Shown: positions 1 to 37,861 of the stretch, piece after piece
Numbering within the stretch: position 1 is the stretch's first letter
Layout of the letters: every line of letters starts with the position of its first letter
Virus record (IMG/VR): IMGVR_UViG_3300030390_001259
Coordinates: 1-37,861 of that record
DNA from: a virus
Reading direction: 5' to 3' (one strand)
Length of the DNA stretch: 37,861 bases
Notes under the pieces: model-generated
Database searches by the model: none
Told to the model about the DNA's origin: nothing
Seen by the model: only the letters and a program-made list of their open reading frames with translations
Position numbers and translations under genes: made by a program

Positions 1-86
1 TAAATAAGGAGTAAGCAGGATGATGCAACAAGAAATTGAAAAGATGAAAGGTCATTATGATTTAAAAATTGCCGATTGCGACAAGG
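1..86. repeat. Terminal redundancy, left copy (circular overlap)
   Basis: Bases 1-86 are identical to 37776-37861. The repeat begins and ends inside ordinary sequence and cuts gene 20..247 mid-codon, as expected of a circular contig closed by assembly overlap. It may reflect a circularly permuted headful-packaged genome, which fits the P22-type terminase and portal. A short physical direct terminal repeat cannot be excluded from sequence alone. Confidence 0.9.
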
Positions 87-247
87 TTATAAACCATCTA
101 CGCAAAGCAATAAAAACCAATAGAAAGCAAGGTGTCGATGTTGATGGCGCTAAGAGATTAAGAAATGAACGGGCTATTGAGCAAGCCATGCGTCAAGCCT
201 ATGTTCAGGCTAAATACGACTTTGATAGCTTGCTAGATTACGTTTAA
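20..247 (+). CDS. Hypothetical early protein, 75 aa
   Basis: Family not recognised. A small charged, mostly helical protein rich in Lys, Arg and Asp. An AAGGAG Shine-Dalgarno sits 8 bases before the first of two tandem ATG codons. It belongs to the rightward early unit that crosses the circular junction (35907 to 756), followed after 27 bases by the next gene. Its leader, positions 5-23, is repeated exactly at 514-532 in front of gene 529..756, so the two share a translation-initiation cassette. The partial copy at 37795-37861 is this same gene seen again at the window end. Confidence 0.75.
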   Translation: MMQQEIEKMKGHYDLKIADCDKVINHLRKAIKTNRKQGVDVDGAKRLRNERAIEQAMRQAYVQAKYDFDSLLDYV

Positions 248-274
248 CTAAAACTATATAAAGGAAGTAACAAG

Positions 275-523
275 ATGAAACTAACAGAATTCGAAAAGTT
301 TGAGAAGTGCGCAAAGATAAAAATAAAAACAGGAAGGGTGACTATTGATTGTATTAAAGGGTTGTGGGGTGTTGATGCACCAACTCTTGAGCAGGCGATA
401 GGCGAGGGTAAGCACTATTTTTTGCAGTACCTTGGTGATGGTGAGTACTACGATATAATTGGAGGTAAATCACCAGTAGAGATTCTTTCTGAAAAGCTAG
501 CCAATTTAACGCTTAAGGAGTAA
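275..523 (+). CDS. Hypothetical early protein, 82 aa
   Basis: Family not recognised. A mixed alpha/beta small soluble protein with no membrane segment. An AAGGAAG Shine-Dalgarno lies upstream of the ATG. Its stop codon lies inside the Shine-Dalgarno/leader repeat (514-532) of the next gene, so translation of the two is probably coupled. It is the middle of three small genes that end the rightward early unit before the terminator at 818-846. Confidence 0.75.
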   Translation: MKLTEFEKFEKCAKIKIKTGRVTIDCIKGLWGVDAPTLEQAIGEGKHYFLQYLGDGEYYDIIGGKSPVEILSEKLANLTLKE

Positions 524-528
524 GCAGG

Positions 529-756
529 ATGAAAAACGTCACAAAGGTTGAATTTAAAACGGGTGAGGTATCACTTGATGCTGATACCGTGCTGGAAAAG
601 GCTAAGGATAATTACACATCAGTACTTGTTATCGGCTGGGATAAGGAGGGTTATTTAGATGTTAGATCAACTAATAACCTTGATCAAAAGGATTGCTTGT
701 ACTTAGCGAACATGTTCAGTAATAAGTTGTTGAACGGTGATTATGCACCAGAGTAA
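529..756 (+). CDS. Hypothetical early protein, 75 aa
   Basis: Family not recognised. The segment from about residue 29 to 75 (SVLVIGWDKEG, then STNNLDQKDCLYLANMFSN) resembles small phage proteins of unknown role in which a beta strand is followed by an amphipathic helix, but I cannot name the family. The leader is the 19-bp repeat shared with gene 20..247 (AAGGAG, 8-base spacing). It is the last gene of the rightward early unit; a stable hairpin (773-808) and an intrinsic terminator (818-846) follow. Confidence 0.75.
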   Translation: MKNVTKVEFKTGEVSLDADTVLEKAKDNYTSVLVIGWDKEGYLDVRSTNNLDQKDCLYLANMFSNKLLNGDYAPE

Positions 757-772
757 ATAACATGCTACAATT

Positions 773-808
773 AGAGTATAACCAATGTTCATCCGTTGCT
801 TATACTCT
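773..808 (+). other. Stable RNA hairpin upstream of the terminator
   Basis: AGAGTATAA (773-781) pairs with TTATACTCT (800-808). After one C-C mismatch, CAATG (783-787) pairs with CGTTG (794-798), leaving a 6-nt loop TTCATC. This gives 14 base pairs including one wobble. It lies between the last early gene and the terminator ten bases further on. It may stabilise the 3' end or be a processing site; there is no U-tract of its own. Confidence 0.55.
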
Positions 809-817
809 CTCCTTAGA

Positions 818-846
818 AGCCTAGTCTAATCAGCTAGGCTTTTTTA
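818..846 (+). terminator. Intrinsic terminator of the rightward early unit
   Basis: AGCCTAG (818-824) pairs with CTAGGCT (834-840) around a 9-nt loop, followed by a T-run to 845. The 3' half also encodes the last codons and stop of the leftward gene 834..995, so the two units converge here. Confidence 0.85.
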
Positions 847-995
847 TTACCTATCATCTTAAATATAATTGCATCTACAGCATAAACAGCTTCATCAACA
901 TAACCTGATACAATAACATCAACCATAGTTACATCGTGTTTTGGTGCCCAAGGCTTTAAGCTTCTTTGATATTCTTTAATATCTTTCTTGTTCAT
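834..995 (-). CDS. Hypothetical protein, 53 aa
   Basis: Family not recognised. Basic N-terminus (MNKKDIKEYQRS) followed by a hydrophobic stretch at about residues 23-47 (VDVIVSGYVDEAVYAVDAII) that looks like an amphipathic strand-helix rather than a clear membrane segment. The ATG has a GGAGA Shine-Dalgarno 7-8 bases upstream. It lies downstream of the leftward terminator at 1013-1038, so it may be read only by read-through or from an unseen promoter. Its stop lies within the convergent terminator. Confidence 0.6.
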   Translation of the reverse strand: MNKKDIKEYQRSLKPWAPKHDVTMVDVIVSGYVDEAVYAVDAIIFKMIGNKKA

Positions 996-1012
996 GATCA
1001 TTCTCCAGGTAC

Positions 1013-1038
1013 AAAAAAGGCCACGATAAGCGGCCTTT
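1013..1038 (-). terminator. Leftward intrinsic terminator
   Basis: On the minus strand AAAGGCC and GGCCTTT form a 7-bp stem around a 9-nt loop, followed by a run of T residues (the A-run at 1013-1018 on the plus strand). It follows the stop of gene 1048..1236 and ends the HTH-led leftward operon. Confidence 0.8.
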
Positions 1039-1047
1039 AATTAATAT

Positions 1048-1236
1048 TCATTGTAACTTTACGTAGTAATCAATAATGGCAAGGTAGCAGTCACCAGCCT
1101 CATTACATTTTGGTTCTATGTCATGCAACTCCACAAAATAGCCTTCAATGTCTAACGCTTTTTGAATACTTAATAATAGGTTGGAATCCCATGCAATAGG
1201 GTACTTAAAGTAAAAATGGTTACTTGGTAAATCCAT
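1048..1236 (-). CDS. Hypothetical protein, 62 aa
   Basis: Family not recognised. A small acidic protein with two cysteines near the C-terminus (KCNEAGDCYL). An AAGGT Shine-Dalgarno precedes the ATG. It is the last gene of the leftward operon that begins with the HTH regulator at 2406, just before the terminator at 1013-1038. An overlapping 18-codon ORF upstream (start near 1300) was left out as too short to support. Confidence 0.65.
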   Translation of the reverse strand: MDLPSNHFYFKYPIAWDSNLLLSIQKALDIEGYFVELHDIEPKCNEAGDCYLAIIDYYVKLQ

Positions 1237-1285
1237 AGTCTGACCTTAATATTCAAGTATGTTGCATATAGCTTCTAGTATGTAA

Positions 1286-1657
1286 TTAGCTGCTTTTTTC
1301 ATTATTGCACCCATCTTCAAAGTCAGCCCATCCAATCATCTGCCTACGACTTTCTTCGCTAGTGATTATGTAACCACTAACTGGGCATTCCATTGTTGCT
1401 AAGTCACGAATAGCACTCGTACGAATAGAGTTAAGGCATTGTTCAGGGGTTTTATCGATCATAGCTTTAGCATTGCTGTAGTTTAATTTGGTCTGTGGCA
1501 TTGACTGCCATAGGTGTTCACCAAAATCACAAAACTTACCTTCGAACGCCCATATGTAATCAATGGTATTTTGAAGTTGCTCACGAGTCATATTAACCTG
1601 AGACTTTAACGCTTCATTCTCTTTAATTAACTCTAACGCTTGTTGTTCATAGTTCAT
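1286..1657 (-). CDS. Hypothetical early protein, 123 aa, coiled-coil N-terminus
   Basis: Residues 1-40 are a heptad-rich helix (EQQALELIKENEALKSQV), followed by a soluble domain with the segment PEQCLNSIRTSAIRD. This layout, an N-terminal coiled coil then a helical motif, is common among small early proteins of enterobacterial and marine phages, but no function is assigned. It is the fourth gene of the HTH-led leftward operon. Only one base separates it from the upstream gene, so translation is likely coupled. Confidence 0.7.
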   Translation of the reverse strand: MNYEQQALELIKENEALKSQVNMTREQLQNTIDYIWAFEGKFCDFGEHLWQSMPQTKLNYSNAKAMIDKTPEQCLNSIRTSAIRDLATMECPVSGYIITSEESRRQMIGWADFEDGCNNEKSS

Positions 1658-1658
1658 A

Positions 1659-1853
1659 TCAATGCTCCCATACTTCTTTTAACTCATCATTAAGGCGCTT
1701 ACGCTCAACATAATCACCATAAGCTATACATGCTTTAGATTTAACTATCACCTTTGATTGCGGAAATGTTAGTTCTTCAGTTTCATTTTTAGCGTCACTA
1801 ACAGATTTACGGCGGCTTATTTCTTCAGGCCCAATAGAATTCATGTAAGTCAT
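1659..1853 (-). CDS. Hypothetical early protein, 64 aa
   Basis: Family not recognised. A charged, Lys/Glu-rich protein without membrane segment or metal-binding motif. The start overlaps the stop of the upstream gene by one base (TAATG arrangement), the usual sign of translational coupling in this operon. It lies between the 120-aa and 123-aa genes of the leftward HTH-led operon. Confidence 0.65.
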   Translation of the reverse strand: MTYMNSIGPEEISRRKSVSDAKNETEELTFPQSKVIVKSKACIAYGDYVERKRLNDELKEVWEH

Positions 1854-2215
1854 TATTTATTACCTCTACTAAAAAAACCTATAACCTTTTTATCTTGCTT
1901 TGGTGTATCAATATATCTATCCTCAGTAAATTGAAAATCACGACCTTCAGCGGTTACAAGGCTGGATAATGTGGCTGGGTTAAATTTTCTATCTGTTAGG
2001 CATTCGGCTACTCTTGCCTCTAGCTGTGAGGTTATAGTTGAGTCCATATCGCAGAAGTCAACGCAATGCAAAGCCGATAAAAATTTATAGTTTTGATGGG
2101 ATTTAACGCTAACCCCCATCATTTCGCCTAATTTATCTAAATCACAAATACTAAAGTGATCACCTGAGAACATTTTTTTGATTAGTTGTTCGACACATGC
2201 TTTTTCAAAACTCAT
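1853..2215 (-). CDS. Hypothetical protein directly after the HTH regulator, 120 aa
   Basis: Family not recognised. The segment DLDKLGEMMGVSVKSHQNYKF (about residues 25-45) could form a helix-turn-helix-like or other small helical fold, followed by a domain with several Cys/Asp residues (ALHCVDFCDMD). It overlaps the HTH gene by one base, so the two are co-translated. By position it could be a partner or modulator of the regulator; that is inference. Confidence 0.65.
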   Translation of the reverse strand: MSFEKACVEQLIKKMFSGDHFSICDLDKLGEMMGVSVKSHQNYKFLSALHCVDFCDMDSTITSQLEARVAECLTDRKFNPATLSSLVTAEGRDFQFTEDRYIDTPKQDKKVIGFFSRGNK

Positions 2216-2406
2216 TACTTCACCTCTGCTTTAAGTTGGTATCCCATATAATCAAGCAACTCAACCACAACCTTTATACCAACGTTTTCATTGTTAATCG
2301 CTCTCGCCACTGTGCCGTATGTTACGCCGGTAAGTTTAGATAGCTCAGTTGCGTTCTTGATGCCCTTATTTGCCATTGCTGTTAATAGTATTGTTGAGAT
2401 TTTCAT
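2215..2406 (-). CDS. Small HTH (Cro/XRE-type) transcriptional regulator, 63 aa
   Basis: A helix-turn-helix at about residues 18-37 (NATELSKLTGVTYGTVAR, then AINNENVG) resembles Cro/C2-type phage repressors and plasmid XRE regulators. At 63 residues there is room only for the DNA-binding domain, as in Cro; no peptidase domain follows. It heads the leftward operon. Its start lies beside a divergent promoter region with an inverted repeat (2462-2476) over both -35 boxes, so it probably represses itself and the recombination operon. AAGGAA Shine-Dalgarno. Whether it acts as lysogenic repressor or Cro cannot be told. Confidence 0.8.
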   Translation of the reverse strand: MKISTILLTAMANKGIKNATELSKLTGVTYGTVARAINNENVGIKVVVELLDYMGYQLKAEVK

Positions 2407-2436
2407 ATTATTCCTTTCTTTTGTTAAGTTGAGATA

Positions 2437-2500
2437 ATATTAAATTAATTTACTAAATATAGCAAATAATACTTGCAATATAATTAATATAGCTTAATAT
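2437..2500. promoter_or_regulatory. Divergent promoters with operator-like inverted repeat
   Basis: Rightward: -35 TTGCAA at 2473-2478, 16-bp spacer, -10 TAATAT at 2495-2500. Leftward: -35 TTGCTA (2465-2460), 17-bp spacer, -10 TAATAT (2442-2437). The inverted repeat GCAA-N7-TTGC at 2462-2476 covers parts of both -35 boxes, so one bound dimer of the adjacent HTH protein could block both directions, as in lambdoid control regions. Confidence 0.75.
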
Positions 2501-2527
2501 TAACCACATCAACGAGCCAAGCAGCTT

Positions 2528-2584
2528 TGCCAGTTGTCCCCAGTAAAGGCGCGTTTGAATAAATTCTTTAAGGAGTAACTGGCA
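2528..2584 (+). promoter_or_regulatory. Leader hairpin before the recombination operon
   Basis: TGCCAGTT (2528-2535) is an exact reverse complement of AACTGGCA (2577-2584). The 41-nt loop contains an orphan AAGGAG. It lies in the roughly 100-nt untranslated leader between the promoter and the first gene at 2609, whose own Shine-Dalgarno (GGAGAG) lies outside. A second AACTGG follows at 2594-2599 and could compete for the same 5' strand. Confidence 0.4.
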
Positions 2585-2608
2585 CTTAACAAATAACTGG
2601 AGAGAGTT

Positions 2609-2779
2609 ATGAAAGATTTAAACAAAGTACTAGCAGATGATAACGCTAGCAAAATAAACGCATTAGACGCTGTGTTAGCGCTAGTAAATAGAAACGATGT
2701 TAAGACAGCTAGAGATGTAATTGATGTTATCAATATTTACCGTGAAGTATTAAGCGTGCAATTTAAGGGTGAGCAGTAA
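2609..2779 (+). CDS. Hypothetical small helical protein, 56 aa
   Basis: First gene of the rightward operon. A GGAGAG Shine-Dalgarno lies upstream of the ATG, and the stop overlaps the start of the annealing-protein gene (TAATG). The sequence (KINALDAVLALVNRNDVKTARDVI) suggests a compact helical protein. Not recognised. Its tight coupling to the recombination cassette suggests an accessory or regulatory role there, by inference only. Confidence 0.7.
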   Translation: MKDLNKVLADDNASKINALDAVLALVNRNDVKTARDVIDVINIYREVLSVQFKGEQ

Positions 2780-3354
2780 TGAGTAATGAAGTTTTCAAAA
2801 TATTAAATAATGTTGACGTAAGCCAGTTAACAGCTAAAAAAGGTAACTTTGATTATCTTTCATGGTCTAACGCAGTTCGCGAGGCTTCAAAGCTATTTCC
2901 TGATATGACATGGGAGATGACGAAGTGGGATCACTTACCATTTTTAAAAACTGAGGTTGGTTATTTTGTTGAATGCTCAGTAACTATCAGCGGAATTGTG
3001 AAAACACAAATGATGCCAGTTCTTGACTTTAAAAACCAAACCGCAACAAGCCCGAAGGCTAATGACATAAATAAAAGCCAAATGCGAGCATTAACCAAAG
3101 CTATAGCGCTTCATGGTTTAGGTATTGATTTATGGGCTGGCGAGGATATTAACGGAGAGTATGAAGGTGACGGTTCAAAGAAAATTGAATTAACTATTGA
3201 TGCTGGACAAGTAGATCAATTACTCCCTTTGCTTTGTGACAATGATGGCAGGTACACAGAAAAAGGCATAAAGATTTGCGGAGCATTTAAATTCAACAAT
3301 CTTAATGAAATACTTTCCAAGGATTTTGAAAAAGTGCTTAAGGCTGCATCATGA
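2779..3354 (+). CDS. Single-strand annealing protein, DUF1071/Sak3 type
   Basis: This should anneal complementary single strands in phage recombination together with the adjacent exonuclease. The sequence shows features of the DUF1071/Sak3 family: an early YLSWSNAVREA motif (about residues 26-36), a central strand PVLDFKNQTA, then DINKSQMRALTKAIALHG and GLGIDLWAGED (about residues 96-124). Its length of 191 aa is normal for the family. The gene overlaps the exonuclease gene by four bases (ATGA), the classic Red-like pairing. The C-terminal part after residue 130 is variable and may contact SSB or the exonuclease. Confidence 0.85.
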   Translation: MSNEVFKILNNVDVSQLTAKKGNFDYLSWSNAVREASKLFPDMTWEMTKWDHLPFLKTEVGYFVECSVTISGIVKTQMMPVLDFKNQTATSPKANDINKSQMRALTKAIALHGLGIDLWAGEDINGEYEGDGSKKIELTIDAGQVDQLLPLLCDNDGRYTEKGIKICGAFKFNNLNEILSKDFEKVLKAAS

Positions 3355-3983
3355 ATATTATTGAATCATGCGAACAAGGGAGCGCGGAATGGCTATCAAT
3401 GCGACTAGGAAAAGTAACCGCCTCAAGAGTAAAAGACGTATTATCAAAAGGGCGTGGCAATTCTCCAAGCAAAACAGCAGAAAGCTACATGATGGAGTTG
3501 ATAGCAGATGTGTTAACTGGCGAGCCTAAACCATTTTTTGAAAACGATGCTATGCGATGGGGTACGGAAACAGAACCACAAGCGCGATCGATGTATGAAG
3601 TTAATAATGGCTTTGTATCGGTTAAAGAAGTTGCATTTGTCGAGCATAACGATCAAATAGGTATTTCGCCAGATGGTTTAGTTGGTGACGATGGCTTGCT
3701 TGAGATTAAATGCCCGAACACCACAACGCAACTTAAGCGCGCTTTATCTGATGACTACAGCGCAGACTATAAAGCACAGATACAGATGCAATTATGGGTT
3801 ACTGAGCGTCAATGGTGCGACTTCGTAAGCTTTGATCCTCGTCTTGATTGTGAAGCTGGTTATTTACAGCAAAGAGTTGAGCGTGATGAAGAATATATTG
3901 AAGAAATGAAAATCAAAGTATACGAATTCGTTGAAAAGATGAATCAATTAATTGAACAATTAACTACTAAAGAAGGTAAATAG
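3351..3983 (+). CDS. exo: YqaJ/lambda-type exonuclease
   Basis: A 5'-3' double-strand exonuclease that produces the 3' overhangs used by the annealing protein. The catalytic triad is visible as D108, E118 and K120 in the segments ISPDGLVG and LLEIKCP. The spacing is the same as lambda Exo D119-E129-K131. An N-terminal GSAEWLSMRLGKVTAS segment and a later QIQMQLWVTE helix are also typical of the YqaJ family. At 210 aa it is close to lambda Exo (226). It overlaps the annealing protein by four bases and is followed after three bases by the SSB-like gene. Confidence 0.95.
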   Translation: MNIIESCEQGSAEWLSMRLGKVTASRVKDVLSKGRGNSPSKTAESYMMELIADVLTGEPKPFFENDAMRWGTETEPQARSMYEVNNGFVSVKEVAFVEHNDQIGISPDGLVGDDGLLEIKCPNTTTQLKRALSDDYSADYKAQIQMQLWVTERQWCDFVSFDPRLDCEAGYLQQRVERDEEYIEEMKIKVYEFVEKMNQLIEQLTTKEGK

Positions 3984-3986
3984 AAA

Positions 3987-4352
3987 ATGGCAAAACGTAT
4001 TGTAGCAAAAACAGGTGAGTATCAAAAAGACGGACAGACTAAGGGCGAGTATACAAAGCTTGGTGTGATTCTTAATAACGATAATGGCGAGTATATGCTA
4101 TTAGACCCTAGCGTATCACTAGCTGGCGTATTGATTAAGCAGAATGCTTTAGCTGCTAAAACCAGCGGTCAACAGCGTGATATGTTAATGGTATCTATCT
4201 TTGAAGATGATAATCAAAATCAAGGGCAGAATAACAACCAACAACAGCAAAATAACGGCGGATTTCAACAGAATCAGCAGCAGAACCAAGGCGGGTTTAA
4301 TAACCAAGGGCAGCAGCAAAGCCACAACTTTAACAACCGTCACGGTCAATAA
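3987..4352 (+). CDS. SSB-like protein with Q/N-rich tail
   Basis: Residues 1-75 form a compact beta-rich domain (TGEYQKDGQTKGEYTKLGVIL, then GEYMLLDPSVSLAGVL) of a type often found beside phage annealing proteins and exonucleases and annotated as single-stranded DNA-binding. From residue 76 the protein is almost only Gln, Asn and Gly, like an SSB linker but unusually pure. It ends in NNRHGQ, without the acidic DDIPF-like tip by which bacterial SSBs recruit partners. Assignment rests on the domain's resemblance and on position behind exo; a specific SSB fold was not confirmed. Confidence 0.65.
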   Translation: MAKRIVAKTGEYQKDGQTKGEYTKLGVILNNDNGEYMLLDPSVSLAGVLIKQNALAAKTSGQQRDMLMVSIFEDDNQNQGQNNNQQQQNNGGFQQNQQQNQGGFNNQGQQQSHNFNNRHGQ

Positions 4353-4406
4353 CAATTAACGCAATATCACAAGGAAGTGGATTGCACCAATAAAGTAGAG
4401 GTTAAT

Positions 4407-4568
4407 ATGAATATAGCCACAACCCACACACAAAGACGCTGTAAGTTTTGCAGGAATAATCTTTTTATCGGTTGCGGCTATTATTCACTAGGCCATAACA
4501 AATACATATGCGAGCGCTGTAATAACTTAGCAGTAGCTTACATACTGATTAAGATTAACGATAGATAA
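4407..4568 (+). CDS. Small zinc-ribbon-like protein, 53 aa
   Basis: Two CxxC pairs (CKFC near residue 12 and CERC near residue 37) with an intervening GCGYYSLGHNKY segment suggest one zinc-binding knuckle. The start was chosen at ATG 4407, preceded by AGAGGT with correct spacing; a longer in-frame ORF begins at 4377 but without a good ribosome site. Function unknown; small zinc ribbons are frequent among phage host-takeover proteins. It lies between the recombination cassette and a group of small genes. Confidence 0.65.
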   Translation: MNIATTHTQRRCKFCRNNLFIGCGYYSLGHNKYICERCNNLAVAYILIKINDR

Positions 4569-4653
4569 TCTTTTAAATAAACGGTGCAGCGTAGCAAGTC
4601 CGCTTTAATTTGCTTTGCTTGTTATGTTGCGAACTAGATAGGAGATATAAAAA

Positions 4654-4887
4654 ATGAATAGAAATAAAAAAGCAGATCAATTAACTGAGTTAATAGCCAA
4701 GGCGCTTTTAACTTACGAAAAGTCTTTAGGTGGAGTTGAAAACCCTATGACTGCGGAAGAGCTTAATAATGAGTGGGTTGAAAAATACAGAGGAACAAAT
4801 TTTAGTAAGCAAACAGATCTTAGGTGCAACACATTTAAAGCCATAACGGACTCTGTTGTCGGTACGATAATGAAAGAATTACCATAG
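4654..4887 (+). CDS. Hypothetical protein, 77 aa
   Basis: Family not recognised. An all-helical, charged protein with no membrane segment. The ATG is preceded by AGGAGAT. It is flanked by an 85-bp gap upstream without an evident gene and by a gap of about 90 bp downstream holding two hairpins (4907-4950). Confidence 0.65.
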   Translation: MNRNKKADQLTELIAKALLTYEKSLGGVENPMTAEELNNEWVEKYRGTNFSKQTDLRCNTFKAITDSVVGTIMKELP

Positions 4888-4906
4888 TAACATAACCACA
4901 CAATAA

Positions 4907-4950
4907 TGGGCAAAATTGTTTTGTCCCGATTAATTGCCTTGTTATAAGGC
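4907..4950 (+). other. Two adjacent hairpins in an intergenic gap
   Basis: GGGCAAAA pairs with TTTTGTCCC (4907-4926) with one bulged T and a TTG loop. GCCTT (4936-4940) pairs with AAGGC (4946-4950) around GTTAT. Neither is followed by a T-run, so they are not typical terminators; an RNA processing or attenuation role is possible. Confidence 0.4.
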
Positions 4951-4976
4951 TAACTACACAAAGGGTGAAATTAAAT

Positions 4977-5153
4977 ATGTACATGAACAAGCCAGACCAT
5001 AAACCGGGTGACGAAAGGGAAATACTTATTGCTATTGATGTTGATGGAGCGAATCAGTTTGCTAGCGGCTGGTATGATTTTAATGAAGGTGATTATTATA
5101 CTCATGATGGTGAAATGATAGAAATGTCAGATATGATCGCTTGGGATAAATGA
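4977..5153 (+). CDS. Hypothetical acidic protein, 58 aa
   Basis: Family not recognised. A small acidic protein rich in Asp, Glu and Tyr (GWYDFNEGDYYTHDGEMIEM). Start chosen at ATG 4977; a GTG at 4965 and an ATG at 4983 are alternatives in the same frame, with AAAGGG upstream of all three. The stop overlaps the next start (ATGA), so translation is coupled. Confidence 0.6.
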   Translation: MYMNKPDHKPGDEREILIAIDVDGANQFASGWYDFNEGDYYTHDGEMIEMSDMIAWDK

Positions 5154-5302
5154 CACAAACAAGACCTGAATTTATGAGGGTTGTTAAAGATGGTTCTTTG
5201 TATTTGGTTCAGTCGCTTTCTAATTCTTCAGGAAACTGGCTGACTTTAGCGGAGCATTTAAATGAGCAAGTAGCAATGATTGATTGCGTTAAGTGGTACT
5301 AA
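5150..5302 (+). CDS. Hypothetical protein, 50 aa
   Basis: Family not recognised. It starts inside the stop of the upstream gene (ATGA) and ends inside the start of the next (TAATG), so three small genes are read as a coupled series. The product contains a short strand-rich core (RVVKDGSLYLVQSLS) and a C-terminal helix. The overlaps at both ends are the main evidence that it is real. Confidence 0.6.
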   Translation: MTQTRPEFMRVVKDGSLYLVQSLSNSSGNWLTLAEHLNEQVAMIDCVKWY

Positions 5303-5568
5303 TGCAATGTATTGATGATAACGGAACTTGTGGTTTAGGCGGCTTTTGCCGTCAATGCCCCAACTTAAAAGGTGATAATATGATAGGTGCTGGTGTGGTT
5401 AATTCGATTGTGGTGCATTTTACTAATGCGCACCACATTACATATAAAGATTGTAAATTTACTGTTGATAAGAAGGTTTTGCGAATAAATATGACTAGCG
5501 GGTATATTGAGTTTCAATTATCTAACATTGCAGGCTACGCGATAACATACGGCAGTAGTAAGGATTGA
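5302..5568 (+). CDS. Hypothetical protein with N-terminal cysteine cluster, 88 aa
   Basis: The first 24 residues hold four cysteines (MQCIDDNGTCGLGGFCRQCP) that could bind a metal. The rest is a beta-rich domain (SIVVHFTNAHHITYKDCKF, then YIEFQLSNIAGYAI). Start chosen at ATG 5302 because it forms TAATG with the preceding stop; the ORF extends nine bases further upstream through a GTG. Family not recognised. Confidence 0.65.
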   Translation: MQCIDDNGTCGLGGFCRQCPNLKGDNMIGAGVVNSIVVHFTNAHHITYKDCKFTVDKKVLRINMTSGYIEFQLSNIAGYAITYGSSKD

Positions 5569-5569
5569 T

Positions 5570-5737
5570 ATGACAGCAAGCAAACAAGCTAAAGAGTTGG
5601 GTTTAAAAAGCCTAACTCAAGTTAGTGAATTGACAGGGCAAAGCTTGCAGACTTTAACTAATTGGTTTAACGATAAACCAGAGTTGTTTGAAGTGGTTTT
5701 GTTGGGGTGTAAAGCCAAGCTTGGTTTAGTAACATAA
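5570..5737 (+). CDS. Small HTH DNA-binding protein, 55 aa
   Basis: A helix-turn-helix is visible at about residues 15-34 (LTQVSELTGQSLQTLTNWF), followed by a short helix, a layout seen in minimal Cro-like and excisionase-like phage regulators. It starts two bases after the stop of the previous gene (TGATATG). The target is unknown. It may be a second regulator acting between early genes and the lysis/late block. Confidence 0.7.
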   Translation: MTASKQAKELGLKSLTQVSELTGQSLQTLTNWFNDKPELFEVVLLGCKAKLGLVT

Positions 5738-5800
5738 CCTTAGCTTAATGGGTTGCGAGAAGTAACCCTAAACTTATTAAAGAACACTGGAGTAAATATA

Positions 5801-6016
5801 ATGAACGAACAAGCAAAAGAACCAACTGTTAGCAATCCCGTTGAAGCCGTTGTTAGTGGTGCTGACGAAACACCGCGAAAGATTGAAAATACTGTTTTTG
5901 ATCTTATGTTTCACGGCTGCCAACAAATAAATGTACCTCAAGCTATGGAGCTTTTGGGCAAAATTAGACAAGGAAAAATAAGGGGCATTAAGATGCAAGA
6001 CGGATATTTAGATTAA
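5801..6016 (+). CDS. Hypothetical protein, 71 aa
   Basis: Family not recognised. An acidic flexible N-terminus followed by a helical segment (QAMELLGKIRQGKIRGIKMQDG). Start at ATG 5801 chosen because of the TGGAGT Shine-Dalgarno; the open frame extends upstream to 5753. A small hairpin (GGGTT/AACCC, 5750-5768) lies in the leader. Confidence 0.6.
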   Translation: MNEQAKEPTVSNPVEAVVSGADETPRKIENTVFDLMFHGCQQINVPQAMELLGKIRQGKIRGIKMQDGYLD

Positions 6017-6033
6017 GCACACTAACTAAAAAC

Positions 6034-6056
6034 TAAAGGGCGCTTGCGTCCCTTTA
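6034..6056 (+). other. Intergenic hairpin
   Basis: TAAAGGG (6034-6040) pairs with CCCTTTA (6050-6056) around a 9-nt GC-rich loop. No T-run follows on the plus strand. It may attenuate transcription between the early small genes and the lysis block. Confidence 0.4.
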
Positions 6057-6096
6057 AGTGAAGGTTAAATAATTTAAACGATAGGAGAGAGTAAGA

Positions 6097-6300
6097 ATGA
6101 ATAAGCAATATTTAGAGTATGACCCGGTAACTGGTGAAATAAAAGATAACCTAGGAACTTTAGTGACTACAATGCCAGGCTGGATTCCTGTAGAAATAAA
6201 ACAGGAGGTCAAAACGACATCGGTTGATGACATGATTAAACTGAAAAATTCTGGATTCACCGCTGAAGAGGTTATAGCAATAAAGAAAGCAAATCTTTAA
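6097..6300 (+). CDS. Hypothetical protein upstream of the lysis genes, 67 aa
   Basis: A strand-rich N-terminus (LEYDPVTGEI, then PGWIPVEI) and a C-terminal helical segment (DDMIKLKNSGFTAEEVIAIKKANL) that resembles a UBA/SHOCT-like short helical module. AGGAGAGAG Shine-Dalgarno. The stop overlaps a possible start of the next gene (TAATG). Function unknown. Confidence 0.65.
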   Translation: MNKQYLEYDPVTGEIKDNLGTLVTTMPGWIPVEIKQEVKTTSVDDMIKLKNSGFTAEEVIAIKKANL

Positions 6301-6365
6301 TGCGTAAACTAACAACTAAAGACGGTAAGCTTCCACTTATCGTCACTAACTTAGAGAGATTGAGA

Positions 6366-6770
6366 ATGATTAAAATAAAGCTAGTAACGTTTTCAAACAA
6401 CGTATGCACAATGGGCAAGGCTTACCATGATGAAGAATTGGTTTGTCACACTATGGAATTACCTTGGCTAAAAAACCAGAAAAATATTAGCTGTATACCT
6501 GGCGGAGATTATCAGGTTGCAATGACTAACTCACCAAAGTACGGACCATGTTACAAGATTAAAAATGTAGTAGGCAGAACTGATATACTAATACATAAAG
6601 GCAACACTACAGATGACACTTTAGGATGCATTTTACCTGTAAGCACTTTTGGTATGCTTGATACACTTAAAGGTAAGCGATTTGCAGGTTTATCTAGTAA
6701 GAATGCTTACGTTAAGTTAATGAATATACTTGGCGGCGAAACCTTTATGTTAACAATAGAGAGGCACTAG
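6366..6770 (+). CDS. DUF5675 protein, candidate cell-wall lytic enzyme
   Basis: The conserved pattern CHTMELPW (27-34), ISCIPGGDY (41-49), IHKGN (76-80) and GCI (87-89) is that of DUF5675, found in many phages. The His/Gly-Asn/Gly-Cys arrangement recalls L,D-transpeptidase-like folds, but no catalytic role is established. It directly precedes the holin and no other endolysin is visible in the genome, so it is the lysin candidate. Start chosen at ATG 6366, where the domain begins; an in-frame ATG at 6300 overlaps the upstream stop (TAATG) and would add 22 residues. Confidence 0.65.
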   Translation: MIKIKLVTFSNNVCTMGKAYHDEELVCHTMELPWLKNQKNISCIPGGDYQVAMTNSPKYGPCYKIKNVVGRTDILIHKGNTTDDTLGCILPVSTFGMLDTLKGKRFAGLSSKNAYVKLMNILGGETFMLTIERH

Positions 6771-6772
6771 TT

Positions 6773-7135
6773 ATGAGTATATGGTCAACACTATTTGGTA
6801 GTGACAAGGTTATTGATGCTGGTATTGATGGTATTGATGCAATGGTATTTACTGACGAGGAAAAATCATCAGCAAAAATGAATTTCCTTAAGCTTTATGA
6901 GCCGTACAAAATAGCTCAGCGTTGGCTTGCTTTAGTGGTCAGTATACCTTACGTTAGTTTATGGTTTATTACCGGCTTGATTTATATAGCTGACGTGTTC
7001 ACCGAAAAGATTTTAGATACATCAAGGATAACGTCTTTTTTAAATGGCGATATGGGTAGCGCCTTTATACTGGTATTAAGTTTTTATTTTGCTGGTGGAG
7101 CTGTTGAGGGTATCGTAAGAAAGTTTGTTAAGTGA
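6773..7135 (+). CDS. Holin, GTA 3-TM holin type
   Basis: This inner-membrane protein is expected to form lesions that time lysis. It resembles the GTA_holin_3TM family: N-terminal amphipathic part (WSTLFGSDKVIDAGIDGIDAM), the conserved FTDEEK segment near residue 26, a helix containing YEPYKIAQRWLAL, then membrane segments at about 51-73 and 94-112. At 120 aa it is a normal length. It starts two bases after the DUF5675 gene. Confidence 0.8.
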   Translation: MSIWSTLFGSDKVIDAGIDGIDAMVFTDEEKSSAKMNFLKLYEPYKIAQRWLALVVSIPYVSLWFITGLIYIADVFTEKILDTSRITSFLNGDMGSAFILVLSFYFAGGAVEGIVRKFVK

Positions 7136-7141
7136 TATAAT
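7134..7141 (+). promoter_or_regulatory. Extended -10 promoter candidate
   Basis: TGATATAAT (7133-7141) matches the extended -10 form TGnTATAAT and lies 18 bases before gene 7159. No good -35 is seen. The same nine-base pattern recurs upstream of other rightward late genes (7673, 8165, 20464, 22545). Confidence 0.4.
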
Positions 7142-7158
7142 TAAAGGCCCTATAACTA

Positions 7159-7674
7159 ATGAGTATTTTAGAATGGTTTCCACTACTAAGCGAAAGCGCA
7201 CTTCAACTGATACCAGCAAGAAGCGCAAATAGCGAACTGCTAGCGGCCTATCTTATTGTGTCAATTATAATTAAAAGAGCTTCCTTTTTGGCGGCTTTTT
7301 TTATTAGCTGTATGTTCATGGAAATGAGTTTATTCGACCCATTGAGCGAGGCTAGCTTGTACCTGTTAACATTCGCAACTTACAGTTATGTGATTTCTTG
7401 TAATGCTCTGACATTTTATCAAAAACTAGCCTGTGGTATCATATTAATCCTGTCAATTACACTAGCTTACGATGCTTACTTTTACGGCATGGATGGTATA
7501 TATGGGGCGCATGAAACAATTGTTTACAACAATATCGAATATCTTGCTTTATACGCTCATATTATCTTTATCTGTTCGCTTATTCCTTACAGGCGAATTG
7601 GTGACAGTATCAGACATTGCGTTAACTCTATTGTGCATTACACGCGCAATAGTGCTTACTTTGTCATTTGCTGA
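7159..7674 (+). CDS. Polytopic membrane protein, 171 aa
   Basis: Hydrophobic segments at about residues 25-50, 60-84, 90-110 and 125-145 indicate four membrane helices. A short acidic N-terminus (SILEWFPLLSESA) and a basic C-terminus (RRIGDSIRH) fit an inner-membrane protein. It lies between the holin and a coiled-coil membrane protein, so a role in lysis or superinfection exclusion is possible, but the family is not recognised. No lipobox or spanin layout is visible. Confidence 0.65.
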   Translation: MSILEWFPLLSESALQLIPARSANSELLAAYLIVSIIIKRASFLAAFFISCMFMEMSLFDPLSEASLYLLTFATYSYVISCNALTFYQKLACGIILILSITLAYDAYFYGMDGIYGAHETIVYNNIEYLALYAHIIFICSLIPYRRIGDSIRHCVNSIVHYTRNSAYFVIC

Positions 7675-7680
7675 TATAAT
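7673..7680 (+). promoter_or_regulatory. Extended -10 promoter candidate
   Basis: TGATATAAT (7672-7680), identical to the motif at 7133-7141, overlaps the end of the upstream gene and precedes gene 7713 by about 33 bases. No good -35. Confidence 0.4.
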
Positions 7681-7712
7681 TAAAAACAAATTTATCAAGC
7701 AGACTACCCATA

Positions 7713-7997
7713 ATGAGCGAAACAAGCACAAATAAACTATTAGACACACTGATAACACAGGTAGCAAGCCTAACGGAATCAGTAGACAAATTAGTAACTA
7801 TGGATGCAGTCAGGATGGAAAAAGACAAACACCAAGAAGCCAAGAACGAAGAGGTCGAAGAATTTATTAAGATAGCTAGACCAATACTTTCCAGACTCAA
7901 GACGAACCAAGATAGATTTGATAAGGTTTGGCCTGTTGTTGCAGCTTTTTTTATACTCGGATTTTTAGCTATGGCTGGTGTTAACTTTTCAGGGTAG
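7713..7997 (+). CDS. Coiled-coil protein with C-terminal membrane anchor, 94 aa
   Basis: Residues 1-70 are a charged helical coiled coil (TSTNKLLDTLITQVASL, then EEVEEFIKIARPILSRL), followed by one membrane segment at about 73-91 (VWPVVAAFFILGFLAMAG). Proteins of this shape sit beside lysis genes in many phages, some as holin partners. It lacks the N-terminal signal-anchor plus periplasmic coil of an inner-membrane spanin. Function not assigned. Confidence 0.7.
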   Translation: MSETSTNKLLDTLITQVASLTESVDKLVTMDAVRMEKDKHQEAKNEEVEEFIKIARPILSRLKTNQDRFDKVWPVVAAFFILGFLAMAGVNFSG

Positions 7998-8033
7998 TGG
8001 TTAAATATATAACGATGAATAAAGAGGTAAATT

Positions 8034-8114
8034 ATGCCAGTTAATTCAAGAGGTCAACGAACAAAGACCACTAAGAAGAAAACCAAAAAGCCAGCAAAAA
8101 AGAAAGGCTATTAA
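8034..8114 (+). CDS. Very basic micro-protein, 26 aa
   Basis: A 27-codon ORF with an AGAGGT Shine-Dalgarno. The product begins MPVNSRGQRTK and is then almost entirely Lys, Thr, Ala and Pro (KKKTKKPAKKKGY), with about 11 lysines in 26 residues. It lies between the lysis block and the terminator ahead of the terminase genes. It could bind nucleic acid or charge-neutralise packaged DNA; this is inference. The good ribosome site and codon integrity support translation. Confidence 0.55.
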   Translation: MPVNSRGQRTKTTKKKTKKPAKKKGY

Positions 8115-8135
8115 ATCAAAGGCTTAGTTAAGGTG

Positions 8136-8163
8136 GCTCAGTAGTAATATACTGAGCTTTTTT
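8136..8163 (+). terminator. Intrinsic terminator before the terminase genes
   Basis: GCTCAGTA (8136-8143) pairs with TACTGAGC (8150-8157) around a 6-nt loop, followed by six T residues. Confidence 0.9.
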
Positions 8164-8164
8164 A

Positions 8165-8173
8165 TGTTATAAT
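8165..8173 (+). promoter_or_regulatory. Extended -10 promoter for the terminase-portal genes
   Basis: TGTTATAAT fits TGnTATAAT. It lies immediately after the terminator at 8136-8163 and about 30 bases before the small terminase start, where a new promoter is needed. No clear -35. Confidence 0.5.
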
Positions 8174-8202
8174 TTAAATTATTTGTGGGTTAATTGTGGG
8201 CT

Positions 8203-8679
8203 ATGGCTAAATCAAGCACGACTATAACGAAAGAGAGCCGCGACAAGATGCCAGCGCGCGGAAGGTCTAACAAAACAATAATAATCGAGGCTATGCGTAG
8301 TAAGACTGTAAGTAGCTTGCTGTCGCTTGGTAAAGAGCCTACAAAGGAACAGGTAGAGATAGCATTCTTCGAGAATATATCTAAAATAGCCTTTTCACCA
8401 GAAGATCCCAACAAGGGTATGTGTTTAAAATTACTTGCTGACAAAGGGTGGGCTAGTGTCAAACCATCTAGTGAGATGATAAGCTTTGATTTTGACGAAG
8501 GAGCAGAACCGCACGTGCAAGCATCTCAAGTAATGGCTGCTGCAGCAAGAGGCCAAATACCACCAGATATCGCAAACACTTTTATCAACTCAATAAAAAG
8601 CATGATAGATATAGAAGAATTCACCAACCTCAAAGAAAGAATAATTGCGTTAGAGAAAGCGCTAAACGGAAGCGATTAA
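8203..8679 (+). CDS. Terminase small subunit
   Basis: Assigned mainly by position directly before the large subunit and by size (158 aa; P22 gp3 is 162). A basic N-terminal part (MAKSSTTITKESRDKMPARGRSNKT) could bind DNA, a central helical region precedes it, and the acidic segment ISFDFDEGAEPH leads to helical C-terminal residues typical of oligomerising small terminases. ATG 8203 was chosen; a TTG at 8194 is in frame. The stop overlaps the large-subunit start (TAATG). Confidence 0.75.
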   Translation: MAKSSTTITKESRDKMPARGRSNKTIIIEAMRSKTVSSLLSLGKEPTKEQVEIAFFENISKIAFSPEDPNKGMCLKLLADKGWASVKPSSEMISFDFDEGAEPHVQASQVMAAAARGQIPPDIANTFINSIKSMIDIEEFTNLKERIIALEKALNGSD

Positions 8680-10349
8680 TGAGCGCACTAAGTAAAAGGC
8701 TAGATATAATTGAGCCGCAATTGCTTGCACAGCAAGGCATGCTGGAGCATTCTGTTTACGGTATTGTAGACAGAGTTGACAAGATTGATGGTGAATTGGT
8801 TCCTAATATCATAAGGAGATGGAAGGGAACTATAGGTAACATGAGTCCGACCGATGAAGAGCCGACGATACTTTTAATTGAAAAGCTTGAGCCAATGATA
8901 CTTAAGCATAAAAAATATAAATGTATGTTTGGTGGTCGTGGCGGCACAAAGTCAAGAATGGCTCAAGATGTAACTGCTGGTGAGGTAAACAGCCAAGGAA
9001 CCAAGGTCTACGTATTACGAGAGAGGATGAAGTCATTAAAAGAATCTATCTACGCAGGAATAGAGAAGAGTATAAAGGATTTATGCTTAGCCGGATTTAG
9101 GAGTGTTCCTAGCCATTGGGAAATTCGCCACAAAACAGGTGGTAAGTTTACCTTTGGTGGAATGCAAAACATTATCGACATGAAAGGCGCTTCTAACTAT
9201 AAAATATTTTTAATGGAAGAGGCCGCAAAGACAAAACAATACACTATAGATACATTAGGACCAACATTGCGAGACACTCCAGGTGCAGAGCTTTGGTATC
9301 TTTGGAATAGTGAATCATCACAAGACCCTATGAGCAAAGAGTTTATAATTCCTTTTCAGGCCGAGCTTGATAAACATGGGTTTTATGAAGATGAGCATTA
9401 CTATGTTGTTAAGGTTGGTTATGAGGATAACCCGTGGTTTAGGTGGGATTCGTCTTTAACTCAAGAGTTAGAAAAAGACAAGCAAAAAGTAAAGAGAGGT
9501 ATTATGTCTAAAGCTAGGTATAACTGGATCTGGAAAGGCCATTTTTGTGATGATATTGCCAACTCTGTTATATCTGAGGATATGTTCTCTGCATGTATAG
9601 ATGCGCACATTAAGTTAGGAATAGAGCCAAGAGGTGCTAAAATCGCATCTTGTGACCCGTCAGATAGTGGCGAGGATGAATGCGGATACGCAGAAAGACA
9701 AGGAATAGTATTTACCAGTATTGATGAGATATCTGCCATCAACGGCAACAGGAAGATGGACGAAGCATGCAAAAGAGCCATCATGTTCGGTGCTGACTCC
9801 TTTGGCTATGATGCTGACGGTCTTGGCGCTACACTTAGAGATAATGTAAACAAGGCGTTCAAAGGCAAGAAAACGCAAATATACGCCTATAAAGGCTCTA
9901 GTGAGATACACGACCCTAACGCCCCATTTAAAAGCGAAACGGCAATGCTTACCAATAAGAATGATAACCTCAAAAACAAGGACGTGCTTTTTAACAAGAA
10001 AGCTCAAAATATTATAGGTTTTGCTGAACGTGTACTTAATACATGGGAGGCTGTTGTCGAGGGTAAATACCACGACCCTGACACGCTTGTTAGTTTTTGC
10101 AGTAAATCAATCAAACCTGAAATGTTAGAGAAGATAAAAGCAGAGGCATGTAAAACCCCGACAAAACCAGCCGACACGGTTAAGTTTTACACTAAAGAGG
10201 AGCTTAGAAAGGGCGTTCAGATGCCTGACGGTTCAAGAGTCAAAATCCCCTCACCTAACCTATTTGATGCTGCGGTGCTTTCTTTTGATAAATCAAGTAT
10301 AATAAACAACATAAATATGGACGATATAAACTTTGCATCAATTTACTAA
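8679..10349 (+). CDS. Terminase large subunit
   Basis: The packaging motor ATPase and nuclease. Walker A GGRGGTKS at residues 85-92, Walker B with catalytic Glu at about 175-182 (IFLMEEAAK), and a C-terminal RNase H-like nuclease with acidic residues in CDPSD (about 326), GYDADG (about 375) and FDAAVLSFD (about 535). At 556 aa it is somewhat longer than P22 gp2 (499). The Walker A form and order of motifs place it with the Terminase_3/Sf6-SPP1 group. It is followed after ten bases by the portal gene. Confidence 0.93.
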   Translation: MSALSKRLDIIEPQLLAQQGMLEHSVYGIVDRVDKIDGELVPNIIRRWKGTIGNMSPTDEEPTILLIEKLEPMILKHKKYKCMFGGRGGTKSRMAQDVTAGEVNSQGTKVYVLRERMKSLKESIYAGIEKSIKDLCLAGFRSVPSHWEIRHKTGGKFTFGGMQNIIDMKGASNYKIFLMEEAAKTKQYTIDTLGPTLRDTPGAELWYLWNSESSQDPMSKEFIIPFQAELDKHGFYEDEHYYVVKVGYEDNPWFRWDSSLTQELEKDKQKVKRGIMSKARYNWIWKGHFCDDIANSVISEDMFSACIDAHIKLGIEPRGAKIASCDPSDSGEDECGYAERQGIVFTSIDEISAINGNRKMDEACKRAIMFGADSFGYDADGLGATLRDNVNKAFKGKKTQIYAYKGSSEIHDPNAPFKSETAMLTNKNDNLKNKDVLFNKKAQNIIGFAERVLNTWEAVVEGKYHDPDTLVSFCSKSIKPEMLEKIKAEACKTPTKPADTVKFYTKEELRKGVQMPDGSRVKIPSPNLFDAAVLSFDKSSIINNINMDDINFASIY

Positions 10350-10359
10350 GGCTTAAATA

Positions 10360-12456
10360 ATGGCGAGCGATAAAGACAATAACGAGCATAGAAGTTGGCT
10401 ACAGCAGCTAGGTGATTATCAAGAATCAGACCTAGACCAACGCCAACAAGCTAGAGAAGCTGACAGGTTTCTATTAGATAAAGATGGGCAATGGGAAGAA
10501 TCTGTTGCTCGTAACATCGACTCACAAAAGAGACCTCGATATACATTTGATAGAACGACTCCTATTATTGAGTCAATTATGTCTGATGTTGAAGATATGG
10601 AGTTCGGCTCTAATGTTAAGCCAGCTAGTGGTGAGGCTACCAAAGAGATAGCTTTAACTTATGAGGGAATGGTTAGAGCTATTGAAGCAGAGTCGAAAGC
10701 CGGCAGTATTTATCGTAACGCTTGCAGAAGAATGATTAGGCGCGGGTTTGATGCTTGGATTGTTAAGGCTAAGTTTAAAGATGAATGGAGCTTTGACCAA
10801 GATTTAGTTGTTGAAGCTATACCAAACGCAATCAACAGAGTATGGACTAGTAACACATCGGTTGAGCCTGATAGCTCAGATACTGATGCCGCTTACGTTT
10901 TAACATCTGTATCTCCTGAAGAATATAAGAAGCAATTTCCTGATGGTAAAGGCATAAGTGTTGGTGATGCTGATTTGGGTGAGCATTGGGATCAATACCG
11001 ACCAGAAGTTATCACCTTTGGCGAGCGTTACTATAAAAAAGAAACTAAACGTACAGTTTGCCAGTTATCCAATGGTGAAGTTGTAGAGAAAGACGACAAC
11101 TTTGAAAAGGTTGCTGATGAGTATGCACAGCAAGGTGTAACTGTAGTTCGTGAGAAAGAAGTTAAAGACTATCAAATTTATCATAGATTCTTCGATGGTG
11201 GCGGCATGCTATCAAAAGAGCGTGAAACAGTATTCAGAACAATGCCAGTAGTAACCGTATACGGTAATCATGAGCTACTAGGTGAAAGCTCTAAGATTAC
11301 ATACAGTGGTTTAGTCTTGAAGATGATGGACTATCAACGCGTGTTTAATTACGGCAAGTCAAGAGAGATTGAAGAGGGCGCACTAGCACCTCGTAAGAAG
11401 CTTGTAATGTCTAGAGCTATGGCAAAGGGTAGCGAGAAGCAAATAGCAGCATTAAACGTTAGTGCTGACCCTGTCCTATTCCTCAATCCTGACCCAGAGA
11501 TGCCACAAGGTGTTCAAGAGCTTTCAGGTTCACAAGTAAACCCACACTTAACTAATATATCAGCTGATATGGCTATGGGCATGAGAGATACTGCAAATGT
11601 ATCTGAAGCTATGGAAGGTAAGTCACCTGCTAGAATGAGTGAAGAAGCATTACGCTTACAAGTAGACCGCGGTATTGGCGGCACTAAAAAATGGGTTAAC
11701 GCTTTAGTTAATGGCATTGAAAGAACATGTAAAATATTAGTTCAAACTATCCCTACTGTTTACGATACTAAGCGCACAATGGCAATTACTGGCGCTGATG
11801 GGGCTGAGAATATTGTTACACTTAATGATGAGGTTTATGACAATCAATCAGGCGAAATGGTACGAGTAAATACATTAAACAAAGGTAAGTATAAAGTTTC
11901 ATGTGATGCTGGTAAGGCATTTGCTAACAAACTAGAAGCAGGTAGAGCGGCAATGCTAGAATTAGCAGCTGTTGACCCAAGTATATTGCAAACTGGCGGC
12001 GACTTGCTTATTAAATCAATGGATGCTCCTTACATGAATGAGTTAGGTGATCGCAAACGTGCTCAAATGCTACAAGCTGGCATGATACCATTCGATCAAA
12101 TGACTGATGAAGAGAAGCAGGCAGCACAACAAGCAGCACAACAACCAAAAGAGCCAAGCCCAGAAGATAAAATAGCTAATGCTGAGTTGATCAAAGCAAA
12201 CAACGAGCAAACAGAGTTAGCGCTCAAAGATAAAGAGTTAAATATAAAAGCTGCTGAAGTTCAACAAAAAGGACATAAACTATCTATTGAAGAAGGCAAA
12301 GCAGTAGCCGACATAAGAAATAAAGACTCTGCAACAGTTCTAAACCTAGCCAAAGCAGAAAATACGGCGACAAGCACTGAACTGGATAAGTACAACGCAA
12401 TTATCGACTCTTTACCCACTGATGATTTACTAGGTGTGCTATCAGGTAAACAATAA
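10360..12456 (+). CDS. Portal protein, P22 gp1 type
   Basis: This forms the dodecameric ring through which DNA passes. Features of the P22 portal family include the early region DRTTPIIESIMSDVEDMEFG (about residues 64-83), EITLTYEGMVRAIEAES-like helical segments, and RIGG-type RGIGGTKKWVNALVNGIER in the wing/stem region. The C-terminal 120 residues are a long charged helix rich in Gln, Glu and Lys, as expected for a P22-like barrel. At 698 aa it compares well with P22 gp1 (725). It overlaps the next gene by one base. Confidence 0.9.
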   Translation: MASDKDNNEHRSWLQQLGDYQESDLDQRQQAREADRFLLDKDGQWEESVARNIDSQKRPRYTFDRTTPIIESIMSDVEDMEFGSNVKPASGEATKEIALTYEGMVRAIEAESKAGSIYRNACRRMIRRGFDAWIVKAKFKDEWSFDQDLVVEAIPNAINRVWTSNTSVEPDSSDTDAAYVLTSVSPEEYKKQFPDGKGISVGDADLGEHWDQYRPEVITFGERYYKKETKRTVCQLSNGEVVEKDDNFEKVADEYAQQGVTVVREKEVKDYQIYHRFFDGGGMLSKERETVFRTMPVVTVYGNHELLGESSKITYSGLVLKMMDYQRVFNYGKSREIEEGALAPRKKLVMSRAMAKGSEKQIAALNVSADPVLFLNPDPEMPQGVQELSGSQVNPHLTNISADMAMGMRDTANVSEAMEGKSPARMSEEALRLQVDRGIGGTKKWVNALVNGIERTCKILVQTIPTVYDTKRTMAITGADGAENIVTLNDEVYDNQSGEMVRVNTLNKGKYKVSCDAGKAFANKLEAGRAAMLELAAVDPSILQTGGDLLIKSMDAPYMNELGDRKRAQMLQAGMIPFDQMTDEEKQAAQQAAQQPKEPSPEDKIANAELIKANNEQTELALKDKELNIKAAEVQQKGHKLSIEEGKAVADIRNKDSATVLNLAKAENTATSTELDKYNAIIDSLPTDDLLGVLSGKQ

Positions 12457-13247
12457 TGATTGATGAATCTATACTATTAGAGGTCATATCAAGAGCGAAG
12501 GCCGGCGACAAGTCTGCCATCGCTTTTGTGTCTGAGAAGGTTAGGCTTAAAGCCATAGCTAATCTCAAATCCATCGAGAAGCAAGGTGAACTAGATGTTA
12601 TCAACAACATCAAAGCTAACATTGAAAACTTATCAAAATCAGTTATACAAGTTGCGTCAATAGTTGACTCCAATAACGCTGTTATAGGCGATGCTATAAA
12701 CAAGTCTAAGCGTAACAGCAAGAAAGCCATAAAAGAGCAATCTGAAGCATTACACAAGCAACTGAGCGCTATATCATCACAAGTATTAGCTATCGAATCC
12801 AAACCAACACCAGAGCGAGTTATAGAAACGCGAACGGTAGTGGAAAAAGAAACGATACGAGAGCGCGGTGATATTATTGTTGAGCAACCTATATCAATCA
12901 ACGAGGTTTTCGAGCCTAAAGAGGTTGTTGAGTATGTTGAGCAAGGCGCAATAGATAAACTATTTAAAGAGTTTGAATATAGATTAAGACGCGACATTCA
13001 AAACCAAATGGACTTGAGGCAGTATAGCGGCTCAGGTGGTGGCGCTGGTAAAATTGAAATCAGGCAAGACGGGGATATTATCTCTAGTAGCGCTAAGTGT
13101 TTAAACTTTACCGGTGTTGATGTTTTGGCGCAGAAAGACCCGAACAACCCAGATTGCATTAATATATACATACCGCCCGAGCAGCCGAATAATCAACCTT
13201 GGGTTGATGGTGAGTTATGGGTAGATTCAGAAGAATGGATAGGATAG
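12456..13247 (+). CDS. Coiled-coil virion-associated protein, 263 aa
   Basis: Residues 1-110 are predominantly helical with coiled-coil character (NNIKANIENLSKSVIQVASI, then KEQSEALHKQLSAISSQVL). A Glu/Val/Arg-rich stretch (PERVIETRTVVEKETIRERG) leads to a second helix and a glycine-rich turn (YSGSGGGAGK). The C-terminal part carries tandem WVDGELWVDSEEW. Location between portal and a beta-helical structural protein suggests a virion component; P22 has no obvious equivalent at this place. Family not recognised. Confidence 0.65.
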   Translation: MIDESILLEVISRAKAGDKSAIAFVSEKVRLKAIANLKSIEKQGELDVINNIKANIENLSKSVIQVASIVDSNNAVIGDAINKSKRNSKKAIKEQSEALHKQLSAISSQVLAIESKPTPERVIETRTVVEKETIRERGDIIVEQPISINEVFEPKEVVEYVEQGAIDKLFKEFEYRLRRDIQNQMDLRQYSGSGGGAGKIEIRQDGDIISSSAKCLNFTGVDVLAQKDPNNPDCINIYIPPEQPNNQPWVDGELWVDSEEWIG

Positions 13248-13250
13248 ATT

Positions 13251-14558
13251 ATGACTATAACAACTTTACCACCATCACCGGCAGGTGAGATATCGCACAA
13301 TGAAGTTAGAGAAAAAATAAACGAGACTATAGGTGTTGTTAACGGTACAGACTTGACAGGTCGGGTTGTCGTTAATTCTGCTGCTGACTTATCTGGAGTC
13401 TTGGATCCAACAAAAGAATATTTCATTAACGGTGTTATTGATATGGGGTCAACCCAGATAACCGTTCCGGTAGAAGGCCTTAGTCTTACGGGTTACAACC
13501 TAGAGATTAGCGGGCTAACATCTAGCGAACCAAACTACACTATGTTTATCTCTGAATCTGCGGTTATTGGTAGCGGGAATTTACTAGGTAAAGATTACTT
13601 TATCTCTGTTACGGGTGCAGGCTCTAAAGCTTACGAGTTATACGATGCAACGGGAAATAACGCTTTTGAGTTTGTTAGGATAAACTATATAAATTGCACA
13701 TCTTTGGGTGATATATACGACTATAGGCAAGGTCTAGAGGCTGGCTCAGGCAGATTCGGCGGCGCTCCAACTTTAACCCTTCATGGTTTATGGGCAGGCG
13801 GTTACAGAATAACTACCTCAATAGTGAGGAATTTATCTGGTACTATGACAGAGCCACTATTTAAAGCTGGAAATCTGTTTCAAATGAATAGTAGGTTTCT
13901 TTCTGATATAAATTGCGACTTACCATCATTAGCACCATTGCATGACTTTTCTAATGCTGAGTTTCCTAACCCTGGTACATTTCAATTGAAAGGCTGTGAA
14001 ATAACCAGAGATGGCGCTTATAATGCTGATGACTCAAACCTAACTCCTAATATGTCAAGTTCTGATTTGTCGGCATATTGGAAAGGGAACAACGGAATAG
14101 GTAACACCTTTGTAGGTGGCACAACACTTGTAACAAGCGAAGAGTTAACGGTTATCGGTGCTGGCTCAACATGGTATGTGATAGAGGGTATATTTACAGG
14201 TACGGGGTTGCAACACTTTTCCGCATCTGCTGACGGTAAGTTAACGCATAACGGTAACTCGCCGCGAGAATTTGAAATAACATCTAACTTGACGATTGAA
14301 AGTACGCCGAATAACGAGTTAGAGGTTAGGTTCAGAAAATGGGATGATTCTGCCGGCTCATTCATAAATCTAGATTACACAGCGCAAGCAAGACAGGTTA
14401 ACTCTTTTGTCGGTGGGCGCGATGTTGCTTTTTTTAATATCAATACAGGTGTTACTTTAGATCAAGACGATTATCTTGAGATGCAAGTGAGAAACAATTC
14501 AGGAAATAACAATGCTACGCTTGAATCTGGTAGCTTTTTTAGAGTACAAGAGCGTTGA
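13251..14558 (+). CDS. Virion structural protein with beta-helix and jelly-roll-like C-terminus
   Basis: An N-terminal adapter segment (LPPSPAGEISHNEVREKINET), then repeated short strands with NG/GN turns typical of a right-handed beta-helix (about residues 45-260). A separate C-terminal domain at about 295-435 (TWYVIEGIFTGTGLQHFSAS, then DDYLEMQVRNNSG) looks like a TNF/C1q-type jelly roll used by trimeric phage surface proteins. It could be a head fibre or decoration protein given its place in the head-gene cluster; that is inference. An intrinsic terminator follows. Confidence 0.65.
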   Translation: MTITTLPPSPAGEISHNEVREKINETIGVVNGTDLTGRVVVNSAADLSGVLDPTKEYFINGVIDMGSTQITVPVEGLSLTGYNLEISGLTSSEPNYTMFISESAVIGSGNLLGKDYFISVTGAGSKAYELYDATGNNAFEFVRINYINCTSLGDIYDYRQGLEAGSGRFGGAPTLTLHGLWAGGYRITTSIVRNLSGTMTEPLFKAGNLFQMNSRFLSDINCDLPSLAPLHDFSNAEFPNPGTFQLKGCEITRDGAYNADDSNLTPNMSSSDLSAYWKGNNGIGNTFVGGTTLVTSEELTVIGAGSTWYVIEGIFTGTGLQHFSASADGKLTHNGNSPREFEITSNLTIESTPNNELEVRFRKWDDSAGSFINLDYTAQARQVNSFVGGRDVAFFNINTGVTLDQDDYLEMQVRNNSGNNNATLESGSFFRVQER

Positions 14559-14592
14559 TATTATGTGTTTCTAATAAATCTTAATTTTAATA

Positions 14593-14614
14593 AAGAGCTT
14601 GACGGCTCTTTTTT
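14593..14614 (+). terminator. Intrinsic terminator
   Basis: AAGAGC (14593-14598) pairs with GCTCTT (14605-14610), 6-nt loop, with a T-run to 14614. A 17-base near-repeat (AATCTTA[A/G]TTTTAATAA) lies on each side of the hairpin, at about 14576 and 14627. Confidence 0.8.
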
Positions 14615-14659
14615 ATTGCTTATAATAATCTTAGTTTTAATAAGAAAAGGGCAATTGTT

Positions 14660-14860
14660 ATGAGTAATTATAAGGTAGTCGAAGGTAGTGAGCAGGGGCA
14701 TTGCTGCGTAACGCATACTGTGATCGACATGAACGAGCCTGTCTATCATTGCGATGATGTTGACAAAACTGGCGAGCCTATTTTTTACGGGGTGGTGTGT
14801 GAGTGCTTTGACGAAAAAACCGCTAACCTAATACGTGACGCACTACAAGATAGAGGGTAA
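14660..14860 (+). CDS. Hypothetical protein, 66 aa, Cys/His-containing
   Basis: First gene of a cluster of small genes inserted between head genes. The product has CC at about residues 15-16, further Cys/His residues (YHCDDVDK, VCECFD) and a C-terminal helix (DEKTANLIRDALQDRG). Similar small proteins occur in many phage accessory regions, role unknown. AAGGGC lies upstream, and TATAAT at 14621 may supply a local promoter. Confidence 0.65.
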   Translation: MSNYKVVEGSEQGHCCVTHTVIDMNEPVYHCDDVDKTGEPIFYGVVCECFDEKTANLIRDALQDRG

Positions 14861-14865
14861 TTATT

Positions 14866-15195
14866 ATGAATAACACAGAGAAGCTATTAAGAGCTTTTAT
14901 CGAGGCTCAAGGTTACGGGATTAAAGAGGTGGTAACTCACAATGAATATACCAACACACTTGAGGGTGGTTTGTTTTGTGCTGATATTGAACAAAGATGC
15001 GTAGAAGAGATTATTGATTATCAAGTAACTAAGAAGAATGGCAAGCAAGACATGATTAAGCAGATGTCTGAGTGCATGTTTGATCAATTAAATAAAGGCG
15101 GTGTTGAATGTCATACGGTTACTTATAACGGCATCACCATGAAATACAATAGCGAATCAAAAAGCGCGGAGGTTGTAGATAATGAAAACATATAA
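14866..15195 (+). CDS. Hypothetical protein, 109 aa
   Basis: Family not recognised. A mixed helical protein with four cysteines (CADIEQRC, SECMF, ECHTV). It overlaps the following gene by 14 bases. It is the second of six closely packed small genes between two terminators (14593 and 15840), so it belongs to an accessory unit rather than to virion assembly. Confidence 0.6.
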   Translation: MNNTEKLLRAFIEAQGYGIKEVVTHNEYTNTLEGGLFCADIEQRCVEEIIDYQVTKKNGKQDMIKQMSECMFDQLNKGGVECHTVTYNGITMKYNSESKSAEVVDNENI

Positions 15196-15388
15196 AAGCA
15201 GCGATTTAACACACAAGCGTAAAGAAGTTATGGCTATAGCAGCAGCAGAGGGCGCACACATTAGAGAATTAAAAACTAATGGCGATGTTAAGCGAGAGTT
15301 TATATTAATAACTAAAGAAGAGTTTATTGATATGGATATAGGGTTCGATTCAAATAATGAGCCTAGAGTATATCCAGAGGAATTTTAA
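15182..15388 (+). CDS. Hypothetical protein, 68 aa
   Basis: Family not recognised. Basic N-terminus (MKTYKSSDLTHKRKEVMAIA), a strand-rich centre and an acidic C-terminus. GGAGG is located upstream of the start inside the preceding gene. The stop abuts the next start with no gap. Confidence 0.6.
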   Translation: MKTYKSSDLTHKRKEVMAIAAAEGAHIRELKTNGDVKREFILITKEEFIDMDIGFDSNNEPRVYPEEF

Positions 15389-15577
15389 ATGAAAAATCAA
15401 ACTGAATTCACATTAGATAAAGATACAGCTACACACATGTTAGAGTTTTTAAAAGAGAACACTGACGAGTGTTATGCTGCTAATGTGCCTTATCCACCTA
15501 GCGATAAGTACATTAAGTTTTATAACTGGTTGGCTGATACTCTTGGTGAACCTCATTATTATAATGGTGATTTATGA
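15389..15577 (+). CDS. Hypothetical protein, 62 aa
   Basis: Family not recognised. A small acidic protein with a helical N-terminal half (DTATHMLEFLKENTDECYA) and a Tyr/Pro-rich centre. AGAGG Shine-Dalgarno within the end of the preceding gene. It overlaps the next start by four bases (ATGA). Confidence 0.6.
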   Translation: MKNQTEFTLDKDTATHMLEFLKENTDECYAANVPYPPSDKYIKFYNWLADTLGEPHYYNGDL

Positions 15578-15768
15578 GTACGCAAGTTAACGGTTTAATC
15601 ATAGATAAGGTACTGGATTACTACGGCAATGATGTTAGCAATACTGATGAATGGGAAGGGCTTGCTTTCACTATACACTTCACTAACGGGTTAAGTCTTG
15701 AGGTGGGTAAAGGTGGTGGGTATATAGTTATGGATTTAATAGGGAGGATTGATGAAACCAAGAATTAG
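15574..15768 (+). CDS. Hypothetical protein, 64 aa
   Basis: Family not recognised. A beta-rich small protein (LIIDKVLDYYGNDVS, then GLAFTIHFTNGLSLEVGKGGG) that reads like a single compact beta-sheet domain. It is coupled to the gene before by ATGA overlap and overlaps the start of the next micro-ORF. Confidence 0.6.
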   Translation: MSTQVNGLIIDKVLDYYGNDVSNTDEWEGLAFTIHFTNGLSLEVGKGGGYIVMDLIGRIDETKN

Positions 15769-15847
15769 AGCTTGTAGTTATGCGTGGTATGCTTGGATTA
15801 GATATGACAAAACAAAAAGGATAAAAAAATTAAACAAGGCCCCTTAA
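15752..15847 (+). CDS. Basic micro-protein, 31 aa
   Basis: A 32-codon ORF with a strong AGGGAGG Shine-Dalgarno inside the end of the preceding gene. The product is basic with a Trp/Tyr-rich middle (SYAWYAWIRYDKTKR). It ends within the terminator stem. Length makes the call tentative, but the ribosome site is among the best in the cluster. Confidence 0.5.
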   Translation: MKPRIRACSYAWYAWIRYDKTKRIKKLNKAP

Positions 15848-15859
15848 TAGGGGTTTTTT
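15840..15859 (+). terminator. Intrinsic terminator of the small-gene cluster
   Basis: CCCC (15840-15843) pairs with GGGG (15850-15853) around TTAATA, extended by A-rich/T-rich flanks, followed by six T residues. Confidence 0.8.
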
Positions 15860-15914
15860 ATTACCTGAAATTTAACAGCTTTCACCACTTCAACAAACCC
15901 TTATTCTGTATGGT

Positions 15915-15943
15915 TTGTCAATCTCGCCAATTATTAGTATAAT
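15915..15943 (+). promoter_or_regulatory. Strong promoter for scaffold and coat genes
   Basis: -35 TTGTCA (15915-15920), 17-bp spacer, -10 TATAAT (15938-15943), predicted start near 15950, about 60 bases before the scaffold gene. It is the best conventional promoter within the virion genes and fits the need for very high coat expression. Confidence 0.75.
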
Positions 15944-16008
15944 AAGCCAAGGTTAACCACTCACCTTTAAGAGTCGGGCTAAAATTCTTCCTTACAGGAT
16001 GCACAAAA

Positions 16009-16866
16009 ATGACAGATGCTAACGAAACAACTGAAGATGTTGTATTAACGCCAAAGATTAACCCTAAAGCAGAAAGTGTTGACGATCACTTTGCAAAGCA
16101 AGAGGATATTCAAGAGGCACAAGCCGCACCAGAAGTTGAATCAATTACTGAATCATCACCAGTTAGTGAAGACAATCACGAAGAAAAAACAAATGGTGTT
16201 CAAAAACGTATTAATGACATTACAGCGCAACGGTATCAAGAGCAGCGTAGAGCTGACGATTTACAAGCGCAGCTGGATGCATTGAAAGGGCAACAAACCC
16301 AGCCAGTGCAGCAGGAAAAGCAAGAGAGCAAGCTACAAGCTCCTTCTGTACCTGATGACATATACGATGAAGATGCAATGCGAAAGTATCATGCTGACAG
16401 CCAAGCGTATAATGCGCAGGTTGCAACACAAGCGGCGCAAACTCAATTTGAAAACCAACAAAAACAAGGCGCAGAGCAAGCACAACAAGCAAAGCAAAAA
16501 GCAGTAATTGAACAATACACCACTAACGCATTACGCGATGGTGTTGACTTGGACAAACTACGAGTTGCTGAGCAATCACTCAATCAGGCCGGTATTAGCC
16601 CAGAGTTAGGCTCGTTTATTATGAACGACCCGAACGGCGCTAAGATTGCCACGTATTTAGCTGATAACCCTGCTGAAATGTACGACATTTTACAGAAAGA
16701 CTCAGTTAGTGCAGGCATTCAAATTGCTAACCAGATTAAGCCGAAAGTGTTATCTCAAACGCCTAAAGTATCTAAAGCGCCCGATCCAATCCCAGAAGTA
16801 TCTGGCGGCGGATTTGTCGAAAAAGATGATTTTGACAAAACATACTCGGGTTACGAAATCCTATAA
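16009..16866 (+). CDS. Scaffolding protein, P22 gp8 type
   Basis: This directs procapsid assembly and leaves before DNA packaging. The protein is acidic, Gln/Glu/Ala-rich and almost entirely helical. A segment NGVQKRINDITAQRYQEQRR (residues 62-81) is typical of scaffolds of this group, and Q/A-rich helices occupy the middle. At 285 aa it is close to P22 gp8 (303). The gene sits immediately before the coat gene, as in P22. P22 scaffold has a basic helix-turn-helix at its end; here the last residues (VEKDDFDKTYSGYEIL) are acidic, so coat contact may differ. Confidence 0.85.
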   Translation: MTDANETTEDVVLTPKINPKAESVDDHFAKQEDIQEAQAAPEVESITESSPVSEDNHEEKTNGVQKRINDITAQRYQEQRRADDLQAQLDALKGQQTQPVQQEKQESKLQAPSVPDDIYDEDAMRKYHADSQAYNAQVATQAAQTQFENQQKQGAEQAQQAKQKAVIEQYTTNALRDGVDLDKLRVAEQSLNQAGISPELGSFIMNDPNGAKIATYLADNPAEMYDILQKDSVSAGIQIANQIKPKVLSQTPKVSKAPDPIPEVSGGGFVEKDDFDKTYSGYEIL

Positions 16867-16878
16867 GGAAAATCTATC

Positions 16879-18165
16879 ATGCCTAATAACTACCAAAGCA
16901 ATATCAACAACAAGCTACTAAAATCTTTTATCAAAGGTTTTGAGAGTAGTACCGTATTAATGAACACTGTATCAAAGCAGTTAGTTAATGATTTTGATGC
17001 ATCAACTGGCGGCGCTTATGGTGCTGTATCAATGAAGCGTCCTCCACAATATGTGCCACAACGTACGCCTGATGGTGATATGTCTGGTAATCAAGCTAAC
17101 CCAGTTCGCGCTGGTAAAGTTCAAGGTGAAGTATCTCCAAACGGCTACATTACTGTATACGTTGAAAACACCCAAGTTGAAGAAGCATTAGAAGCTGACC
17201 AACTAGATGAGCTATTACGCCCTATCGCTGAAGATATGGTTACAGAGCTTGAAAGCGAGCTAGCTTTATACATGACCACTAACGCCTCGTTACGTTCTGG
17301 TGCCTCTGCTAACGCAATCAATAAATGGTCTGACATTGCAAACGCTGGTGCATTATTTAAAGAAATCGGCGCTCCTTCAGGTATGAAGTATGCAGCTATT
17401 AACTCTTTTGATGAAGTAACACTTGCTGACCTTCAAACTCAATTAGGTGTTAACCCTAATGTAAACGAAGCATGGGCAGGCGCAGTAGTTAAAGAGAGGT
17501 TTGCAGGATTCAACCAAGTATTAACAACTAATAACTTAGCTGAATATACAACTGGTAATCCTGGCGCTGGTCCTATCACATTATCAGCAACTCCTGCTTC
17601 TACTTATACGGCGTACAAAGATACTTACCGTATGACTTTATCGTTAACAGGTTTGACTGCAACTACCGGTACTTTATCTAAAGGCCAGCAACTACAGTTT
17701 ACTGATGCATCTTACTTAAACTTACGTAACCGTAAGTCAGTACGCAAAGACGGTGCGCCTGTAGAGTTTACTTGTACAGTGCTAGAAGATGTAACAGCTG
17801 ATGGTGCTGGTAACGTTACCGTTCAAGTGTCAGGTGCTGCAATCTTTGAAACTGGCGTTGATGGTGCATTTAACACAGTTAACGCTGCATTAGTATCTGG
17901 TAATGTTGCAACTGTTGTTGATACTGCTGCTACCATCTTACGACCTGCATTAGCATACTGTGAAGGTTTTGTAGGTTGTGGTTCGGTTGTTCTTCCTAAG
18001 CTTCACGCTTTAGATAGCTCAATCATGAACTACAAAGGTACATCAATCCGTGTTCACCGTTTCTCTGATGGTGTTGCTAACGTTAACCGTTACCGCTTTG
18101 ATATCTTACCTACTTTCGCAACATTTATGCCTGAGTGGGGTCAACAGTTATTCGGTACGCCGTAA
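16879..18165 (+). CDS. Major coat protein, P22 gp5 type (HK97 fold with I-domain)
   Basis: Builds the icosahedral capsid. At 428 aa it is almost the same length as P22 gp5 (430). Recognisable features are the N-terminal arm, the VEEALEADQLDELLRPIAEDM spine-helix region (about 99-119), and a strand-rich insertion at about 225-345 corresponding to the P22 I-domain. The C-terminal part returns to the core with ILRPALAYCEGFVGCGSV and ends GQQLFGTP. Codon use is notably regular, as in highly expressed genes. Promoter at 15915 and terminator at 18186 bracket the scaffold-coat pair. Confidence 0.92.
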   Translation: MPNNYQSNINNKLLKSFIKGFESSTVLMNTVSKQLVNDFDASTGGAYGAVSMKRPPQYVPQRTPDGDMSGNQANPVRAGKVQGEVSPNGYITVYVENTQVEEALEADQLDELLRPIAEDMVTELESELALYMTTNASLRSGASANAINKWSDIANAGALFKEIGAPSGMKYAAINSFDEVTLADLQTQLGVNPNVNEAWAGAVVKERFAGFNQVLTTNNLAEYTTGNPGAGPITLSATPASTYTAYKDTYRMTLSLTGLTATTGTLSKGQQLQFTDASYLNLRNRKSVRKDGAPVEFTCTVLEDVTADGAGNVTVQVSGAAIFETGVDGAFNTVNAALVSGNVATVVDTAATILRPALAYCEGFVGCGSVVLPKLHALDSSIMNYKGTSIRVHRFSDGVANVNRYRFDILPTFATFMPEWGQQLFGTP

Positions 18166-18185
18166 TAGTTAGTTGATTTAATGAA

Positions 18186-18207
18186 GGGGCTTAATCGCCC
18201 CTTTTTT
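18186..18207 (+). terminator. Intrinsic terminator after the coat gene
   Basis: GGGGC (18186-18190) pairs with GCCCC (18197-18201) around TTAATC, followed by six T residues. Confidence 0.9.
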
Positions 18208-18260
18208 ATTGCCTGTTAATATGTGTTATTATTAACCTATACCAACAAGAGGAAATAAAC

Positions 18261-18479
18261 ATGAAAGAATTCATTACAATGTTCAAGCTAGCTAAAGATG
18301 GAGACACTATCCGTCAAGTTGTTATTCATAGCGAATTGAAAGAAGAGCTTGAAAGTATAGGCTTTGTGGATAATGTTGAAAAGGTGTCACCGCTAGATAA
18401 CATTGAAGATGCGGTTATAGTTAGTGAAAAACCTAAAAAGAAACGCGCACCAAAAAAGGCTGCTAAGGCTAAAGAGTAA
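18261..18479 (+). CDS. Small protein with Lys/Ala-rich tail, 72 aa
   Basis: An N-terminal domain (MFKLAKDGDTIRQVVIHSELKE-like) followed by an acidic middle and a basic C-terminal tail (KPKKKRAPKKAAKAKE). Small proteins with this layout often lie between coat and head-completion genes of podoviruses, role unknown. GAGGAAA Shine-Dalgarno. ATG 18279 is an alternative start. It overlaps the gp4-like gene by one base (TAATG). Confidence 0.7.
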   Translation: MKEFITMFKLAKDGDTIRQVVIHSELKEELESIGFVDNVEKVSPLDNIEDAVIVSEKPKKKRAPKKAAKAKE

Positions 18480-19207
18480 TGCCAAATAAAATAGATATAG
18501 TTAACGGTACTTATAGTTTAATCCGTATTAGCGGCTTAACCTCAAGCCCGTTACCAGAAGAAATTAACACAGCTATTCAAGTGTTAGATGATTTAGCGGC
18601 AGAGATTAGCACAAGCTTAAACTTGGGTTACATACAGCCTATTGAATATGGTGCTTCAGGACCTAATGATGATTCCGGTTTATCGCCTGAGTTAGCCGGA
18701 CCGATGAAGAAGATGCTAGCTGTTGAGCTAGTAACATTCTTTGGGCGAGAGGTTACACCAACACTAGCAGCTATAGCTAAAAGCGGCATGAAAAGCATGG
18801 AGAGACTGCTTGTCAGCGTTCCTGATATGCAAAACCCTGCAACGCTTCCTATAGGCAGTGGTAATGAGTGGGATTATCGCTCTGATAAATTCTACCCAGA
18901 GCCGAACAATGATGATGGGGCAATTGACCACTTTAAGGATGATGTTTTTCAGTTTCCTTTTGATTGGTCGTCATGGGTTGGTGAAACCGATACATTAATT
19001 AGTGTTACATATGATGCTGATAGCGGCATAAATCTTAGTAACGAAGCTATTGAGGGCAATACATCAGTTGTGACTATATCTTTTAATAGTGTTGGTCAAT
19101 TCGCGCTATGCATGGTTGCAGAGAAATCTGACGGAGAGAAGAAAACGGTAAGGTCACTTTATAACTCTAAGTCGTGTAAATCGACTGGGCTGTATTATAG
19201 TTCGTAA
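18479..19207 (+). CDS. Head-completion/tail accessory protein, P22 gp4 type, with extra C-terminal domain
   Basis: In P22, gp4 binds the portal after packaging and starts tail assembly. The N-terminal 145 residues match the family: helical start (INTAIQVLDDLAAEIS), the acidic GPNDDSGLSPELAG turn (compare P22 GDDHGL), and LPIGSGNEWDYR (compare P22 MPTGSGN). P22 gp4 is 166 aa; this protein has 242. The additional residues from about 165 (TLISVTYDADSGINLSN, then VVTISFNSVGQFALC) look like an Ig-like/BIG beta-sandwich. Position between coat and gp10 agrees with P22 order. Confidence 0.85.
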   Translation: MPNKIDIVNGTYSLIRISGLTSSPLPEEINTAIQVLDDLAAEISTSLNLGYIQPIEYGASGPNDDSGLSPELAGPMKKMLAVELVTFFGREVTPTLAAIAKSGMKSMERLLVSVPDMQNPATLPIGSGNEWDYRSDKFYPEPNNDDGAIDHFKDDVFQFPFDWSSWVGETDTLISVTYDADSGINLSNEAIEGNTSVVTISFNSVGQFALCMVAEKSDGEKKTVRSLYNSKSCKSTGLYYSS

Positions 19208-19210
19208 CAT

Positions 19211-19307
19211 GTTAAACTATAGTTACTTAGCAGGCAGTCGGGGCTTGCTAAGTGAAGGCAGCGCTGCCGACCTTATCACCCGACTCCGACGAGGCAAGGA
19301 AGCCTCT
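19211..19307 (+). other. GC-rich structured intergenic element
   Basis: Just after the gp4 stop the sequence becomes GC-rich (about 61 percent over 19228-19308 by hand count) and full of complementary segments. AACTATAGTT (19215-19224) is a palindrome. CTTAGCA (19226-19232) pairs with TGCTAAG (19246-19252). AGTCGGG in that loop (19236-19242) pairs with CCCGACT (19279-19285), forming a possible pseudoknot. GGCAGCGCTGCC (19257-19268) is a perfect palindrome, and GAGGC (19291-19295) pairs with GCCTC (19302-19306). A 65-codon ORF covers it but lacks a ribosome site. Confidence 0.55.
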
Positions 19308-19333
19308 CCTTATAATAATAATATTAATGATTC

Positions 19334-19365
19334 GGGGCTATACGAAAGTACAGCCCCCTTTTTTT
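19334..19365 (+). terminator. Intrinsic terminator with GAAA tetraloop
   Basis: GGGGCT (19334-19339) pairs with AGCCCC (19352-19357). After an A-C mismatch TAC pairs with GTA around a GAAA tetraloop. Seven T residues follow. It ends the coat-to-gp4 transcript and abuts the end of the leftward gene 19364..20077. Confidence 0.9.
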
Positions 19366-20077
19366 ACTCTCCCTCTACTGTTAGTGGTTTTATGTTGGCG
19401 CAGTAACACGTATAAATAGATGAATTGCTAAGTACAAACTTTCCCTCTAACTTGTTATAAATGCCATACAAAGCGGACTTCACATCATAATCAAACTGAT
19501 AAGCCTTACCATCTATTAACTCTATAGGTGTAGGCAGAGGCTTGAATTCTATTACATCAAGGTTTATTACACAGTCAAGATCAATAATGTTAATCCATAC
19601 CTTACCAGCATGATAGGCAAGTATTTCACAAGTGCCTTTATTTGATGTAACTTTAGTAAAGAATGTAGTATCAAACGAACACTCCATGCCCACACTAGGT
19701 AATTCACCCGCATCACACATTTCTTGCGTGTATACTGGTGCTGCTTGTTCGGGTGGTTGGTTTTCCTTGCTAGCTACTGGCACATTACCCAATGATATCT
19801 CATCCCTGTAATTTGATAACTCATACATATTCCCGTTACCCATGTTAGAGGCTAATAAGTTTACTAGGGATTTGAATTCCTCAACTGTGCAAATGACTTT
19901 CCAAAACTGGTTGTCGCTAACAGAAGCTCCCGTTGTTATATCTCCGCACTTGTATCCTTCAAAGTCACTAACTGCAACTATCACCTGATAAGTATAAGGA
20001 CGATCACCACTCAAGTCGGTGTAGTCAAACTCACCCTTAAATTCAATCACCGCATCCATTATCGTTTTATTCATCAT
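19364..20077 (-). CDS. Moron-like protein of unknown function, 237 aa
   Basis: A leftward gene inside the rightward virion operon. The N-terminal 85 residues (IEFKGEFDYTDLSGDRPYTYQ, then EEFKSLVNLLASN) look like one domain. A Pro/Gln-rich linker leads to a second beta-rich domain from about residue 120 (LPSVGMECSFDTTFF, EILAYHAGKVWI), a pattern shared with many phage accessory proteins of unknown role. No signal peptide or membrane segment. AAGGAG Shine-Dalgarno before tandem ATGs. It is last of three leftward genes with a dedicated promoter; it ends against the convergent terminator. Confidence 0.7.
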   Translation of the reverse strand: MMNKTIMDAVIEFKGEFDYTDLSGDRPYTYQVIVAVSDFEGYKCGDITTGASVSDNQFWKVICTVEEFKSLVNLLASNMGNGNMYELSNYRDEISLGNVPVASKENQPPEQAAPVYTQEMCDAGELPSVGMECSFDTTFFTKVTSNKGTCEILAYHAGKVWINIIDLDCVINLDVIEFKPLPTPIELIDGKAYQFDYDVKSALYGIYNKLEGKFVLSNSSIYTCYCANIKPLTVEGE

Positions 20078-20095
20078 TTACTCTCCTTATTTGCT

Positions 20096-20257
20096 TTAAG
20101 TAAACCAGACCCAAGTACCATGAAAAATAGCAACAGGAAACATGATCGCCCCTGCTATCAAAAAACCCCACGCAGCATCAGTTAGACATGTGAGCACATG
20201 GGTAAACCAAGATGCAACAACCCAAACCCAAAATAATGACGATAGTAAATTACCCAT
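20096..20257 (-). CDS. Small inner-membrane protein, 53 aa
   Basis: Two hydrophobic segments (about residues 5-20, LSSLFWVWVVASWF, and 31-52, WGFLIAGAIMFPVAIF) joined by a short polar loop predict a hairpin in the membrane. It is rich in Trp. The start overlaps the stop of the preceding RHH gene, so it is translated with it. Small membrane proteins in such morons often block superinfecting DNA entry (for example P22 SieA class), but no similarity is claimed. Confidence 0.65.
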   Translation of the reverse strand: MGNLLSSLFWVWVVASWFTHVLTCLTDAAWGFLIAGAIMFPVAIFHGTWVWFT

Positions 20258-20381
20258 TATTCAAACCCTTCTTGGTTAGCTGGCGTACTGCCATATTAAA
20301 ATTACCTTCACAGAATAAATCTGCGTAGTCCTGAATGGCCTTGACCAAGTCCATACTCTTAAAATCGATTACTTTCTTCAT
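20250..20381 (-). CDS. Ribbon-helix-helix (Arc/CopG-like) DNA-binding protein, 43 aa
   Basis: The sequence follows the RHH plan: a strand (KKVIDFKS), helix A (MDLVKAIQDYADLFC), a turn with GNFN, and helix B (MAVRQLTKKGLNN). Length 43 aa is close to minimal RHH repressors such as Arc (53). It heads the leftward cassette and most likely regulates the promoter just upstream, where ATATGC occurs twice with 11-bp spacing. Start ATG 20381 is weakly supported by GAGGT upstream. Confidence 0.6.
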   Translation of the reverse strand: MKKVIDFKSMDLVKAIQDYADLFCEGNFNMAVRQLTKKGLNNG

Positions 20382-20409
20382 ACTTACCTCATACGTTGTT
20401 GATATGCAC

Positions 20410-20437
20410 AGTATATGCGTTACACATCACAAGTCAA
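20410..20437 (-). promoter_or_regulatory. Leftward promoter of the moron cassette
   Basis: On the minus strand -35 TTGACT (20437-20432), 16-bp spacer, -10 TATACT (20415-20410). The region contains GCATAT twice, start to start 11 bp apart (minus strand, 20419 and 20408), which could be operator half-sites for the RHH protein. Confidence 0.7.
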
Positions 20438-20463
20438 CCCTATTATTAATTAAATAACTACCA

Positions 20464-20472
20464 TGCTATAAT
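20464..20472 (+). promoter_or_regulatory. Extended -10 promoter for the tail genes
   Basis: TGCTATAAT fits TGnTATAAT and lies 28 bases before the gp10-like gene, where the previous rightward transcript has been terminated and the moron intervenes. Confidence 0.5.
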
Positions 20473-20499
20473 TGAGTCATTAAATTAAAGGGCGCGATA

Positions 20500-21909
20500 A
20501 TGGCAAAGATAAAGTTACCACTAATAACAGGGGATAGGCATTCAGACCTAGATTATAGAACTAATCTACCTGTAAATATGACAGCTGTAATCAAGCGAAT
20601 AAAAGACAGTGATGGCTATCTGCTTTCCCATGATGGGTTAACAAGCTTCTCAGATACTAATGGTAAGGCTAGGGGTGGAACGTTCAACGAGAGGTTTGAT
20701 AAGCACTATAGGGTGTCAGGTGATAACTTCGAAAGTATTGATATTGACGGCACTGTAACTAGCTTAGGTTTAACGCCTGGCGATGGTGTATGTTCGCTTG
20801 CTGAATCGTTTAATACTCAAGCCATCTTAACTGATGGTAAACTGTACCTATGGGATAACGCCTCATTAATTCAAGTCACAGACCCCGACTTAGGGTTCCC
20901 AATAGACATTACATGGTTTAGAGGTATCTATGTAATGACTGATGGTCAATTCTTGTTTCATACTGACATAAACAATGAATTTTCAATAAACCCTCTTAAG
21001 TACTCATCTAGTGAATTTTCTAGCGATAGAATTATTGCTGTTGCGCGTAACGATGAGAACCAAATACTAGCATTTAACCGCTACTCTACTGAATACTTTT
21101 ACTTTAACGCTAACGCTCCATCAGGAACAAGTGTTTTACAAGTTATATCTGGCAAGGCCATAAAGGTTGGTATTGTCGGTACTCACTGTAAAGCTGAATT
21201 AGATGGCGTGTTTTTTATATTGGGCGGAAGAAAAAAAGAATCGCCTAGTATACATATAATGTCAGGCGGTAGTGTAACACCTGTTGCTACACGTGAGGTT
21301 GACAAGATAATCTCAAAGTACACAGAGAAAGAGTTATCAACTGCAGTGTTAGAGTCTAGAACTGTTGATAGAGATATGTTTTTAATTGTCCACTTACCTC
21401 ATGAAACGCTTCTTTATAATCACAGCGTTGGGAAAAAGCTCGGTATTGATTCGGCTTGGTCATATGTTAAAACAGGCGTTGACACTGATGACCCTTGGCG
21501 CGGTAAGTTTGGTGTTTTCGACCCTCGGGTTGCTAAGTGGATTTACGGAGATGTATTAGAAAACAAGCTTGGTTATCTTAATGATGAAATTGCATCGCAA
21601 TATGACGAACAGGTTGAGTGTATTTGTTATACGCCTATATTAAGTCTCGAGACATTCTCAATAGATGAATTCGACTTAGATACAATACCAGGTTATTCAG
21701 CAAGCGACTTTACTAGCGCGTTTAGTATGAGTTATGACGGCATTACTTATGGTGAAGAACAATGGAACTTAATCAGTGTGATGGGTGGGTATAACAAGAG
21801 ATACGTTGTCAGAAACTTAGGATACATAAGAGATAGTTTTAACTTTAAATTCAGGTTTGTTTCTGATGAAAAAATGGCATTCTCAGGATTAAAGGTGACT
21901 TACTCATGA
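20500..21909 (+). CDS. Packaged-DNA stabilisation/tail hub protein, P22 gp10 type
   Basis: In P22, gp10 forms the hexameric hub between gp4 and the needle and helps hold DNA in. At 469 aa it nearly equals P22 gp10 (472). Family features include the N-terminal DLDYRTNLPVNMTAVIK (P22: similar NxxPVNL element), repeated beta-propeller-like strands, and LPHETLLYNHSVGK with AWSYVKTG near residue 320. Order gp4, gp10, needle agrees with P22. The gene overlaps the next by four bases. Confidence 0.88.
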   Translation: MAKIKLPLITGDRHSDLDYRTNLPVNMTAVIKRIKDSDGYLLSHDGLTSFSDTNGKARGGTFNERFDKHYRVSGDNFESIDIDGTVTSLGLTPGDGVCSLAESFNTQAILTDGKLYLWDNASLIQVTDPDLGFPIDITWFRGIYVMTDGQFLFHTDINNEFSINPLKYSSSEFSSDRIIAVARNDENQILAFNRYSTEYFYFNANAPSGTSVLQVISGKAIKVGIVGTHCKAELDGVFFILGGRKKESPSIHIMSGGSVTPVATREVDKIISKYTEKELSTAVLESRTVDRDMFLIVHLPHETLLYNHSVGKKLGIDSAWSYVKTGVDTDDPWRGKFGVFDPRVAKWIYGDVLENKLGYLNDEIASQYDEQVECICYTPILSLETFSIDEFDLDTIPGYSASDFTSAFSMSYDGITYGEEQWNLISVMGGYNKRYVVRNLGYIRDSFNFKFRFVSDEKMAFSGLKVTYS

Positions 21910-22538
21910 GTAGGCAAATACTATTTAGTCATGAAAACATACGTCAATCGGTTAAAGGTGATGAACAGTTTGTTGAGGACTACTCAGCAGTAAAGGAAGA
22001 TGTACAAACAGCGCAAACATCAATAGATGAAATAAACGAAAAAATAGCAAAGATACCGGATTTGTTTGTATTGGCTGGTTATGGCGGTATTGGTGTTGAT
22101 GCGGTCGCTAGTATAGGAACGATAGACGCCACCTTTAAAACGTTAACTGGTTTTGATGTTGACTTAATTAGCGCTCCAAAAAATGTAACCTATGACAAGG
22201 CAAATAACGGGATTAAGCTTGATGTTGTTGGTGTTTGGGAGTTTACGGTAAAAGTATCTCTGACATTTTTAGAGGTTAACAACGGGCGAGAAATACAGTT
22301 AAGAGCTTATAACTCAACAACAGCAACTCCAGGTGCAACTGTATTTAATTACTTTGTAGGCAGAAACCAAGCAGGCGTAAACCTTCAGTTCACACTTGCG
22401 ATAGAGGTCGATGAAACAGAGATAGGAGATCTAATTCAACTACAAGTTGGTAGCACCTCAGATTCCTTTTCGTCATCTGACAATATAGGAACTATTTACC
22501 AAGCTAAGCATATATCAGAGTTTCAAGGTGCTCTTTAA
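21906..22538 (+). CDS. Tail needle candidate with TNF-like knob
   Basis: Position directly after gp10 is that of P22 gp26. Residues 1-55 contain a short heptad helix (VKEDVQTAQTSIDEINEKIAKI). Residues 60-210 form a beta-rich domain (TFKTLTGFDVDLISAP, WEFTVKVSLTFLEVNNGREI, LIQLQVGSTSDSF) resembling the TNF/C1q-like knob found at the tip of Sf6-type needles. The coiled coil is much shorter than in P22 gp26 (233 aa, mostly coil), so it may be a stubby needle or a collar fibre. The ATGA overlap couples it to gp10. Confidence 0.6.
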   Translation: MSRQILFSHENIRQSVKGDEQFVEDYSAVKEDVQTAQTSIDEINEKIAKIPDLFVLAGYGGIGVDAVASIGTIDATFKTLTGFDVDLISAPKNVTYDKANNGIKLDVVGVWEFTVKVSLTFLEVNNGREIQLRAYNSTTATPGATVFNYFVGRNQAGVNLQFTLAIEVDETEIGDLIQLQVGSTSDSFSSSDNIGTIYQAKHISEFQGAL

Positions 22539-22544
22539 AGAGTG

Positions 22545-22553
22545 TGATATAAT
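22545..22553 (+). promoter_or_regulatory. Extended -10 promoter candidate
   Basis: TGATATAAT (TGnTATAAT) lies 27 bases before the cupin gene. Same motif as at 7133, 7672, 8165 and 20464. Confidence 0.45.
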
Positions 22554-22580
22554 GAGATTATTTATTAAAGATGGCGAATC

Positions 22581-23066
22581 ATGAATCAGTACATAGAAGA
22601 TAATAATTTTTCTTTAATGCCTAGTTACGTTGAGTCTATAAATAATAATAGGTCTGTTATTCAAGATGCAGCAGAATTGTTAAAAGGCAAGATAGAAAGC
22701 GGCGAGCTTATCGAGCAAGATTGCCCAGTAACGCACAGGTTTTCGCCAGGGTTATATCTTCGAGAGATATTAATGCCTAAAGGCACTAGAATAATAGGCA
22801 AAATACACGCAACCGAGCACTTTAATGTTGTTTTGACTGGTAGTTGTACGGTTATTACCGCTGAAGGTAAAGAGGAGATAAAAGCTCCTTATACATTTAT
22901 ATCTAAGGCGGGTGTTCAAAAGGTTGTAGTTGTTCATGAGGATTGCAGGTGGCAAACACTGCACGTTACAGATAAAACAGATGTTGACGAGATAGAGAAA
23001 GAGGTGATTGTTGAAGATTACGATCATCTTCTTGTTGACGGGCTTTTAAATAAGATTAAGGGGTAG
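22581..23066 (+). CDS. Cupin-domain protein in the P22 gp14 position
   Basis: Residues 50-135 follow the small beta-barrel cupin pattern: YLREILMPKGTRIIGKIHATEH, NVVLTGSCTVIT, then YTFISKAGVQKVVVVHEDC. A possible metal-binding His pair lies in KIHATEH, and HEDC supplies a second site; Glu/His spacing departs somewhat from classical cupins. The gene sits between needle and gp7, where P22 has gp14. An assembly or modification role is possible but unproven. N-terminal 45 residues are helical. Confidence 0.75.
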   Translation: MNQYIEDNNFSLMPSYVESINNNRSVIQDAAELLKGKIESGELIEQDCPVTHRFSPGLYLREILMPKGTRIIGKIHATEHFNVVLTGSCTVITAEGKEEIKAPYTFISKAGVQKVVVVHEDCRWQTLHVTDKTDVDEIEKEVIVEDYDHLLVDGLLNKIKG

Positions 23067-23069
23067 ATT

Positions 23070-23717
23070 ATGAGTTGGGGTTTAGTGGCGGTAGGTGTTG
23101 GTACGGCTGCAGCTGGTATCATGGGGAGTAAGTCAGCAGGTGATGCGGCTGACGCTCAAACAGCGGCAAGCATGGCGGGCATAGAGTCACAGGAAAGGAT
23201 GTTTGATAAGTCTTTAGAGCTTCAGCAACCATATAGAGAAGTAGGTTATGATGCGCTTCCGCAACTTCAGGGGCTGACAACGCAACAAGGAAGAGCTGAT
23301 GCGCTGCAAGGCTACTATGCTGGCCCAGAGTTTCAACAGCTACAAGCGCAAGCAGAAGAGCAGCAATTAAGAAACGCAGCCGCAACCGGTGGGCTTAGAG
23401 GTGGTGGTAATCAAGCTGCTTTAGCATCTATCGCGCCTCAGCTTGGTCAGCAATACCTAAGTAATCAGTACAACCAACTTACCGGACTAGCTAACATGGG
23501 TATGGGTGCTGCATCACAAGGCGCTCAGGGTGCTATGGGGTTAGGACAAGGTATATCAGCCTTACAACAGCAAGCAGGGCAGGCACAGGCAGCTAACTCT
23601 TTGGCTCAAGGTAACATCTGGGGTAATATGGCTTCAGACTTTGGCGGAATGGCTTACAATTACTTTAACAGACCTCAAACACCACCACCTGAAACTGGCG
23701 GAATAGGAATTATATAA
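23070..23717 (+). CDS. DNA ejection protein, P22 gp7 type
   Basis: This should be packaged in the virion and ejected before the DNA. The N-terminus is a hydrophobic Gly/Ala stretch (GLVAVGVGTAAAGIMG), followed by helical Gln/Ala-rich sequence. The motif YYAGPEFQQL, then LRNAAATGGLRGGGNQAALASIAPQLG, is characteristic of this family (P22 has ATGGLGGTATSN at the same place). At 215 aa compare P22 gp7 at 229. It is followed one base later by the gp20-like gene. Confidence 0.85.
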   Translation: MSWGLVAVGVGTAAAGIMGSKSAGDAADAQTAASMAGIESQERMFDKSLELQQPYREVGYDALPQLQGLTTQQGRADALQGYYAGPEFQQLQAQAEEQQLRNAAATGGLRGGGNQAALASIAPQLGQQYLSNQYNQLTGLANMGMGAASQGAQGAMGLGQGISALQQQAGQAQAANSLAQGNIWGNMASDFGGMAYNYFNRPQTPPPETGGIGII

Positions 23718-23718
23718 A

Positions 23719-24969
23719 ATGGCTATTTTAAATTACTCTGGCTTATTAAATGCAGCAGGACAGCAAACCCCAGCAAACAGGGCGTTAGGTGTTGCAGGTA
23801 AATTACAAGGTCTAGGTGCTAACAAGCAAGCACTTGAAATGCAGTTGCAGCAACAGCAAGCAGCGCAGCAGCAAGCATTACAACAACAACAAGCTAGAGA
23901 TAAGGGTGCAGAATTACTTAAGTCCGGCTCCCCTGATGAAATTGCGGCTTTTGGCATTCAAAACCCTGATGTTATGAAAGACTTTGTATCTGCGGCGAAA
24001 TTCAAAGACAACGAAGCTATAACATCGAGAGTTAGATATGCTCAAGATGTGCTTGGCGGAAATACAAACCCTAGGCAGGCACTAGTAGCTAGGATTAAAA
24101 AGGTTACTGATAGCGGTGGAGATGCATCAGGATTAATGGAGACACTAAAGCTTGATGATGATGGCATTAGGGCTGCTGCTGAGAAAGATTTCGCTGTAAT
24201 ATCTCCCGATGCTTACCAGCAATGGAAGAAGTCAACTGATTTAGATTCTGGTCTTTCTGACAAGCCATCAGCAGTTCAGGAAACCGAGTGGTTTAATAAG
24301 CAAACTCAAGAGGTTCAAGATACTCACTTAAAAATAAAAAGGGGCGAGAAGCCTTCTCTTGATGAAAAGCTTAAATATGAAGAGTCAAAAGCGGAAATCA
24401 AAGAGGATTCAGCCATAAGCACAGCTAGGAAGAAATCAGCGAACGAGCGTAGACAGGGCTACATTGATAGCGGTGTTACATCTGCTGACAATCTTCAGTC
24501 GGTTAATAGATCTCTTGATTTACTAAATTCCATAGAGACAGGCGGTATTGATAACGCATTGATTCGCGCAAAACAAACCCTTGGTATTGAATCAGCTGAT
24601 GAGGCTGAACTATCTTATGAATTAGGTAAGAATGTACTTAAACAACTTAAGCCAACATTTGGTGCAGCATTTACAGTTAATGAGATGCTAGAGCTTAAAA
24701 GAATGGAGTCAGGGCTTGGGAAGTCAGTTGCAGGTAACAAGCGCATACTTAAGAACGTGGCTAAGGTTATTGAGCGTTCAGCTAAGCGTGGCATGAGAGC
24801 AGCCGAAAGTTTAGGTGATGACTTTGCAGCAAATGAAATAAGTCTAGCTTTACAAGGTGGATCACTACAACCTAAACAAAAGCCTGCATTGACAACCGAT
24901 AGCGCAGGTAATGAAGATGTACCGGAAATGTCTGATGATGAAATGCTTAAAATGTACGGTGGTCAATAA
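23719..24969 (+). CDS. DNA ejection protein, P22 gp20 position
   Basis: A Gln/Ala-rich helical protein. Residues 40-65 are nearly uninterrupted Gln and Ala, typical of ejected coiled proteins. The middle carries EIAAFGIQNPDVMKDF and a segment with conserved ITSRVRYAQDVLGG. The C-terminus has ALLRAKQTLGIE-like helices. Family assignment rests mainly on order gp7, gp20, gp16 and composition; P22 gp20 is 471 aa and this one 416. It overlaps the next gene by one base (TAATG). Confidence 0.75.
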   Translation: MAILNYSGLLNAAGQQTPANRALGVAGKLQGLGANKQALEMQLQQQQAAQQQALQQQQARDKGAELLKSGSPDEIAAFGIQNPDVMKDFVSAAKFKDNEAITSRVRYAQDVLGGNTNPRQALVARIKKVTDSGGDASGLMETLKLDDDGIRAAAEKDFAVISPDAYQQWKKSTDLDSGLSDKPSAVQETEWFNKQTQEVQDTHLKIKRGEKPSLDEKLKYEESKAEIKEDSAISTARKKSANERRQGYIDSGVTSADNLQSVNRSLDLLNSIETGGIDNALIRAKQTLGIESADEAELSYELGKNVLKQLKPTFGAAFTVNEMLELKRMESGLGKSVAGNKRILKNVAKVIERSAKRGMRAAESLGDDFAANEISLALQGGSLQPKQKPALTTDSAGNEDVPEMSDDEMLKMYGGQ

Positions 24970-26537
24970 TGGCTGATTTAATGAAAGCTTTAAGGAATGC
25001 CCACAAAGCAGGCGATACCAATTCGGCAAAAAGAATTGCTGCAATGATAAAGGCGCAACAGCAACCAGAAACCACTTTAGTAGAAGATGTTGTTGGCGGT
25101 CTTGAGACTGGCGCGTCAATTGTTAGTGGTGCTATTGCTGAGCCTTTAGCTGGTATAGCAGGCGTGGCACAATCACTGAACCCGTTCGCTGATGAGGGTG
25201 CAGGTGCTGAAGCGGTTCAAGCAACAAGAGAGGCGTTAACCTATCAACCACAAACAGAGGCAGGGCAACAGCAACAACAAGCCGTAGGTGAGGCTTTAGC
25301 TCCAATAGGTGAGGCTGTATCTGGTGTTGAAACCGCATTAGGTCAAGGTACATTAGATATGACCGGAAGCCCATTTCTAGCAAGTATCGCTCACTCACTG
25401 CCAACCGCTGCACTTGAGGTGTTAGGGTTTAAAGGTAGTAAAGCAGTAACTAAAGCAAAACCAAGGCCAAGCAATAAGCAGGTGCAGAAAGCTATTGTTG
25501 AATCTGCCCCTGAGATAGACGCGCTAAAGGGTGCTGCTACTGCGGTTTATGATGAAATAGATAAGTCTGGTGTAAGAATAAAGAAAGGACCAGTTAATAG
25601 TTTGGTAAGCAGAATAGAAGCCAAGACAAGGAAAAGCGGCTTAGATTCAAGAGTTACAAAGCAAGCATCAGGAGCGCTTGAGGCGTTAAAAGAAATAAAG
25701 GACGCTGACCAGCCTATAACTGAGCTAATGACTCAAAAGAAGATAGCTCAAAATGTCGCATCAAGTATTGATCCAGCTGAAAAGATGTTAGGCAATATAA
25801 TGATAGATGAGATTGATAGCTTTATTGATTCTTTGTCGTCAGGCCAATTATCTAAAGGTGATGCTGCAACAGGTAAAAAGGTAAAATCTGCCAGTCAATT
25901 ATGGGGTAGAGCAAAGCGAGCTGAAATGATAAACGAAGCTATAGAGCTAGGTGGTTCCGCTGCTAGTGGCGCAGAGAATGGTATAAGGGTTAAGTTTAGA
26001 CAGATACTGAACAACAAAAAGAAAAATAAATTTTTAACAGCGCCAGAAATGGCAGCTATGAAAGATGTTGTTGATGGTGATTTTAAAACTAACTTTGCTA
26101 AGTTTATAGGTCGAACTGGTGGTTTTGAAGGTGCATCTACAAATATGCTAGGAACTCTGGGTGGCTCTGCTGCTGGTGGTGCGATTGCTGGACCTGTTGG
26201 TGCGTTCGCTGTACCTGTTGCGGGTATGGCGGCAAAAAGCATAGCTCAAAAACTTACTAGGAATAAAGCGCAGTTTTCAAGCAAGATAGCTGCAGCCGGA
26301 AAAGATGCTAACAGGATAGCTAAAGCCTATTTAACGTCAGTACCAAAGGCAAAAAGAAGCCCTAGCGACTTAGCTGATTTACTTTTAGATCCAAAAGTGA
26401 ATATAGATGATTTAGAGATGATAGCTAACGAAACATTTAAAGATGCATTGGATATAGCAAAAGGTAAGCGAGCTATTAATTTAGCAATGGCCGCTACAGC
26501 TGGAACCCTAGCAAAAGAGCAAGAGAAAGAGCGGTAA
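24969..26537 (+). CDS. DNA ejection protein, P22 gp16 position
   Basis: The N-terminus LMKALRNAHKAGDTNSAKRIA is a short helical repeat common to virion ejection proteins. Ala/Gly-rich segments (GGLETGASIVSGAIAEPLAGI, and GGSAAGGAIAGPVGAFAVPV near residue 400) could insert into membranes as expected for a protein that forms the trans-envelope channel. At 522 aa it is shorter than P22 gp16 (609). No lysozyme or peptidase motif was seen. Confidence 0.75.
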   Translation: MADLMKALRNAHKAGDTNSAKRIAAMIKAQQQPETTLVEDVVGGLETGASIVSGAIAEPLAGIAGVAQSLNPFADEGAGAEAVQATREALTYQPQTEAGQQQQQAVGEALAPIGEAVSGVETALGQGTLDMTGSPFLASIAHSLPTAALEVLGFKGSKAVTKAKPRPSNKQVQKAIVESAPEIDALKGAATAVYDEIDKSGVRIKKGPVNSLVSRIEAKTRKSGLDSRVTKQASGALEALKEIKDADQPITELMTQKKIAQNVASSIDPAEKMLGNIMIDEIDSFIDSLSSGQLSKGDAATGKKVKSASQLWGRAKRAEMINEAIELGGSAASGAENGIRVKFRQILNNKKKNKFLTAPEMAAMKDVVDGDFKTNFAKFIGRTGGFEGASTNMLGTLGGSAAGGAIAGPVGAFAVPVAGMAAKSIAQKLTRNKAQFSSKIAAAGKDANRIAKAYLTSVPKAKRSPSDLADLLLDPKVNIDDLEMIANETFKDALDIAKGKRAINLAMAATAGTLAKEQEKER

Positions 26538-26658
26538 TCCTTTGTTGGTCGTTTTTTAGTTGATGACAAAATATAACGCAAACAAAAATTACAGATAAAG
26601 CAACCATAATAACCCTAAAATGTTAAAATAAAACTAAAGCATAGCACAGGAATAGCAA

Positions 26659-27852
26659 ATGGCTACAATTTTAAATAATTCTCTAACAGCAGACGAGAGC
26701 ATAGTAAGGGTTCATAGCCCTATCATGTATGTACCAGACCCAGATAAGGGAAAGCCTCTTGATGGGTTTCAAGCTTACTTTGGCATTGTCGGGCGCGATC
26801 CTGAAGTTGAAGAAAATAGAAAGATACCTTACGCACTGCAAGAAGATGGCACAGCGGTACAAATGGATCAACCTGTTATCGGCTCAGCTGGTGGTGTTCC
26901 AACTTACAACGGCTCTGTGATTGGTGTAGCTGTTAACGGCTCGTACTCTTTAAAAATTCTAGATAAAAACGGCGCACAAAAATATTACTTTCCTAGAATT
27001 GAGGCGCAAAACTTACAAGGGTTTAGCGGTGTTATTGCTGAAGAGTCTCAAACAGTTGGCGCAGGTTTAACGCTAACGTTTAGCGATATAGAAACAACTA
27101 CAGCAAGCTTTTACAAGTCAGTTGATGATACCGGAACGTCATTCGAGGGTTCATACCTTAAAAAAGGCTTGGACTATGAGGCGGATACAGTTAACACAAT
27201 TACACTGTTAAATGCTACCGCTGCGGGCTTTGTTATCCTTGGGCGACAAATGGATCCTACAGGGCAAATAGTTCCTGTAACAGAAGGTTCAAGCGCTTTA
27301 TTTGTTTTTGAAGACATAGCAAGCGCTGTTGCAGCAGACTTACAACCTGATGATACTCTAACCATTAACGGCGGTTTAAGTGCTAATGATGGCTTGGGTG
27401 GAAACAAGTATATAACTGTTTTTGGTCAACCTGAAACACAAGACGGTGAGAACTACATAAACCTAAGCAACGGTAATCAAATACAAGCAGTTAAAAATAA
27501 CTTCTTATTATCTCGCTACTCTGAGAAAACAACAGATGTAACATCGGTTGCAGGCGCTTTAAATCTAAACCTAGAAAATGGTAATGTATTTAAGGCAACG
27601 CTAACGGAAAATGTATCAGCTATAAACTTAACTAATGTCAATCCTGATAGCTCACTGACAACCACTGTAACATTAAAAATAACTCAAGATGCAGCAGTAG
27701 CGCGAACAGTTGCTTTCGGTGGCTTTAATTGGGCAGGAGGTACAGTACCAACGTTTACACCAACTTTATCGGCTTATGATAGATTTGTTTTTGTAACTGA
27801 TGATGGTGGCTCAACTTGGGATGGTATGATTGCGGGGCAAGACTTCTCATGA
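26659..27852 (+). CDS. Tail adaptor with P22 tailspike head-binding domain, 397 aa
   Basis: Residues 20-115 match the P22 gp9 head-binding domain, including QPVIGSAGGVPTYNGSV (P22 QPLVINAAGYPVYNG), YSLKILDKNGAQKYYFPR (P22 AVYDAYGAQQFYFPN). The receptor-cleaving beta-helix of P22 is absent. In its place are short beta domains and a C-terminal region (VNPDSSLTTTVTLKITQDA, FNWAGGTVPTF, DDGGSTWDGMIAGQ) of a type common at the ends of phage tail fibres. The likely role is attachment to the tail and carrying the separate tailspike encoded two genes on. The end overlaps the Ig-like gene by four bases. Confidence 0.85.
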   Translation: MATILNNSLTADESIVRVHSPIMYVPDPDKGKPLDGFQAYFGIVGRDPEVEENRKIPYALQEDGTAVQMDQPVIGSAGGVPTYNGSVIGVAVNGSYSLKILDKNGAQKYYFPRIEAQNLQGFSGVIAEESQTVGAGLTLTFSDIETTTASFYKSVDDTGTSFEGSYLKKGLDYEADTVNTITLLNATAAGFVILGRQMDPTGQIVPVTEGSSALFVFEDIASAVAADLQPDDTLTINGGLSANDGLGGNKYITVFGQPETQDGENYINLSNGNQIQAVKNNFLLSRYSEKTTDVTSVAGALNLNLENGNVFKATLTENVSAINLTNVNPDSSLTTTVTLKITQDAAVARTVAFGGFNWAGGTVPTFTPTLSAYDRFVFVTDDGGSTWDGMIAGQDFS

Positions 27853-28202
27853 TAGGTGCAAGCAAAACGCAATCGGTTAACTCTGGGTTGGTTACTCCTA
27901 TATATACCGTGTCCATATCTCCAGGGTTTATAGAGGTTTTTTCTGATAACGGTTCATCAACAAGCCCTTTTGCGAATTCATCGGTTAACAATGGCGTAGG
28001 TCCGTATGAATATTTATGGACAATAACAGGTAGCGACATATCAATAGTAACTAGCACAGATTCAAGAACTAGATTCTCTGCATCTGGATTTAATTCTATT
28101 TACTCAGAAGTTGCTACCTTGACCGTAACCGATAAAGGCAACGGTGATGCACAAACAAGTAAAAATATAACAGTTAGTTTTGACTTTGAGTCTGGAGCGT
28201 AA
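27849..28202 (+). CDS. Ig-like domain tail accessory protein, 117 aa
   Basis: Residues 35-112 form one Ig/PKD-like beta-sandwich (YEYLWTITGSDISIV, RTRFSASGFNS, EVATLTVTDKGNGD, KNITVSF). Start chosen at ATG 27849, which overlaps the stop of the adaptor gene (ATGA); a longer frame open from 27816 lacks a ribosome site. Ig-like modules on phage tails usually help weak adsorption to cell-surface sugars. The next gene starts three bases after the stop. Confidence 0.7.
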   Translation: MIGASKTQSVNSGLVTPIYTVSISPGFIEVFSDNGSSTSPFANSSVNNGVGPYEYLWTITGSDISIVTSTDSRTRFSASGFNSIYSEVATLTVTDKGNGDAQTSKNITVSFDFESGA

Positions 28203-28205
28203 TAA

Positions 28206-30431
28206 ATGGTAACTTATAATAATTCGATAGTAATTCAGTTTGATAATGCTGAGACAGGCAACGCTGGATCTGGCAAACCTGTAACTGTGTTTGAGGAAGG
28301 AACAACAATAAAGGTTGATTTATTTGACGCTGACGGGCTACCGATAGGCAACCCAACTCAGGCCGATGATGCAGGTAATTATACATTTGATGTAGCGGCG
28401 GGTAACTATGATATTTATATAGACTATGGATTACCAACACAAACTTCTATGCTTAATGAGCAGATAGGTGATACAACTGTTTCGCTACAGTTAATAAACG
28501 ACCTATCACAAGCTTACACATTTAAAACGGTCGCATTAATGCAATCAAGTTTGATTAACTTCCCTGTTGGTAAAAAGATATTTTGGCAAGGTTATTACAC
28601 CGAATCAGATGGCGGCTCTAATTGGGGCATTGTCAAGTCAGGCGCTCATACTGATGATGGTGGCTCTGAATTTACATTATCCAATGGTGACTACGTCAAG
28701 GCAAACTTGCAAGGAGAGTCTGTAAGCATTCTTAAGTTTGGCGCGGGGCTTGGTATTGATGACGATAGCCCTAAGTTTCAGCGGGTTTTTGATTTAGCTA
28801 AAGGTGATGATGTTACTTCGGCAGGGCGGTCTATTTTTAATATTTATATACCTAATCCATCTAACTTTTACAGAATAGAGAACACTATTGTTATTGATGG
28901 AACTCACGGTATAAAAGTCCACGGCGACGGAGCGTTAAAACAAAGAACTGGCGCAGGCGGCACAGCCGAAGAAGCATGTATTAGATGGTACGGGGCCAGC
29001 TCTTTACCAATATTTCAAATTAGAGGGCAAACACAAACACTATCAAACCCGAATTTCTTGATAAAAATACAAGACTTGACAATTTCTGGTTATGAAGTAT
29101 TTCTAGATGAGACGGCAGCACCACCTAGCAATATAGCGCTTTCAGGTATTCATATTGGCGAACTGGACGGGCAAACAGATAACACCCTGTTACGTCAATG
29201 CAAGCTGGAAAACTTACAAATAACAGATTGCCGTTTTGGCGTATGGTCTGGCTCACCATCTGGCGCAAATACTGACCACGCGAAAATCGTAATGGAGTAT
29301 CTATTTCTTAGGAGAAACGCTCAGGCCGGTGTTAGTTGGGGCACTGGTAATTCAGTTGCAGAATTATCAAATTGTTTTGCATCTGGTAATGGATGGGGGG
29401 CAGATCACTACCCTGCTGATAATTACTCTGAAGAAATAGGGGCTAATGTATATGTTAAATCGGGTTACATGGATGTCACAAGTTACACATCCACTGGTAA
29501 AGGAGACGACAAACCAATAGACGCCGATATTTATCAAGCTAACGGACGTGTAAGTGTGTATGGTGCATGGTCAGATACTCATGGCTTATTCTTTAAGCAA
29601 GTTGCTGCAACAATATCGGATGGCGCACCTCAGCCTTCTGCGCTATCTGGCATAAGGCACTTTGAGGGCAGTATGGATGATACTAATACGCCTGTAAGCA
29701 TGGAGGTTAGAGTTAGAGGCACAACGATTAATAGCTCCATGTTTCACGGTGATATTGAGCTTATATCAGGGCTAAGTGGTGCACCAATCAGCAGCGGCGT
29801 TAACTTCTCCACTGGGCATGGCTTTACTGGCTCTGGAGTTGGCGCTCAACGAAGCTTGATAAACCTAGGTAACTCAGGTAATGAGGCGCAAATATTAACG
29901 GGCGGTGCAGATGCTGGGGTTGATTTAACCTACAAAGGTGTATTGAATCCTCAATATTTACAAATGGGGGTGCATTCAGCGGGTGAGACCCAGTCTAGAG
30001 CGATTCGTCAGGTGCTTGGTGGTGCTTCTGGTGATTCTGGCCTCACTGAATTTGTTAATGCTGGCAATGGTGAGCATATCTATATTATCAATGGCTATTT
30101 GAGCAACACGGTAGGATTTGAAATAACCCCTTTGGCCATAGGTCAAGTGTTTTATATAGTTCAAGGCGGTAATAGCGGGTTAAAAATACTTCAGCAATAT
30201 AGCTCTAATGGCTCGACACCGTTTACCGTTGGTAGTATGAAAAACGTATTTGAAGTTCAATCTGCACCTGGAGCATCAGGCGGTCAAGTTGCCATTAAGT
30301 ACCCGCAGGCTGGCTCTGACCCTGCTTATACAAGCGGTGATTTTTGGGAAGGTTGCGTTTACTACAATACAACAACAAACAAATTAAGACTTAACACAGG
30401 AGCCTCAACGTGGGCTGATTTAAACCCATAA
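28206..30431 (+). CDS. Tailspike, beta-helical, probable polysaccharide depolymerase, 741 aa
   Basis: Residues 1-90 form an N-terminal beta-sandwich adapter (KPVTVFEEGTTIKVDLFDADG, GNYTFDVAAGNYDIYIDYG) widespread in phage tail proteins. Residues 150-500 are a right-handed beta-helix (FGAGLGIDDDSPKFQRVFDLA start motif, then VIDGTHGIKVHGDG and further rungs). The conserved GA.GDGVTDD-type motif entering the helix appears as GAGLGIDDDSP. A C-terminal trimerisation-like region ends with YYNTTTNKLRLNTGASTW. Enzymatic residues cannot be chosen by eye. It ends the virion operon against convergent terminators. Confidence 0.8.
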   Translation: MVTYNNSIVIQFDNAETGNAGSGKPVTVFEEGTTIKVDLFDADGLPIGNPTQADDAGNYTFDVAAGNYDIYIDYGLPTQTSMLNEQIGDTTVSLQLINDLSQAYTFKTVALMQSSLINFPVGKKIFWQGYYTESDGGSNWGIVKSGAHTDDGGSEFTLSNGDYVKANLQGESVSILKFGAGLGIDDDSPKFQRVFDLAKGDDVTSAGRSIFNIYIPNPSNFYRIENTIVIDGTHGIKVHGDGALKQRTGAGGTAEEACIRWYGASSLPIFQIRGQTQTLSNPNFLIKIQDLTISGYEVFLDETAAPPSNIALSGIHIGELDGQTDNTLLRQCKLENLQITDCRFGVWSGSPSGANTDHAKIVMEYLFLRRNAQAGVSWGTGNSVAELSNCFASGNGWGADHYPADNYSEEIGANVYVKSGYMDVTSYTSTGKGDDKPIDADIYQANGRVSVYGAWSDTHGLFFKQVAATISDGAPQPSALSGIRHFEGSMDDTNTPVSMEVRVRGTTINSSMFHGDIELISGLSGAPISSGVNFSTGHGFTGSGVGAQRSLINLGNSGNEAQILTGGADAGVDLTYKGVLNPQYLQMGVHSAGETQSRAIRQVLGGASGDSGLTEFVNAGNGEHIYIINGYLSNTVGFEITPLAIGQVFYIVQGGNSGLKILQQYSSNGSTPFTVGSMKNVFEVQSAPGASGGQVAIKYPQAGSDPAYTSGDFWEGCVYYNTTTNKLRLNTGASTWADLNP

Positions 30432-30440
30432 GATAAAGCT

Positions 30441-30498
30441 GGTTAACTATCAGTTAGCCTCTTTCCATAAAATCTAGCGCGTTTATTAAATACGCGCT
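30441..30498. terminator. Convergent terminator pair between tailspike and ninG
   Basis: GGTTAACT (30441-30448) pairs with AGTTAGCC (30452-30459, one wobble). AGCGCGT (30476-30482) pairs with ACGCGCT (30492-30498). T-rich sequence follows on the plus strand and T-rich sequence also follows the second stem on the minus strand, so the pair can serve both converging units. Confidence 0.65.
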
Positions 30499-30507
30499 TT
30501 ATTCTTT

Positions 30508-31098
30508 CTAAGCGTTAGGCTTTAAGCCTTCAGCTTTTAATAATTCCCTATACCTTTTGATTTCGTTTTCGATGTCTTGAGTTGTAGGGAATTGTTCTTT
30601 TAGCTCTGGATGATTACTTTCATCCTCTAGCCATTCCACTTTATTAAGCCCGTACCTTTCAATTAAATAAGCTCTGTATTCAACAGGCTTCCCACCATTA
30701 AACGAGTTACAGTGTCGGCATTGCCTATGTAGATTCATTAACGTAAATCTACGTCTGTCAGCACCACCGCGCCCAACTGCCTTATAATGCCCGCAATCGT
30801 AACCACTCTTAACTTGGTTGCATGTACAGCAAGGCTGACCGACCTCCTTAACTTCTCTTACATACTGGTTAACAAGCTTTTGCAATTTATCAAACCATTG
30901 CGAGCGAGTCATCAATTCTTTCTTTCGCGCGGTATCTTTTTTCTTTTGCGCCTTACGAACGATTTGAGCGCCTTTATCTTTATTTGCATACGAGTACTTA
31001 ACAGCGCTATCAATATTGCAAAATACGCCTTTAGGGGTTACTACAAACTCACGTACGTAATCGCCGCATGACTTACATTTTCTTTTAGAGTTAGCCAT
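30508..31098 (-). CDS. ninG: NinG/Rap-type recombination endonuclease
   Basis: Lambda NinG (Rap) cleaves recombination intermediates and acts with Red. The protein has an N-terminal CKSC zinc pair (8-11), a Lys-rich helical linker, then CCTC (90-93), CGHY (102-105) and NLHRQCRHCN (122-131). Together these make the HNH-like zinc/catalytic module of the NinG family. At 196 aa it matches lambda NinG (204). It is the last gene of the leftward replication operon, and its start overlaps a 36-aa membrane peptide gene. Confidence 0.92.
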   Translation of the reverse strand: MANSKRKCKSCGDYVREFVVTPKGVFCNIDSAVKYSYANKDKGAQIVRKAQKKKDTARKKELMTRSQWFDKLQKLVNQYVREVKEVGQPCCTCNQVKSGYDCGHYKAVGRGGADRRRFTLMNLHRQCRHCNSFNGGKPVEYRAYLIERYGLNKVEWLEDESNHPELKEQFPTTQDIENEIKRYRELLKAEGLKPNA

Positions 31099-31201
31099 GT
31101 GTCACCACCGTATAACTAATACTTAAACCTATTAAGACAACCATAACAAACCAACATACTATGTATATAATCCAGTGCTTTAAATTTGGTGTAATACTCA
31201 T
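31091..31201 (-). CDS. Membrane micro-protein between ninB and ninG, 36 aa
   Basis: One hydrophobic segment at about residues 10-31 (WIIYIVCWFVMVVLIGLSI) with a short polar N-terminus. AAGGA Shine-Dalgarno six bases before ATG. It overlaps the ninG start by eight bases, and its leader overlaps the ninB stop, so it is embedded in the operon. Function unknown. Confidence 0.55.
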   Translation of the reverse strand: MSITPNLKHWIIYIVCWFVMVVLIGLSISYTVVTHG

Positions 31202-31203
31202 AA

Positions 31204-31641
31204 TTAATCCTTAAACTTAATCATTATGCCATTATCGTTATAGTAAAAAATCATTTGCTCCATATACTGTTTAGATTCGGCAGTGTTAAATAAACTGGTA
31301 ACTTCTAAGCACTGTATAAGCTTCATTCTGCTTTCATGACTATGACGGTAGTAATCAAGCTTGTGCAATAAAAACTCCATCTTGTCGCCGTGCTTGTCGC
31401 TGTTTAACAGTATCGGTAATCCAATAGCATCTTTGCAGAAGTTTTTAACATCTAACGCCGTTTCATCTCCATTATGCTTTGCTATTTGCGCGTACCATAA
31501 GTGTTGTTGGTTGTTGGCGCTAATACCTCGTTTTTCCTTCCATTCGCTAATTGATAACCGGTAACTCTTATTGCTATCAAGTTTTAATAATTCCTGCTTG
31601 ATATAATCAGCATTACCGGAAGTGTATTTTAAATCCTTCAC
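31204..31641 (-). CDS. ninB: NinB-like recombination protein
   Basis: The segment ISANNQQHLWYAQIAKHNGDE (about residues 41-61) matches the NinB-type motif in which Ser/Asn-Gln precedes a Leu-Trp helix, followed by VKNFCKDAIGLPIL and a C-terminal helical part. Lambda NinB (Orf) loads recombinases and binds SSB. At about 145 aa it matches the family (146). The start is uncertain: GTG 31641 overlaps the stop of the upstream gene (GTGA), GTG 31653 is the alternative; neither has a good Shine-Dalgarno. Confidence 0.8.
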   Translation of the reverse strand: MKDLKYTSGNADYIKQELLKLDSNKSYRLSISEWKEKRGISANNQQHLWYAQIAKHNGDETALDVKNFCKDAIGLPILLNSDKHGDKMEFLLHKLDYYRHSHESRMKLIQCLEVTSLFNTAESKQYMEQMIFYYNDNGIMIKFKD

Positions 31642-31766
31642 CCTACTAACCACGGAAAAACATTAGTAAGAACAGCGTAACCAAAAACACAAGCAAGAAT
31701 GACTAAACACACATTGGTAACAAATCGCTCAAACTTGCGTTCATCTAAATCATCACTTCTTTTCAT
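31638..31766 (-). CDS. Single-span membrane micro-protein, 42 aa
   Basis: Charged N-terminus (MKRSDDLDERKFERF) followed by one membrane segment at about residues 16-38 (NVCLVILACVFGYAVL). GGAGA Shine-Dalgarno seven bases before ATG. It overlaps the ninB start. Orientation with a charged cytoplasmic head suggests an inner-membrane peptide. Function unknown. Confidence 0.6.
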   Translation of the reverse strand: MKRSDDLDERKFERFVTNVCLVILACVFGYAVLTNVFPWLVG

Positions 31767-31817
31767 TTTATTTCTCCTTTAGTCTTTGCTTGCGTTTATT
31801 GCTCTTAGAGTTAGCGT

Positions 31818-32093
31818 TTAATACTTTCGGCCTTGATCAACCAAACTTGTACGCATTACCCATTTATTGTTATGGAGATAAACACAATGCAAATCCATAT
31901 CAGTGTCAAGCAAATATTTAGATAACTTACCCCGACTTACTTTTAGTACTCTGGCTAACTTTGATTTATTACCCATAAAAAACGGGGTTAACAGTATTTC
32001 CTCTGCGCTGTAGATATTTATAGCTTTCAAGTTACTCTCCAATAAATGAACTGTATGGCACATAATAGAGCAATATGCGCCATAGTCAAGCAT
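31818..32093 (-). CDS. NinH-like small DNA-binding protein, 91 aa
   Basis: Residues 42-61 (NKSKLARVLKVSRGKLSKY) form a Fis-like helix-turn-helix closely resembling lambda NinH (NQTEVARRLKCSRGTVRKY), followed by a short strand region (DLHCVYLHNNKWV) as in NinH. The N-terminal 35 residues are additional. It overlaps the MazG-like gene stop by one base (TAATG). Its presence with ninB and ninG recreates part of the lambda nin region on the minus strand. Confidence 0.75.
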   Translation of the reverse strand: MLDYGAYCSIMCHTVHLLESNLKAINIYSAEEILLTPFFMGNKSKLARVLKVSRGKLSKYLLDTDMDLHCVYLHNNKWVMRTSLVDQGRKY

Positions 32094-32512
32094 TATAATT
32101 CAGACTCTTTAACAAAAACACCGTCAATCATCTTTCCCTTTCTATCTTTAATGTCATTGTAAGCGTGCTCAAGGCAATTTGAGATAGTCAAACCATGTTG
32201 CTCTGCAATGATAGCCAAAACAACCATACAATCGCCTATATCATCAATAGGTGTGTCATCTGAGGCAGACTTAATCTTACCCTTGTTGTTCAACCCTAAA
32301 ACCAAATTAACAATGTTTTCAGTTATTTCTTCTGACCCTTGTTCACAATGCAAGGTTGCGTACAGTTCAATAACCTCTTCAAGCAGCTTTGAGAATTGCG
32401 CTTGTGGTGTAGCGCCTTCTATAATGTTTCTATCGCTCGCCCAGTAAACAACATTGCTTATCAGTTGCGGTACATGGTGGTTATTTACGTATATTTTATT
32501 TGTGCTCATCAC
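32093..32512 (-). CDS. MazG-like nucleotide pyrophosphohydrolase
   Basis: Expected to hydrolyse nucleoside triphosphates such as (d)NTPs or ppGpp-type alarmones. It shows the MazG four-helix metal site: EEVIEL (45-50, the EExxE half) and DDIGD (90-94, the ExxD-type half), plus the usual C-terminal YNDIKDRKGKMIDGVFVKE. At 139 aa it is single-domain. GTG 32512 is followed directly by ATG 32509, and either may initiate; the latter overlaps the upstream stop. Confidence 0.85.
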   Translation of the reverse strand: MMSTNKIYVNNHHVPQLISNVVYWASDRNIIEGATPQAQFSKLLEEVIELYATLHCEQGSEEITENIVNLVLGLNNKGKIKSASDDTPIDDIGDCMVVLAIIAEQHGLTISNCLEHAYNDIKDRKGKMIDGVFVKESEL

Positions 32513-32631
32513 TCTTTATCCTTGTTTAATTCTTGAATGTCTTGGCGAGTTTTTAATAACTCTAATTCTCTCGCCTCTTGCTCTTCTTGTTCGCAAAGTA
32601 GTTCGACTTCTATTTCTGATAGTTCACTCAT
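32509..32631 (-). CDS. Acidic helical micro-protein, 40 aa
   Basis: A 41-codon ORF whose stop overlaps the MazG-like start (TGATG). Product is Glu/Leu-rich (SELSEIEVELLCEQEEQEARE), likely one long helix. It begins three bases after the stop of the 72-aa gene. The tight packing on both sides supports translation. Confidence 0.6.
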   Translation of the reverse strand: MSELSEIEVELLCEQEEQEARELELLKTRQDIQELNKDKE

Positions 32632-32633
32632 AG

Positions 32634-32852
32634 TCAGACCTCTTTAATTTCGTAATCGTCAATAGTCATAGTGTCATCAACGGCAGTACTGCTACTCCAA
32701 GCTAACTCTTGTGCTGGATTGTTATTTATAGCTGTCACCATATCAACAAGTTCTTTAGCAGTCTCGGGCATGTCATACCCCTCTTCTTTGCTAATCACTA
32801 TTTCATGTGTTGTCGTCTTGGTTACGAAATAAACTATTTCTCTAATTTTCAT
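32634..32852 (-). CDS. Hypothetical protein, 72 aa
   Basis: Family not recognised. A strand-rich N-terminus (REIVYFVTKTTTHEIVIS), a helix (ETAKELVDMVTAIN) and an acidic tail. This matches the general plan of small phage proteins sometimes labelled as beta-alpha fold early proteins. AGAGG Shine-Dalgarno. Confidence 0.65.
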   Translation of the reverse strand: MKIREIVYFVTKTTTHEIVISKEEGYDMPETAKELVDMVTAINNNPAQELAWSSSTAVDDTMTIDDYEIKEV

Positions 32853-32873
32853 CTCTCTATCCTCTTTATAGTG

Positions 32874-33251
32874 CTAAGCACTGTTATTTAACTTGCGACC
32901 AACTCTAGTAATCGCGCCTCTGATTTGCCCTAGCTTGGTTCCGACAAACCCCATTTCTATCTTAAGCTTTCTTGCCTTGATGCAGTATTCGCAACCGTAC
33001 ATGTTCAACACTTCGTCATAGCCATAGCCTCCATCATTATCACGATTTAATATTTTTACCGCTTCATACGCATGATTACCACAAGTGCCGTAAATGATAT
33101 CTTCGTTGCTTAGCTCATCTTTACCGATAAAAACTTCCTCAAATGCTTCGCTATATTTGTGATTAGATAACTCGACGCCAATCTTACGTTTTAGGTTGCT
33201 TTTTAAATCTGCGTATTTTGCGTGCTTTATAATAAGACTCTCTAAACTCAT
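32874..33251 (-). CDS. Hypothetical protein with Cys motif, 125 aa
   Basis: A CGNHAYEAVKIL segment and GCEYCIKARKLKIEMG (about residues 87-103) suggest a zinc site made of CxxC and Cys/His, followed by a basic helix (GQIRGAITRVGRKL). Small proteins with this C-terminal basic helix recur in marine phages, function unknown. Start at ATG 33251, spaced correctly after AGGAG in the linker L2; an in-frame ATG at 33269 lacks a ribosome site. The gene is the last downstream of the alternating-linker array. Confidence 0.65.
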   Translation of the reverse strand: MSLESLIIKHAKYADLKSNLKRKIGVELSNHKYSEAFEEVFIGKDELSNEDIIYGTCGNHAYEAVKILNRDNDGGYGYDEVLNMYGCEYCIKARKLKIEMGFVGTKLGQIRGAITRVGRKLNNSA

Positions 33252-33283
33252 ACTATCTCCTATTGCCATTAAAGGCGGTTAGT
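33249..33283 (-). repeat. Gene-boundary linker L2, copy A (35 bp)
   Basis: Exact 35-bp match to 33873-33907. On the coding strand it runs from a stop-like CTAACCGCC through AGGAG to the ATG. Here it supplies the Shine-Dalgarno and start of gene 32874..33251. Confidence 0.95.
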
Positions 33284-33286
33284 TAA

Positions 33287-33308
33287 GTATCTGTCTAATG
33301 ACAGATAC
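33287..33308 (-). other. Perfect 9-bp hairpin beside linker L2
   Basis: GTATCTGTC (33287-33295) and GACAGATAC (33300-33308) enclose TAAT. There is no T-run, so it is not a standard terminator. It lies between gene 33312..33677 and the linker, and could be an RNA processing site or a protein-binding palindrome. Confidence 0.6.
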
Positions 33309-33311
33309 GGG

Positions 33312-33677
33312 TTAAGGGGTGTTAGTGCATCTAACTCTATTTGCATAAGATAGTGTCTCGTCGGTACTGCATACCCTTAGAGAGCATATATCATCAATAA
33401 GATCTTTGCTAAGAGCTGCAACAACGACAAGCGAGTAATCTAGCAGGGGCTTTTTGTGCTTTACTATTAACACGCTATGAACCCAAGACTCCCCACTAAT
33501 TACCATGCTAGTTATAAAGTATTTGTTTTTATTTTTATTTATTATTACCTCTTCCTTGCCGTTTACATTTATTACACTTTTAACAGTTACCTCCTGACTA
33601 TCTTTTTCTGACCTCCCAACTATTTTTATTTTATCTCCTTTACCTAATAATCCCTCTCTTGAAACTTTCATCTTCAT
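33312..33677 (-). CDS. Hypothetical protein, 121 aa
   Basis: Family not recognised. The first 60 residues look like a small SH3/KOW-like beta barrel (GKGDKIKIVGRSEKDSQEVTV, then VNGKEEVIINKNKNKYFIT). The rest is less ordered. AAGAGAG Shine-Dalgarno within linker L1 copy B. It belongs to the second unit of the alternating-linker array. Confidence 0.6.
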   Translation of the reverse strand: MKMKVSREGLLGKGDKIKIVGRSEKDSQEVTVKSVINVNGKEEVIINKNKNKYFITSMVISGESWVHSVLIVKHKKPLLDYSLVVVAALSKDLIDDICSLRVCSTDETLSYANRVRCTNTP

Positions 33678-33708
33678 TCTCTCTTAGTTGTGTTTTGTGA
33701 TTTGGTTA
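33673..33708 (-). repeat. Gene-boundary linker L1, copy B
   Basis: Matches 34622-34657 at 34 of 36 positions, with the first 26 identical. On the coding strand it reads from the 3' end of a P-like reading frame (…ACAAAACACAAC, TAA) through AAGAGAG to ATG. Here no P gene lies upstream, so the segment is a relic of a gene end carried along with the Shine-Dalgarno. Confidence 0.9.
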
Positions 33709-33716
33709 GTGGTTAT

Positions 33717-33875
33717 TTAATCCTGCTTTGTAATTCGAACAAAATAACCGTCATTTAAGTTAATTCTTATGCCTTCAGCCAGTTTATGAGCCTTACTCAT
33801 GCCTATGACATCTGAGCGCTTAACCACCTCGCCTGTTGATTTAAATATAATATCTACGCTGTAAGTGAAATCCAT
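33717..33875 (-). CDS. Hypothetical small protein, 52 aa
   Basis: A 53-codon ORF starting in linker L2 copy B with AGGAG at normal spacing. The product is a beta-alpha-beta-like small domain (YSVDIIFKSTGEVVKR, MSKAHKLAEGIRI, GYFVRIT). Family not recognised. Position in the linker array and the good ribosome site support it. Confidence 0.65.
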   Translation of the reverse strand: MDFTYSVDIIFKSTGEVVKRSDVIGMSKAHKLAEGIRINLNDGYFVRITKQD

Positions 33876-33907
33876 ACTATCTCCTATTGCCATTAAAGGC
33901 GGTTAGT
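33873..33907 (-). repeat. Gene-boundary linker L2, copy B (35 bp)
   Basis: Identical to 33249-33283. It contains the stop codon of the methyltransferase-like gene at one end and the Shine-Dalgarno and start of gene 33717..33875 at the other. Confidence 0.95.
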
Positions 33908-34619
33908 GTTGGTTGTTTGCTTCAAATACAGCTTGTGCAAATCCGCGAGGTGTCGCGCTTCTAATGTTTTTCGTTTTAAGTGATTTACCGCCAAGCTTTT
34001 TGTGTTGGTCACTATAGCCATTATCAACTTCAACGGGTTTTTTCTCTGGCATAACAAATCCATTGCCCGACCATATACAAGTCTTTTTAGGGTAAGCATC
34101 TCGCGGTTTAATGTATTCTGGATAATTCGGATGTACGTCAACAACAGGCAAGTAGCCGCCATACTCGTAAGGGTGAAATTTATAATCAGGTTTTCGCCAC
34201 ATCGAGCTGATAACGCTAACTGGGTTTTCTAAAGCCCATGGGCAACCAATGACCCCACCTAGGTACTGAGTAAGCTTAACCAATACCATCGCTTCATCTT
34301 GAAAGAACGGGTTATCGTCACGCTTTCTGGCAAAGTGAGCAGCACCACTTACCGCCAAGTGAGTACATTCAGGAAAACCAAATATAAAGCAAATATCCTC
34401 ACCTGTTATAGAGGTTATCTTTTCTAAATCTAAAGAGGATGCATCGCCAGTAACGTCGCAACTAAACCACATACCAGCATTTAAAATATTCGGGTGCAAG
34501 CTTGAAATACTAACGCCCTTCGGGTGTTGACCATCAAAACAGTAACACTGGTATCCAGCCTTAGCCCAGGGCAAAGCCATTAGACCTGTAACATCAAATA
34601 AAAATATCGCCTTTTTCAT
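33903..34619 (-). CDS. C5-methyltransferase-like protein with altered motif IV
   Basis: A class of phage proteins related to cytosine C5 methyltransferases. Motif I appears as LFDVTGLMALPWAKAGY (7-23), motif IV as FPECTHLAVSG (82-92, usually PPCQ/PPCT with the catalytic Cys), and motif VI as ENP (131-133), then SMWRKPDYKFHPYEYGG and KKTCIWS. The Pro-Glu-Cys form keeps the cysteine but loses the second proline. At 238 aa there is little room for a target-recognition domain, so a nucleotide or DNA-modifying role is uncertain. It starts downstream of linker L1 copy A. Confidence 0.75.
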   Translation of the reverse strand: MKKAIFLFDVTGLMALPWAKAGYQCYCFDGQHPKGVSISSLHPNILNAGMWFSCDVTGDASSLDLEKITSITGEDICFIFGFPECTHLAVSGAAHFARKRDDNPFFQDEAMVLVKLTQYLGGVIGCPWALENPVSVISSMWRKPDYKFHPYEYGGYLPVVDVHPNYPEYIKPRDAYPKKTCIWSGNGFVMPEKKPVEVDNGYSDQHKKLGGKSLKTKNIRSATPRGFAQAVFEANNQH

Positions 34620-34621
34620 AT

Positions 34622-34657
34622 TTCATTCTCTCTTAGTTGTGTTTTGTAATGTGGTTA
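34622..34657 (-). repeat. Gene-boundary linker L1, copy A
   Basis: Covers the last codons of the P gene, its stop, the AAGAGAG Shine-Dalgarno and an ATG (34626). That ATG now opens only a 10-codon frame; the methyltransferase-like gene uses ATG 34619. The other copy is 33673-33708. Confidence 0.9.
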
Positions 34658-35340
34658 ACTTTAGCTTTGGCCAAGCCTTTTCGTATGTCTTTAATGTAGT
34701 CTAAACCGCGTTTCCTTCCATCTTCTAATTGTTGCTCACTCATTCTTTCTTTGACTATCTCTCGCGTCTCTAATCGTTCGTGAGTGGTTTCTTCTGGTTC
34801 ACGGTAATCAGAATTAATTAATCCTAGGTATTCATCTTTAAAATGCTTTTCAGCTTTACGGTGTTCAGTTTGGTTTGACGCTGAATTCACTAGCCACCAA
34901 TCAACACGTTTACATAGCTCTATCAACCAAGGTCTAGCATATTTATCAATACCCATTTTCTTTTGGTTGCGATAGTTAATGCAATCCCTCAGTGCTTGTT
35001 GTTCAGTTGGGTAGCCTAAATCTTCAGGGGATGGACTACACCAGCTTATAAACTTACCGCAGCTTGGTAGAAAATCGCTTTCAGATTTGCGCGCCTTAGC
35101 AAAACCATGCTTGATTTGCTCGAGTGTATTTATTTCGTTTTCATTAAACGCTTTAGTCCATTCCATTTTAGCGGCCGACAATTCTTTATCAGTTGGCCAA
35201 GCGTGTTTCCATGCTGGGAAAATAACAGAAAGTTGATCGAACACTTTATTGATAATGTTTTTAGCAAAATCATCAATAACAACTTCTTTCTGTTGAGCTA
35301 TTGGGTTAAAGTTCGCGCCAATTTCAGTTAAATCTTTCAT
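34633..35340 (-). CDS. P: Replication protein P (helicase loader)
   Basis: Lambda P recruits host DnaB to the origin complex. Clear family resemblance: NKVFDQLSVIFPAWKHAWP (31-49; lambda INGVFSQLLATFPA), EWTKAFNENEINTLEQIKHG (60-79; lambda QWVLAFRENGITTMEQVNAG), and FLPSCGKFISWC (90-101; lambda FLPSPGQFVAWC). At 235 aa it matches lambda P (233). It follows the O-like gene by two bases, so the two initiation proteins are made together. Confidence 0.95.
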   Translation of the reverse strand: MKDLTEIGANFNPIAQQKEVVIDDFAKNIINKVFDQLSVIFPAWKHAWPTDKELSAAKMEWTKAFNENEINTLEQIKHGFAKARKSESDFLPSCGKFISWCSPSPEDLGYPTEQQALRDCINYRNQKKMGIDKYARPWLIELCKRVDWWLVNSASNQTEHRKAEKHFKDEYLGLINSDYREPEETTHERLETREIVKERMSEQQLEDGRKRGLDYIKDIRKGLAKAKVNHITKHN

Positions 35341-35342
35341 GG

Positions 35343-35798
35343 TTAGAATCCTTGATCTTGTAAATGCCAGTCGCTATCAGCAGATTTTTTTAAAATATCT
35401 ACCTTATCCTGGCCATTGTTTTTAAGTGGGAATAATCCAGCGTATTCATTATTAATTGAAATCATAACTATCTGCATTTGCTCCTCAAAGTTACCTAGTG
35501 TGGCCAGCTCTTTCTTTTTGGCGTTTGTTTTATATGCTTTTAGCTTGGCAAGCTTTCTATAAGCTAACCATTTATCCCAAGCATCAGTGTTTAACCCCTC
35601 AACCTCTAACGTGGCCAATTCAGTTTTAGCTTTCTTAGCTGGCTTCGCTTTAGTGCGTAAATGAGTTATTAAGTCATCCATATACATAGACCTATTGTAA
35701 CGGTGATTAGTCTCTTTCTGCTTATTTACGACCGCTTCTATATAGGCGTGATTATCTGGATGCAGTGAAAAGCTAAGTGGTTTTTGTTTTTGCTTCAT
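35343..35798 (-). CDS. Replication initiator-like protein: RHH N-terminus plus O-type C-terminal module
   Basis: It occupies the position of lambda O before P. Residues 68-126 (LNTDAWDKWLAYRKLAKLKAYKTN, then MISINNEYAGLFPLK) match the C-terminal module of many phage O/DnaT-like replication proteins that ends in GLFP. The N-terminal DNA-binding part is not the usual winged helix. Residues 5-48 (KPLSFSLHPDNHAYI, NRSMYMDDLITHLR) look like a ribbon-helix-helix domain. Only 151 aa in total. ATG 35798 chosen for its AAGGA; GTG/ATG codons further upstream are possible. Confidence 0.65.
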   Translation of the reverse strand: MKQKQKPLSFSLHPDNHAYIEAVVNKQKETNHRYNRSMYMDDLITHLRTKAKPAKKAKTELATLEVEGLNTDAWDKWLAYRKLAKLKAYKTNAKKKELATLGNFEEQMQIVMISINNEYAGLFPLKNNGQDKVDILKKSADSDWHLQDQGF

Positions 35799-35831
35799 TC
35801 TTATAAGTCCTTGTTTTGATATCTGTTGCAA

Positions 35832-35877
35832 ATATTATAATAATTATATTGACCTGTCAAATGTTAATTGCTAATAT
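35832..35877. promoter_or_regulatory. Back-to-back divergent early promoters
   Basis: Rightward: TTGACC (35849-35854), 17-bp spacer, TAATAT (35872-35877). Leftward: TTGACA (35860-35855), 17-bp spacer, TAATAT (35837-35832). The two -35 boxes abut and form the near-palindrome TTGACCTGTCAA, so the same face is shared by both polymerases and by any operator-binding protein. Confidence 0.85.
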
Positions 35878-35906
35878 TATTCACACACTAACCAGGAGGT
35901 AGAAAA

Positions 35907-36053
35907 ATGCAAAACGTAATACTAAGATGTATAGGTGCAATTGGTTTCGCTTCAATATTGGGAGTTACCCTTGAAGCTGACGCAATAGCAACAGGGATGA
36001 TGGGTGGCTTTATATACTTGTTATTCTCAACAACCAACAACGAGAGAGGATAA
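35907..36053 (+). CDS. Small membrane protein, 48 aa
   Basis: First gene of the rightward early unit, with a strong AGGAGGT Shine-Dalgarno. Hydrophobic segments at about residues 4-20 (VILRCIGAIGFASILGV) and 27-41 (IATGMMGGFIYLLF) suggest a membrane hairpin. The predicted mRNA start is only about 20 bases upstream. Function unknown; an early membrane peptide could modify host physiology or exclude superinfection. Confidence 0.65.
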   Translation: MQNVILRCIGAIGFASILGVTLEADAIATGMMGGFIYLLFSTTNNERG

Positions 36054-36057
36054 AGAA

Positions 36058-36258
36058 ATGAGTAAGTTAACAAACGAAGAAAACATAATTTACCAATTAG
36101 AAACATTAGCAAGCTATGATCCGAGCGATATTGATAACCCGGAATTTGAAGTGGCATATGAGATGCCAACAGGCGAGGAATCATTCGCAACGGTTTGTTG
36201 TACTGATTTAGCTGTCAGAGCACTAAAGCTAATCAGAAGTATTGAATCAAAGGAGTAA
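36058..36258 (+). CDS. Hypothetical early protein, 66 aa
   Basis: Start at ATG 36058, preceded by GAGAGGAT; a longer frame reaches 36004 but runs through the previous gene. Acidic, with DPSDIDNPEFEVAYEMPTGEE then a helix ALKLIRSIES. Family not recognised. Second gene in the rightward early unit. Confidence 0.65.
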   Translation: MSKLTNEENIIYQLETLASYDPSDIDNPEFEVAYEMPTGEESFATVCCTDLAVRALKLIRSIESKE

Positions 36259-36263
36259 TAGCA

Positions 36264-36446
36264 ATGAGTGAGTTACACGAGCGATTTACATTGGATGAAG
36301 GCTGCGATCATTTTCCTGTATTAAGGTTTATGCTGGACGGTAAAGAAATAACGTATAAAGATTTGGTTAAAATATCTAACCAGTTAGCTAATGCATTATT
36401 AGATGCCGGTATGGTATTTAAACTTGAACAAGGAGTAAACAAGTAA
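36264..36446 (+). CDS. Hypothetical early protein, 60 aa
   Basis: AAGGAG Shine-Dalgarno overlaps the preceding stop. The sequence (FPVLRFMLDGKEITYKDLVKISNQLANALLDAG) suggests a strand pair followed by an amphipathic helix. Family not recognised. Its last codons contain the promoter for the structured RNA (36424-36452). Confidence 0.65.
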   Translation: MSELHERFTLDEGCDHFPVLRFMLDGKEITYKDLVKISNQLANALLDAGMVFKLEQGVNK

Positions 36447-36452
36447 TATAAT
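36424..36452 (+). promoter_or_regulatory. Promoter of the structured RNA
   Basis: -35 TTGAAC (36424-36429), 17-bp spacer, -10 TATAAT (36447-36452), predicted start near 36459. It lies at the end of gene 36264..36446 and faces the non-coding stretch. Confidence 0.65.
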
Positions 36453-36458
36453 AATTAT

Positions 36459-36598
36459 GCAGTCGTGAGAAGCTGCTTTGTAAATAGGTATAGTAACAGG
36501 GTTATGTGTTTAAGGTCTTAGTATTTCGTGGGATAAACTTCTCACAAGTACTATACCTACCCCGAGTTACTAGGGCTTTAAACATATAGCCTTTTTTT
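36459..36598 (+). ncRNA. Candidate structured RNA, about 140 nt
   Basis: Predicted 5' end forms hairpin GCAG/CTGC (36459-36462 with 36473-36476). Its loop contains GTGAGAAG (36465-36472). A long hairpin follows: 36498-36523 pairs with 36568-36593 over 26 uninterrupted pairs (six G-U), then 36525-36528 with 36563-36566 and 36530-36531 with 36560-36561. The 28-nt apical loop holds CTTCTCAC (36538-36545), complementary to the 5' loop, and TACTATACCTA (36549-36559), complementary to TAGGTATAGTA (36485-36495). Seven T residues (36592-36598) overlap the stem end, as in an intrinsic terminator. No matching known family is claimed. Confidence 0.7.
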
Positions 36599-37090
36599 GT
36601 GTCTGAATGTATCCGCAGAAGCCTTATAGGTGGAGGGTAAACTTTAATAATTGAGCTTAGGCGTTGAAGTTAGTTAAAGTAGACACAAACCCTTTCAAAG
36701 CTTCTTATCTCTGCCGAATTCTATCGGTTATCGTAAAAAACCTAAGTGCTAGCTAAGCCTAAAAATAAGCAAACTAAGCAAAAGATTATCAATACAGCAT
36801 CAGCTTATTAACGAAAGTGAAGTAGGCAAAGTTTATCAGAGGCTCATTATTTTATAATGCTGGTAAGTGGATTTAGACCCGATGCTTGTAAACCTACGTC
36901 ATTAAGGGTTTGCAATAAACAGGAAATTTAAGCGTACGATTTTATATCCAAGTTCACACCTTGTTAAAAGTGTTCCTGATAAGTGTTTTGATAAGATTGA
37001 ATGATAATAAGTATTTAAATAAAGAACCTTAAGTAATGCCTATCGGGCTTTTAGGGGTCTAAATGATAATATTGCCTAACGGATAATCAA
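36599..37090 (+). other. Non-coding stretch of about 490 bp with further complementary segments
   Basis: No ORF with a ribosome site was seen. TTTGTGTCT (36596-36604) pairs with AGACACAAA (36681-36689), and ACTTTAAT (36641-36648) with GTTAAAGT (36673-36680, one wobble); these two stems abut on the 3' side and could stack. Others: CCGA/TCGG (36714-36727), AATAAGC/GCTTATT (36764-36770, 36803-36809), CATTAT/ATAATG (36845-36859) and GTTT/AAAC (36908-36920). TGATAAG is repeated at 36978 and 36989. It may extend the RNA above or be an origin or control region. Confidence 0.4.
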
Positions 37091-37519
37091 ATGAATTATA
37101 GTGTTTATTTTATATATTGCGGTGATCAACAAAACTCTCCTGTGAAAATAGGTGTTACAAGCGATATTGACAATAGGATTTCAAATCTTCAGACGGGTAA
37201 TCCTTATGTTTTAGTATGCAAGGCTTTGATACCTTGTTCTGATAAAGAGCAGGCTTACAAATTAGAATCTTATCTCCATAATAGATTTAAAAAGAAACGT
37301 ATGAATGGCGAATGGTTCAGGCTTTATGGTTTTAATATGAAGTCTATTCTTAATGATTTCAGTTCTAAACAAACCAAGCCGCTGCCTAAGCAAGGGTTTA
37401 ATGTTTTAAAGAAAGCAACCAGTAAGATAAGCAGGCTAGAGAGGGAGAATAAAGCGCTAAAATTAAAAGTTGAAAATCTAGAGCGTGACATTGAGGAGTA
37501 TTTAGATATCCATGAATAA
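37091..37519 (+). CDS. GIY-YIG-like (Mug113/T5orf172 type) nuclease-domain protein, 142 aa
   Basis: The GIY-YIG variant is seen as VYFIY (5-9), VKIGVT (18-23), Arg29, LQTGNP (33-38), Glu59 with His63, and GEWF (73-76), matching the Mug113/T5orf172 subgroup. Residues 103-140 form a coiled coil (ISRLERENKALKLKVENLERD), probably for dimerisation. Phage proteins of this kind are free-standing and mostly uncharacterised; some are homing endonucleases. It follows the long non-coding region. The ATG has only a weak Shine-Dalgarno. Confidence 0.8.
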   Translation: MNYSVYFIYCGDQQNSPVKIGVTSDIDNRISNLQTGNPYVLVCKALIPCSDKEQAYKLESYLHNRFKKKRMNGEWFRLYGFNMKSILNDFSSKQTKPLPKQGFNVLKKATSKISRLERENKALKLKVENLERDIEEYLDIHE

Positions 37520-37556
37520 CGTATCTAATGAACACTATTATTTAAAATAAACCAAA

Positions 37557-37578
37557 TAAACAAAGAGAGATTATAAGA
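37557..37578 (+). repeat. Leader repeat, copy 1
   Basis: 22 bp (TAAACAAAGAGAGATTATAAGA) differ at one base from 37737-37758. Here it supplies the Shine-Dalgarno (AAGAGAG) of gene 37578..37739. Confidence 0.85.
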
Positions 37579-37739
37579 TGAAAGAATTCAAATTTAAGGT
37601 CGGTGACGAAGTGTTTGATGATACACAAGACGACCAGCTTGAGATAGTTGGTTGTTATAGGGATTTCGGTGTGAACTGCTACGAGTGCAAAATGCGTACA
37701 GGTTTAGTCGTTTATAGAAAAGAAAGCGAGTTAATTTAA
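37578..37739 (+). CDS. Hypothetical early protein, 53 aa
   Basis: A 54-codon ORF with leader AAGAGAG. The product begins MKEFKFKVGDEVFDD, like small SH3/KOW-type barrels, and contains CYECKMRTGLVVYR with two cysteines. Family not recognised. It is followed by a second copy of its leader (37737-37758) that has no gene. Confidence 0.6.
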   Translation: MKEFKFKVGDEVFDDTQDDQLEIVGCYRDFGVNCYECKMRTGLVVYRKESELI

Positions 37740-37758
37740 ACAAAGAGGGATTATAAGA
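37737..37758 (+). repeat. Leader repeat, copy 2 (orphan)
   Basis: A 21-of-22 match to 37557-37578. The position of the ATG in the first copy reads ACT here and no ORF starts, so it is a leftover ribosome-site cassette, probably from gene loss or duplication. Confidence 0.8.
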
Positions 37759-37775
37759 CTTTAACCCCCTAAACA

Positions 37776-37861
37776 TAAATAAGGAGTAAGCAGGATGATG
37801 CAACAAGAAATTGAAAAGATGAAAGGTCATTATGATTTAAAAATTGCCGATTGCGACAAGG
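37776..37861. repeat. Terminal redundancy, right copy
   Basis: Exact copy of bases 1-86; the end of the window continues directly into base 87. It includes a second, partial view of gene 20..247 (from 37795) and should not be counted as an additional gene. Confidence 0.9.

What the first reader, a model, noticed from the sequence alone, without database searches (positions are those of the whole stretch)
36424..36598. Promoter-driven RNA with loop-loop and strand-loop complementarity
Seen: a promoter (TTGAAC-17-TATAAT) points at a transcript starting near 36459. Its 5' hairpin loop (GTGAGAAG) is an 8-nt perfect complement of CTTCTCAC in the apical loop of a long hairpin (498-531/560-593 of this block, about 30 pairs). 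The same loop also carries an 11-nt perfect complement (TACTATACCTA) of the strand between the two hairpins (TAGGTATAGTA). Six G-U pairs in the continuous stem suggest selection on RNA rather than a DNA palindrome. Inference: the 11-bp pairing cannot easily reach across the stem in cis, so it may be an alternative early fold that delays the long stem, a transcription switch with the U-tract as terminator, or a contact between RNA molecules.
Basis: partly seen in the sequence, partly recalled or inferred. Interest (0 to 1): 0.85.

Follow-up and report, generated by a model that had tools for sequence, protein, structure and literature searches.

The report
New modular giant phage noncoding RNA
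The flagged hairpins are the 5' end of a roughly 600-nucleotide noncoding RNA that recurs, rebuilt from changing parts and sometimes carrying tRNAs, in about 40 copies across marine phages; its matching loop and strand sequences change in step in a way that suggests copies of the RNA dock onto each other.

Summary
It is not chance. I found about 40 copies of the element in marine phage contigs, two MAG contigs and cultured Vibrio breoganii and Pseudoalteromonas phages. A:A', B:B' and P2 are all kept while their sequences change (class 1 B:B': 14 members, 14 different helices, 98% paired; 0 of 5000 partner permutations match). The flagged 175 nt are only the 5' domain. The RNA continues past the U-tract through a helix P3, a variable linker (real tRNA genes in some relatives), a short hairpin and a pseudoknotted 3' domain, about 625 nt in the window. 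No Rfam family matches, GOLLD and ROOL included. Since B abuts the base of a stiff ~30-bp P2 and B' sits at its tip, pairing within one molecule with P2 closed is strained or impossible; I favour head-to-tail contacts between copies, as shown for GOLLD and ROOL bridges. The family is well supported; oligomerisation is inferred; function is untested. The terminator-switch reading is weakened but not excluded.

The parts
36424..36452 (+). Promoter: -35 TTGAAC, 17-nt spacer, -10 TATAAT
   Evidence: Read directly; TATAAT-like box close upstream of P1 in most members.
36459..36476 (+). P1 hairpin; expected transcript start near 36459
   Evidence: Fold; P1 present in the class 1 and class 2 members.
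36465..36472 (+). Segment A (P1 loop, GTGAGAAG), complement of A'
   Evidence: 8/8 Watson-Crick with 36538-36545; covaries across members.
36485..36495 (+). Segment B (TAGGTATAGTA), joining strand, 2 nt from P2
   Evidence: 11/11 Watson-Crick with 36549-36559; 14 different helices in 14 class 1 members.
36498..36592 (+). P2, long hairpin, 33 bp enclosing the apical loop
   Evidence: class 1 lower 18 bp 97.5% paired with 35 both-side changes.
36538..36545 (+). Segment A' (CTTCTCAC) in the P2 apical loop
36549..36559 (+). Segment B' (TACTATACCTA) in the P2 apical loop, 0 nt from the P2 3' strand
36592..36598 (+). U-tract after P2; its last three U's pair in P3
   Evidence: P3 pairing.
36596..36689 (+). 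P3: TTTGTGTCTG (36596-36605) with TAGACACAAA (36680-36689); in relatives this slot can hold a tRNA or tRNA-like domain
   Evidence: tRNA-Trp in the same slot in Vibrio phage 1.085.O.
36690..36704 (+). Conserved motif CCCTTTCAAAGCTTC after P3
   Evidence: recovers further members as a search pattern.
36711..36742 (+). Conserved hairpin and A-tract CTGCCGAATTCTATCGG..GTAAAAAACC
   Evidence: 63 nt identical in L009.
36823..37078 (+). Divergent 3' domain: closing helix b ATTTAGACCC (36871-36880) with GGGTCTAAAT (37055-37064); crossing helix GTTTATCAG (36831-36839) with CTGATAAGT (36976-36984)
   Evidence: resembles the 3' domains of L096, L097 and L099 by eye; the R1 model matches only weakly (E 0.12).
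37091..37519 (+). GIY-YIG-like ORF (MUG113/T5orf172) abutting the RNA; associated, probably not part of it
   Evidence: Pfam MUG113 3.1e-16, T5orf172 1.1e-9.
37510..37553 (+). Remnant of the 3' end of a second RNA copy, overlapping the ORF's end
   Evidence: Same CATGA...ACGTATCTAATGA block as L048 and L049; R1 hit 37475-37533 at E 0.0076.

Best explanation
The feature is the 5' domain of a previously uncatalogued family of large (about 500-750 nt), modular, independently promoted noncoding RNAs of marine tailed phages. Shown by covariation: P1, P2, P3, the A:A' and B:B' contacts, and a pseudoknotted 3' domain. Inferred: A and B of one molecule pair with A' and B' at the tip of P2 of another copy. 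B runs directly into the base of its own P2 and B' runs directly into the top of its own P2, so an intermolecular B:B' duplex would stack coaxially between the P2 of one copy and the P2 of the next, giving a head-to-tail ring, cage or rod. The variable linker, which in several relatives holds complete tRNAs, would be displayed or held by that assembly, as proposed for GOLLD. Function in infection is not tested.
For: About 40 copies with shared modular order. Own-partner complementarity far above permuted partners. P2 covaries at the same time. 3' domain: 93.6% of cells paired versus 79.9% in shuffles, 14 pairs with both-side changes, 0/500 shuffles on every measure, crossing helices included. 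B lies 0-4 nt from P2's base and B' behind 26-33 bp; a simple bound excludes cis reach in 22 of 23 members if P2 is closed and straight. B' is 0-1 nt from P2's top strand in 8 of 9 class 1 members. Two genomes carry two copies with different A/B codes, as self-recognition would predict. Loop:joining-strand pairs found by covariation in GOLLD and ROOL proved intermolecular (PMC12286853). tRNAs sit in the linker.
Against: No biochemical, RNA-seq or structural data. Complementarity alone does not separate trans from cis. The reach bound is crude: opening about 5 bp at the A/U- and G-U-rich base of P2, or a bend (class 2 has a 2x9 internal loop), could allow cis pairing. Different codes in two-copy genomes could arise by drift. 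The window's 3' domain is divergent and barely matches the model.
Confidence: 0.6

Rival explanations
1. Same RNA family, but A:A' and B:B' form within one molecule as a pseudoknotted fold, with P2 bent or partly open at its base; the RNA works as a monomer.
For: Covariation is equally compatible. A' and B' are nested in one class and crossed in the other, so topology is flexible. The class 2 internal loop could act as a hinge.
Against: Linkers of 0-4 nt against 26-33 bp of P2; class 1 members have no or only small interior loops, so no obvious hinge; the P2 base is itself conserved and covarying.
Confidence: 0.25
2. A co-transcriptional switch: A:A' and B:B' form first, delay P2, and decide between stopping at the U-tract (a ~140-nt RNA) and reading through to the long RNA.
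For: P2 plus U-tract looks like an intrinsic terminator; the U-tract is kept in most members; A and B are transcribed before P2 is complete.
Against: A' and B' lie in the loop, not the stem, of the putative terminator, so they do not compete base for base with P2; P2 is much more stable (about -42 kcal/mol against -10 and -13 for the duplexes); the U-tract is shortened or interrupted in some members (L065, L057); conserved structure lies downstream.
Confidence: 0.12
3. An ordinary terminator or DNA palindrome with chance complementarities.
For: A hairpin followed by U's.
Against: Compensatory changes and permutation tests; independent promoters; conserved downstream modules.
Confidence: 0.01

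Closest known systems
GOLLD RNA (Rfam RF02032)
   Same: Phage/prophage RNA of several hundred nt, variable and conserved halves, tRNAs sometimes in the linker, covarying loop:joining-strand pair that was shown to be intermolecular (PMC12286853).
   Different: No match of its covariance model to 8 member records at E<=10; different helices; the conserved domain here is a ~170-nt pseudoknotted unit.
ROOL RNA (Rfam RF03087)
   Same: Phage/prophage RNA of about 600 nt, linked to tRNA islands; J6/8:L8 intermolecular pairing detected by covariation (PMC12286853).
   Different: No match of its model (that search had no positive control); different architecture.
OLE RNA
   Same: Large RNA that dimerises through loop contacts between coaxial helices (PMC12286853).
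   Different: Not phage-borne; no Rfam match here.
phi29 packaging RNA
   Same: Phage RNA assembled by loop-loop contacts between copies (own knowledge; also cited in PMC12286853).
   Different: Much shorter; no Rfam match here; the window phage has P22-like terminase and portal genes.
Intrinsic terminator/attenuator
   Same: Hairpin followed by U-tract.
   Different: Followed by conserved, covarying structure and, in relatives, tRNAs; loop contacts.

Membership tests
GOLLD (RF02032) | Match to the family's covariance model | tested here: not met
   0 of 8 member records at E<=10; no hit in whole-Rfam scans of the window and relatives.
GOLLD (RF02032) | Closed RNA-only multimer | not testable with these tools
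   Needs cryo-EM or mass photometry.
ROOL (RF03087) | Match to the family's covariance model | tested here: not met
   0 of 8 at E<=10 (nothing rang in its controls, so weak alone) plus whole-Rfam scans without a hit.
Giant phage RNA with tRNA-bearing linker (the kind, not a family) | Phage-borne, several hundred nt, extensive covarying structure, tRNAs embedded in a variable linker | tested here: met
   rare in bacterial genomes: 1 of 395 of an order and 1 of 297 of a family, the same MAG.
Giant phage RNA with tRNA-bearing linker (the kind, not a family) | Homo-oligomerisation through loop/joining-strand bridges | tested here: inconclusive
   Covarying bridges present and cis reach unfavourable, but no physical test.
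tRNA | tRNA model match in the window copy | tested here: not met
   No tRNA in the window; only relatives carry them.
Intrinsic terminator/attenuator | Transcript ends at the U-tract | not tested
   No transcript data; conserved downstream helices argue for read-through.

The most novel reading that the evidence does not exclude
A further natural family of phage RNA, unrelated in sequence to GOLLD and ROOL, that self-assembles head to tail through two covarying contacts, with P2 stems and B:B' duplexes forming continuous coaxial rods or a closed cage, and that carries tRNAs in its linker; paralogous copies in one phage use different contact codes so that each assembles only with itself.
Probability: 0.45. 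Interest if true: 0.92.

Novelty: new variant of a known kind. Interest (0 to 1): 0.82.

Why it matters
Only a few natural RNAs are known to build RNA-only assemblies, and the role of the phage ones is unknown. A further family with tRNAs in the linker, present in cultured Vibrio and Pseudoalteromonas phages, would show that this is a recurrent phage strategy and would give hosts in which to test it. The in-step change of the contact sequences, and paralogues with different codes in one genome, make the oligomer hypothesis directly testable by swapping codes.

Tried and rejected
Rfam scans at gathering and permissive thresholds: only tRNAs in relatives and chance hits. GOLLD and ROOL models on member records: none. 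blastn of the window region in phages and plasmids: none; blastn of L075 in phages: none. Protein query of the neighbouring 60-aa ORF: no relatives. A first all-against-all complementarity score over loosely defined regions separated own from other partners only modestly because related members and G-U pairs inflate it; it was replaced by landmark-defined windows. Genome hits L074 and L076 rejected as chance (pattern only, no other module). Retron and group I intron readings were considered because of the long hairpin and the GIY-YIG ORF: no Rfam match, and no reverse transcriptase among the ORFs searched (not every ORF was searched). Searches of the held papers found no earlier description; subscription papers are mostly not covered.

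Full report
WHAT THE WINDOW IS. A 37,861-base IMG/VR virus record with P22-like portal, terminase, scaffold and head proteins and lambda-like replication and recombination genes. The finding lies between a run of small + strand ORFs and a GIY-YIG-like ORF (37091-37519; MUG113 3.1e-16). The 640 bases between them hold no ORF over 30 aa that starts and ends there.

CHECK OF THE OBSERVATION. Every element is present at the stated position. The 142-nt 5' part folds with z = -5.45. A:A' is 8/8 and B:B' 11/11 Watson-Crick; the isolated duplexes are worth -10.1 and -13.1 kcal/mol.

RELATIVES. blastn of the window region against the phage and plasmid collections found nothing, but loci fetched through the replication protein held relatives. 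L008 is 90% identical over 147 nt; L015 and L009 share the plan with other sequences. Exact pattern scans with conserved blocks of the RNA brought in more, read out. Blastn with the L058 copy hit 13 phage records: Vibrio breoganii phages and Pseudoalteromonas phages HS2 and BS5. My count is about 40 copies in about 38 records, near-identical records counted once; some are partial. The 3' domain model R1 found a second copy in two genomes.

ARCHITECTURE. (i) Promoter-like boxes: TATAAT or a near match close upstream of P1 in most members. (ii) 5' domain. Class 1 (the window type) has A' then B' in the P2 loop; class 2 has B' in a small hairpin at the tip of P2 and A' after it; a shorter class 3 and L066 keep A:A'. 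(iii) P3, which takes up the last U's of the U-tract: TTGTGTCTG/CAGACACAA, TTGTGCCTG/CAGGCGCAA, TTGTGCGT/ACGCGCAA and so on, followed by CCCTTTCAAAGC. In Vibrio phage 1.085.O a tRNA-Trp stands in this slot, followed by tRNA-Arg. tRNAs also lie in the linker of L050 (Gly), L065 (two by Rfam), L066 (Gln) and L069 (Arg), and Rfam matches a tRNA in the P3 slot of L062; other members show tRNA-like pieces such as GGTTCGATTCC (by eye). (iv) CTGCC..GG..GTAAAAA hairpin and A-tract. (v) 3' domain: helices a and b cross, so the fold is pseudoknotted. On 16 aligned members 93.6% of cells pair (shuffles 79.9%), 14 pairs have changes on both sides (7.4), and the covariation score is 0.373 (0.131; 0/500 shuffles reach it); sliding the partner by 1-3 columns gives 30-45% paired. 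A further helix c (CATGG/CCATG, GCAAGG/CCTTGC, GACGGGG/TTCCCTGTC in different members) crosses helix e and was seen by inspection, not in the formal count. The window carries a divergent 3' domain with its own perfect 10-bp closing helix and a crossing helix, similar by eye to L096, L097 and L099.

COVARIATION OF THE CONTACTS. With windows set by landmarks rather than by complementarity, own partners beat permuted partners in both classes (class 1 A 6/20000; class 1 B, class 2 A and class 2 B 0/20000). These permutations do not correct for shared ancestry. Class 1, 14 members: A:A' 100% paired, 4 distinct helices, 11 both-side changed cells; B:B' 98.1% paired, 14 distinct helices, 51 both-side changed cells (permuted: mean 64%, maximum 83%). 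In one search the segments were written out by hand from the sequences, so register choices lean towards pairing; one search does not have that weakness. P2 also covaries (class 1 lower 18 bp 97.5% paired, 35 both-side changes, permuted maximum 95%; class 2 94.2% against a maximum of 94.2%, so weaker).

CIS OR TRANS. In 23 members B ends 0-4 nt before P2 and B' lies behind 26-33 bp (mean 30). The bound is crude, and fraying of P2's base or a bend could relax it. In class 1 B' also joins P2's top strand with 0-1 nt in 8 of 9. An intermolecular B:B' is therefore flanked without slack by the base of one P2 and the top of another, which suggests coaxial head-to-tail stacking. This step is inference. 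Precedent: in GOLLD (L20 with J13/15) and ROOL (J6/8 with L8) covarying loop:joining-strand pairs were shown by cryo-EM to be intermolecular (PMC12286853; [quoted passage not shown] Two genomes carry two copies each with different A/B codes (L048 and L068; L075 and L093), which self-recognition predicts but drift could also give.

KNOWN OR NEW. No Rfam 15 family other than tRNA is matched at its cut-off in the window or the relatives scanned, nor in permissive scans (where remaining hits lie below the families' cut-offs); GOLLD and ROOL models do not match member records. The held papers gave no earlier description. R1 found the RNA in 1 of 395 genomes of an order and 1 of 297 of a family, the same MAG, so it appears largely confined to phages. 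I file it as a new family of the known kind 'large ornate phage RNA', without claiming membership in GOLLD or ROOL.

VERDICT. The family and its contacts are well supported (about 0.95). Intermolecular use of the contacts is my preferred reading (about 0.55-0.6). A role in holding or displaying linker tRNAs is a hypothesis by analogy.

Noticed in passing
window 37091-37553: A GIY-YIG-like ORF lies between the RNA's 3' domain and a remnant of the 3' end of another RNA copy, which overlaps the ORF's end; L061 also has such a reading frame just upstream of a 5'-truncated copy (by eye, possibly with a stop). Homing endonucleases may target or move this RNA gene.
   Followed up: partly
L048/L068 (one contig) and L075/L093 (one contig): Two phage or MAG contigs carry two copies of the RNA with different A/B contact sequences.
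   Followed up: partly
L062, L069, L078 (P3 slot): P3 can be the acceptor stem of a tRNA or tRNA-like domain, which suggests the linker grows by capture and decay of tRNA genes.
   Followed up: partly
window 36592-36598 and 36735-36740, and relatives: The conserved U-tract after P2 could pair with the conserved A-tract GTAAAAAA downstream in several members; a possible long-range helix or triplex, untested.
   Followed up: no
window 37557-37578 and 37737-37758: A 22-nt direct repeat (95% identical), TAAACAAAGAGRGATTATAAGA, possibly shared leader sequences of small ORFs.
   Followed up: no
L050, L053; L096, L097, L099, L100; L101: The 3' domain exists in several subtypes not matched by the R1 model, so R1 searches undercount the family.
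   Followed up: partly
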